Source: a virus
Virus record (IMG/VR): IMGVR_UViG_3300046467_002227
Location: 1 to 40,829 of that record
Length of the DNA stretch: 40,829 bases
Strand: one strand, 5' to 3'
The position numbers and the translations under genes are program-made. Positions 1-40,829 of this stretch are shown here, piece after piece. Below the pieces are notes generated by a model that was not told where the DNA came from, did not search any database, and was given only the letters and a program-made list of their open reading frames with translations. Position 1 is the stretch's first letter. The number at the start of each line of letters is the position of its first letter.

Positions 1-504
1 GCTTAGAGGTGTGATGAAGTCAGTATTCAAATAAAACTCCATAAAATACTTGATATAAGTGTCTATACTATCGATCTTGGGAGCCAAATTATGCTTATCA
101 ATGTACGTCCCTAGGAATAATACATTATAGTTTTTAATAAACTCTGCATATATCTCTTTCGGATCAACCCACCCTGTCTTGGCGCTCAGCTTATGAAGGA
201 AGTGTCCTTCCCCGATGTTAACGCCCGGGCGGGTGGCGGCTCGTCGCATGTACCTACGAAGACCCTCGAATGCATCTACTACAAAATTCAAAGCTTTTAT
301 ATCTTTAGTTTGCCTTATGGATTTAAGCTTGGAAGAACGTACAAGTATGGAATTAAAGTCTGCATCGACGCGACCATAGTAATATCTTTTATCCCAAGTG
401 TTCAGATATTCGGGATTAGTAGAATTATAAAAGGTGTCATATACACGACGCAACTTGTAAAGTTGTTGTGGAGACAATTCATTCGTGGCCCAGGCACTAC
501 CCAT
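1..504 (-). CDS. conserved phage protein, probably virion/baseplate (partial, runs off left edge)
   Basis: An open frame starts at ATG 504 and stays open for 168 codons to the left edge, so the C-terminus lies outside the window. It overlaps the end of the preceding gene by 8 bases (ATGGGTAG holds both this start and that stop), which supports translational coupling. The protein begins MGSAWATNELSPQQLYKLRR and contains YYYGRVDADFNS and ALNFVVDAFEGLRRYMRRAA. That pattern resembles a conserved protein of unknown function I recall from marine T4-like phages, near baseplate genes. No catalytic motif, signal peptide or membrane segment is seen. Its place directly after the hub-like protein suggests a structural or baseplate role, which is inference from position. 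Confidence 0.75.
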   Translation of the reverse strand, partial: MGSAWATNELSPQQLYKLRRVYDTFYNSTNPEYLNTWDKRYYYGRVDADFNSILVRSSKLKSIRQTKDIKALNFVVDAFEGLRRYMRRAATRPGVNIGEGHFLHKLSAKTGWVDPKEIYAEFIKNYNVLFLGTYIDKHNLAPKIDSIDTYIKYFMEFYLNTDFITPLS

Positions 505-3403
505 TGCTTTTCTTCCTTTTATCTCCGGAAGACAACCAAATACAACTAAGGTCTGTCGAAAAGCCGCCCTCATCAATGACATGCTTTACTGTGGTAACCT
601 GATAATAACCACCTAATCCAAAACGCCGAAAAATAGAACCTGGATCGCTGGGGCTCTTGAGATTACTCATGTAAGTAGGGTTAATATAAATTTTCTGAGC
701 CGGTTGGAAAAGTGTAGTACCAAATAAGCTCACGTCTGCATTATAGAAGCGATAATATTGGTTCAACGCCTTGCTGTGATTGGCAAATTGCTTTTCTTCA
801 TAGTAAGGGATCTTTCGTTTAGCAAACTTAAGCTGGTGAACAATCCCTGAATCTTGACCTACAAGCAAGTGATACAAACCATTATTAAAATCTTCCGTAT
901 AGTTCCCTCGTCGTTCGTTCCCCGAAGGAGTAGATGGAAAAAAGATCACATAGTCCACAGACCCCTGCACCCCTAAATCTCTATCAACATTAATATTAGA
1001 ATCCCACAACACACTTTGTATGTCTTTAACATCAATGCTCTGTACGGTACTCTCAGGACCCAAAGAATAAGCTCCAGCTTCATCGATCGGGATGTCAGTG
1101 GGCTGCAGCGGGGCCTTGCCGCGGATTCGTGGCAATGACATAATTTTTGTACCCAATTGAGTTTTATACTGCCGCCCTTTTATTTCACGGTTATTCAAGG
1201 AAAGAAAATTCAGTGATTTGGTGACTACCTGTTCAAAAAAATTGCTTATAAACGATAGTAAAGAATAATTAGCGCGTTGGCGCCCTACTATCTCAGCTGC
1301 CATCCAGTCGTTGAAGTAAGATATGGCTATAGGAACATTCTGAAGGGGGATCTGAATCGGGTCGGGGGATACCAGCGGGTCGTCGTAAGTAAACGGCACC
1401 ATCATAAACTCTGTATTATCAGCTAGCGGGTTGTCTTTTCTGACGGTTTCTATCAGGGACTCAAATAGATCCCCCAAGTAAAAAAAATAAATTCGGTAAT
1501 GACCAGGCTTAGCTTTGGGGGCTGCTCGAAATAATAAGTCGTTGAACGCCGCTAGATCGGCACTGCCGTCGGCCTCCATTGATTGGGCCCACGCGTCCAA
1601 CACCTCCCCTTTCATCCCTGGAGTAGCATTCCCCGAAGTAAATTTGGTAATCCGCCCCAAAATATCAAAATTGTCGTTGGGTATATCCACTGCCTTCAAA
1701 CCATCTAGGGCTACGATATTCTCGATGATGGAACGCATTCTCTCTTTACGGCTACTTAATAATAAGTTTTTTTGTTTAGAGTTAAGTTCCTGAGCTTTCT
1801 TTTTAAACTCCTCTCGCTGGGCAGTCGATGTATTTCGGTCCTTAATTTTACCCCGGATGTTTTTTAGATGGTGTTGTATGCGACGACGGTCTCTTTTATA
1901 CTGTAACGACGTGAGTACATCCATACTAGGTGCGTCGAGCATTTGTTCAGTTCTTCCACGATACGAGATGTCCAACGTCACGGAGCCGTCTTCGTTAAAA
2001 CTTAATTGATGGTCCGTCTTGAAGAGATACAAATGCATCACGTTATCGCGTACTGCTGTCAATAGCTCCGGTGAGAAGAGGCCGTCTTTGTCATCTGGTA
2101 CGGACCACCCTACTACCAGTTTTATTTGATGATGTTCTGGATTGAGTTCTTCGTTTCCATCAGCGTCCAAGCGATACCGTGAGTTTCTCCAGATCAGATC
2201 CAAGAAGTGAGGGTCCTTAAGAGCCGGATTGCCCGGGCTATCACCGGTTTCCATGGCCTCTTCAGCTTGGCGTATCATTTCAGGAGTAAACAATGCACCA
2301 AGGTCTTGGAAAAACACGCTCATGTCTACTTTAAAAAGTCGCTGAGCGATCTTGAGTATAGTGCCCGTCTGCTCAATAGAAACTTTCTTGATGCCCACGC
2401 TTGAAGGTCGGCCAGCCTCTTGAAAGAGAATACGATCTAAATCTTTTTCTAGTATATGGTTCTGGAAGACTAGCTCTTGTTCTATCCTTTTAGCAGGGTC
2501 ATCCTCCGCGTCAGGACTTAAAACTTTAAACACCCGGATCTTGGGTACCAACAAAGCTTGCTGTGCAGGAGTGATACGGAAAAAAGGCTCCACAGTATTT
2601 TTCCCTAGTAGGGAAGCAATGATATCATCTGTATCCCCGCGTACTGTAATGAAATTTTTATACCCTTTAAATTTATCAGAGGCTCGCTCACGATTACGCA
2701 TAGATAAGATATCTAAATTGTTGATTAAATATTTCTGTTCTTTTTGTGCGCAACTATCAACGTGAGGAGGCTCCTCTACGATTATATCGTCAGCTGTAAC
2801 TTGGCCTGCGCCGGCGATGGCATCCTTTTTTAATTTAGTCCGAGCTTCCTCTGATAAGGGAAACTTTTTCATGTATGGTCTGAGTACTGCTCTCTTGAAA
2901 AACTCTCCGGGCTTCTTTTTTCCAAAAACCTTTTTAAGAGAGTTAACTGATAATGTGCTTCCCTTTGGGGTTACGACTGGCTGGCCGTCCGCAAAGTCCC
3001 ACATATCATTAATGACGAGGGCGTAATACTTTTCTAGTGGTATCATCCACTCCGTATCTGTATGCGGTTCCGAGTGGCCATCTTTGTCTATATGAGTCCC
3101 CATCTGAAGGCCAGTCATTTCCTCTAGAAACTTTAATACAGAACGGTCGGTAACTTGGTCCTTTTTTGTGGGCGTGCCCGGCGGCAAGTCTTTCTCTTTT
3201 ATAACTCCTGCGCTGTCCCCTATAGGGGTGCCCTCCGCCGCTGGCCGGGGGTCTTCGTCTTCGCTGTTGAATGCTTGCAGTCTTCTTTCTCGTGCAACTT
3301 CCTCGATGGCGCTTTGACGTTTTAAGTAAAAGCGGATGTTGCGAGCAATTTCAAAAGCGGTGTTATAGCCTAATTCTAGTAAACCAATGTCGTTAAGGCC
3401 CAT
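497..3403 (-). CDS. large baseplate hub-like virion protein (968 aa)
   Basis: This is a long soluble protein with no membrane segment. The last 100 residues, ending in GLGGYYQVTTVKHVIDEGGFSTDLSCIW, have the form seen at the end of phage tail-hub proteins of the gp27/gpD/XkdQ type, where a beta domain closes with a GGFxTxL strand. A middle region (about 290-520, with KIRVFKVL, GIKKVSIEQTG and a KLVVGWSV strand) resembles large structural proteins of marine myoviruses. The first 230 residues are charged and low in complexity. The order tape measure, small tail protein, LysM protein, then this protein matches the Bacillus PBSX order xkdO-xkdP-xkdQ, where xkdQ is the hub. At 968 residues it is far longer than T4 gp27 (391). 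The start has GGGG eight bases upstream. The hub assignment is inference; a structural tail role is fairly safe. Confidence 0.6.
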   Translation of the reverse strand: MGLNDIGLLELGYNTAFEIARNIRFYLKRQSAIEEVARERRLQAFNSEDEDPRPAAEGTPIGDSAGVIKEKDLPPGTPTKKDQVTDRSVLKFLEEMTGLQMGTHIDKDGHSEPHTDTEWMIPLEKYYALVINDMWDFADGQPVVTPKGSTLSVNSLKKVFGKKKPGEFFKRAVLRPYMKKFPLSEEARTKLKKDAIAGAGQVTADDIIVEEPPHVDSCAQKEQKYLINNLDILSMRNRERASDKFKGYKNFITVRGDTDDIIASLLGKNTVEPFFRITPAQQALLVPKIRVFKVLSPDAEDDPAKRIEQELVFQNHILEKDLDRILFQEAGRPSSVGIKKVSIEQTGTILKIAQRLFKVDMSVFFQDLGALFTPEMIRQAEEAMETGDSPGNPALKDPHFLDLIWRNSRYRLDADGNEELNPEHHQIKLVVGWSVPDDKDGLFSPELLTAVRDNVMHLYLFKTDHQLSFNEDGSVTLDISYRGRTEQMLDAPSMDVLTSLQYKRDRRRIQHHLKNIRGKIKDRNTSTAQREEFKKKAQELNSKQKNLLLSSRKERMRSIIENIVALDGLKAVDIPNDNFDILGRITKFTSGNATPGMKGEVLDAWAQSMEADGSADLAAFNDLLFRAAPKAKPGHYRIYFFYLGDLFESLIETVRKDNPLADNTEFMMVPFTYDDPLVSPDPIQIPLQNVPIAISYFNDWMAAEIVGRQRANYSLLSFISNFFEQVVTKSLNFLSLNNREIKGRQYKTQLGTKIMSLPRIRGKAPLQPTDIPIDEAGAYSLGPESTVQSIDVKDIQSVLWDSNINVDRDLGVQGSVDYVIFFPSTPSGNERRGNYTEDFNNGLYHLLVGQDSGIVHQLKFAKRKIPYYEEKQFANHSKALNQYYRFYNADVSLFGTTLFQPAQKIYINPTYMSNLKSPSDPGSIFRRFGLGGYYQVTTVKHVIDEGGFSTDLSCIWLSSGDKRKKSNG

Positions 3404-3406
3404 AGT

Positions 3407-3745
3407 TTATACCCCGTAATAAGATAGGACTTTTTCCAAAGGGAAGGGGATTCGTACCATATCCCCATACTGGAGGTGTCCCTCAGTAGGCTTCTTGTTA
3501 AACCATGCTATAACCCACCAAAGGTTTGAGTCACCGTAGTGTTGATGGGCTAATTTGAAATACCTATCACCCATTTTCCAAATATGTTTGACGGTTGTGA
3601 GAGAGGCCATTTGTATCACAGAAGGATATTTCATATCCGGGCTGTCGAATTGTCGAAATTCCCTGAGGCCTCGGTCTTTTAAGAATTCCCGATAGGATTC
3701 GTTTTTGTTGACAAAAGTTCGACGAGTTGCATATCTATAAGCCAT
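3407..3745 (-). CDS. 53: LysM-domain baseplate wedge protein, gp53-like
   Basis: This 112-residue protein ends in a LysM-type domain (about residues 50-112). WKMGDRYFKLAHQHYGDSNL is followed by WWVIAWFN, and GDMVRIPFPLEKVLSYYGV closes the domain. T4 gp53 and the Afp7/XkdP-type proteins of contractile injection systems carry this domain in the inner baseplate, joining the tube end to the wedge; they are structural there rather than cell-wall hydrolases. The ATG overlaps the TAA of the upstream gene by one base (TAATG), and the next gene follows after three bases, so the three are co-translated. A domain-level call is secure; equivalence to gp53 rather than to the LysM part of XkdP is less certain. 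Confidence 0.75.
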   Translation of the reverse strand: MAYRYATRRTFVNKNESYREFLKDRGLREFRQFDSPDMKYPSVIQMASLTTVKHIWKMGDRYFKLAHQHYGDSNLWWVIAWFNKKPTEGHLQYGDMVRIPFPLEKVLSYYGV

Positions 3746-4683
3746 TACGGTTTGTTACCCTCTCCATCTACATCGGTGCCTTGGCTGCTGATCCAGTCCA
3801 CACCTTCGGAAATGCTTGAGCCCCAAGATGATAAGATACCTTCCGATTCAGCAGCGGCGACCTCGTCGCCGGGGCCCAAACTAGATCTGCGTGCAGATGG
3901 TGGAGGGGGAGGAGGTTTGTCTATAGCATATGGGAAGGCATCGCCGGGGCCGTCATTATACGGTTGAGGGTTACCTTGAGATTTGTCGGTACCTTCAGGA
4001 AGTTCTGACCATTCGTCACTAAATCCAAGAGGGTGCGTATGCAGCACAGCAAAACTCAAGTATATGTCAAAGGATTTAGGATAAATTGATGGAGTACCAA
4101 AAGGTGTCTCGTCTCCAAAATTTGAGGCGAAGCCCCCCAAAACATCCCCCAATGGAATGTCCGCAATCGTCCCGTCATCCCCATCAAAGACGCCTTCCTT
4201 CATATCAGGTGAGAAGTCAATACTCTGGATGGTGCCCACAAGTCCTTTGTTTGGATTAACCGAGTCGCGGGCCCAGTTCATGAATTTGATTCTCCATAAA
4301 GGGGCAGCTTTCAGTACTCGATTACCAGTTCCAGCAGCGTTAGTATAGGTAGGATAACACATCCTTATCAATTGTGATAGCCTTTGTAGATTCTTGTATG
4401 AATCATATGCGCTAGCGGCAGGTACCGAGAAGGAGATGGTCATGTTGCGGCTCGTTCCTTGAAAATTCATGATAGGGTCCATCCTCCCGTAAACCCTTTG
4501 GGAAGACCAATCCACCGCGTAACTATCCCTGAAATCTTTGATAAAAGCTTTAAACCCTACCATCTTGCCGCTGGGAATATGTGTTATCAATACAACTTTG
4601 CCGCCAGAGGCCATTGCATCAGTAGGGTCGTCACCCCCTTTGCTGCTATGGGGCATACCCTCTCTTGTCAAGAAACGACTCAT
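3745..4683 (-). CDS. tail/baseplate structural protein (312 aa)
   Basis: This soluble protein sits between the tape measure and the LysM protein; its ATG overlaps the tape-measure stop (ATGA). The core (about 30-220) contains WSSQRVYGRMDPIMNFQGTS followed by MTISFSVPA. I recall this pattern from virion proteins of marine and jumbo myoviruses encoded beside LysM baseplate genes. The tail (about 225-312) is low complexity with six consecutive prolines (KPPPPPPSARR) and many Ser, Gly and Asp, and looks disordered. By position it may cap the tube or correspond to the N-terminal part of PBSX XkdP, whose LysM part is here a separate gene. That equivalence is inference. Confidence 0.6.
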   Translation of the reverse strand: MSRFLTREGMPHSSKGGDDPTDAMASGGKVVLITHIPSGKMVGFKAFIKDFRDSYAVDWSSQRVYGRMDPIMNFQGTSRNMTISFSVPAASAYDSYKNLQRLSQLIRMCYPTYTNAAGTGNRVLKAAPLWRIKFMNWARDSVNPNKGLVGTIQSIDFSPDMKEGVFDGDDGTIADIPLGDVLGGFASNFGDETPFGTPSIYPKSFDIYLSFAVLHTHPLGFSDEWSELPEGTDKSQGNPQPYNDGPGDAFPYAIDKPPPPPPSARRSSLGPGDEVAAAESEGILSSWGSSISEGVDWISSQGTDVDGEGNKP

Positions 4684-6800
4684 AACACCGGTGCCTGATC
4701 ATGTGCTTGGATAGGAATTTCTCCAGACAGGACTTTTACTAATGCTCTTGTCACGAGCCCAGTCATTACAGTACCGTATTGGGCGTCTCTTATTACCAAT
4801 TGAATCGTGCCACGGCCGGCGTCATCCAGGCCGGCTGGGAGTGGTTGTGTTATCTTGGAGCGGCGTCCGCCTCCCGTTTTTTTCTCGAAGTGTGCGGCGA
4901 CGTTCGTGCTCCTTCTCGTTACAACGCCGTCATTTATTTCTGGCTCCATGGCGGACATGGCTGCTTGGAGAGCTTGTGTGATTTGTTGTACTGAAGCCCT
5001 GGTATACTTGTGTGCTATGGCTGCCGGGGCCCCGCCGAGTTTGGCATTTATTATATCAATAGCTTCGACTCCTGTGTCTCGGGACATTGTAGCAAAGTCA
5101 GTTGCAGCTGGGCGGACGGCGCTTACTAAATCATTGCCCGCTTGATTAAATTGTTGGGCACCTCGTTTAACGATATCTCCTATCCCAGCATATTGATCAG
5201 CAAATTGTCCTTGTCCATATCCCAAAACCCTCTCCATATTAATGCCGTCTCCAAGAGCCGCCTCAACGTTTTCAGTCAAATCCGACTCAAATAAACGCCT
5301 AATGGCGCCGCGGCTCATCCCTAACTGTTGAGCAAAGGCCTGGATTAGGTAAGGGTCATCTAGATCCTGACCGGAAGCCATAGCTGCATTTTGTATTTGA
5401 CGATAAAACCCCACGATATCACCCTCGTTAACCGCCTTGATTAGGGCAATCTCATCGATGACTTCCCCTCCTCCCAGAATAGCATTAATGTCACCAGCAA
5501 GAGTAGCCGCTTTGTCAAATTCACCAAACTTTTGTGCGGTGTTAACAAGCTCGTCCATCCCGATATCAGTATTTTTTACAGCAACTAGTAAGTCACGGAA
5601 TGCACCCTGGCCTTGTTCGCCAAAATGAGCTAAATTTTTACCATGTGTTTGTAAATCAGTCATGGCTTGAGAAAAAGGATAATTAATTTCATGGGTGGTT
5701 AAATGAATAGCCTCCATAAAATCGAGGGCGCCGGCGGTGCCCAACCCAAAACTCCTACTAGCCTCGTTAATAGCGTGTGCGGAGGCTTCAGTGGACGCGC
5801 CCAGCACCTTCATACCCACTCCTGCTCGTAAAATCTGCTCTTGCATATCCTTCGTTTCCCGTGTAAAACTACGGTTGACGGTACCCATTGTTGTAAATAA
5901 TTCAGTAGTATCTTCTAATGTGAACCCGTATCTTTCCATTACATGGCCAGTCTCGGTAAACAATTCTTTCAAGTAACGCTGCGCGGGGGCAGCCCCTAGG
6001 CGATGCATGCGTTCTTCATACTCATGAGTCAGCCCCAAATTGCGACGCATAAGGGCGGCGGCGTTGTCGGCTAAGACAGGCCACTTAAGAGCAACACCCA
6101 TCTGGTTAAGAACAGCACTCGTAACATCGAAGCCTAATACTTTTTGCATTGTAGGCAACAAGGTTGTAAGCGATGATGTGAGTGTCTTGAGCGCGGCGGC
6201 GGAGCCCTTGCCTCCCTTCAAGACAGTTTTAAAAACACCTCCAAGACCTCCCAGAACTTTCGCAACTTCCTTACCGCCCTCCAGGGCCAGTTTGGCTGCG
6301 ACGCCAGTCCCTACAATTTGGGCTATTAGGGGAGGTCCCCGGTCCTTGTGTGTTACCTTCTCTATCGTCTCTGTAAATTTGAGGAGTTTTTCAAAGTATT
6401 TAATATGTTCATTGTCAGGATCCACGTCCATCGGAGGAATTGTGTTCAGTTTTCCCAAAGCTTTAGTGGCTGCGTCGGCTGACTGTGTTAATTTATCAAC
6501 ATCTATCTTAAGTGTATTAAACTTTTCTATTTGCGTATCAATAGCGGCGCTGCCACCAGAAAGGTCGCCTATCTTGGTAATGAGACCATCTACGGCCTCC
6601 TTGATTTTCATGACCTGAGCATGTGTACTGGTAAATTTGTTGTCTAAAATGCTATTTAGTTTTTCAAGTGTAACATCTAGCTTCTTAGTTAACTCTTCAA
6701 TATTTTTGGGACTGGATTCATCCGGAGCGTTAGCCAGTACTGGCAGAATAACCCCAACAGCAATTACTAAAGCAATATTTAATAATACATAAATCAACAC
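4680..6800 (-). CDS. tail tape measure protein
   Basis: At 706 residues this is the only long, helix-rich protein after the tube and chaperone genes, the standard place for the tape measure, which sets tail length and lies inside the tube. It has coiled-coil-like heptads (about 30-130), an Ala/Gly-rich hydrophobic stretch (about 160-220, with KVLGGLGGVFKTVLKGGKGS) and a long helical region after it. The start is GTG at 6800, with GGAG eight bases upstream; the only nearby ATG (6790) is out of frame and stops after two codons. With this start the protein opens with a hydrophobic stretch (LIYVLLNIALVIAVGVILPVL) followed by ANAPDE, which looks like a signal peptide or membrane anchor. That is unusual for a tape measure. 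Confidence 0.8.
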   Translation of the reverse strand: MLIYVLLNIALVIAVGVILPVLANAPDESSPKNIEELTKKLDVTLEKLNSILDNKFTSTHAQVMKIKEAVDGLITKIGDLSGGSAAIDTQIEKFNTLKIDVDKLTQSADAATKALGKLNTIPPMDVDPDNEHIKYFEKLLKFTETIEKVTHKDRGPPLIAQIVGTGVAAKLALEGGKEVAKVLGGLGGVFKTVLKGGKGSAAALKTLTSSLTTLLPTMQKVLGFDVTSAVLNQMGVALKWPVLADNAAALMRRNLGLTHEYEERMHRLGAAPAQRYLKELFTETGHVMERYGFTLEDTTELFTTMGTVNRSFTRETKDMQEQILRAGVGMKVLGASTEASAHAINEASRSFGLGTAGALDFMEAIHLTTHEINYPFSQAMTDLQTHGKNLAHFGEQGQGAFRDLLVAVKNTDIGMDELVNTAQKFGEFDKAATLAGDINAILGGGEVIDEIALIKAVNEGDIVGFYRQIQNAAMASGQDLDDPYLIQAFAQQLGMSRGAIRRLFESDLTENVEAALGDGINMERVLGYGQGQFADQYAGIGDIVKRGAQQFNQAGNDLVSAVRPAATDFATMSRDTGVEAIDIINAKLGGAPAAIAHKYTRASVQQITQALQAAMSAMEPEINDGVVTRRSTNVAAHFEKKTGGGRRSKITQPLPAGLDDAGRGTIQLVIRDAQYGTVMTGLVTRALVKVLSGEIPIQAHDQAPVL

Positions 6801-6862
6801 TGTGTCGTCTCCGTTATGGCGCCGCTAGTATAATTAGTTTTAAGTAAATAAATTACTTTTCT

Positions 6863-7093
6863 TTAAGAGGTTTCATAAGCTGCAGCTTCATCTTCATAAG
6901 TGCTGCTTAGCTTTTTTAAGAACCACACGCGGGTATGAATCGGGAGGTTATAGGCTTCTGTGAAGCTCCACCCCCCGTAATGCATTAAAGAAAAAATGTG
7001 CTCGAAGACTGTTTCAATATACTTATCGCTGAGGCCAAAAAAATTCCGCGCTGAGCGGGACCTCCAGTGGAGAAATCTTTCCACAGCCCTCAC
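6863..7093 (-). CDS. C-terminal extension of tail assembly chaperone, made by frameshift
   Basis: This frame overlaps the end of the gp26-like gene and lies just before the tape measure, where lambda gpT and other frameshifted tail-chaperone tails are encoded. Read from 7036 it gives GLSDKYIETVFEHIFSLMHY, then GGWSFTEAYNLPIHTRVWFL, a helical protein like the short chaperones found before tape measures in marine myoviruses. It has no usable start: the first possible codon (GTG 7093) has no Shine-Dalgarno sequence, and the only internal Met is mid-domain. The frame is +1 (equal to -2) relative to the upstream gene, and a run of seven T lies at the junction. Expression as a 335-336 residue fusion is therefore likely. 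The stop is TAA at 6863, 62 bases before the tape measure start. Confidence 0.65.
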   Translation of the reverse strand: MRAVERFLHWRSRSARNFFGLSDKYIETVFEHIFSLMHYGGWSFTEAYNLPIHTRVWFLKKLSSTYEDEAAAYETS

Positions 7094-7871
7094 AATCGTA
7101 TTCGTGGTTAAGAGCAGCAGCAGGAGTCAGTTGCTCATATATTTCGCGCAGCAAACGAGTATCGCGTGCGGGAGCGTTATCCAAAAAAGAGTCAATATAG
7201 GCGGTATCTTCCTCACCGTTCACAGAAAGGATAAAAGATGTCATGTACTCTTTTACAAAAGAATAATTTAAATTTTTCTTCTCTTTTTGTTCTATGCGAC
7301 GGGTGCGGGCGGCTTCCTCACCACTGTTAAGAAGCTTAACCTCTACATCGGCATGAGTGTGGGGAAGGTTCTTGATAATAAAAGTTCCTTCTGGAGTCAA
7401 CTCCACATCTTTGTCCTCGTATTCTGCATGTTGCAGAGTGAGGTTCTCGGCCAAGTTAAATTCATGTGAATGTGTTTCACGACATCGAGGACACTTTACC
7501 TCAGTCACATAGCTGGAACCGAATCCGGCAATCCGAGTTGCATATACCAAGGCGTTTTTATCTCCTAGTAAGAGCGTATCGATTTCAATAGAACTGTCTA
7601 GTATTACACTCTTTAGCAGACGATCTAAAACGTCCCCCCTCCTCAGATAAGCTTTGTTAACCAAAATATCTTCTTCTTTGGCAGTCATAAACTTAATTTC
7701 TACACTATCTTTGTTATGTAGTGGATGACCGGAAGGATAAAACTTTCCCTCTGATGGGATGTCCACCACTTCGGTCGGAGCCGTAAAAGAAAAAATACTG
7801 GATTGTGATATAGGGACTGCTTGGGGGGTGGAAGCCTGGCGCTGCACCCGATTCTTATTGTTTCGAGCCAT
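7023..7871 (-). CDS. 26: gp26-like baseplate hub assembly/tail chaperone protein
   Basis: This 282-residue protein carries the pattern of the T4 base-plate family (gp26-like): VDIPSEGKFYPSG near residue 36, FMTAKEEDIL near 61, LLLGDKNALVYATRIAGFGS near 100, then a cysteine pair C127/C130 (CPRC). A second pair, C260/C263 (CEGC), suggests the two pairs form a zinc ribbon. In T4 this family helps build the hub and is not a main virion component. The start has GAGGAG a few bases upstream, with a promoter-like region ahead (7893-7929). The zero frame ends SAEFFWPQR just after a T7 run, and the downstream frame continues as a chaperone tail, so this gene probably yields a short and a frameshifted long product. 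Confidence 0.75.
   Translation of the reverse strand: MARNNKNRVQRQASTPQAVPISQSSIFSFTAPTEVVDIPSEGKFYPSGHPLHNKDSVEIKFMTAKEEDILVNKAYLRRGDVLDRLLKSVILDSSIEIDTLLLGDKNALVYATRIAGFGSSYVTEVKCPRCRETHSHEFNLAENLTLQHAEYEDKDVELTPEGTFIIKNLPHTHADVEVKLLNSGEEAARTRRIEQKEKKNLNYSFVKEYMTSFILSVNGEEDTAYIDSFLDNAPARDTRLLREIYEQLTPAAALNHEYDCEGCGKISPLEVPLSAEFFWPQR
7037..7043 (-). other. probable frameshift (slippery) site
   Basis: The coding strand reads GCG GAA TTT TTT TGG CCT CAG CGA TAA. After the second TTT (7040-7038) a +1 slip re-pairs tRNA-Phe perfectly on TTT (7039-7037) and continues GGC CTC AGC GAT AAG in the downstream chaperone frame. A -2 slip, or polymerase slippage on the homopolymer, would reach the same frame. 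The zero-frame stop is only four codons after the site. No strong stimulatory hairpin was identified by eye. The site matches the usual position of tail-chaperone frameshifts, between tube and tape measure. Confidence 0.6.
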
Positions 7872-7892
7872 GTTCTCCTCGTAAATTTGAGA

Positions 7893-7929
7893 TATTTATA
7901 TTATACAGGGAAAGAATGCCTTTTGTAAA
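7893..7929 (-). promoter_or_regulatory. sigma70-like promoter overlapping a T4-late-type box
   Basis: On the coding strand TTTACA (7929-7924) is followed 18 bases later by a perfect TATAAT (7905-7900), predicting a start near 7893. Immediately downstream lies TATAAATA (7900-7893), the T4 late-promoter consensus. Either element would drive the gp26-like chaperone and tape measure, whose first ATG is at 7871 behind a GAGGAG site. The 70-base spacer has no other role that I can see. Confidence 0.5.
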
Positions 7930-7941
7930 ATTTATTTTCTT

Positions 7942-8508
7942 TTATCGCCCAGCTTCACGAGCGACGCCATCGGCGCCTATAGATTTCTCGGTGGCCCAGT
8001 CGTAGCGGAACTTAATAGTGAGTTCAACTATGCTATCTTCGGAATAGCTTAACTTGCCAAAATCCACGTCAGTGATAAAAGGGTTATGAAGAGTCCATTC
8101 TTCTCGAATAGCTCCGGAAGCATCAATTTGCTGTATGACAACCTGTCCTAGGGCATCCTGGGACGCCTTCTTCTTGGAGATAGTAGTTAACTCTTCTGTA
8201 GGTAGTGCTGTCGTCAAGTCCGGAATACGATAGCCCATTTGAGACAACATGTTATACAAATGATAAGCAGCATCGGGCTCTAAAGCATCTGCTATGTTAA
8301 CCGTCACCTCTTTCCATTCTACGCGGCCCGGATAATAGAAAGTGTGGTTAAGGAATACATGATCCGTGTTCTGAATGGTGAACCCGGGTTTGTTGACCCC
8401 CTTGCACAGATAAGCCGGTAGGCCCTCGGACGCGTTCCCAAAGGAAAAGAGCCACCTAAAGGACCTCTTGGGCTCCATCGTCCTATCACTCCAAATTACT
8501 TGTCCCAT
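7942..8508 (-). CDS. 19: tail tube protein, gp19-like
   Basis: This 188-residue protein has the tube-protein pattern of T4 gp19: a beta-rich start (RSFRWLFSFG), the middle KEVTVNIADALEPDAAYHLY before NMLSQMGY, and the C-terminal strand pair DVDFGKLSYSEDSIVELTIK leading to FRYDWA. Tube proteins stack as hexamers through which DNA passes. T4 gp19 is 163 residues, so the length fits. The gene directly follows the sheath gene, as 18-19 do in T4. The ATG at 8508 has GGAG upstream. Confidence 0.88.
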   Translation of the reverse strand: MGQVIWSDRTMEPKRSFRWLFSFGNASEGLPAYLCKGVNKPGFTIQNTDHVFLNHTFYYPGRVEWKEVTVNIADALEPDAAYHLYNMLSQMGYRIPDLTTALPTEELTTISKKKASQDALGQVVIQQIDASGAIREEWTLHNPFITDVDFGKLSYSEDSIVELTIKFRYDWATEKSIGADGVAREAGR

Positions 8509-8542
8509 ATTATATTTTCTCCGTAATCACTATTAATTAGTT

Positions 8543-11500
8543 CTAATCTTCAAAAGAAGCCCCGCTATCTGTAATAACAAAGTCAAGAGCAATAAATTCA
8601 ATAGCCTTAGCTGGCTTTAAGAAAATCTTGGCATACATTATATTTCTGTCAATCAAATCTGGAGTTGTAGTAGTATTATCTAACACAACCTTGTAGTCCA
8701 TTAACCCAAGTCGACTGCGTACGCTGGCTAAGAAAGGATTAACCTGTGCTAGGAACCGATTCCACGTAGCCTGTACATTCTGGTCGAACAACAACGTCGC
8801 AGAAATCCTTGAAATTTCTCTCTTTAGGAAAATCAAGAGTCGTCGGACATTAATTCGATCCAACGCGGAAGGGGTTACCTGGAGCGTCTTCTGTCCGAAG
8901 ACTACCAGACCCTCCGATGGGAAGGATGCGATGGGGTTAATGCTAGCGTCATAAAGTTTGTCCCGGTCTTTAGAAGTAAGCCTCTGGACGACGTTCGTCA
9001 CCGAAACACCCGCTGAGCCTTCGGTGAGGCCGCCGCGATTGAACCCGGCTGGGGCAAACCACAACTCACTCTTGGAAGCACTGCTTCCCAAAGTACCCAA
9101 GGCCACCACAGAAGGTGGCACCCACAACATACTTCCATTACCTTGGTCTCTAATCTGAACCCAAGGATAGTACGCACAACCATAACTGGAGTCGAGGCCC
9201 CGGTCTTTAAGGTTGTTGATGGTTTGAGTCACCGACCCCAACCGATCTGCTATATCATCATCGTTTTCTGAACTAGGAATATAGTTGCCATCTAAATCGA
9301 TGACGCCTAGGGAGTCTGCCCTATCCTCACACACATTGATGATGTGAGTCGTGAGGTTATCTAGAGTAAGTCCAGGTACGCTCAACATATTCATCTCGAC
9401 AACTTCAGGATCGGCCACTGAATCAATGGCTCGCTTAATACTGCCGTAAACTGCATTGTTAACTTCAGTGGACGTAGAATCCATCAGGGTATTGCGGAAG
9501 GGATCCTTCTCTGCGATCGCAGTACCGTCCCACCCTCCAAAGAGAGGCATTGTGAACCTATCACAACTCTGGTCAAGCACTTCAGTATAAGTCCCAGACA
9601 CCGCAGTCATCGAATGAGCGATAGCGCGGGATCCAGACATGTAGTATGACTGATTTGTAATCGGGTCATGGACCACATTGTCCAAGGAGAAGGCGTCATA
9701 TTCTGTAAAGGTTCCAGCGTCAAAAGAATCAACGGCTGCGCACTTTGCATGAACCAAATCCGAGTAACTCTTGGCGTGGTATTTAGCCGAGGCCACATAC
9801 GAAGTATCAACTCCCCAATATGCATTCTTGGCGTCTGTTAACCGACCGTCCGAAGCCGAATGTCGTAACGTCATCGCAGGCATCTTGGTCATGAAGCGTA
9901 CAGTTTGCTGTGGCCCGCCGGCGCCGTCCGAGTTAAAGCACTCACCTCTTACATAGAAGAGGCCATCGTTAGTAATGCCTGACTTTAACGTCTCTGCTGG
10001 GCCGCCGCCGCCGGTCGTGGTGATATTTTCATCCGTCGGCGTCATAGCCACCGATGAACTTACGGTAGTCAACCCACCAGTTATATTAATGGTAGTCTGT
10101 ACCTGCTCACCGGCCTTTGAGTTAATAGCGTACAACCACGGAGCCACAGCGCTGGCGACACTCCCAGAAGCGCCCCCTGTGAAAGCTGTAGGAGTGATAT
10201 CCCCATTAGTAGCCAAGTCGCCTGTAATATTATTATTACCATCGGGCCCGGGGTCATTCATATATACCGTAAAGGAGGTACCCGCTTTGGTGTCCCAAGC
10301 GCCTCCGGTTCCTCCATCATTCCCGGGTTGGATTGACATCTTCAAATTACCAGCCGCGATATTCAAGGAGAGGCATCGCCAAACAGCAAACGCAAAATCA
10401 TTATCTGTCTTGGCACTCATTCCGATTAATGCAACGGTAGAATTCGCCGGCGTGGTGCCGACGGCCGTCGTCAGAGTAACTGCGTTATCAAGAAAATCTG
10501 TGAAGATCAGCTCCTCGCCGTCGGCGATGCCCGCACCGGTGAAAGTGATAGTTGCGCTAGCTGCCTCTCCAAAAACGCGTCGGGGATCATTGTCGGCGGA
10601 ATATATAGCTGCCGAACCTGATGTGAGAATTGAATCTTTGAATTTGGGAGGGCCCCAGAAACCAAAGGGAATTAAACTAGCATCAGGCGAACCACCTTCA
10701 TCAATATCGGGGTGGACTTCTACTCTCATAAATTTGGAGTAGTTGTCGTATTTGCCATACTCTTGGTATAGTCTCTCTGTTTCATTCCAGGTCACATATT
10801 TGTCGCCTATACGCCGACCAATATAATCGGTGGAGTTAGGATTTAAATTAAGATTGTCGAATCGCTCCACTACCTGGACGGCAGCATCCGAATCGTTTGC
10901 CTTGCGTATAACCATTGAAAATGAACCATAGGGGTTGCTCTTGTTGGTTGTAGCTGCAATACTTTGAATTGAAACCTTGAGATTCTTTTGATCCCAATCA
11001 CCGGTCCCCACTCCCAAACTATGGAATCGGAACAGTTTACTCACTCGGTTGGTAGCATCGACAGGAGTATAATCAATACTCGCCGAAACAGTATCCTGGG
11101 AAATTACCCACCCCGTGCGGGCTGCCTGCAATCCAAACCGGAAGTCGGCTCCTAGGGCTCCTGTGACGCCCTGAGAGCAAAGGGGGAGAAGCATCCCATA
11201 CTGCCCCCCAGCATTTGCGGTAGTGACGATATCGTTGAGGTGTCGGTCATAAGTTTCTCCTAACCAAAAACTCGTCTCACTCTCCGTACGTGTAATAGCT
11301 GCGTTAGTTAGAGTTGGGTTGGTATTTAAAACTTTGCGAATGTATTTTTGTGAATCCTCGTTAAAGTTAAACGAAGAAGTCATAAGAACCGCACCAGCGG
11401 AATCTTTAACCACCATGGAGAACTCTTTATTTGCCCCTGAGGAGCGAATTAGGCCACAATTTCCTACGGTGCCTAGGCCATTTCGTAGACCAACAGCAAG

Positions 11501-12064
11501 TCCCTCGGACCCAGCAAGGTTACCAGTCAATTCAGGTACCCCATTCTCCAGATACATAATAGCTGCGAGCGCTCCGGTGAGGTTAGTACCTGATGAGCCG
11601 GAGGCGCCGCCGATCGAACCGGAGTCGCTTATGAACAAACCCCAAGCTCCCCCTGATCCTAACGAGCTAGCGTTGTTGGACCAGATAGGTGCAGTCCCGT
11701 CACCCACGCGCCAACCAGCTTTGCCGGCGGCGGTAGCATTGGTGTGCTGCGACTCTAAAAGTCGGACCATTGTAATGGGTCGGTTGTTCCGGAGGTATGC
11801 CTGCGCGCTATAGGCGGCGTACGTAGGAGAAGTATAATTTCCGTCTCTCCACACATCTCCCCCCTGTCCACCGGGGATGGGGTTACCAAATATTTGCACG
11901 AATTCAGAAAATGATTCAACGCGCACGGGCCGTAAGGCCGGCCCTCGTTCGGCGCGTCCAATAATAACAGGTCCCACCTCGGGGGCCTGTGCAGGGAGTT
12001 GAGAATTATCAACCTCGTTGACAAAAATTCCAGGTGATACAAACTTAAATTTCTTTACAGACAT
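8543..12064 (-). CDS. 18: contractile tail sheath protein, gp18-like, enlarged
   Basis: The first 100 residues (SPGIFVNEVDNSQLP, GPVIIGRAERGPALRPVRVE, AAYSAQAYLRNNRPITMVRL) and the last 250 (WFAPAGFNRGG, SKDRDKLYDASINPIASFPS, VRRLLIFLKREISR, VNPFLASVRSRLGLMDYKVV) are typical of phage tail sheaths. The C-terminal part forms the conserved sheath core and the arms that link neighbours. At 1173 residues it is nearly twice T4 gp18 (659). The excess lies between about residues 120 and 740 and includes a beta-rich, Thr/Gly-rich module at about 501-635 (from ASATITFTGAGIADGEELIF to FTGGASGS), resembling domains inserted in surface parts of marine phage proteins. Such insertions would face outward on the tail. 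The ATG has AAGGAG eleven bases upstream. Confidence 0.9.
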   Translation of the reverse strand: MSVKKFKFVSPGIFVNEVDNSQLPAQAPEVGPVIIGRAERGPALRPVRVESFSEFVQIFGNPIPGGQGGDVWRDGNYTSPTYAAYSAQAYLRNNRPITMVRLLESQHTNATAAGKAGWRVGDGTAPIWSNNASSLGSGGAWGLFISDSGSIGGASGSSGTNLTGALAAIMYLENGVPELTGNLAGSEGLAVGLRNGLGTVGNCGLIRSSGANKEFSMVVKDSAGAVLMTSSFNFNEDSQKYIRKVLNTNPTLTNAAITRTESETSFWLGETYDRHLNDIVTTANAGGQYGMLLPLCSQGVTGALGADFRFGLQAARTGWVISQDTVSASIDYTPVDATNRVSKLFRFHSLGVGTGDWDQKNLKVSIQSIAATTNKSNPYGSFSMVIRKANDSDAAVQVVERFDNLNLNPNSTDYIGRRIGDKYVTWNETERLYQEYGKYDNYSKFMRVEVHPDIDEGGSPDASLIPFGFWGPPKFKDSILTSGSAAIYSADNDPRRVFGEAASATITFTGAGIADGEELIFTDFLDNAVTLTTAVGTTPANSTVALIGMSAKTDNDFAFAVWRCLSLNIAAGNLKMSIQPGNDGGTGGAWDTKAGTSFTVYMNDPGPDGNNNITGDLATNGDITPTAFTGGASGSVASAVAPWLYAINSKAGEQVQTTINITGGLTTVSSSVAMTPTDENITTTGGGGPAETLKSGITNDGLFYVRGECFNSDGAGGPQQTVRFMTKMPAMTLRHSASDGRLTDAKNAYWGVDTSYVASAKYHAKSYSDLVHAKCAAVDSFDAGTFTEYDAFSLDNVVHDPITNQSYYMSGSRAIAHSMTAVSGTYTEVLDQSCDRFTMPLFGGWDGTAIAEKDPFRNTLMDSTSTEVNNAVYGSIKRAIDSVADPEVVEMNMLSVPGLTLDNLTTHIINVCEDRADSLGVIDLDGNYIPSSENDDDIADRLGSVTQTINNLKDRGLDSSYGCAYYPWVQIRDQGNGSMLWVPPSVVALGTLGSSASKSELWFAPAGFNRGGLTEGSAGVSVTNVVQRLTSKDRDKLYDASINPIASFPSEGLVVFGQKTLQVTPSALDRINVRRLLIFLKREISRISATLLFDQNVQATWNRFLAQVNPFLASVRSRLGLMDYKVVLDNTTTTPDLIDRNIMYAKIFLKPAKAIEFIALDFVITDSGASFED

Positions 12065-12103
12065 ATAGTGCTAGCTCCTTCAGATGAGAACAAATCTTTT
12101 CTC

Positions 12104-12146
12104 TAATAAATAGTGTGTTATAACCCCAAAGACCCTTAATAAATAG
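12104..12146 (-). promoter_or_regulatory. two CTATTTATTA motifs upstream of the sheath gene
   Basis: The coding strand of the spacer carries CTATTTATTA twice (12113-12104 and 12146-12137), 33 bases apart, between the terminator of the fibre gene and the sheath ATG at 12064. The same core CTATTTA occurs in the spacers at 20813, 23872 and 24360. A phage-specific promoter element is the simplest reading. Read on the other strand it is TAAATAG, close to the T4-late core, so the true direction is not settled. Confidence 0.35.
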
Positions 12147-12180
12147 AAAAACCCCTCCCCAGGAAAACCCAGGGAGGGGC
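12147..12180 (-). terminator. intrinsic terminator after the large tail-fibre gene
   Basis: On the coding strand GCCCCTCCC (from 12180) pairs with GGGAGGGG (to 12152) across a loop containing GGGTTTTCC, followed by TTTTT (12151-12147). The stem is eight G-C-rich pairs with a possible inner extension. It lies 33 bases after the stop of the 1041-residue fibre gene and before the sheath spacer, so it separates the neck/fibre and tail transcription units. Confidence 0.85.
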
Positions 12181-12213
12181 TAAAAAAGGGCATCAAAACC
12201 CTATAAACTCTTC

Positions 12214-15200
12214 CTACTGTTGGTAAGTAGCAATAACAACATCAGTGGCGCTGTTAGCGGTGGCGAACGTGATTAGCCCGTTACCACCATTACCATCTGC
12301 ATCATATACATAGTCCTGGCCAACGCCGCGGCGTTGGAGTAGACCATTCACAAATACCATGATATTAGCATCGCCGGAGGCTCCGGGAGCAGACAAGCTA
12401 TAAGCCGTCTGGGCACCGAGGTCCGTAGCCACTTCATTCCACGAAAGGTTGAGTGAAATAACACCACTAGCGCTCGTCAGACCCGTCGTACCGTTAACCA
12501 GGGCTCCAGCAAAGTTGCTCATGGTCACCGATTTAGACGCATTGGAGTCCGAGGCATCGACGATAGCGACAGAGTCCGCCGAAACGACGGGTGTCACAGC
12601 AGAGAGACCACCCAAGTTAAGAGACAAGGTGTCACCACTCTTGGAGAGACCAGTACCTGCAGAGATACTACCAGCACCAGAGAACTGAGTCCAGTCAATG
12701 TCAGTGGTACCAACCGTAATGGTGGAGTCCTGAGTCATGACAAAACCAGAATCGGCAGCGGCGGAACCTTTCTCGACGAAAGTAAAGGAACCTTTGTCCA
12801 TTTTAGCACTGGTGTTGAAGTCTGTAGCTCTCGTAAGGATAAACGCAGCCCCCCCAGACCCTGCATTAGTTACCGTGTAGATACCGTTAAACGCGGCGTG
12901 TGTCTCGTCCTTGACGAGCACCCGGTCGCTGACCGAAGGTGTAATACCATCTATGCTCAGAGCACCCGAACCGGACGCCGTGAGAGTAGCGCCTACGCCA
13001 GAGGATCCGTTATTATAGCCTGCATCCAGTGTCGCAGTAGTGGCAGCTACGCATGACTCTTTAAGATCCAAGCCCTGCGCAACACTGTCAACATAAGCCT
13101 TGATCGACTGTTGGGTTGCCAAAGCAGTGGCACTGTCGGAGCCCATGGCATCCTCGTCTAGAATTGCCGTGACAGTAGCGCCACTAGCAAGTGCCAAAGA
13201 AGCGGCCGTGGCCGAAGTCGACGCTGTGACGGTAGTGAAACTACCAGCAGCAGCAGTGTTAGCACCAATGACAGCATTGTCAAGCGTGCCACCAAGGATG
13301 CTAGCGGCTGTGAAAGTACCTGTAGTAACAGTACCTAGATTAGCCACAGTGCGACTAGCATTGGTCCAGTTGGAAGCCATGCTGGCAATACCCAATGCAT
13401 TAATCCCAGAAACATCTTTGCTTCCGTCCAAAACAACCGCTTTAGAAGCGAGAGCAGTGCCAGTTGAAGAGCCCATGCCATCGATAACTTCTAAATCAGC
13501 TTCTACCACGTCAGCACTACCAACCGTAAGAGCCCCTACGGTTGCAACCCCTGAGGCGTTGATCGTAGTAGCACCAGCGATTGCGCCGGCGGCTGTGATG
13601 CCTGCACTCTGTAATGCTAAGGCGCCGTCGAGGGTCAGAGACCCAAAGGAAGCTGCCCCAGAGCCCGATACGGTACTTGAAGCAACAAGTGTGGTCACAC
13701 CAGCAAGGGAGCCTGCGGCTGTGACACCTGCACTCTGTAGAGCCAAAGCGCCGTCTAGGGTCAAGCTGCCAAAAGAGGCAGCGCCAGAACCCGAGACAGT
13801 GGTGAATTTACCAGTAGTGGCGCTGTTAGCACCAATAGCAGTACCGTCAATTGCACCAGAGTCGATATTGACGTTAGTCATAGCTTCGTCGGAAAAATCA
13901 ACCGAGCCGGCCTGCTCATAAGCACCAAGCTTGGTGACCGTTAAAGTATCAGTAGCGAAAGTAAAGTCACTATCATCAACAAGTAGGCCGGCTGTGCTGG
14001 CAAACGGCACACGGCCACTTGTCAGACTATCAGCAGTCATCGTGCTAGCACGAAGATCGTAGGCACCGATGTCGACGTTGGCGCTAGCGCCCTGCATGAT
14101 TGCAAGATTCTGAGCTGCAGACGTCGTAAGAGTACCAGCGGACACAGTAAGAGTCTTGCCGGCACCAACGGTAACATCAGACGTAGCAATGGTCGCGCCG
14201 TCGATAGTACCGCCGTTAATGTCAACGGTGGTGACGGTACCCAAGTCAGCCACGGTGCGGCCAGAGTTGGTCCAGTTACTGGACATGCTAGCGATACCGA
14301 GTGCACCGTTCTTGCTTAAACCATAACCACCACCAATGGTGAGTTGGTTACCAGAAAGTCCGAGAGCACCAGAGACAGCACCAGCATCAGAAATGCTAGC
14401 TTTGTCCATGAGTAGTGCGCCCGCAACCTGCGCTTGACCAGAAGTGTACAAGGTAGTAAACGCACCAGAAGCAGGAGTCGTTCCACCAATTGTTGCATCG
14501 ACGGTACCACCGTTGATGTCAACAGTAGTAAGAATACCAGCATCTGCTACAGTTCGTCCAGCATTAGTCCAGTTAGAAGACATGCTAGCAATACCGAGTG
14601 CACCGTTCTTGCTTAAGCCGTAACCACCACCAATAGTGAGTTGATTGCCAGAAAGCCCGAGAGTACCCGAGATGGTGGTTGCGCCGGCGATTGCGCCGGC
14701 GGCTGTGATGCCTGCACTCTGTAATGCTAAAGCACCATCGAGAGTCAAGGACCCAAAGGAAGCTGCCCCGGAGCCCGAGACAGTGCTTGAAGCAACAAGC
14801 GTGGTCACACCAGCAAGGGAGCCTGCGGCTGTGACACCTGCGCTTTGTAAGGCTAGAGCCCCGTCGAGAGTCAGAGACCCAAATGAGCCGGCTCCGGAAC
14901 CCGAGACAGTGGTGAATTTACCAGTAGTGGCGCTGGAGGCGCCAATGGTAGCACCGTCAATTGCGCCGCCGTTGATGTCAACGGTTGTGACAGTACCCAA
15001 GTCGGCAACTGTGTTGCCTGCGTTAGTCCAGTCGTCGCTGAAGGTGAAGCTGCTACCATCCGCAGAAATGGTGTCGAGAGCAATATCACCAACATTGGTG
15101 ATGTTACCCTCAGAGACATTTAATGAAGTGCCGACCAGAGCAGCGAAAGAGCCAGCGGCGGCAGTGTTGGCACCAATGACTGCATTGTCAAGTGTACCAC

Positions 15201-15339
15201 CAAGGATGCTAGCTGCTGTAAAAGTACCAGTAGTGACAGTCCCCAAGCTCACGATGGTGGACCCAGCAAAACTCCAATTTGAGCTGGCCTCCAGTGTCCC
15301 GGGCTTGATGACTGTAGTTGTTATTTGTGTTCTTGCCAT
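12214..15339 (-). CDS. large repetitive tail fibre-like protein (1041 aa)
   Basis: The protein is almost wholly short beta-type repeats rich in Ala, Gly, Ser, Thr and Val (units such as GSLTLDGALALQSAGVTAAG, TIGGGYGLSKNGALGIASMS and NWTNAGRTVADLGTVTTVDI), as in trimeric phage fibres. Around residues 740-900 a less repetitive part (GLDLKESCVAATTATLDAGY, TPSVSDRVLVKDETHAAFNG) resembles a domain common in phage fibres. The last 75 residues, including IMVFVNGLLQRRG and ITFATANSATDVVIATYQQ, form a tip domain similar in style to that of the tail-completion fusion at 17144-19024. The start MARTQITTTVIKPGTLEASS matches the start style of the neighbouring fibre (MARTVLCGDQIKDNTIEGQD). SD is ACGGAGGAAATAAATT. 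Fibres bind the host surface; which receptor is unknown. Confidence 0.8.
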   Translation of the reverse strand: MARTQITTTVIKPGTLEASSNWSFAGSTIVSLGTVTTGTFTAASILGGTLDNAVIGANTAAAGSFAALVGTSLNVSEGNITNVGDIALDTISADGSSFTFSDDWTNAGNTVADLGTVTTVDINGGAIDGATIGASSATTGKFTTVSGSGAGSFGSLTLDGALALQSAGVTAAGSLAGVTTLVASSTVSGSGAASFGSLTLDGALALQSAGITAAGAIAGATTISGTLGLSGNQLTIGGGYGLSKNGALGIASMSSNWTNAGRTVADAGILTTVDINGGTVDATIGGTTPASGAFTTLYTSGQAQVAGALLMDKASISDAGAVSGALGLSGNQLTIGGGYGLSKNGALGIASMSSNWTNSGRTVADLGTVTTVDINGGTIDGATIATSDVTVGAGKTLTVSAGTLTTSAAQNLAIMQGASANVDIGAYDLRASTMTADSLTSGRVPFASTAGLLVDDSDFTFATDTLTVTKLGAYEQAGSVDFSDEAMTNVNIDSGAIDGTAIGANSATTGKFTTVSGSGAASFGSLTLDGALALQSAGVTAAGSLAGVTTLVASSTVSGSGAASFGSLTLDGALALQSAGITAAGAIAGATTINASGVATVGALTVGSADVVEADLEVIDGMGSSTGTALASKAVVLDGSKDVSGINALGIASMASNWTNASRTVANLGTVTTGTFTAASILGGTLDNAVIGANTAAAGSFTTVTASTSATAASLALASGATVTAILDEDAMGSDSATALATQQSIKAYVDSVAQGLDLKESCVAATTATLDAGYNNGSSGVGATLTASGSGALSIDGITPSVSDRVLVKDETHAAFNGIYTVTNAGSGGAAFILTRATDFNTSAKMDKGSFTFVEKGSAAADSGFVMTQDSTITVGTTDIDWTQFSGAGSISAGTGLSKSGDTLSLNLGGLSAVTPVVSADSVAIVDASDSNASKSVTMSNFAGALVNGTTGLTSASGVISLNLSWNEVATDLGAQTAYSLSAPGASGDANIMVFVNGLLQRRGVGQDYVYDADGNGGNGLITFATANSATDVVIATYQQ
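13571..13824 (-). repeat. imperfect direct repeat within fibre gene, copy B (partner 14681-14934)
   Basis: This 254-base stretch matches 14681-14934 with a constant offset of 1110 bases and no insertions or deletions that I can see. Both encode two successive GSLTLDGALALQSAG units. Many of the differences are at third codon positions, so the peptide is better conserved than the DNA. Confidence 0.75.
14681..14934 (-). repeat. imperfect direct repeat within fibre gene, copy A (partner 13571-13824)
   Basis: This is the upstream partner (in transcription order) of the copy at 13571-13824. Further shorter duplications in the same gene are 14271-14366 with 14568-14663 (offset 297; the SGNQLTIGGGYGLSKNGAL unit) and 13240-13340 with 15148-15248 (offset 1908; the FTAASILGGTLDNAVIGANT unit). 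Confidence 0.75.
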
Positions 15340-15380
15340 AATTTATTTCCTCCGTAATTATGTGCAATGAGTAATTCCAT

Positions 15381-15397
15381 GCGACTCCGAAGAGCGC
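15381..15397 (-). promoter_or_regulatory. small UUCG-loop hairpin in the leader of the fibre gene
   Basis: The coding strand GCGCTCTTCGGAGTCGC can fold with a C(UUCG)G tetraloop closed by CUC/GAG, a G-U pair and, past a one-base bulge, two more pairs. It lies about 40 bases before the fibre start codon in a 154-base spacer (15340-15493) that otherwise shows only an AATAAATG element (near 15400) and TATACT (near 15418). A role in mRNA stability is possible but unproven. Confidence 0.3.
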
Positions 15398-15493
15398 ACA
15401 TTTATTCATGTTCGTAGTATATAGGAGCTAGAGGTCCAAACGACATAAGTATTTTACAAAGGATGAAAACTATTTTGTAAGTGTCTGTTTTCC

Positions 15494-16708
15494 TTAATGT
15501 CCGCCACTCAGGTCAGTACTCTGATCCATGAAATTCATCAGGTACCAGTAGGTGCCATCGTAGACCCACGTTGTGACATCACCATCAGCCGTAGCGATGT
15601 TAGTGGTTCCTCCCTTGAGATTGCCGCCGCTCACCATATAGGTGAAATCATTTGTCGAAATGATGGTGACGATCTGACCAGCGACACCATCGTCTAATGA
15701 TGTAGCACCTTGGCCGGCGCCGTCGTAGGTTTTGAACAGATTGCCGTTGGCGACGGATGGTGAGTAGTCGCCATTAGCAAAGGTTTGGAATGTTTTGCTT
15801 GGTCCCGAAGCAGCAAGGGCCCCGGCTACATTTAGTGTGCAGTCGGGACTGCTTGTGCCTATACCTATCTTATCGGCACTAGAGTCTACAAAAAGTAAAT
15901 GGGTGTCTGTATCGCTCTCTATTCTAAAGTCATTCGTTGCGTGCCCATCTTCATTTAAAACGACCCCACTATCGTTCACTGTTATGGCTTCGCCATTTGT
16001 GCTATGAATCTTTGTTTTAAAGCCTGACTCGCCGTGATTTATATGAAAAACCTCATTACCGGCGTTTAGATAAAGGGCTAGAGACTCGCTGGGAGATCTT
16101 ACTATGAAATCTAGGTCTGCACGACCTTCGTTGAAACTAATTTTATCTTGGGAATCATCTTCAGTTATGTTGATAAAGCTTACGTTTCCTGCTTTGACGG
16201 TTATGTCGTCAGGTTGAAATCTGATGAACGTGTCATCATCCCCTTTATGGTAAATGTACTCACTAAGCCCAATATCACCAGCAACATCTAATTCATAAGC
16301 GGGGGTGTCTACTCCGTTAATCCCCACCATGCCTGTAGAGGCATCACATTTCAGTAGCGGGTTCCCTTCATTGGAGCCGTTACCCTTAACAATAAAGTCA
16401 ATATTGTTGCTTCCATCATTAATAGTAGCATAATGAGGAGCAGAGCCTTGTTTATGGAGAGTGGTGAATGATATATCACCTGCTTTAAGAACTATTTTAT
16501 CATCAGTGAATCTGATAAAAGTATCTGCATCACTGTTGTGATAAATATATTCGTTAAACCCAACGTTTCCTGCGACCTCCAATGTATAGTTTGTAGGGGA
16601 AGTACCTAATCCAAGAGCTCCCATGGTAAACGAGGCGGTTGAGTTGACGTCCTGGCCTTCAATAGTATTATCTTTTATTTGATCCCCGCAAAGAACTGTT
16701 CTAGCCAT
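15494..16708 (-). CDS. tail fibre-like protein (404 aa)
   Basis: The start is ATG 16708 (MARTVLCGDQIKDNTIEGQD), with GAGG nine bases upstream and an 8-base overlap with the previous gene; an in-frame extension to 16786 is not needed. The protein has repeated fibre modules of the kind found in long tail fibres: LGLGTSPTNYTLEVAGN, MVGINGVDTPAYELDVAGD and IGIGTSSPDCTLNVAG, each followed by a beta segment. Two of these segments are near-copies of each other (EYIYHNSDADTFIRF and EYIYHKGDDDTFIRF). The C-terminus (about 300-404) is Gly/Thr-rich and ends with TTWVYDGTYWYLMNFMDQ, a typical shape for a fibre tip. No S74 chaperone domain is seen. Confidence 0.75.
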   Translation of the reverse strand: MARTVLCGDQIKDNTIEGQDVNSTASFTMGALGLGTSPTNYTLEVAGNVGFNEYIYHNSDADTFIRFTDDKIVLKAGDISFTTLHKQGSAPHYATINDGSNNIDFIVKGNGSNEGNPLLKCDASTGMVGINGVDTPAYELDVAGDIGLSEYIYHKGDDDTFIRFQPDDITVKAGNVSFINITEDDSQDKISFNEGRADLDFIVRSPSESLALYLNAGNEVFHINHGESGFKTKIHSTNGEAITVNDSGVVLNEDGHATNDFRIESDTDTHLLFVDSSADKIGIGTSSPDCTLNVAGALAASGPSKTFQTFANGDYSPSVANGNLFKTYDGAGQGATSLDDGVAGQIVTIISTNDFTYMVSGGNLKGGTTNIATADGDVTTWVYDGTYWYLMNFMDQSTDLSGGH

Positions 16709-17120
16709 CGACGTCGCCCTCACCTTGATAAAAGAAATACGCATCAGGGTCGGTTTCGTTAGGGATGTGGAGAGTCCATTCCGCATCGGCAGGAATATTA
16801 TGGGTTTCCCGTAGTTTTTTTAGGATGTCCTGTGCCTCTTGATCTTGACCGAAAGCCTCAATCAGCAATCTACTTCTCATTACTTCGTATTGCATGGCCA
16901 AGGCTTTAAGTTTTTGTAGAACCCTATCTGAAGCCTCAAGGGAAGACTGAATAGGTGAATATTCCTCTTCGCTCAGTGCAACGATTTCATGTTTTTCTAC
17001 TATCTTGTGTTCTGGCGGCGGGAGATTCTCGCTGGATGGGGGGACGTGTGGTTCTCCTTGAATGTCGGCAACAAAGCCGTCAAGCGCATCGCCAATTTTT
17101 TGAAATAATTTAGTTTTCAT
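16701..17120 (-). CDS. small acidic protein between tail-completion and fibre genes
   Basis: I do not recognise this 139-residue protein. It begins MKTKLFQKIGDALDGFVADI, has a Pro/Glu-rich linker (about 24-55) and a helical segment (about 57-105, with SDRVLQKLKALAMQYEVMRS), and ends acidic. AAAGGAG lies just upstream of the ATG. Its end overlaps the start of the next fibre gene by 8 bases, so the two are probably co-translated. A fibre-assembly or attachment helper is a guess from position only. Confidence 0.6.
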   Translation of the reverse strand: MKTKLFQKIGDALDGFVADIQGEPHVPPSSENLPPPEHKIVEKHEIVALSEEEYSPIQSSLEASDRVLQKLKALAMQYEVMRSRLLIEAFGQDQEAQDILKKLRETHNIPADAEWTLHIPNETDPDAYFFYQGEGDVDG

Positions 17121-17143
17121 TTTCTTTTCTCCTTTTGTTCGCT

Positions 17144-19024
17144 TTAGGAAGCACTTTCATTAACATAGCTAATCAATACAAAATCTCCAGTTAAAGGTGC
17201 GCTCGTAAAAGTAATTTCGTCAGCAGCTGTTCGAGTATAATCAAAGAGAGCACCCTTTCTCATCAGAAGACCGTTATGAAACAGGAATTCAGAACCATTA
17301 ATAAAATTTTGAGAAGTAGTATACACTGTATTAATCCCGTCCACATCCCCGGTTGGTACTTCACTGTAAGTTGTATTATTAACAATAGCAGTATTAACTG
17401 GTACGCCGCCTGTGCTGCCCGTAATGGTGACAGTAACGGCGCCCGCCGAATTGGTAGCTGTGACCCCGGCTCCTACGAAATCCACAGATGTGATATTAGA
17501 TGTAAGGCTCGATCCTTCGTCTTGAGCTTCAATATAGCTCCCTGTTACAGTAATCGTTACGGCGTCCCCCACATTAGTTGCAACAACATTGGGGCCTGCA
17601 AAATCAATTGATGTCATCCCTGTTGTCAGGTCTACCCCCTCTTCTTTTGCGGTAATCGCGGTAGCTGGCACTGTAACCGTGACGGCGCCTCCGACGGCCG
17701 TAGCTGTCACACCAGCCCCAACGAAGTCAAGAGAGTCAACTGATGCGGCAATCTCCACTCCCTCATCACTTCCCGACAACGCTACGGCGTCAATAGTAAC
17801 TGTGACATTATTGCCGGATGTGGTGGCGGTCACCGCGCTTCCTACAAAATCTAGACTAGATAACGCAGTTGTCAAGTCTACCCCGTCTTCTTTAATTGTT
17901 ACAGAAGAGGCCGGCACGTTCACTGTCACCACATCCGTCACGCTAGTGGCAGTGACACCGTCGCCAACAAAATTAAATTTTTGTACACCACCCGTGATGG
18001 TAGTACCCTCGTCTTGAACCACGATGTCTCCACCACCCCCTCCTCCAGCGCCACGTGGGGACGGCATCAGTGGGATAGGTTCTACCCGAGTGGGTTCGGT
18101 TTCCACAGCCTGGTGCGTGGGGGTTATCTCACCTCCTCTGAAAAAGGATCTATCGAGGAAATCTGGAATGTCCCCCACCATCACCCGTTCACGCGGGAGG
18201 CGTACTTCTACAATGTTTTGGCGACGTGCAAATTGAGGCTTTGCCCGGTTGTTCCCTTGACCCAGCAAATATCCAAAAACATTGATGGGAAGAGTTGAGT
18301 TATACTGGCGCTCGTCTTCTCCCAGTTTTCCCACACTATTATCAAAGGTCACCGTCTGGTCAATGAACCCTTCGTAAAGATGCCCCTCTCGACGCAATAC
18401 AAATTGGTTTACACCACCCGTATATACCATAAGAGGAGTCAACAACTCATTCATTTGTTCTTGATATTCAGTTCTTATGCTGACTTCGTACTTCCCCATG
18501 ACGTACACCGGAGTCGGCATTGTATAGATATCATAAACAACTTTATTAGTGCGGCGGCCGCGGGTATTAAAGTTGACTGCGGGGGCCCCGCCACTGTAGG
18601 AACGGTTAGATGAAGCGTTAGCGAAATCCCCTGTTTTTTGTGTATTTACCTTCTTGGCCACGGTAATATATCCCGCAACCCCTCCCTTATAATCGTTAAC
18701 TTCTGGGAGATGGGCTTGCACGACACCTTTACGTTTCAAATCTTTCTCGATGCCGGTTCGAGACAAGGTGATTATAGGTAAAATTAGGGCCCCGTCATCA
18801 TCCCGTAACCCCTTATCCTCCTTTATTTGAACGGAACGTTCCGCACTCACCCACAACACAGGTATCTGTTTCCAATCTTTAAAAGTTTTAGAAAAGGATT
18901 TAATCTGTGCTTCTAACCACTCAAACATGGCGCGATCCATGTTCTCGATATCAGAAGGTCGAAAAGGAACATTAACATCAGCATCAGCTAGAGGTACCAA
19001 TGCAGTTTCTTGTTTACTCGGCAT
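17144..19024 (-). CDS. tail completion/terminator protein (gp15-like) fused to repeats and fibre tip
   Basis: Residues 1-300 look like a T4 gp15-type tail terminator: KVVYDIYTMPTPVYVMGKYE, then VSIRTEYQEQMNELLTPLMV, GGVNQFVLRREG, and ERQYNSTLPINVFGYLLGQG. Such proteins cap the tube and sheath and join the tail to the neck. After a linker with a glycine run (about 325-332) come five repeats of exactly 41 residues, starting at 336, 377, 418, 459 and 500, with the consensus DEGxxLTTxxxSLDFVGAGV followed by TATxxGxAVTVTV. Residues 556-626 form a fibre-tip-like domain (VDGINTVYTTSQNFINGSEF, then LFHNGLLMRKGALFDYTRTA). T4 gp15 has 272 residues and no such tail. The gene overlaps its upstream neighbour by 11 bases. 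Confidence 0.7.
   Translation of the reverse strand: MPSKQETALVPLADADVNVPFRPSDIENMDRAMFEWLEAQIKSFSKTFKDWKQIPVLWVSAERSVQIKEDKGLRDDDGALILPIITLSRTGIEKDLKRKGVVQAHLPEVNDYKGGVAGYITVAKKVNTQKTGDFANASSNRSYSGGAPAVNFNTRGRRTNKVVYDIYTMPTPVYVMGKYEVSIRTEYQEQMNELLTPLMVYTGGVNQFVLRREGHLYEGFIDQTVTFDNSVGKLGEDERQYNSTLPINVFGYLLGQGNNRAKPQFARRQNIVEVRLPRERVMVGDIPDFLDRSFFRGGEITPTHQAVETEPTRVEPIPLMPSPRGAGGGGGGDIVVQDEGTTITGGVQKFNFVGDGVTATSVTDVVTVNVPASSVTIKEDGVDLTTALSSLDFVGSAVTATTSGNNVTVTIDAVALSGSDEGVEIAASVDSLDFVGAGVTATAVGGAVTVTVPATAITAKEEGVDLTTGMTSIDFAGPNVVATNVGDAVTITVTGSYIEAQDEGSSLTSNITSVDFVGAGVTATNSAGAVTVTITGSTGGVPVNTAIVNNTTYSEVPTGDVDGINTVYTTSQNFINGSEFLFHNGLLMRKGALFDYTRTAADEITFTSAPLTGDFVLISYVNESAS
17405..18019 (-). repeat. 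five tandem 123-base repeats encoding 41-residue beta units
   Basis: Five in-phase units of 123 bases encode the D/E-E/D-G ... LDFVGAGV ... AVTVTV repeat of the tail-completion fusion. The period is exact at the protein level, while the DNA copies have diverged. Confidence 0.8.
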
Positions 19025-19502
19025 TGAAAGTTCCCTCTCTGGCTCTTATACACTTGGCAGAGATTTGCACCTTAAAGTCTACTTGACCAAACATCATATC
19101 AGGAAGGGTCCATGATACAATTTCGTAAAAATATTCACCAAATTTAATAAAATCTCCTTCACGTACATATAAGTCTTGGTCTTCGGTCAGGCGTCTATTG
19201 TGGAAATGTATAGTTAAGGAAGAGGTTCGATCAATTCCATAAGCTTCCGCCTTCGTTTGATGCCCCTCCCAGTCAACCAACACAAACACATGCACAGGTG
19301 GGAGAAAGGTCTTTATGGTGGCTTCCCCGTACAAACTGTGAAAATGGGTACGATCCAAATCAATTGGGAAATATAAAATTTGCTGCCCGATAACGCGTTC
19401 TATAAGTTCGCTAGTGACTTGTTTGGTGAAGTCACGTTCTTTCTTCCCAGCGAAAAGCGGAGGAGGAGGGCTCTTAGGCGGCGACCACTCGTTGTCAGAC
19501 AT
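19014..19502 (-). CDS. neck / head-tail connector protein (162 aa)
   Basis: This protein lies between the two larger neck-region genes, in the position of T4 gp14. It contains ERVIGQQILYFPIDLDRTHF, YGEATIKTFLPPVHVFVLVD, SSLTIHFHNRRLTEDQDLYV and REGDFIKFGEYFYEIVSWT. This pattern is strongly conserved in marine T4-like phages and is usually annotated as a neck or structural protein. The beta-rich second half resembles small connector folds. T4 gp14 is 256 residues, so direct orthology is uncertain. The start is eight bases after the stop of the previous gene, and the end overlaps the next gene by 11 bases. Confidence 0.65.
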   Translation of the reverse strand: MSDNEWSPPKSPPPPLFAGKKERDFTKQVTSELIERVIGQQILYFPIDLDRTHFHSLYGEATIKTFLPPVHVFVLVDWEGHQTKAEAYGIDRTSSLTIHFHNRRLTEDQDLYVREGDFIKFGEYFYEIVSWTLPDMMFGQVDFKVQISAKCIRAREGTFNAE

Positions 19503-19510
19503 GTCTTCAG

Positions 19511-20788
19511 CTACCCCACAAATACCGGATTAGGTATATTCTTAAAAACTATAGTGGCAGCTTCCATCTTTTCTGAATCCATGGCCACCAGTTTGTTATA
19601 TGTTAGTTCGTCTAAAATAGTCTTCAATTCCTCTCTTAGCTTTTCTTGTTCCTCTTTTGCTTGAGACAATAATTCGGAGGAGTTGAGGGTGACCGTACTC
19701 CCCGGGATGGGGAGGGTCCCGAACTTGCCACGAATTTGGCCTAGAATCTCCTTGCACAATGCGAGTGAAAACCGTCGGATCCATTGCTTTCCAATGCTGT
19801 TGATATTGGCATAGGGGATGTTTTCGAAAGGAAGTGTGTTTAGATTATTAACCCCAAATAACCCTTCGTCAGTTTTATTGTTTTCAAGCGGATCCCACAT
19901 ATCATTCGGTACCGTAAATTGCACCCAATATTTTTCGGGACCCACCAGGGGGGATGCCGGTGGGGGGAAGAGGCGTAAAACGTTATTTCTCAGCTCGAAC
20001 GAATAATTTGAATTCCTCACTGTTATCGCTTCTTGATAGGCCATGTTCTGTGCCTTGTTCTGCCATACCGGAATAATCTGGAAAGTGGAATCGTCAGCAA
20101 ACTGTCCGTAAGTGGAAAAGTTGCCTACAACATTGATACCCCCGTAGTACCCATAGAATCTCCACATTGCACGCGGAGTTTTATAAAAAACATTCCGCAC
20201 CACCACTCGTTTGTTCCCCACTTTTAGTTTGTAAGGATCAGCACTGGTTGAAGAAGCAGCACTTGAAGAAATTATTTGTTGCAAATCGTAATCTTGCTGG
20301 CCGGCCACAGGGGTAAAAGATGCAGAGTAAACCGTCTCATCACCGCCCACCGTAGCTATCGTGCTTACCCCGCGGGCGACACGTTTTGAATATTCGAAGC
20401 GCGTGTGAGGATACCGTAATTCTACAGAGGATCCTGAGAGACTGTCCCCATTTGTTATTTGTCCATTCTGGTTGAATGAAGCTGTAGCTCCGCCGAGGAC
20501 GTCGGATAACACATTTTTGCTCTGATGTAGATTGACTATATAGGAGTACTCTAACACAGCTTCTTCATAAGCTGAATAGACATTCCCTACTGTTAGTTCA
20601 ATGTCAAGAACGTCTCCGCCTAATTTTTTATAGGTGTATGCTACTTGATCAACGGCGCCCGATATAAAAGGGACGCTATCTTGGTAGACCCCAAAAACTA
20701 GATCTCCCACCACGTCTGAGTGTGTGCCCGTCGATGGGAGAACCACTGTGCTGGTCTGACTTGTAGGTGTTAACTGTGGTAGTGCCAT
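19511..20788 (-). CDS. neck protein, gp13-like (425 aa)
   Basis: This is the first gene after the capsid terminator. The N-terminal part (YTYKKLGGDVLDIELTVGNV, YSAYEEAVLEYSYIVNLHQS) and the C-terminal helix (KQWIRRFSLALCKEILGQIR, GTLPIPGSTVTLNSSELLSQ, then an Ala/Glu/Lys coiled coil) match the plan of T4-like neck or head-completion proteins. In those, an LPxPG...LN loop is followed by a long helix. They bind below the portal once the head is full. The start is ATG 20788, behind GGAGG at nine bases; ATG 20792 is out of frame. It probably forms an operon with the next two neck genes. Confidence 0.6.
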   Translation of the reverse strand: MALPQLTPTSQTSTVVLPSTGTHSDVVGDLVFGVYQDSVPFISGAVDQVAYTYKKLGGDVLDIELTVGNVYSAYEEAVLEYSYIVNLHQSKNVLSDVLGGATASFNQNGQITNGDSLSGSSVELRYPHTRFEYSKRVARGVSTIATVGGDETVYSASFTPVAGQQDYDLQQIISSSAASSTSADPYKLKVGNKRVVVRNVFYKTPRAMWRFYGYYGGINVVGNFSTYGQFADDSTFQIIPVWQNKAQNMAYQEAITVRNSNYSFELRNNVLRLFPPPASPLVGPEKYWVQFTVPNDMWDPLENNKTDEGLFGVNNLNTLPFENIPYANINSIGKQWIRRFSLALCKEILGQIRGKFGTLPIPGSTVTLNSSELLSQAKEEQEKLREELKTILDELTYNKLVAMDSEKMEAATIVFKNIPNPVFVG

Positions 20789-20804
20789 CCATAAAACCCT
20801 CCAA

Positions 20805-20813
20805 GATAAATAG
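20805..20813 (-). promoter_or_regulatory. CTATTTATC motif before the neck operon
   Basis: The coding strand reads CTATTTATC (20813-20805) between the capsid terminator and the GGAGG site of the neck gene. It matches the recurrent CTATTTA motif seen before the sheath, scaffold and 24336 genes. It lies very near the ribosome-binding site, so as a promoter it would give a very short leader. Confidence 0.3.
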
Positions 20814-20821
20814 TATCTAGA

Positions 20822-20854
20822 AAAACAAAACCCCGCCCTTACGGACGGGGTTTT
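20822..20854 (-). terminator. intrinsic terminator after the major capsid gene
   Basis: The coding strand AAAACCCCG-TCC (from 20854) pairs with GGG-CGGGGTTTT (to 20827) across a GTAA loop, giving eleven pairs with one mismatch, followed by GTTTTT. It lies 24 bases after the capsid stop. The symmetric A/T ends mean that it could work on either strand. Confidence 0.9.
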
Positions 20855-20877
20855 GAATTTTTAATGAAAGTTAGCTT

Positions 20878-22653
20878 TTATACTAGGTCTTTCACTATGC
20901 ACAAACCATACATATCAGGCCTGACCATCTTCTTCGCATAGCGCGTCATGACGCCCTTGCGAGGTACGAAGTCCTCAGGTCCAAAGATGGTGGGGGTGAC
21001 TTGTAGAGGCACGTAAGGTGCGTATACAAAGCCACTTTCCAGGAAGCTATTGCCCTTACGACCAATAAGGACAAGGTTTCTTGGGAAGTAGGGGTCAACA
21101 AAGACATCCCACTTCTTGCTAAGATTACCGACGTTAACAGCACCAATGGTACCCTTATCGTCATCTGCAGTAATATTAGCCCGGAACCCAGCCGTGAACT
21201 CTAGGAGGTTAGCAACCTCCGGAGAAACCACGACGAAGTTTGCACCACCACGGAGTGTCTTCCGATGGATACGCGCTGACACATCGTTGATCGTCTCAAC
21301 GAGAGTCTCGTACCATTCAGAGACAGTACCGGTGAACTCAGGATAACCCTGAGAGTCATTAGCAACCTCTAGCGAGGAGCCGGTCTCACGGTTAACAAAG
21401 TTGCCTGGCAGGCGGGACCAGTAAAGGGTACCGCCAGTGGCGCCTCGGATGAGATCCTCAAGAATCTCGCGGTCAATTTCTAGAGCAATCTGCTCAGAAA
21501 GAATGCTCGTTAACTCTACCTCTGCATCGAGGTTGTGGTAAGCATTCAAATCCTGACCAAGCTCAGGCGTCCACTTAGCCTTGAGCTTCTTGGTGACGGC
21601 TGTCACACTGACCGAGTCGACCTTGATGTCGATTTCTGGGATATCTGCCTGATTTTCCAGGCCCCAGGTATCGGTACCAACGATAGCTCCTAAGCCTCGT
21701 TGTGTCCCCACGGCACTAACCTGAGCAAAGTTATCCGTGATGGGGAAGCCGAATTGTCCGTCACCGTTGTCGGCGGCTCCAGTCAGCTCTGTGAGAAGGC
21801 CCGCGCCTGCGGCGAGACCACCCCATAGACCCTGATCGGTGCTAAGGCTAGCACTAAAGACCATGTTAACAGCCCAGCCACCGTTGCCCGGATCCACCTC
21901 TGTAAGTAACCTTCCGGTTGCTGACGACGTCGGAATATTACTTAACCGACGTACAAGAGACCCACACTCATAAGAACCTGTAGGCGTAATAGCCACCATG
22001 TCCTTGACATTAAATTGACCCCAGTCGGACGCACCCGTCATTTGGACGACAGCTACGTAGCTACCAGATAGGTCGGGATCGTACCCCACCAACAGGTCAA
22101 CATCTCCAGTTTGGTTGTCTGGTACAGCAACTTGGCCGGCTGCAACGGTAAGGAAGTTAGCCTCACCAGAACCAGTCGGGGAAGCATAACCATTATTTAG
22201 GTTATAGAAGCTTCGCGAAGAGTTAAGTCCACCCAAATCAACACCACCAGTTAGCTCTTGGCCCACAACACCACCACCGAAGAGAGAACCATCAGTTGGG
22301 CTCCCTAACTTCGCGGCCTGGAATGTGAAATCCAAGAAGAAAATGAGCCCCGAAGGGAGACTCATTGGTTGCACCGAGACTAGCTCGTTTGCAACTAGGC
22401 TACCAAATACGCGTCGTACAATTGGGAACGCGACAGCAGCAAAGCCCTCGACGTCCCCAGCAGCCATGGTTGAAGCTTCACGAAGAAGCTCCTTTGCTTG
22501 ATTCTCAAGCATGACGGCCATGCCGTCCTTAGTTCGTTCGTTACCTAAACCTTCCAGAAGACCAGTCTTCTCCCACTTATCTCGAAGAGCAGCACCATCC
22601 CGGGAAAGGTTACGGTTAACAATACCTTCTGTTAACTTATTTAATACTGACAT
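20878..22653 (-). CDS. 23: major capsid protein, gp23-like
   Basis: This 591-residue protein carries the gp23 hallmark AFPIVRRVFGSLVANELVSV followed by QPMSLPSGLIFFLDF (about 75-110), and C-terminal features such as RGGANFVVVSPEVANLLE and a closing YAKKMVRPDMYGLCIVKDLV. T4 gp23 is 521 residues and is cut by gp21 after residue 65. Here LLRE|A at 59/60 fits the T4-type (I/L)xE cleavage rule, so residues 1-59 are probably the removed prosegment. It forms the icosahedral shell as hexamers. No separate vertex protein gp24 is seen nearby. It lies between the scaffold gene and a strong terminator. Confidence 0.93.
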   Translation of the reverse strand: MSVLNKLTEGIVNRNLSRDGAALRDKWEKTGLLEGLGNERTKDGMAVMLENQAKELLREASTMAAGDVEGFAAVAFPIVRRVFGSLVANELVSVQPMSLPSGLIFFLDFTFQAAKLGSPTDGSLFGGGVVGQELTGGVDLGGLNSSRSFYNLNNGYASPTGSGEANFLTVAAGQVAVPDNQTGDVDLLVGYDPDLSGSYVAVVQMTGASDWGQFNVKDMVAITPTGSYECGSLVRRLSNIPTSSATGRLLTEVDPGNGGWAVNMVFSASLSTDQGLWGGLAAGAGLLTELTGAADNGDGQFGFPITDNFAQVSAVGTQRGLGAIVGTDTWGLENQADIPEIDIKVDSVSVTAVTKKLKAKWTPELGQDLNAYHNLDAEVELTSILSEQIALEIDREILEDLIRGATGGTLYWSRLPGNFVNRETGSSLEVANDSQGYPEFTGTVSEWYETLVETINDVSARIHRKTLRGGANFVVVSPEVANLLEFTAGFRANITADDDKGTIGAVNVGNLSKKWDVFVDPYFPRNLVLIGRKGNSFLESGFVYAPYVPLQVTPTIFGPEDFVPRKGVMTRYAKKMVRPDMYGLCIVKDLV

Positions 22654-22676
22654 AATTATTTTCTCCTTTTGTTGTA

Positions 22677-23831
22677 TTAATTTTTATTTATTCCCGCTAA
22701 AAGCTTCATCCTATTATATGTTGCGTCACCACCTGAATAAGTTTTTTCTTGGTGGGGCGGTAATATATTGGATGATGCTTTGTTGACCACTTCGCTTAGT
22801 GTTTCTGGCCGTCTCACCTTTGTTGGATAAGAGGCACCCACTGTGCTCTGAAGGGTTTCAAATATCACCTTTGCTTCATTTACTGTAATCGCAGCTGCCA
22901 AAGACTCGACAATTTTAGTTCGTTGCCGCTCATTCAGGGAGCTATCCGACAATATACGATTAGTATACAAAAGTTTAGCATTTGAAAGATTTACTTCGTT
23001 TAGCTTATCTTTCAACTGCATTAAGATTGTTTTAATTTTTTTATTTTCATTCGTTAATCGAATGCTTTGAGTTGTCAAATCGTCATTCTCCTCATTCAGG
23101 AGGGAATGACTTTCTTGTAATTCTTTTACTTGTCTCATCTGCATCCCATTCAACCGATTATCGGTATCTTGAATGCTGGCTTCATCGTCTACTAGTTCTT
23201 CAGTAGCTTCGGCCTGCAGCACACCTAAATCGATATCACTTATAGGAGTTTCCAACCATCCGGACTTTTGAGGGTTGATGTCGACAACGATTTTTTCAAC
23301 TATGCTGTCAATTAATTCATCAGGTATGTCCGTCGACATATCTTCCCCTTCCAGAAGTTCTTCTATGAGATCGGGCGTAATATTGAGTTGGGTTTCTGCA
23401 TCTTCCTTGAGAAGAATTTCTTCTTCTAATGCATCAAAATCGATTTCCAAGACTTCTTCCAACGGAGCAGCAACGTTAGTTAGTTCTACTTTAACCTCGC
23501 CGGCACTGTCAACATCGCGGCCGTCAACCTGTTCTTCGATGTCCGGGCATGGGCACAAGCCCTCGGCGGGTGGCACCTCAGGGACGTTGTCGTCTCCGCC
23601 AGTGTCACCGCTCTCTTCCCCCATCAGTGTTTGATCCATAGGGGGCATTGAAAGTGGGGGCTCTGCGAGTTGGTCCATACCCATGTCGGGCTCTTGCTCA
23701 TTTAAAAGTAGATTTACAGCTTCTCTAATTTCAACAGAATACTTTTCAAGTACCGCTGACTCCGCATTTTTCATTGCTGCCTCTTTCAGAGCTTCAGCGT
23801 CTACAATTGCTTGTTCTAACAAAGATGACAT
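22677..23831 (-). CDS. 22: prohead core scaffolding protein, gp22-like
   Basis: This 384-residue, very acidic protein lies directly before the capsid gene, as 22 lies before 23 in T4. Residues 45-220 are Glu/Asp/Pro-rich and look disordered; 230-285 form a coiled coil; and 283-330 (SNAKLLYTNRILSDSSLNER, QRTKIVESLAAAITVNEAKV, IFETLQSTVG) match the conserved C-terminal signature of gp22-like scaffolds. Such proteins form the inner core of the prohead and are later degraded by the gp21 protease. T4 gp22 is 269 residues, so the acidic region is enlarged. A CPCP pair at about 93-96 is unexplained. Confidence 0.8.
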   Translation of the reverse strand: MSSLLEQAIVDAEALKEAAMKNAESAVLEKYSVEIREAVNLLLNEQEPDMGMDQLAEPPLSMPPMDQTLMGEESGDTGGDDNVPEVPPAEGLCPCPDIEEQVDGRDVDSAGEVKVELTNVAAPLEEVLEIDFDALEEEILLKEDAETQLNITPDLIEELLEGEDMSTDIPDELIDSIVEKIVVDINPQKSGWLETPISDIDLGVLQAEATEELVDDEASIQDTDNRLNGMQMRQVKELQESHSLLNEENDDLTTQSIRLTNENKKIKTILMQLKDKLNEVNLSNAKLLYTNRILSDSSLNERQRTKIVESLAAAITVNEAKVIFETLQSTVGASYPTKVRRPETLSEVVNKASSNILPPHQEKTYSGGDATYNRMKLLAGINKN

Positions 23832-23863
23832 ACAGTTCCCCAGTTGTGCATTTTCTATCCTCT

Positions 23864-23872
23864 AGTAAATAG
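23864..23872 (-). promoter_or_regulatory. CTATTTACT motif before the scaffold gene
   Basis: The coding strand CTATTTACT (23872-23864) is followed by AGAGGATAG and lies 33 bases before the scaffold ATG. It matches the recurrent CTATTTA motif. A short out-of-frame ATG at 23851 has AGAGGA ahead of it but stops after 11 codons. Confidence 0.3.
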
Positions 23873-23910
23873 TAGGTAATCCATGAAAAGACTCATAAAA
23901 TTACTATATG

Positions 23911-24336
23911 TTAATCGTCGAGGCCGCGGCCAGTAAGAGAATACATGCTAGCCGTTGGGATCCCGGTGAGAGAGGCAAACACCTCCACACTTCCGACTGC
24001 GTTGTCGGGCTCCGTAATAAATACTTCTTTACATTTTACCTCAAACGTAAAGATGTTATCTACGCCGCCGGCGGTCATTGCTGGGAGAGTAGTATAATGG
24101 GCTTTGGTAGCTTCTTGGCCCTGGGCGCCGCCTAGGCCGAAAGAAACACGTAACGTGTTACCCCCCTTGTTTACAACCGTGATCCGTTGGGTCACAAAGG
24201 GGAAACTACACGTGAGGGTGGTATCTCTAGTGAGGGCGGACGCTGTTAACCACGGCTGTCCTGAAACTTGGTACGACCCAACATTATGTAGGCCTACCTT
24301 AGATCTTATCTGTGTAAGTGGTTCACCTGCAGCCAT
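23911..24336 (-). CDS. virion structural protein, possible head decoration (141 aa)
   Basis: This small beta-rich protein contains SKVGLHNVGSYQVSGQPWLT, a signature I recall in structural proteins encoded near the capsid in marine myoviruses, and later IFTFEVKCKEVFITEPDNAV. It has no membrane segment. Its place between the bS21 gene and the scaffold gene, under its own GGAG site and a CTATTTATATAAT element, suggests late expression in quantity. A capsid decoration or vertex role is inference; no known decoration fold was recognised. Confidence 0.55.
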   Translation of the reverse strand: MAAGEPLTQIRSKVGLHNVGSYQVSGQPWLTASALTRDTTLTCSFPFVTQRITVVNKGGNTLRVSFGLGGAQGQEATKAHYTTLPAMTAGGVDNIFTFEVKCKEVFITEPDNAVGSVEVFASLTGIPTASMYSLTGRGLDD

Positions 24337-24347
24337 TATCTAACTCC

Positions 24348-24360
24348 ATTATATAAATAG
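24348..24360 (-). promoter_or_regulatory. CTATTTATATAAT element before the 141-aa structural gene
   Basis: The coding strand carries CTATTTATATAAT (24360-24348), which combines the recurrent CTATTTA motif with a perfect TATAAT. No matching -35 box is visible 16-18 bases upstream. GGAG of the next gene follows within a few bases. Confidence 0.35.
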
Positions 24361-24361
24361 T

Positions 24362-24556
24362 TCATTCTGTGGAAATCCTTCTTTTTCTTTGTTTTATTCT
24401 GTTACGTTTTGTAGAGGGTTTTTCGTAATACTGTCGATCTTTTATCATTTCAATGATTTTTTCTTTTTTCACCTTCCGCATAAATCGTTTAATCAAACGC
24501 TCTGTGGGCTCGTTACGTCTTTGGGTGACTTCTACTAATGTAGGTGGTGACTTCAT
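24362..24556 (-). CDS. rpsU: phage-encoded small ribosomal subunit protein bS21
   Basis: With ATG 24556 the product is 64 residues. Its core, RRNEPTERLIKRFMRKVKKE then KIIEMIKDRQYYEKPSTKRN, matches bacterial bS21: NEP near the start, RF in the first helix, a Lys/Arg-rich helix, then YEKPS/T, RxR and a basic tail. In E. coli bS21 sits near the 16S rRNA 3' end and helps translation initiation. Phage bS21 genes are known from pelagiphages and metagenomic phages and may alter which mRNAs the host ribosome prefers. ATG 24556 lies five bases after the upstream stop; an earlier in-frame ATG (24580) would add eight residues and overlap that gene, and it aligns less well with bS21. Confidence 0.85.
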   Translation of the reverse strand: MKSPPTLVEVTQRRNEPTERLIKRFMRKVKKEKIIEMIKDRQYYEKPSTKRNRIKQRKRRISTE

Positions 24557-24561
24557 CTTGT

Positions 24562-24969
24562 TTATCCAAGCTGCTTCCATGGGCCGCCGGCTAGCCTCAT
24601 GATTCCCCCGATATCTACCCCAGGGTCGTGGGGATCGATATCAGCCATAGGACCTTTTGTGGTACCCCCAGCCGAGGATGGGCCAGTCTCGCCCCCTCCA
24701 GTGATCGGCGTGGTGCCTTCGAAGAGGTCAACCCCTCCGTATGCCCCTTTTCCGATTGCATCAAGCACCTTTTGCCTGTCCTCGTTGATACGAGGAGACT
24801 GCAACGGGCCGGCCGGCGGGGTCGTCTTCACAAGAGAAGGTGACGCGACATTCAAGCCCTGAACCACCTCTGATATAAGCCCAGAAAGAACACCTTGTTC
24901 AAACATCACCTCCTTAACGCATTCTTTAATAAGGGGCTTAAGTACCTTTTTTAACTCTTGTTTATTCAT
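24562..24969 (-). CDS. conserved small phage protein of unknown function (135 aa)
   Basis: The N-terminus is an amphipathic helix (KQELKKVLKPLIKECVKEVM, then FEQGVLSGLISEVVQGL), a pattern I recall at the start of several small proteins in marine T4-like phages. The rest (about 40-135) is Gly/Pro/Thr-rich and looks disordered. The ATG overlaps the stop of the previous gene (ATGA). It lies between the protease and scaffold genes with other small unknowns, so it may be a prohead core component; this is a guess from place and helix pattern. Confidence 0.6.
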   Translation of the reverse strand: MNKQELKKVLKPLIKECVKEVMFEQGVLSGLISEVVQGLNVASPSLVKTTPPAGPLQSPRINEDRQKVLDAIGKGAYGGVDLFEGTTPITGGGETGPSSAGGTTKGPMADIDPHDPGVDIGGIMRLAGGPWKQLG

Positions 24970-25601
24970 TTGTTCTCTTTTGCCACTGTTCGGGCTGCTT
25001 TGGCAAACGCAGCCTGTTTTGCACGTTTTCCGCCGGCTTTTAAGCCCTTCTCAATACAGGCATCAGTAACTTTCCCCCCACAATACTTTGTAAATTCACC
25101 CTCGGTACCTTTTTTTTCAATCTCCTCGGCAGCGTCGACAAATCCCCCTTCGTCTAACTGCGCCTCGTTTGAATCATGGTCCGGACAATCACCCTGAGGG
25201 TCGTTGCAGGGTGCATCGAAGTCTTGATATGCCGCTTCAGTCAGATACTTTCGCCAACTGTCCATTCGTCCTTTGTCATTATCATAATCGCTATAGCGCT
25301 TGTTTTCTTTAAGGGCCATTCGAATTTTTTGTTTGGGGGTATCTCGTTTCGGCACAGGGTGGCCAGCGTGCTCGTTCACGAGAGATGCTTTAGTAACTAA
25401 AATATCTTCCGCAGGTACTGCCTCTAAAATAACCCCGTTGGGTAGCCGCATATTGTATGCAGTGACCTTTTGTAATTCCTCGCTCCAGTTGTGAGAGATA
25501 GCTTCTGCTTGTACAATCTGCCCACCATGCTCAACACCACCGTGATGAACACAGTAATGGTTGGGAGCGAACCCTTCTTCTTTAGAATCGCTAAAACTCA
25601 T
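24966..25601 (-). CDS. conserved phage protein next to the protease (211 aa)
   Basis: I do not know its function. It contains APNHYCVHHGGVEHGGQIVQ, AEAISHNW, TAYNMRLPNGVILEAVPAED, and a C-terminal region GEFTKYCGGKVTDACIEKGL followed by KAGGKRAKQAAFAKAARTVA. Both parts resemble conserved proteins of marine phages. His and Cys are frequent (HYCVHHGGVEH; CNDPQGDCPDH; YCGG; DAC), so metal binding is possible. The start is four bases after the protease stop, and the end overlaps the next gene. Confidence 0.6.
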   Translation of the reverse strand: MSFSDSKEEGFAPNHYCVHHGGVEHGGQIVQAEAISHNWSEELQKVTAYNMRLPNGVILEAVPAEDILVTKASLVNEHAGHPVPKRDTPKQKIRMALKENKRYSDYDNDKGRMDSWRKYLTEAAYQDFDAPCNDPQGDCPDHDSNEAQLDEGGFVDAAEEIEKKGTEGEFTKYCGGKVTDACIEKGLKAGGKRAKQAAFAKAARTVAKENK

Positions 25602-25602
25602 C

Positions 25603-26211
25603 TTAATCCTCTAATGCTTCGTTAAGAGCACGATTAATGCGATCTGCTTTTGTAAAAATATCTCGACTTCTGAGCTTACTTTCTTGAAGGGCCATATATG
25701 CACCGGGCGTGGAGGGCTCAGAGACCATGTCAAAGCATATTAATTGGAAGTCATCATTAACGGTCACGGCGCCTTGGGCTTCGGTAACAGATCCTAAACC
25801 TCTTGAAGAAATTCCAAGTTGGACACCAGAATCAACTAAGGAGCGTAGGATATTTCCAGAGGGAGTGTCTAAAACTTTAAGTTTACCCATTACGCTCTTG
25901 TCTTCCATCCAAATATCGGTAACCATATGTGACGCATTACGAAGATTGACAACAGAATCATCAGGGTGGTCTAATTCCCCGATTGCACGGTTTTCCCCGA
26001 CGACCTTTTGATAGTTTTTCACTTCTCTCGATAAAGTTTCCTGAGGGTATACCCGACCATTGCCGTTCTGGACTTCAGCCTCCTGAAGCTTGCCCGAAAG
26101 CATCATCCCGCCATCTTTCACAAACCTCTTCTCGTCCTCCGTTAAGAGATCGTGACAAACCCCCCCATCACATAAAGCGTAATATTCTCGTAGTACAAAT
26201 TTCTTATTCAT
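25603..26211 (-). CDS. 21: prohead core maturation protease, gp21-like
   Basis: This 202-residue protein (T4 gp21 is 212) has the family marks NGNGRVYPQETLSREV near residue 49, ENRAIGELDHPDDSVVNLRN with catalytic His82, and GVQLGISSRGLGSV with the candidate Ser at 135/136. The protease cuts scaffold, capsid and internal proteins at (I/L)xE sites during head maturation and then itself. It is encoded before the scaffold and capsid genes, as in T4. The ATG at 26211 has no Shine-Dalgarno sequence. Instead a short leader ORF with a strong site ends ten bases upstream inside a hairpin, so translation is probably coupled to that leader. Confidence 0.88.
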   Translation of the reverse strand: MNKKFVLREYYALCDGGVCHDLLTEDEKRFVKDGGMMLSGKLQEAEVQNGNGRVYPQETLSREVKNYQKVVGENRAIGELDHPDDSVVNLRNASHMVTDIWMEDKSVMGKLKVLDTPSGNILRSLVDSGVQLGISSRGLGSVTEAQGAVTVNDDFQLICFDMVSEPSTPGAYMALQESKLRSRDIFTKADRINRALNEALED

Positions 26212-26218
26212 AGTAATT

Positions 26219-26296
26219 TCATGCGGGCGTTACCCGCGTGGGTAAAGAGCCTTTGCAACAGTGCCTAACCGGTTGTATCATCCATCTTTTAAACAT
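26219..26296 (-). CDS. leader peptide ORF (25 aa) before the protease gene
   Basis: ATG 26296 is preceded by AGGGAG at eight bases, one of the better ribosome-binding sites here, and opens a frame starting MFKRWMIQPVRHCC and ending TRVTPA at TGA 26221-26219. The peptide is basic and has no recognised family. Its stop lies within the right arm of a hairpin, ten bases before the protease ATG, which has no site of its own. A coding role by coupling is plausible. However, TATAAT overlaps the start codon (with TTTACG 16 bases upstream), so the stretch may instead be a promoter. Confidence 0.45.
   Translation of the reverse strand: MFKRWMIQPVRHCCKGSLPTRVTPA
26220..26240 (-). promoter_or_regulatory. 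hairpin directly upstream of the protease start
   Basis: The coding strand CACGCGGG (26240-26233), loop TAACG, CCCGCATG (26227-26220) gives an eight-pair stem with one G-T wobble. No T-run follows, so it is not a terminator. It contains the leader-ORF stop codon and ends nine bases before the protease ATG, placed so that ribosomes finishing the leader would melt it. Confidence 0.5.
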
Positions 26297-26341
26297 TATA
26301 TATTCTCCCTAAATAACGTAAACTCGTTATAACTTTTCTCC

Positions 26342-26587
26342 TCAAGGCGCCGTGACGCGTCGGCCACCGGCTGACTTACCTCCGCCGCGGCGGTCGGCCA
26401 AGTCTTTGCCTGAAGCTTCATCCACAATCTCTTCGCCGTCATCGCTTTCAAGCTCTTCTTGTTGTACTTCTGCTTTCTTCCGGCGTTCGGCGGCTGCAAC
26501 CTCTCGCGGACGGACCGGCTCACTCTCCATAACCTTCTGTAACTCTTCACGAATAATCTGTTTTAAACGCGCTTGTGTAATTCTCAT
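26342..26587 (-). CDS. small charged phage protein (81 aa)
   Basis: It starts MRITQARLKQIIREELQKVM behind GGAGATAAAA. This amphipathic N-terminal helix resembles the opening of many small marine-phage proteins (MKITxxxLKQIIKEEL-like). The rest is rich in Glu, Lys, Arg and Ala and ends Gly/Arg-rich (DRRGGGKSAGGRRVTAP), so it is probably disordered. It overlaps the end of the upstream membrane protein by four bases. The helix contains IRE followed by E, which loosely fits a prohead-protease site. Function unknown. Confidence 0.6.
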   Translation of the reverse strand: MRITQARLKQIIREELQKVMESEPVRPREVAAAERRKKAEVQQEELESDDGEEIVDEASGKDLADRRGGGKSAGGRRVTAP

Positions 26588-26892
26588 TTTTTATCTCCAT
26601 TAATCTGCAATTTTAAACCACAATCTCCAAAAAATTCATTTAGTAGATATGATGTACCAGAACCTAAACACCCTAAAACAAACATATTTACAATATTGTA
26701 TTCAAAAGTAAATAGTTCTGTAAAACCGTTTATCCCAAAAAGAAACGCCCCCACCCAGAACCCCATACACATGGAACAATTGAACAATTCCCCTAACTTC
26801 CCCCGAGCAGGGCGTAGACTATCGAATATGGAACCATAAACTAAAATTTGAGTTAAGCCGTACGAAGTTAGAATAAAATATATTAAATCCAC
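26584..26892 (-). CDS. DUF1360-like small membrane protein
   Basis: This 102-residue hydrophobic protein has three likely membrane segments (about 3-20, 42-58 and 68-86). Its motif FNCSMCMGFWVGAFLFGING (C39, C42 then GFWVG) is the mark of the DUF1360 family, found in phages and bacteria, function unknown. An inner-membrane location during infection is likely; the cysteine pair on a membrane boundary could bind metal or form a disulfide. It is flanked by head genes, an odd place for a membrane protein. Confidence 0.65.
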   Translation of the reverse strand: MDLIYFILTSYGLTQILVYGSIFDSLRPARGKLGELFNCSMCMGFWVGAFLFGINGFTELFTFEYNIVNMFVLGCLGSGTSYLLNEFFGDCGLKLQINGDKK

Positions 26893-26900
26893 AGGGGCGC

Positions 26901-27476
26901 TTACTTCTTTTCTTTGGTCTCGTACATCTTATACATAAGACTGTATGGACGTGAGTTCGGCAAAATCGTTCCCTTTCTAGGCTCTTGTGGGACTTCCCCA
27001 AGTTCCGTGGAGTCTTCTGAGTCAGGGTCAGTTAACTCATCTGTTAGCATATCCTCATATTGCTTAACAAATTCAAAATGAGGGCGCTCTTTATCTAAAA
27101 ACCTACTAATCGAAAATAATGACATCTGTACAGGGTCAACAACTTCTTCTTTAGACTCTGCAAGGGTTGCTTCCAAAGCGCCGTGAACATTCCCGCCCTG
27201 GACGGTCCCGAACTCGACGATTCCCCGGCGTGATAAGTAGTGGAATAGTCGGTTTTGAGCGTCATAAACATGGTCATGCATGTTTTCCTTAGGAAATGAA
27301 ACAATCTTCTTTTTTCCTGGCATCACCACAATATCCATGTCTATGTGATCATAGATTATTAAATCCCCGTTCATTGTTTTACGTATTTCTAAAGTTACCA
27401 CCGTTTGGGGGGTCTTTTTTAAGCCCAGTTCCTTGGCAGCTTCCTCATCGGTGATGTTTAAACGTATCTCCCCCAT
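26901..27476 (-). CDS. conserved phage protein of unknown function (191 aa)
   Basis: The N-terminal part (TLEIRKTMNGDLIIYDHIDM, DIVVMPGKKKIVSFPKENM, VQGGNVHGALEATLAES) matches a pattern I recall in marine T4-like phages beside the portal gene. The C-terminus is acidic and probably flexible. There is no membrane segment or catalytic motif. The ATG overlaps the stop of the 276-residue gene by one base (TAATG). Confidence 0.6.
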   Translation of the reverse strand: MGEIRLNITDEEAAKELGLKKTPQTVVTLEIRKTMNGDLIIYDHIDMDIVVMPGKKKIVSFPKENMHDHVYDAQNRLFHYLSRRGIVEFGTVQGGNVHGALEATLAESKEEVVDPVQMSLFSISRFLDKERPHFEFVKQYEDMLTDELTDPDSEDSTELGEVPQEPRKGTILPNSRPYSLMYKMYETKEKK

Positions 27477-28306
27477 TAGCTTTCCAACTCCGTAACCAGA
27501 CTTTGTATTTTCAAGATTTTCTTAATCATCCCAGTGTCCACTACCTGGGCACTGAACGTTTCTAACAAGGACAGTACCTCGCTGGCCTTGTTTACCATCC
27601 TTTTATCCCCTGTAAGCTCCTGGCTTTTTAGCGACGTCTGTACACCATGCTTGAGGCGCCCAATTTCCTCGTTTAAGTAAAGCTTAAGTTCAGTACCGTT
27701 GTCTACAAACGAAAGGATATAATGATTTAATAAACTTTGTTGCTCTTCAGTAAGAAGAGAAGAATATTTGCCATTAAATTTGTCCACGAAGGTATGATAC
27801 ACCAAGTTGTTAATAGGCTGCAACGGAGCTTTTCTAGTATTTTGCTGTGGCGGCCGTGCCAGGTCAAATAGGATACTTTCTTCCAATAAAACCCGCGATC
27901 TAGAGGTAACATTTTTGTTAAAAATCTGAAACAAGGTGGCGAGATCTTTATAGTTCGGCACAAAATTAGAAAATACCTCTTTTCCCAACTCTCTGTTAAC
28001 ACGATTGATTAGTTCGGTTTGTTCGTTAAACAATTTCTTTTTATCAAGCGCTTCTTGGTTTCTTTTAGTCATGAAAAGAAGTTTCTCTGCGGCGCGTGTG
28101 TTAAGAGGTTCTTCGCCTATCAAACTACGATAACATTCTAGCTCCGAATGCAATATAGACGTACTCTTGAAGGCCTCTTTGATGATGGACAAAACTATCT
28201 CACGGCGCTCTTCTTCTTTTTCTAAAATAGACTTGGTCAACTCTCTCACCAAGCTCTCATAAAGAAAAGCGGTGTTTCTTTTCTTATTATGTTTCAATCT
28301 TTGCAT
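27476..28306 (-). CDS. conserved helical phage protein after the portal (276 aa)
   Basis: It begins MQRLKHNKKRNTAFLYESLV and is almost wholly helical and charged, with a C-terminal coiled coil. Proteins of this form follow the portal gene in several marine T4-like phages, and I know no function for them. The start is four bases after the portal stop, so portal and this protein are co-translated. It could assist portal or prohead-core assembly, as T4 places its core proteins here, but that is inference. Confidence 0.6.
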   Translation of the reverse strand: MQRLKHNKKRNTAFLYESLVRELTKSILEKEEERREIVLSIIKEAFKSTSILHSELECYRSLIGEEPLNTRAAEKLLFMTKRNQEALDKKKLFNEQTELINRVNRELGKEVFSNFVPNYKDLATLFQIFNKNVTSRSRVLLEESILFDLARPPQQNTRKAPLQPINNLVYHTFVDKFNGKYSSLLTEEQQSLLNHYILSFVDNGTELKLYLNEEIGRLKHGVQTSLKSQELTGDKRMVNKASEVLSLLETFSAQVVDTGMIKKILKIQSLVTELES

Positions 28307-28307
28307 C

Positions 28308-30248
28308 TTAACTTTGCTCCGTTTTATCTTTTTTCTCTAACCCTTCCAAAAGAACTTTCACTTCCCTATTGATGCGAAAAACCCTTTCTTCTTCATTATT
28401 ATAAGTAGTTTCCTTTTGTTCGTAAATACCATGTCCAAGCGGCTCAAGACCTGTTATGCTTGCAACGCTACGTTTGCGCGCGCCGGCTGAGCGCTTATCA
28501 TGCGCGCCGGGCTTGTGCCATTTGCCCTTGGCTGCACGAGTCGTGGAAGCCACGTTTTTACCTGTGACATCGGTCGCTGAGACCTTATGCCACTTAGCTG
28601 TGTTAACCGTATCCCGTTTCCCCGGGGATTCTGGAGGCGCCCCTTCATCCGGGCTGCCCGGTAACAACACACTATCTTCCTCTGACCCTGGTGAGGCATC
28701 GAGAGGAGCATTTTCAAGGTCTATTTCTTCTTCCGGGAGTGGTGGAGGCATCCCCGTGTCGTCCATCGGGGGGAGACCGCCGCCACCTGGGCTTGGCATT
28801 ACAGCTTCTTGAGCGATGACCTCTAACTGAGCATTGAACTTGGCATCAAAAAACATTTCTCTTTGATTTCTCACAATCTCCTCATCACTAAGGTTAAACA
28901 GCTTTTTAGCTATCCAGCGCTTACTGAAGAATCCTTCAGTCGCGGTTGCTGCTGCGTCGAACTTAGCCTTCCAATGGTCGATTTCTTGTAGTTCTGCTAA
29001 CTTGGAAGGATTGGCTAACCTGATGTCAAACGAAACTAAATCATATTCTCGAAAACCAAGAGTATATAAATGTATTACGCCAATCTTTTCTAATTCCGCT
29101 GTCACAGCACGTTGAAGCCTCTGGATGGTGCGAGCGAATCTTATATCTTTCTGGGCAAGAGTACCTTTGTCCTCTTCAGCCCCATCGCCCCGAGACAAAT
29201 AGGACTGCGGAATTTTCAGAGCTGAGAACAACTTATCACGTAAATACTTTACGTCTTCAATATCACCAGTATATGTGCCGCCGGCTAAAGTATCGATCTT
29301 CGAAGATGAACCCCCTCGCACAGGTATAAAATAATCTTCATCTATACTCATGGGATTATAACGCAAGTCTACACGACCTGTGCTGGGATCGATAACTTGA
29401 TTACGCTTCATCTGCGTAACAACTTTTTGCATGTATTGGTCAACATCTTCTACGCCTATGTTACCAACATCGATATAGAACACCCTTCTTTCAGGGGAAC
29501 GCACAATCCGGTAGGCCATCATTGCGTCTTCAAGTAAAATTAGCTGGCGCCAGATGCGTCTGGCTGGCTCCATAATAGATGTACCATAAGGAGCGTACTT
29601 GTCATTCCCCAAGATACGAAAATGTGCGATCTGCCAGTTTTCGAATGTCAAACCACCCGAGTTCCACTGAAATTGTACGTAATTAGGGTTTGATTTATCT
29701 TCCCCTTCTAAACGTTCAATTTCTACAGGAGGGAGTCCAATCACATTAGTAATCCCCTGGGTTTCATCAATGTCTAAATAAAGAAAATAATCCCCATATT
29801 TGCACATGGTGCGACACCAGCCAAACAGATTGAATTCAGCATTCAAAATATTGTGATACAAAGTTTCGAGAATAGACTTGATCTCTTCATTTGAACAGTC
29901 GATTACCAGCAGCGGGTTAAGATTAGTTGAGGTAGTCATCTCATCCGCGTAGATATCTAATGTTGAGGCAATCTCTGGGGTGTATTCCATTTGATCGAAA
30001 TCCACGTAACGATCACCTCTGTTCTGATTACGGAGATAGTTTGATTGCATCCCCGCAAAGGGGTTGTATTCGGTTTTCTTGAAAGAAAGGCCGCCGGCTG
30101 ATTGGAATTTATATTTATCCAGTTGGATGCGCCGTAATTGGCGTGGGGTCTGCCGTCTATAATTAGTGAGAGGCCCCGAGAGGAGGCGCGTTAACTTTCG
30201 AAAAAGTTGAGCGTTGGGGTTGCGTGTATTTTTACTTCTGTCAGCCAT
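28308..30248 (-). CDS. 20: portal protein, gp20-like
   Basis: This 646-residue protein (T4 gp20 is 524) has the marks of T4-type portals: DRYVDFDQMEYTPEIASTLD then IYADEMTTSTNLNPLLVIDC, NLFGWCRTMCKYGDYFLYLD, GTSIMEPARRIWRQLILLED then AMMAYRIVRSPERRVFYIDV, YFIPVRGGSSSKIDTLAGG and LFSALKIPQSYLSRGDGA. It forms the dodecameric ring through which DNA enters and leaves and on which the prohead starts. The C-terminal 140 residues are Pro/Glu/Gly-rich followed by a basic stretch and are longer than in T4. It lies directly after the terminase gene. Confidence 0.92.
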   Translation of the reverse strand: MADRSKNTRNPNAQLFRKLTRLLSGPLTNYRRQTPRQLRRIQLDKYKFQSAGGLSFKKTEYNPFAGMQSNYLRNQNRGDRYVDFDQMEYTPEIASTLDIYADEMTTSTNLNPLLVIDCSNEEIKSILETLYHNILNAEFNLFGWCRTMCKYGDYFLYLDIDETQGITNVIGLPPVEIERLEGEDKSNPNYVQFQWNSGGLTFENWQIAHFRILGNDKYAPYGTSIMEPARRIWRQLILLEDAMMAYRIVRSPERRVFYIDVGNIGVEDVDQYMQKVVTQMKRNQVIDPSTGRVDLRYNPMSIDEDYFIPVRGGSSSKIDTLAGGTYTGDIEDVKYLRDKLFSALKIPQSYLSRGDGAEEDKGTLAQKDIRFARTIQRLQRAVTAELEKIGVIHLYTLGFREYDLVSFDIRLANPSKLAELQEIDHWKAKFDAAATATEGFFSKRWIAKKLFNLSDEEIVRNQREMFFDAKFNAQLEVIAQEAVMPSPGGGGLPPMDDTGMPPPLPEEEIDLENAPLDASPGSEEDSVLLPGSPDEGAPPESPGKRDTVNTAKWHKVSATDVTGKNVASTTRAAKGKWHKPGAHDKRSAGARKRSVASITGLEPLGHGIYEQKETTYNNEEERVFRINREVKVLLEGLEKKDKTEQS

Positions 30249-30251
30249 TTA

Positions 30252-31835
30252 TCATCCTTTGTACAACCATTTAAATGGTGTAACGGTTTTAGCAATATCT
30301 TCTTCCATGTATTTGTTGGTTTTGTCGTATCCAATCATACCGGGGATCCGCGTGTCAAAATTAGTGCTGGTTACTACCATCGAATCCAAGAATGCCTTCT
30401 TATAGTTTAACTCTCTTTCGTTCACAGTTAAAACAGTATCTTTCACCCAACACCCGATTGCCATACTCATCATCAAATCATCGTTGTAACCACGCATAGC
30501 TTTAGCTCTTCCGTTGTACCAAATAAAGGTTTTGGCCTCGCTAAGAAACCTGGAAGAGTATAAAATAATATGCTTGTTACGAATAAACTCTTCTAGCTTA
30601 GCGATTATCAAAGGCTTTGTCCTGGTGGATGTCGTAAAGCCGGCGATTGAATTGGAGACCATCTCAGCCTCAAACTGATCCAGATATTCATGACTCCCTT
30701 TGGTAGAATAATATATGTTAGGGTATTCCATTTCGGCCAACTTATCCAAAACCGTAAACCCCACTGTAGCGTTTTCGACCACAACCATGCAATTTCCATA
30801 TTCTCGGCCCGTAGTATTAACCAAATTGGAAAATAAATCAGGTGTCAGTTTACCACGATATTCTGCTGCTTGTTCCATAGTTTCTAGTTTGATAATTTGA
30901 AAAGTGGAATAATCCTCACCGTCGCCCCTGGCCACGTCTGCTGATAGCAAATATGTGCTGTCTTGTTGGTACTCCTCCCAAATCCACAAATTTCTGTCAA
31001 AGGCTGTTTTATATTTCGGCTCTTTTATGGTTTCGTTTATCCACGCAATGTCGTCAGGGTGTAAAACTGTCTCTCCTGACGTATTGAAGTTACACTGTAG
31101 CTCTTGTGCGATCTGGCGACGTGACATGTTTTTAGTTTCTTTTTCAAACCAAGTATCATCGCGGTCGGGGTGAACATCCCAAACTAGTTTGGTTGGAAAA
31201 AAATCATTATTTCCTGCGGAAGCGTCTGTATACGTCTTGTAAAACCAATTGCCAACGCCATTAGGACTAGAAAGAGCAACACAGTTGCCACCCGTTGACA
31301 ATGTGGGGTAAAGAGCGGTCCATATGTCATCGAGTCCGTCGACATGTGCAGCCTCGTCAATAACCAGAAGAGACAATGCTTCCGAACGCCCTGCGTCTAC
31401 GCTCGTTGTAGACGCTTTAATCTGAGATCCATTGTTTAGCTCGAACGACGTACGGTTATCGACAGAAATTTCTGCAATTCGCACCCACGGAGGTAGCTGC
31501 TTTATCATCGCTTTTACTTTTTTAACCAAGTTAGCAGCGGTCCCAAATTTAGTAGCCATGACCAAGATATTTTTATCTCGGTAAAAAAGCATCATCCAAA
31601 CAATGTATGCTGCCACTATAGTTGATATTCCCAATTGACGTGCTTTGAGGATCACGTTAAACCGGTAATCTACAAAGTTTTCTAATAATTCTGCTTGATA
31701 TTGGTAGGTTTTGAAAGGGACGAGACCTCGCACTGGATGTGAGATCTTAGTATAGTTGTTTATGAAATAGACGGGGTCTTTACCAGATTTAACAATTTCC
31801 TTGGTAATTTGTTTTTTGGTTAATTGGTAGCTCAT
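30252..31835 (-). CDS. 17: terminase large subunit, gp17-like
   Basis: This ATP-driven DNA packaging motor with headful nuclease is 527 residues (T4 gp17 is 610). Seen motifs are a Walker A variant KARQLGIST (64-72), Walker B LLVIDEAAH (156-164), a coupling motif near ALSSPNGVGNWFY (188-200), and the RNase H-like nuclease residues D300 in LLSADVARGDGEDYS, E354 in MVVVENATVGF and D452/D453 in RGYNDDLMMS. All catalytic parts are present. The shorter N-terminus lacks most of the T4 lead region. No clear Shine-Dalgarno sequence precedes the ATG. No small terminase subunit was recognised in the window. Confidence 0.94.
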   Translation of the reverse strand: MSYQLTKKQITKEIVKSGKDPVYFINNYTKISHPVRGLVPFKTYQYQAELLENFVDYRFNVILKARQLGISTIVAAYIVWMMLFYRDKNILVMATKFGTAANLVKKVKAMIKQLPPWVRIAEISVDNRTSFELNNGSQIKASTTSVDAGRSEALSLLVIDEAAHVDGLDDIWTALYPTLSTGGNCVALSSPNGVGNWFYKTYTDASAGNNDFFPTKLVWDVHPDRDDTWFEKETKNMSRRQIAQELQCNFNTSGETVLHPDDIAWINETIKEPKYKTAFDRNLWIWEEYQQDSTYLLSADVARGDGEDYSTFQIIKLETMEQAAEYRGKLTPDLFSNLVNTTGREYGNCMVVVENATVGFTVLDKLAEMEYPNIYYSTKGSHEYLDQFEAEMVSNSIAGFTTSTRTKPLIIAKLEEFIRNKHIILYSSRFLSEAKTFIWYNGRAKAMRGYNDDLMMSMAIGCWVKDTVLTVNERELNYKKAFLDSMVVTSTNFDTRIPGMIGYDKTNKYMEEDIAKTVTPFKWLYKG

Positions 31836-31867
31836 GCATTTTATCGGTTTTTGTAGTATTTCCCTAT

Positions 31868-32458
31868 TTACTGATCTCTCTTGCCAGTCACATTTTTGGG
31901 TTTATCTGATCCCGGGTAAGTCGTGTTACCATAAAGTCCACTGCCAACCGCCTTCTTATCAGTATCGATGGCTAAAAACTTTTTAAACGCTTCCTCGGGG
32001 CCTTCCCGACTCGGTTGTTCTATTCCTTCCACACCGGTGAGGCCTCCGATCTTGTAGTCTCGGTGAGCTTGCACCCAAGTACGTAGACGAGATAAATTTT
32101 GGACGAGCATCTCTGCATCTCCTTCAGGTGTTAAAGATAATGCATTCCCTGTTGCTTTTTTATATTCTGATTTGATAAAATCAGCTATGTCTTGAATGGT
32201 TGATTCAATCTCGCCTTCGAATTTGTTAGTGTCGTGCACCTGCTTTAGACGTACTTCCGAACTATACTTAAGACGCAAGACCGGGCCGCGGAAAGATATG
32301 GTAAACCCATCCATAACCCTTGAATCTATAATCGGATCCCCTTCTTCTCGGTTTAGGCCCAGTTTAATGGGTTGCCCCTTGTCATCAAGCGCCCCATCAA
32401 AAGCCTTCTGTGACATTACTGTTGAAATGCCGTTCAATATATCCATTACATTAGCCAT
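31868..32458 (-). CDS. conserved phage protein upstream of the terminase (196 aa)
   Basis: It carries QKAFDGALDDKGQPIKLGLN then REEGDPIIDSRVMDGFTISF, VRLKQVHD and FEGEIESTIQDIADFIKSEY, a pattern I recall next to terminase genes in marine T4-like phages. The fold looks mixed alpha/beta, with no membrane segment. Function unknown; a virion or packaging-associated role is suggested only by position. It is not similar in length or pattern to T4 gp16, the small terminase. The ATG overlaps the previous stop (TAATG). Confidence 0.6.
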   Translation of the reverse strand: MANVMDILNGISTVMSQKAFDGALDDKGQPIKLGLNREEGDPIIDSRVMDGFTISFRGPVLRLKYSSEVRLKQVHDTNKFEGEIESTIQDIADFIKSEYKKATGNALSLTPEGDAEMLVQNLSRLRTWVQAHRDYKIGGLTGVEGIEQPSREGPEEAFKKFLAIDTDKKAVGSGLYGNTTYPGSDKPKNVTGKRDQ

Positions 32459-33399
32459 TATATTACCCCTCTTTGTTTAAGTAGTCTTCTAGTCTCTTCT
32501 TTGATAGTCCTAAATATATTTTCATACATTTCTTCTTCCGGTGGGGACTCGGCTTCAATCCCCATTTTTTCTAACCAATCATTAAATTGTTCGTCTGACC
32601 AGTTCTCTGACCCATCTGGTAGGTTCGGCGCTTCGGGTTCCTCACCGTGGTATACCAAGTCATCGACTGGTGCCTGCTGTGCAGGGGCCTCGGGCTGGTC
32701 GCCCACCGTTTCCAACTCCTCAGGGTATTCTGCCGGCTCACCCTCCCCTTCTGCTGCGACTGTTTCGTTCGCGGAATCAATAATCTGCTCGATTATTGTG
32801 ATCACGCCCGTCGCGCTGAGCGCGCCGACGGCGAATGGCAAGAACATATTTTTTATCACTTCATCCTTTTGTTTTCCTTGAGAAACCTCAAGTTGTACTT
32901 TGTTGATTACATCAGACAACGCTTTCTTAAATGCGGGTGAATTTGGTGCTTTACTATGGTCCACAAAATCTTTGCCTTCTATCGATAATTCCCCCTCCAG
33001 CGCTGTCCCATGTTGTCTGAGGGCCCGACGGGCTGCAACTAATTCATCCCTCCTGGTTAAAGCGCGTATCTCTTGACTAATCGTCTTAAGATCTCCAAGA
33101 CCTAGATTCATTTGTCTGGGGTCTCGGCTAACTTTTCGTCCACGACGAGAAACGTAATTTTCAACAAATTCCCTTACGGCGTTTTCACCTTGCGTCCACG
33201 CCTGTTGTAATTTATCAGCGCGTACCCCGTTTGTCAACTGGCGATAATACTCGGATATATCCACCGGGTCGACGCCAGCGCTGTTAAGCAGATCGTAGAC
33301 TGTCTTCCTAAGTTGTTTAAGTTGCTCGGGTCTTGGACGAGGAACTTCGTGTAGAAAATACCGAGGATCGCGTCTTCTTTGATTTTGTTTATATCTCAT
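32458..33399 (-). CDS. DPRYFLHE-tagged protein with one membrane segment (313 aa)
   Basis: It starts MRYKQNQRRRDPRYFLHEVP, closely matching the start of the preceding gene's product. Residues 20-180 are charged and helical, 185-204 (LPFAVGALSATGVITIIEQI) form a likely membrane segment, 210-290 are acidic and Pro-rich, and the end is a basic helix (NIFRTIKEETRRLLKQ). No enzyme motif is seen. The tag ends FLHE, which fits an (I/L)xE prohead-protease site, so an internal capsid protein delivered with the DNA is one possibility. It is separated by two bases from the upstream stop. Confidence 0.65.
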   Translation of the reverse strand: MRYKQNQRRRDPRYFLHEVPRPRPEQLKQLRKTVYDLLNSAGVDPVDISEYYRQLTNGVRADKLQQAWTQGENAVREFVENYVSRRGRKVSRDPRQMNLGLGDLKTISQEIRALTRRDELVAARRALRQHGTALEGELSIEGKDFVDHSKAPNSPAFKKALSDVINKVQLEVSQGKQKDEVIKNMFLPFAVGALSATGVITIIEQIIDSANETVAAEGEGEPAEYPEELETVGDQPEAPAQQAPVDDLVYHGEEPEAPNLPDGSENWSDEQFNDWLEKMGIEAESPPEEEMYENIFRTIKEETRRLLKQRGVI

Positions 33400-33401
33400 G
33401 C

Positions 33402-35258
33402 TTATTGAGTACTCCGTAATTTCAGTTTCATTTTTTTAACCCGGGGGCCCTGGGCACAACCTTCTTGTAACGGACTCCCCATGGGATCTTTGAGCGCTTC
33501 CTTGGCCTTCTTCGCCGCTGCCGCGGCTTTCGCCGCTTTCGCCTTCATCGCCTTCTCCGCATCCTTAAACTCTTTTGGAGTGAGACAACGGCTGGCTCGC
33601 TTCGTGACATCTGTGATGGCCTTGCCCTCGTGATCTTCCCAGGTTGAAGCTAGAACAATGTTACCAAGGCCCAGCTCTTTGGCATCCAACTCATAGCATT
33701 TTCGTTGGATGCCCTCGGCATCGTCAGGGCAGTGATCACAGAAAGCTTTGCCGGCGCCCCCTGTGAAACAATCCCTGGGATTGTTTTTCAACCCTCCGCA
33801 TGAAACGCCCTTGCCGGTCGAGCGCTTGCGATGGGCCGCTGCCGATTGCTTCAGCGCGACGGCGCGGATTTCAGGCGACGCGAAGGAGCAGAAGGCCTTC
33901 GTCGTTTTTACCAGTTGAAGCTCTGGTACCCAGCCTGGCTCGGCGTCGGAGGGGGGCGCAATGTTACGGTTGATTATCTCTTGCACTCTATTTATCAATT
34001 TAGGGTTAAGTTGTTTTGGCTCCCCTTTGACTTGACGCTCCGCATATGCTTTCTCAATGTCGATGTCAAGGATCTCCGCCCACGCCTGAGGGCATGCTAG
34101 AGTATACATTATCGTCTGATGGTCTAATTGGAACTCGCCACCGGTACGAGCCACAAAATCATACTCCCTTGGAAGAACACAAAAGCTATGCTTAGGGTTA
34201 CCCGTGACAGTATTGATAGTTGTGCGGCTGCGGTCGGCGCCCTTCGCTTTGGGGTTTAGGGCCCACCTTTTCTTAGCGCGCCCGAACCCACAGAACTCTT
34301 CTACTACGTACTCAATATCCTGGTCAAATCCGAGGGCGCCCTGGATCCATTGCCATACACGATTAGCGGTTTTCTGCGCTTCGCCCGTGAGGTTGTGGGC
34401 CGCCAAGGCAATCATCGTGATCACGATGCCATATCCTATTATGGGTTTGAGGTTGGTTGCCCAGCCTGCGCCTTGGAGCGATCCGCTGATGCCCAAAAGA
34501 AAAGTAAGCAATACAGGGTTCACTACCCGGGCCGCCTTGCTGTCTCCGAGCGGCTGAGATGGGGTGGTACCAAGCTGTGCGTGTGCGTCTAGAGTTTCGT
34601 TTATTATTCGGCGTGCTTCTTCATATTCCACCCTAGTTCTACCATCTTCACCCTTTACTTCCACTTTACGGATTTTATCAATAGCAGCTCTCAGTTCTTG
34701 CCACTCAAGGCCGGTGCCGTCGGCCCCGCCGCGGGTCACGTCGGTTACCAATTTATCTAGATCGTCTGCAGTAAGCACGGGCGCCTTAATACCCTTCCTA
34801 TGATCGTCGTAAGCTTCTTTGTCCTTCCTCCATGTTTTGACATCTTGTAAATATTTTTCTTCCTTCCGGTCCCAAACGCGTTGGTGCTGCTCCCAAGTGG
34901 GGTCGGTCCCGCTCCAGGGGCCGGTAGCGGCAGTGGGGCGCTCATTTTGAAGTCTATGATGAGGAGTTGGTGGAGAAAGAGGATTCCTTGGGCGGCCGCC
35001 CTGTTTAGATAGTTGCACCGCTTTCATCGCGGTGACCACTTGCTCCTTGGTTTCTTTTGTTCTGAGCATGCCCTTGACGAGCCTTGTCAGAGGTGCGCTT
35101 ACAGCCTCCAGTGCGTCCCATTTGGCCCTCCGGATGAGCCTTTTGTTTAATATAGGGATGCCGCCGGCGGCCTCGATGATAACCAGTGCGTCACGATTTG
35201 CGGTTTCATGCAAGAAGTAGCGAGGATCTATTCGTCTTTTATTTTTTCTGTAAGCCAT
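33402..35258 (-). CDS. DPRYFLHE-tagged protein with hydrophobic pair and Cys-rich end (618 aa)
   Basis: It starts MAYRKNKRRIDPRYFLHETA. After a charged, Pro-containing region (85-160) and helices come two hydrophobic segments (about 246-265 and 272-290) that may insert in a membrane. The second half holds many cysteines (C323, C360, C389, C457, C487, C497, C507, C510, C521 and C558 by my count), including FCDHC, and an Ala/Lys-rich helix near 565-590. I recognise no enzyme. The shared tag, size and membrane segments would suit an internal virion protein that helps DNA enter the cell, but this is inference. The start lies inside the end of the zinc-ribbon gene. Confidence 0.65.
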   Translation of the reverse strand: MAYRKNKRRIDPRYFLHETANRDALVIIEAAGGIPILNKRLIRRAKWDALEAVSAPLTRLVKGMLRTKETKEQVVTAMKAVQLSKQGGRPRNPLSPPTPHHRLQNERPTAATGPWSGTDPTWEQHQRVWDRKEEKYLQDVKTWRKDKEAYDDHRKGIKAPVLTADDLDKLVTDVTRGGADGTGLEWQELRAAIDKIRKVEVKGEDGRTRVEYEEARRIINETLDAHAQLGTTPSQPLGDSKAARVVNPVLLTFLLGISGSLQGAGWATNLKPIIGYGIVITMIALAAHNLTGEAQKTANRVWQWIQGALGFDQDIEYVVEEFCGFGRAKKRWALNPKAKGADRSRTTINTVTGNPKHSFCVLPREYDFVARTGGEFQLDHQTIMYTLACPQAWAEILDIDIEKAYAERQVKGEPKQLNPKLINRVQEIINRNIAPPSDAEPGWVPELQLVKTTKAFCSFASPEIRAVALKQSAAAHRKRSTGKGVSCGGLKNNPRDCFTGGAGKAFCDHCPDDAEGIQRKCYELDAKELGLGNIVLASTWEDHEGKAITDVTKRASRCLTPKEFKDAEKAMKAKAAKAAAAAKKAKEALKDPMGSPLQEGCAQGPRVKKMKLKLRSTQ

Positions 35259-35637
35259 TAATGTCTGGTCTCCAGCCTTCTTTTAACCATCTCTCTTCTC
35301 GTCCCTCAACCCACTCAACATAGCAGGAATGGCAACATTCATATTTATCCATGTAAAGATCATCTTTAAGCTCAAATGAATACACACGACACACAGGACA
35401 ATTTCTACTACTATCCTTATTAAGTAGTTGTTTTGAGACTAAAAAACCATTTGTTTCCACCTTTTCAGTCTGGTCTTTTTTCTTGATATCTTTTTTATAT
35501 TGTTTTTTTAATTGCTCAAGATATTCTTTTTCTTTGGCCTCGTCCCAATTTGCTTTTGGGTTCTGAATTGTTTCATCGCCGTACTTTTGCTTAATGGCTT
35601 TTTCGATGGCTGCAATTTTGTTGAGGTCTTTTTTCAT
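35239..35637 (-). CDS. zinc-ribbon protein (132 aa)
   Basis: A Lys-rich helical N-terminus (1-60) is followed by CPVCRVYSFELKDDLYMDKY and ECCHSCYVEWVEGREERW. Cysteines 80, 83, 102 and 105 (with 101) can bind one zinc as two CxxC knuckles. Closely similar ribbons occur in marine T4-like phages as proteins of unknown function. Its end overlaps the start of the next gene by 20 bases. The basic N-terminus could bind nucleic acid, but nothing shows which. Confidence 0.7.
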   Translation of the reverse strand: MKKDLNKIAAIEKAIKQKYGDETIQNPKANWDEAKEKEYLEQLKKQYKKDIKKKDQTEKVETNGFLVSKQLLNKDSSRNCPVCRVYSFELKDDLYMDKYECCHSCYVEWVEGREERWLKEGWRPDINGLQKK

Positions 35638-35639
35638 TT

Positions 35640-36275
35640 TTAGGTAGATTCATCAAATTCGATCACGACGGTTGCTGTAACATAGTCTAGTGGATCCGTC
35701 GACTCTAAATTAAGGTGCAGAACATCTCCTTTACTAAAAGTGTTTGCAGAGAACGTACCTGTGTATGTGACGTTAAACGCTGCCATAGTCACAGTTTGAG
35801 TTTCCATGGCAGTGCCACTATTGTTTTTGTGTACCCCGATAACTGTACTACCCGGGACGTCGCCGGAGCCATTGGAGAGAACTGAGACTGATATAAATTT
35901 CCCATCGTACGGCGCAATCATGCTGTTTCTCATTGTACCCAGGGAGCCGGCTGAAACTGACTGGGTTCTAGTATAATACACCCAGGGCATATAGTAGCCT
36001 CCAGACGGGGCGCCGGAGGTCGAGCTAGCATATAAGGCAAAGATGTGATTTTTTAAATCACCTCCTCCGCCGACTGCAACTTCTGTTCCGGTACTATCCT
36101 TGTAATAGAGTTTTGTAGTACCAGAGTCGTCTTTAGCATATAGGACAATTTCTTGAGCACCAGCACGAATACTGGGCGCAGTCGTCTGTTCTGAGAGGTA
36201 TAGATAATTCCGCGTGACATCACGTATAAACTGTCGTAGCCTACCTATGGTCCAGCCACTTAACGACCTTCCCAC
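35640..36275 (-). CDS. fibre/virion surface protein with jelly-roll-like C-terminus (211 aa)
   Basis: The best start is GTG 36275, which overlaps the upstream stop by one base (TAGTG) and has GAGG ten bases before it; an in-frame extension to 36356 would overlap the upstream gene and is Trp/Cys-rich. The N-terminal part (TIGRLRQFIRDVTRNYLYLS, then AQEIVLYAKDDSGTTKLYYK, followed by a glycine run) looks like a phage fibre module. The C-terminal part (APYDGKFISVSVLSNGSGDV, GSTVIGVHKN, SKGDVLHLNLES, VTATVVIEFDE) is a beta sandwich seen at the end of other marine phage surface proteins. It sits outside the main tail module, beside the lysis-like genes. Confidence 0.65.
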   Translation of the reverse strand: MGRSLSGWTIGRLRQFIRDVTRNYLYLSEQTTAPSIRAGAQEIVLYAKDDSGTTKLYYKDSTGTEVAVGGGGDLKNHIFALYASSTSGAPSGGYYMPWVYYTRTQSVSAGSLGTMRNSMIAPYDGKFISVSVLSNGSGDVPGSTVIGVHKNNSGTAMETQTVTMAAFNVTYTGTFSANTFSKGDVLHLNLESTDPLDYVTATVVIEFDEST

Positions 36276-36724
36276 TAATTTACAACCTCGACTGATGCGT
36301 AGAAGATCGTGATTGAGGTAATAATACCAACAGCAACCCCACCAGCAAACCACCAATGACCATATTCGTTTGGGCGACTAAGAGCCACCTGGCTAAGTCT
36401 TTCAATCTCTTCATCTTTTATCCTCAGTATTGAATCAAGTGTCGTTTTGGAGGCGTCCAACCTTGCATTGACGCTGGCAATTAATAAGTCGCACCTGGCC
36501 TTCTCCCTTTGTTCAAGGTATTCCTGCGTCAACTTGCACTGGTTCGCTTCCCCTTCCTTCTCTGCGATTGTGTGGGCCACAGCCGCCGGATTCAGAAGGG
36601 TTCCTGCAAATGGCGCTTTCTGGCCTTGTGCCAGTGTGACCACTTTTGGCTCGGTTTGTGCACGAACCAAAGTAGGTGCCGCAAAAAAAAACAATGACAA
36701 TAGTAATATACTAGCCTTCTTCAT
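36275..36724 (-). CDS. signal-peptide protein with C-terminal membrane anchor, lysis-associated candidate (149 aa)
   Basis: From ATG 36724 the protein has a clear signal peptide (KKASILLLSLFFFAAPTLVR, cut near VRA|QT), a periplasmic helical region (about 50-115) and a C-terminal membrane segment (WWFAGGVAVGIITSITIFYA). This outline parallels phage unimolecular spanins, which join outer and inner membranes at lysis. However, those carry a lipobox cysteine after the signal peptide and this one does not. A TTG 12 bases upstream is less likely. It overlaps the upstream gene by 14 bases. Spanin-like is inference; export and anchoring are well supported. Confidence 0.6.
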   Translation of the reverse strand: MKKASILLLSLFFFAAPTLVRAQTEPKVVTLAQGQKAPFAGTLLNPAAVAHTIAEKEGEANQCKLTQEYLEQREKARCDLLIASVNARLDASKTTLDSILRIKDEEIERLSQVALSRPNEYGHWWFAGGVAVGIITSITIFYASVEVVN

Positions 36725-37118
36725 AGTGTATCCCAAATGTTATCTTTAAAAGTTGTGTTAAGTGTTCAGGATCGTCGTGGTAATCTCTAACCAAGGATTT
36801 GATACGCTTCTTCTTGTGGGCATCCAATGCAATATTTCGAGCACGGTATTCCTCATCCACCTTTTTAATAACTTCGTTGTAATGTGTCACAATCTCATCT
36901 CTTTTTTTAATCTCTTTTTCATGAACTTCTTGAAGTATATCCACTTGTTTTTTATAGCTTTCTTTAGTAATGCTTAATACTTCTAATACTGACTTCCCAT
37001 CACGACGGAACACTTTCATCATAATCAAAGTGTACATTAAAAGTACCGGCACATACCAATACGTCTTGAGCCACGTCCAGATCTTTTTGAGAATATGCCT
37101 AGCGCTAATCCAGTTCAC
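36711..37118 (-). CDS. N-anchored coiled-coil protein, i-spanin-like candidate (135 aa)
   Basis: The start is GTG 37118, overlapping the holin-like stop (GTGA). A membrane segment (about 18-35, TYWYVPVLLMYTLIMMKVF) is followed by a long charged coiled coil (45-115, SYKKQVDILQEVHEKEIKKR). This is the outline of Rz-type inner-membrane spanins, though any small anchored coiled-coil protein would look alike. Its place between a holin-like gene and a signal-peptide protein supports a role in lysis. Confidence 0.55.
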   Translation of the reverse strand: MNWISARHILKKIWTWLKTYWYVPVLLMYTLIMMKVFRRDGKSVLEVLSITKESYKKQVDILQEVHEKEIKKRDEIVTHYNEVIKKVDEEYRARNIALDAHKKKRIKSLVRDYHDDPEHLTQLLKITFGIHYEEG

Positions 37119-37315
37119 TTACCATGCTTCCATGCCATAGCAGCGTCAACAAACGCCTGCGTCCCGACATAGGCCAAAGCTATAGCAACCCACTGATCTC
37201 CGTTAATATCACCATGTGCCAATAACGCAGTTGATACAACCCATACTAATAGTTTCCTACTAGAATATCGCGCAATAACTTTATCTGCTGCCCCTTTTAC
37301 ATCACTCACTGTCAT
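37115..37315 (-). CDS. holin-like small membrane protein (66 aa)
   Basis: It has two hydrophobic segments (about 20-36, RKLLVWVVSTALLAHG, and 42-60, WVAIALAYVGTQAFVDAAMA) separated by the turn DINGDQ, with charged ends, as in class II holins. Similar short proteins are annotated as holins in marine phages. It is the first of three membrane or exported proteins in a row and overlaps the acidic gene by 14 bases. No endolysin lies in the window. Confidence 0.6.
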   Translation of the reverse strand: MTVSDVKGAADKVIARYSSRKLLVWVVSTALLAHGDINGDQWVAIALAYVGTQAFVDAAMAWKHGK

Positions 37316-37619
37316 CTTCTTCCTCTCCTTCTAATTCTTGTGTCTGCTCTTCCTCTAATTCTTCCTCTAATTCTTCCTCTGATTCTTCCTCTTCTGACTC
37401 TTCTATCTCTATGACCATTCCATCGCGCTCATCCGTAGAAATAAATTGCTCAAATGTATTATATAATAATTCAGCTAAACTTTGCGCACGAGAAAGATGT
37501 GTATCTTCCACCCAATAAGGGTCCTCTGAAACTCCTGTGTAATCCTTCAAACCATCGTTGGTTTTCACATCGACCGTCCATCCGTTATCCCATCTGGTTA
37601 TGGTATATACATCTCTCAT
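37302..37619 (-). CDS. small protein with strongly acidic tail (105 aa)
   Basis: The N-terminal 70 residues (MRDVYTITRWDNGWTVDVKT, YWVEDTHLSRAQSLAELLYN) are mixed and probably folded. The last 32 are nearly all Glu, Asp and Ser, encoded by a tandem 12-base repeat at 37351-37398. AAGGTGG precedes the ATG. No family was recognised. Acidic tails can mimic DNA or bind basic partners, but nothing here shows which. Confidence 0.6.
   Translation of the reverse strand: MRDVYTITRWDNGWTVDVKTNDGLKDYTGVSEDPYWVEDTHLSRAQSLAELLYNTFEQFISTDERDGMVIEIEESEEEESEEELEEELEEEQTQELEGEEEDDSE
37351..37398 (-). repeat. tandem 12-base repeat in the acidic gene
   Basis: Three copies of a 12-base unit (plus strand TCCTCTAATTCT, TCCTCTAATTCT, TCCTCTGATTCT) and a partial fourth encode the Glu/Leu pattern EEELEEELEEE on the minus strand. 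The first two copies are identical, so copy number may vary between relatives. Confidence 0.75.
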
Positions 37620-37631
37620 GTTCGTTCCACC

Positions 37632-40600
37632 TTATATATCAACGTGTGCAAATCCATTCTCTTTTTCGATGACAACCTGGCTATCAACAGAGTCCTTCAA
37701 AGAGTCCAAGTGAGAAATCAACAGAACCGTATCAAAATAGGATTTAACTAAATCTAAGATTCTCACAAAACCCTCCATATTTTCCTCATCCAGCGACGTA
37801 CCCGGCTCATCTAATATAAATAGATTGGGTTTTGGTAAAGTGGAAACATTTAACAGGGCTAACCTTATCGCCATAGCAGCAATAGATTTTTCTGCTCCAG
37901 AACCTATCTCCAAGGGGCGTGCGTCATGTTTAGGATGTTTGATCAATATATTCAGTCTATTGCCTTCCTCTTCAAAAAAAATTTCAAAATCGACTACATT
38001 GGCAAGTACCTTAGCTATCTCTTCATTAATCAAGGGGAGGCGTTTTTTAATCACATCATAAGAAATACCGTTGGGATGCATACACCGCATAAGAAGGTCA
38101 TAAGCCTCATACTCTTCACGAAGGGTACTCAAATCTTCTTGCTGCTTTTGAATATTCCCAACTCTTTCTACATAGCCTCCGTGAGTTATGAGTAAGCTGT
38201 TCATTTCCTCGTTGCATTCTTCAATTTGTGCTCTAAGCTGGGTTATGTTATCTCCAATCTCATTTTCTTTTCTTAAAAGGTCTGAATAATTCTCAATAGC
38301 CTCCCTATTATTATCATATGTTTGTTTTTTATTTTTAAGCTCTTTTATGTAATTTTCTAATATAATGATTTGATTATTGTTTTTTTCTATTTTCAACTCA
38401 CACTGAGCTATCTCGTTAGCCGCGGCGTCTCTTTTTAACAAAACCTTTTCATATTGCCTGATGTGTTCGTGGACCCGGGTTACATCATAAGCAGATATGT
38501 TATCCCTAAGTGATAAGAAAGTGTTGTTCTCCTTTCGCATTTTCTCTAAGATAGGAGGTAGTTGTCTTTTAGACACGTGGGCATCTTTAATAAACTTACA
38601 ATTAATATATTCCTCGCCACAAGGAACCTGTGTAAGAAGTTCAATTTTTCTTTGGTGGAGGTCCCTTTCCTGACCGACCTTATCTATATTTCTCTGGGAA
38701 GCGTCGATCATCTCCGTCAAATTATTAATCTCTTTTTCCTTGGCGTGATAGGAGTCGATATCGAACGTCTCAGTAAAATTAATAATTTTTCGATACAAAG
38801 TGCGTTGACCTTCACACGTTTCCTCAATCGTTTTATTCTCCGCGCGGGTGGCAGCCAAGGTTGTCATGGAAGATGTCAGTTCTGTATTAACTTCAGAAAT
38901 ATTAACAATCTCGGCTGGTATGGATTGAATTTTTTGCTGTACGGCTTCCTTTTCGCCTTGTTGTATCGCAACTTGTAATTCCAGGTTATAGCATTCCCTC
39001 TTTTTGTCCTGCGTTCTCTGTTCATTAGTTTCTAATACCGCCGAGGCCTCCTGCAATTCTGTATCGAAATCTCTATCCTCCACTCTTCTGATCGCCCCCT
39101 TTAAATCGGAGGCTTCTTCCTTAGCAATACGGAATTTTTTTTCAAATAATTCAAGATCTAAAAATTTGGCCAGTATTTCCTTACGTTTTGTTGAGCCCTC
39201 GCTGATAAAAGAAAGAGCACCATGTTGACTCGCCATCGAAGTCAGCAGGAAGTCGTCTAGTGTACCAAATACCTTCCGAATATTTCTATCAGTATCACCT
39301 CTACTCAAGCCATTAACGCTCACTGTATTTCCCAACTCATTTACATATTTGAAATTTAAATCAGTTTTGGCCTCTAATGTTTCCTCCCCTTTTAATCTTT
39401 TAACATATTTCTCGGAACTGCGTTCCACGCTATATACACGACCATTGACCAAGATTTCAACTCGACCGGTCCCTATTTCTTTGTTTTGATTAATAATATT
39501 TAGATTTTTTCTAGAATTCTTCGAGGTAGAATTGAAGAGTGTGAAAAGAAGACTGTCAATAATGCTGGACTTTCCGGAAAAGTTCTTACCCAGAATGCCG
39601 ACAACCCCATTGAGTTTATCAAAACGTATTTTATTACCTTCTCCATAGTTAAACAAGTTATCCCACTCTAACGAGAGTAATTTCCAGTTTATATTGCGTG
39701 CGACTTCCTCATCTTTTTCAATGATATTATTAAATTTGCTATTTAATGTGTGAACCCTCCGCAAGACTATATCGTCTGCTTGATAGTCCTTAAGGTATTC
39801 TTCGATTAACTCCTCTTGCACAGCAACGTCACGCAGGTCTTCTTTAAAAATAGTCTGAGTGATGTCTTCGACAGAACCACGTTGTCCAGCGGACCGATTA
39901 AGAAAAGTGACCGACTCTGGTTTGAACCTTTTTTTGGCGATGTCGGCGGCCTTTCGAATTGAGTCAAGAGGCAAGTTGTTGTCGGAAACAAGGCGCAAAC
40001 GTGCTGTAGGAGGTATCTTAGTTCCCTTTGGAATTTTTCCCTTAGGGGTCAATTGAATTGTGATGAATGGTTTAGGATTAGAAAGCTCTATATGACGAAC
40101 AGTGAAGTCCTCTTTATCTTCAATCTCCCATAGTAAAAATCCCTTATCTTTCGTTTCGCCGTGATTCTGTTGAATTGTTGAACCACAGTATCTAATACGA
40201 CCATGCTTATCGAGCGACTGTCTCTTGTGGATGTCACCAAGCATTGCATAATCGAACTCCTTGAAAATATCAAGCTCATCTTCGCCGTGGTCCATCGTCC
40301 AATTTAAATCTGTCTTGCAATTGGAAATTGAGCCATGGTAAAGGGCAATATTTATGTGCTCGTTATCGCTTGGTTTTTGCCAGTTATCTCTGTCAAAAAC
40401 TGACAGCACGTTAAGTACAAAATTATTGTCTAAAGACGTCTCGCCAGAGTCCTTCAAGAGGTGAAGGTTCGGGTGCCCAAGTGCGTCTACAATAGGTGTA
40501 AGAGCGTCCTGTCGGCTACTATTTTTGAGGTTGCCATCATGGTTCCCAAGAATGAGGTAAGTAGGCGCAATATCTGCGAGACCTCTAAAGAAGTCTGTGC

Positions 40601-40778
40601 ACATCTCAACGAATTCTGGGGAGATTTGTGTTTTCGTGTGTGCGATATCACCACAATGAACGATATAGTCTACTTTCTCTTCTTTTAATTTCTCATACAG
40701 CTGGGAGAAAACCACCCTGTATTCCTTGTGATACTTTAAATTTCTGATGTGGGTGTCAGCCAGATGTGCGAATTTCAT
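37632..40778 (-). CDS. single-chain Mre11/Rad50-type recombination nuclease (gp47-gp46 fusion)
   Basis: Residues 1-350 are an SbcD/Mre11 phosphoesterase with all metal motifs: D8/H10 (LADTHI), D44/H47 (GDIAH), GNHD (78-81), H148 (YHGS) and D182/H184 (GDIH). From about 365 an SbcC/Rad50 ATPase begins: Walker A GKNFSGKSS (397-405), two long coiled-coil arms, a hook region with C720 and C727 (CGEEYINC), then a degenerate signature IGSGAEKSIAAMA, Walker B NLFILDEPGTSLDEEN and the switch ISHLDS. T4 makes these as separate gp47 (339) and gp46 (560), which process DNA ends for recombination and break down host DNA. Here one 1048-residue chain holds both. AGGAG lies three bases before the ATG. The 51 bases upstream to the edge hold no gene I can identify. 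Confidence 0.93.
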   Translation of the reverse strand: MKFAHLADTHIRNLKYHKEYRVVFSQLYEKLKEEKVDYIVHCGDIAHTKTQISPEFVEMCTDFFRGLADIAPTYLILGNHDGNLKNSSRQDALTPIVDALGHPNLHLLKDSGETSLDNNFVLNVLSVFDRDNWQKPSDNEHINIALYHGSISNCKTDLNWTMDHGEDELDIFKEFDYAMLGDIHKRQSLDKHGRIRYCGSTIQQNHGETKDKGFLLWEIEDKEDFTVRHIELSNPKPFITIQLTPKGKIPKGTKIPPTARLRLVSDNNLPLDSIRKAADIAKKRFKPESVTFLNRSAGQRGSVEDITQTIFKEDLRDVAVQEELIEEYLKDYQADDIVLRRVHTLNSKFNNIIEKDEEVARNINWKLLSLEWDNLFNYGEGNKIRFDKLNGVVGILGKNFSGKSSIIDSLLFTLFNSTSKNSRKNLNIINQNKEIGTGRVEILVNGRVYSVERSSEKYVKRLKGEETLEAKTDLNFKYVNELGNTVSVNGLSRGDTDRNIRKVFGTLDDFLLTSMASQHGALSFISEGSTKRKEILAKFLDLELFEKKFRIAKEEASDLKGAIRRVEDRDFDTELQEASAVLETNEQRTQDKKRECYNLELQVAIQQGEKEAVQQKIQSIPAEIVNISEVNTELTSSMTTLAATRAENKTIEETCEGQRTLYRKIINFTETFDIDSYHAKEKEINNLTEMIDASQRNIDKVGQERDLHQRKIELLTQVPCGEEYINCKFIKDAHVSKRQLPPILEKMRKENNTFLSLRDNISAYDVTRVHEHIRQYEKVLLKRDAAANEIAQCELKIEKNNNQIIILENYIKELKNKKQTYDNNREAIENYSDLLRKENEIGDNITQLRAQIEECNEEMNSLLITHGGYVERVGNIQKQQEDLSTLREEYEAYDLLMRCMHPNGISYDVIKKRLPLINEEIAKVLANVVDFEIFFEEEGNRLNILIKHPKHDARPLEIGSGAEKSIAAMAIRLALLNVSTLPKPNLFILDEPGTSLDEENMEGFVRILDLVKSYFDTVLLISHLDSLKDSVDSQVVIEKENGFAHVDI

Positions 40779-40829
40779 ATACTCCTGTATTGTATTAATA
40801 TTGTCAATTATTCAAAGTTGCTTACATAT

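Follow-up and report, generated by a model that had tools for sequence, protein, structure and literature searches.

The tagged genes and their neighborhood

The window analyzed here, the whole 40,829-nt stretch of viral DNA, contains a T4-like head module in which two adjacent genes of the minus strand encode proteins of 618 and 313 aa (Table 1). The likeness between these two proteins consists of an 18-residue N-terminal tag and nothing else: residues 11–18 (DPRYFLHE) are identical in both, and residues 19–25 all differ. This agrees with an earlier sequence-only reading of the same DNA, which had claimed two unrelated proteins with a common N-terminal tag. Five of the eight DPRYFLHE codons differ synonymously between the two copies and none differs non-synonymously, whereas the whole 18-residue tag shows seven synonymous and five non-synonymous codon differences. 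Because the codons of the core differ only synonymously, these results indicate selection on the peptide rather than recently copied DNA. One relative of the 313-aa protein (locus L001, 78% identical) keeps both the tag and the body of the protein, but the ~12 residues that follow the tag are scrambled.

Neither protein was matched in phage records, Pfam or PHROGs (sub-threshold weak hits were ignored), so that cargo homology gives no function for the pair. The AlphaFold models of both proteins were too poor for interpretation (pLDDT of 42.6 and 41.1). Each protein presents one hydrophobic region, as the earlier reading had noted, but hydrophobic segments were found in only 6 of 82 tagged families, and we rejected them as a general trait of tagged proteins.

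The sequences closest to the terminase and the capsid protein of the window are those of Flavobacterium phage immuto and Microcystis phage Mel-JY01. These nearest relatives are only ~42–44% identical, which indicates that the window belongs to a deep, uncultured T4-like lineage. The window does encode its own gp21-like protease, and its capsid protein carries the sequence LLRE59↓A60 (the arrow marks the predicted scissile bond); both had been claimed from the sequence.

Table 1. Head-module genes and tag features of the window (all on the minus strand)
Feature	Position	Strand	Basis and remarks
w132, upstream of the tagged pair; relatives flank tagged genes elsewhere (slot before gp17)	35239..35637	(-)	neighbor labelling
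Tagged protein 1, 618 aa, starts MAYRKNKRRIDPRYFLHE	33402..35258	(-)	ORF; no Pfam/PHROG match; hydrophobic region ~242–290
N-terminal tag of the 618-aa protein, MAYRKNKRRIDPRYFLHE	35205..35258	(-)	copy comparison; alignment of 83 cargo-family representatives
Predicted prohead-protease site in the 618-aa linker, I27-I28-E29↓A30	35169..35180	(-)	linker motif enrichment; cut inferred
Tagged protein 2, 313 aa, starts MRYKQNQRRRDPRYFLHE	32458..33399	(-)	ORF; hydrophobic segment ~185–207; helix-rich in low-confidence model; relative L001
N-terminal tag of the 313-aa protein, MRYKQNQRRRDPRYFLHE	33346..33399	(-)	copy comparison; relative L001
w196, between the tagged pair and gp17; slot marker in relatives	31868..32458	(-)	neighbor labelling
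Large terminase, gp17-like	30252..31835	(-)	homology
Portal, gp20-like, Portal_T4	28308..30248	(-)	homology
81-aa protein, class C tag MRITQARLKQIIREELQKVMESE, slot before gp21 (class A genes there in relatives)	26342..26587	(-)	tag and neighbor labelling
Prohead protease, gp21-like, Peptidase_S77	25603..26211	(-)	Pfam PF03420, E = 4e-30
Acidic scaffold, gp22-like by position and N-terminus; possible tag docking partner	22677..23831	(-)	docking role inferred
Predicted protease site of the capsid protein, L57-R58-E59↓A60	22474..22485	(-)	sequence motif
Major capsid protein, gp23-like	20878..22653	(-)	homology

Distribution of the tag

We scanned IMG/VR with degenerate DNA patterns for the tag. 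The core 8-mer was the search criterion and its invariance holds by construction, which is not the case for the N-terminal position, the basic flank, the diversity of the cargo, the genomic slots or the linker sites. The sequence DPRYFL[HN]E was found 216 times in ~195 IMG/VR contigs or loci. The vast majority of these instances are N-terminal: 156 of the 216 lie exactly 10 residues past an ATG and all but a handful lie 8–17 residues past one. The reversed peptide, searched in IMG/VR with equal degeneracy, yielded no match. The tag can be written RKNxKRxDPRYFL[HN]E (class A tag). In an alignment of 83 cargo-family representatives, DPRYFL, the Glu and the flanking RKN/R positions were common to all; outside the searched 8-mer, the upstream RKNxKRI is conserved and the information drops after the Glu.

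Bacterial and archaeal genomes (257 Gb) contained four matches to RxDPRYFL[HN]E, none of them shown to be N-terminal: two occur inside open frames, after ~130 and ~270 residues, one lies 26 residues in and lacks the basic context, and the fourth is locus L260. Using tblastn, we did not find the tag in 50,697 phage records, mostly isolates, a set that may omit close relatives of the window. This absence is informative, because the same queries against a database of the same size detected 220–232 tagged loci, that is, most of them. A text search of a collection of papers for DPRYFL, DPRYFLNE, ENWRKFL/ENWRKYL and the class C strings (see below) returned none.

Cargo families and genomic slots

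The sequence-only reading had described a pair of tagged proteins. The tag is real on both, yet they are not a pair but members of a large family: clustering of 190 complete tagged proteins by the sequence beyond the tag (single-linkage BLAST) produced 87 cargo clusters, with a median length of 143 aa. Very short frames make up some of these clusters; with at least 60 residues of cargo required, the number is 82. In uncultured marine phages related to T4, no fewer than 80 protein families, unrelated to one another, thus bear the tag.

Nearly all class A cargo presented no recognizable domain. One cargo that was recognized is a SAM lyase by Pfam (L157:9060-9722; Pfam PF23780, E = 6e-14, 52.5 bits against a curated cut-off of 28); it had no match in the PDB by sequence. 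The active site of the Svi3-3 SAM lyase is formed by G-x-Y, Glu and Gln (PMC7877911), and the L157 cargo contains GSY, EES and CQD in the corresponding order, a correspondence of sequence order only. Phages use SAMases against restriction, and the enzymes were originally identified in that role (PMC7877911).

Slots were assigned by labelling neighboring genes with the proteins of the window. The stretch between gp20 and gp21, or its marker genes, accounts for 110 tagged genes in 31 cargo clusters; another 43 genes in 18 clusters lie in the slot before gp17, beside relatives of w132 and w196 as in the window, and 62 genes in 39 clusters are located elsewhere or were unassigned. The gp20-gp21 slot and the slot before gp17 have no cargo cluster in common. 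The T4 genes in the gp20-gp21 slot are those of gp67 and gp68; here we did not find a single conserved core protein in that slot, whose 31 cargo clusters are unrelated.

A protease and a predicted cleavage site accompany the tag

We surveyed 37 tag-bearing records, namely the window and all records of at least 50 kb, for the prohead protease. Peptidase_S77 scored above the curated cut-off in 30 of them (the window and 29 others). Of the seven records without S77, five are also devoid of the T4 portal; the other two stop right at the portal and 2.5 kb past it, respectively. Portal and S77 occurred together throughout a further set. S77 is thus found in all tag-bearing records that cover the head genes of the T4 type, which supports the proposed co-occurrence of the tag with a gp21-type protease; the tag did not prove common in phages devoid of a T4-type protease. 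All six of the tag-bearing genomes inspected for it carry LL(R/K)E↓(A/S) in the capsid protein.

T4 gp21 cuts after L/I-x-E (PMC9026906). We searched for this motif in the linker, defined as the 22 residues after the tag, in 82 families, with 2000 shuffles as the null. (L/I)xE was found in the linkers of 56 families, relative to a shuffle mean of 27 (maximum 41), and fell to background (7–8 of 82) in later intervals downstream. The extended motif (L/I)xE↓(G/A/S) was found in 30 of the 82 linkers (shuffle mean 6.8, maximum 16), and the near-miss controls (L/I)xD and (V/M/F/A)xE showed no enrichment in linkers. The predicted scissile bond is located mostly 5–14 residues past the tag.

L-x-E is likewise matched by FL[HN]E within the tag, and the sequence-only reading had placed the cut after FLHE. 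This may hold in some cases, but in 57 of the 82 families the residue after FL[HN]E is Thr and not Ala/Ser as in the capsid protein, and a separate (L/I)xE↓(G/A/S) site lies 5–14 residues further on. Judging from these motifs, the cut probably falls at the linker site in most families and not always at FLHE. Both arrangements are seen in T4: the IPII/IPIII leader is MKTYQEFIAE↓A, and IPI carries MKTFKEF and, further along, ITEA (sequences from NC_000866). The cut of IPI falls at ITE↓A. Given the enrichment of the linker motif and this precedent, we predict Glu29↓Ala30 as the first choice for the 618-aa protein and Glu18↓Thr19 as the second. For the 313-aa protein, only FLHE18 fits (L/I)xE nearby, and its linker contains no such site within ~25 residues. 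In IPIII, leader residues 4 and 7 are important for targeting, and leader residues 8 and 10 for cutting (PMC9026906).

Other repeated N-terminal tags

The tag-bearing genomes hold further repeated N-termini, which we termed class B (MKLLLENWRKYLNE) and class C (MKITKxxLKxIIKEEL). Class B occurs about one to five times per genome and class C several times, when interior density predicts, respectively, ~0 and 0.4–1.5. The 119 IMG/VR loci of class B fall into 90 cargo clusters, with matches to NUDIX, kinase, zeta-toxin-like, acetyltransferase, HNH and papain-like-toxin-fold proteins, and a SET match came from the combined class B/C set. The class B sequence (W)xx(F/Y)(L/I)xE can be aligned with Y4xxF7I8xE10 in the T4 leader. 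Linker (L/I)xE is not enriched in class B (15 of 87, which is background), so any cut would fall at its own (F/Y)LxE.

Six large genomes contain seven class A genes, five of which have a class B or C gene no more than two genes away (permutation P = 0.0005), and class A tags outside the gp20-gp21 slot adjoin genes with other repeated N-terminal tags. We hypothesize that classes B and C are further targeting tags. More tentatively, and with slightly less than even confidence, these genomes could use a general virion-loading code in which interchangeable tags (A, B and C), often on neighboring genes, mark several to over a dozen effectors per genome to be packed for delivery. The effectors loaded in this way might include, with the same reservation, kinases, NUDIX proteins, the SAM lyase and zeta-toxin-like, acetyltransferase and SET-domain proteins.

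Proposed role of the tag and alternative explanations

We consider it likely that the tag brings proteins into the prohead, where the S77 protease cuts it off. The first ~18 residues (RKNxKRxDPRYFL[HN]E) would then constitute a capsid-targeting propeptide. Late in infection, the tag would bind the prohead core, most likely the acidic gp22-like scaffold, and unrelated cargo would thereby be incorporated into it. The S77 (gp21-type) protease that the phage encodes would cut after (L/I)xE, usually 5–14 residues past the tag and sometimes perhaps at FL[HN]E. The mature cargo, freed inside the head, would be expelled together with the DNA and be active in the newly infected host immediately; this ejection into the cell is probable, although we hold it less firmly than targeting and cutting. 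Certain tagged proteins may belong to the core instead of being effectors, because the gp20-gp21 slot also holds the T4 core proteins gp67 and gp68.

Alternatively, the tagged proteins at large could be fast-evolving core or scaffold proteins, counterparts of gp67 and gp68, whose tag joins the core and which are then digested instead of delivered. The 110 tagged genes beside gp20 and gp21 occupy the slot of T4 genes 67 and 68, many tagged proteins are acidic and of low complexity past the tag, and gp67 and gp68 are also gp21 substrates (PMC9026906). We nevertheless regard this explanation as unlikely: 31 unrelated cargo clusters in one slot are not what is seen in essential core proteins, the cargo includes a SAM lyase, tagged genes are also found before gp17 and in remote gene clusters, and beyond the linker (L/I)xE is at background level, whereas a core protein is cut at many sites. 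It is much less likely still that the tag docks proteins to the portal, the terminase or DNA during packaging with no proteolysis involved. The tag is indeed basic (RKNKKR), the tagged genes adjoin gp17 and gp20, and the gp17 of the window contains KDPVYFINNY near its start, which recalls the tag (DPxYF); however, this likeness is short, and docking of this kind would leave unexplained both the specific excess of (L/I)xE in the linkers and the invariable occurrence of S77.

The tag could also be functionless, one 5' end having been copied onto two genes by recent duplication or recombination. Within a slot, tag-coding DNA is 88% alike, relative to 33–57% upstream and 28–47% downstream, as such copying would produce. 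The two copies of the window contradict it, since they differ at seven synonymous sites with the core peptide unchanged; across slots the tag DNA is only ~70% identical with an invariant core, and the tag precedes 87 cargo families. Recent copying is thus highly improbable, and the island of similarity between diverged flanks is consistent with an exchange of cargo behind a fixed leader. Finally, a chance similarity of two basic N-termini is refuted by the pattern counts and by the absence of reversed-peptide matches, and we attach almost no probability to it.

If the proposed targeting role is true, the tag offers a handle by which the proteins predicted to be delivered from the heads of uncultured ocean phages can be listed directly from metagenomic sequence, as was possible with the T4 leader for the internal proteins of T-even phages. 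Because this cargo is mostly unrecognized and its T4 precedents inhibit restriction systems, it would represent a pool of likely counter-defense or host-takeover proteins. The tag itself would be a new, short targeting peptide that is directly testable in a head-packaging assay.

Comparison with known systems

The closest parallel is that of the T4 internal proteins IPI, IPII and IPIII with their capsid-targeting sequence (CTS). Both systems place a short N-terminal leader on otherwise unrelated proteins (190 proteins in 87 clusters here), and they have in common an F-(I/L)-x-E core, an (L/I)xE site of the gp21 type, an S77 protease in the same phage and hypervariable cargo that includes anti-restriction proteins (PMC9026906, PMC12373910). 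The leaders differ in sequence and length (MKT[YF]xEF[IT]xE in T4 and RKNxKRxDPRYFL[HN]E here), the range of cargo is far wider here, and the clade is uncultured and marine. Since it departs from the defining leader sequence, the tag is not a member of the T4 CTS by sequence, but its features suggest that it works like the CTS, as a new variant. Several points speak against the proposed role: the likeness to the T4 CTS is limited to F-(I/L)-x-E, Thr is the usual residue after FL[HN]E, the 313-aa protein lacks a linker (L/I)xE, cargo domains are mostly unrecognizable, and the 618-aa cargo is large. T4 Alt, a packaged ADP-ribosyltransferase processed by gp21, is comparable in size to the 618-aa protein; it is likewise large and loses an N-terminal propeptide, but the 618-aa protein has no recognized domain or relative and is likened to Alt by description.

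The T4 proteins gp67 and gp68 are gp21 substrates, and their genes occupy the gp20-gp21 slot, where most class A genes lie in relatives, but gp67 and gp68 have no shared tag, and the contents of the slot are here mutually unrelated. The propeptides of the SPN3US and phiKZ ejection proteins are mostly >100 residues, in contrast to one shared short tag, but they too are removed by a gp21-related prohead protease, and the proteins are ejected (PMC5694885). DarA, DarB and Hdf of phage P1, likened here by description, are known anti-restriction proteins carried in the phage head.

Further repeated termini and neighbouring genes

A second tag that recurs at protein N-termini, class B (MKLLLENWRKYLNE), was found on about 90 unrelated proteins from three contigs and 119 IMG/VR loci, and some of these proteins carry enzyme or toxin-like domains. 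One contig combines two class B genes with a SAM lyase family protein bearing the class A tag (RKNxKRxDPRYFL[HN]E). A third repeated N-terminal segment, class C, reads MKITKxxLKxIIKEEL; the slot before the prohead protease gene (gp21) holds a class C gene in the window and class A genes in relatives. The 313-aa class A protein of the window ends in EEEMYENIFRTIKEETRRLLKQRG, which recalls the class C helix but is C-terminal instead of N-terminal. KDPVYFINNY, at residues ~20-29 of the window's large terminase (gp17), loosely resembles the tag's DPRYFLNE, possibly through mimicry or coincidence. Small membrane or signal-peptide-like proteins adjoin the class A-tagged pair and resemble a lysis cassette of the holin and spanin type.

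Locations of the features described (L numbers, compared contigs)
Feature	Location
Class B, G027	L277:10738-14545
Class B, G016	L307:16314-19006
Class B, G024	L283:10396-16946
Class C	window 26342-26587; L308:831-1531; L294:4846-6877; L283:5365-7639
SAM lyase family protein	L157:9060-9722
Immuto regions	L262 5632-6932; 11579-12661
313-aa protein	window 32458-33399
gp17	window 30252-31835
Small proteins	window 37115-37315; 36711-37118; 36275-36736

Flavobacterium phage immuto is the nearest relative among isolates. Four of its genes, two of them directly before gp17, start with a repeated sequence of its own, MENFDLKKFLVENKLTxNS. Its gene before gp21 reads ...FSKEHFIAEAR near the start, resembling FIAEAR of the T4 capsid-targeting leader, and in the class B tag an aromatic residue, F, I/L and E are spaced much as they are in that leader.
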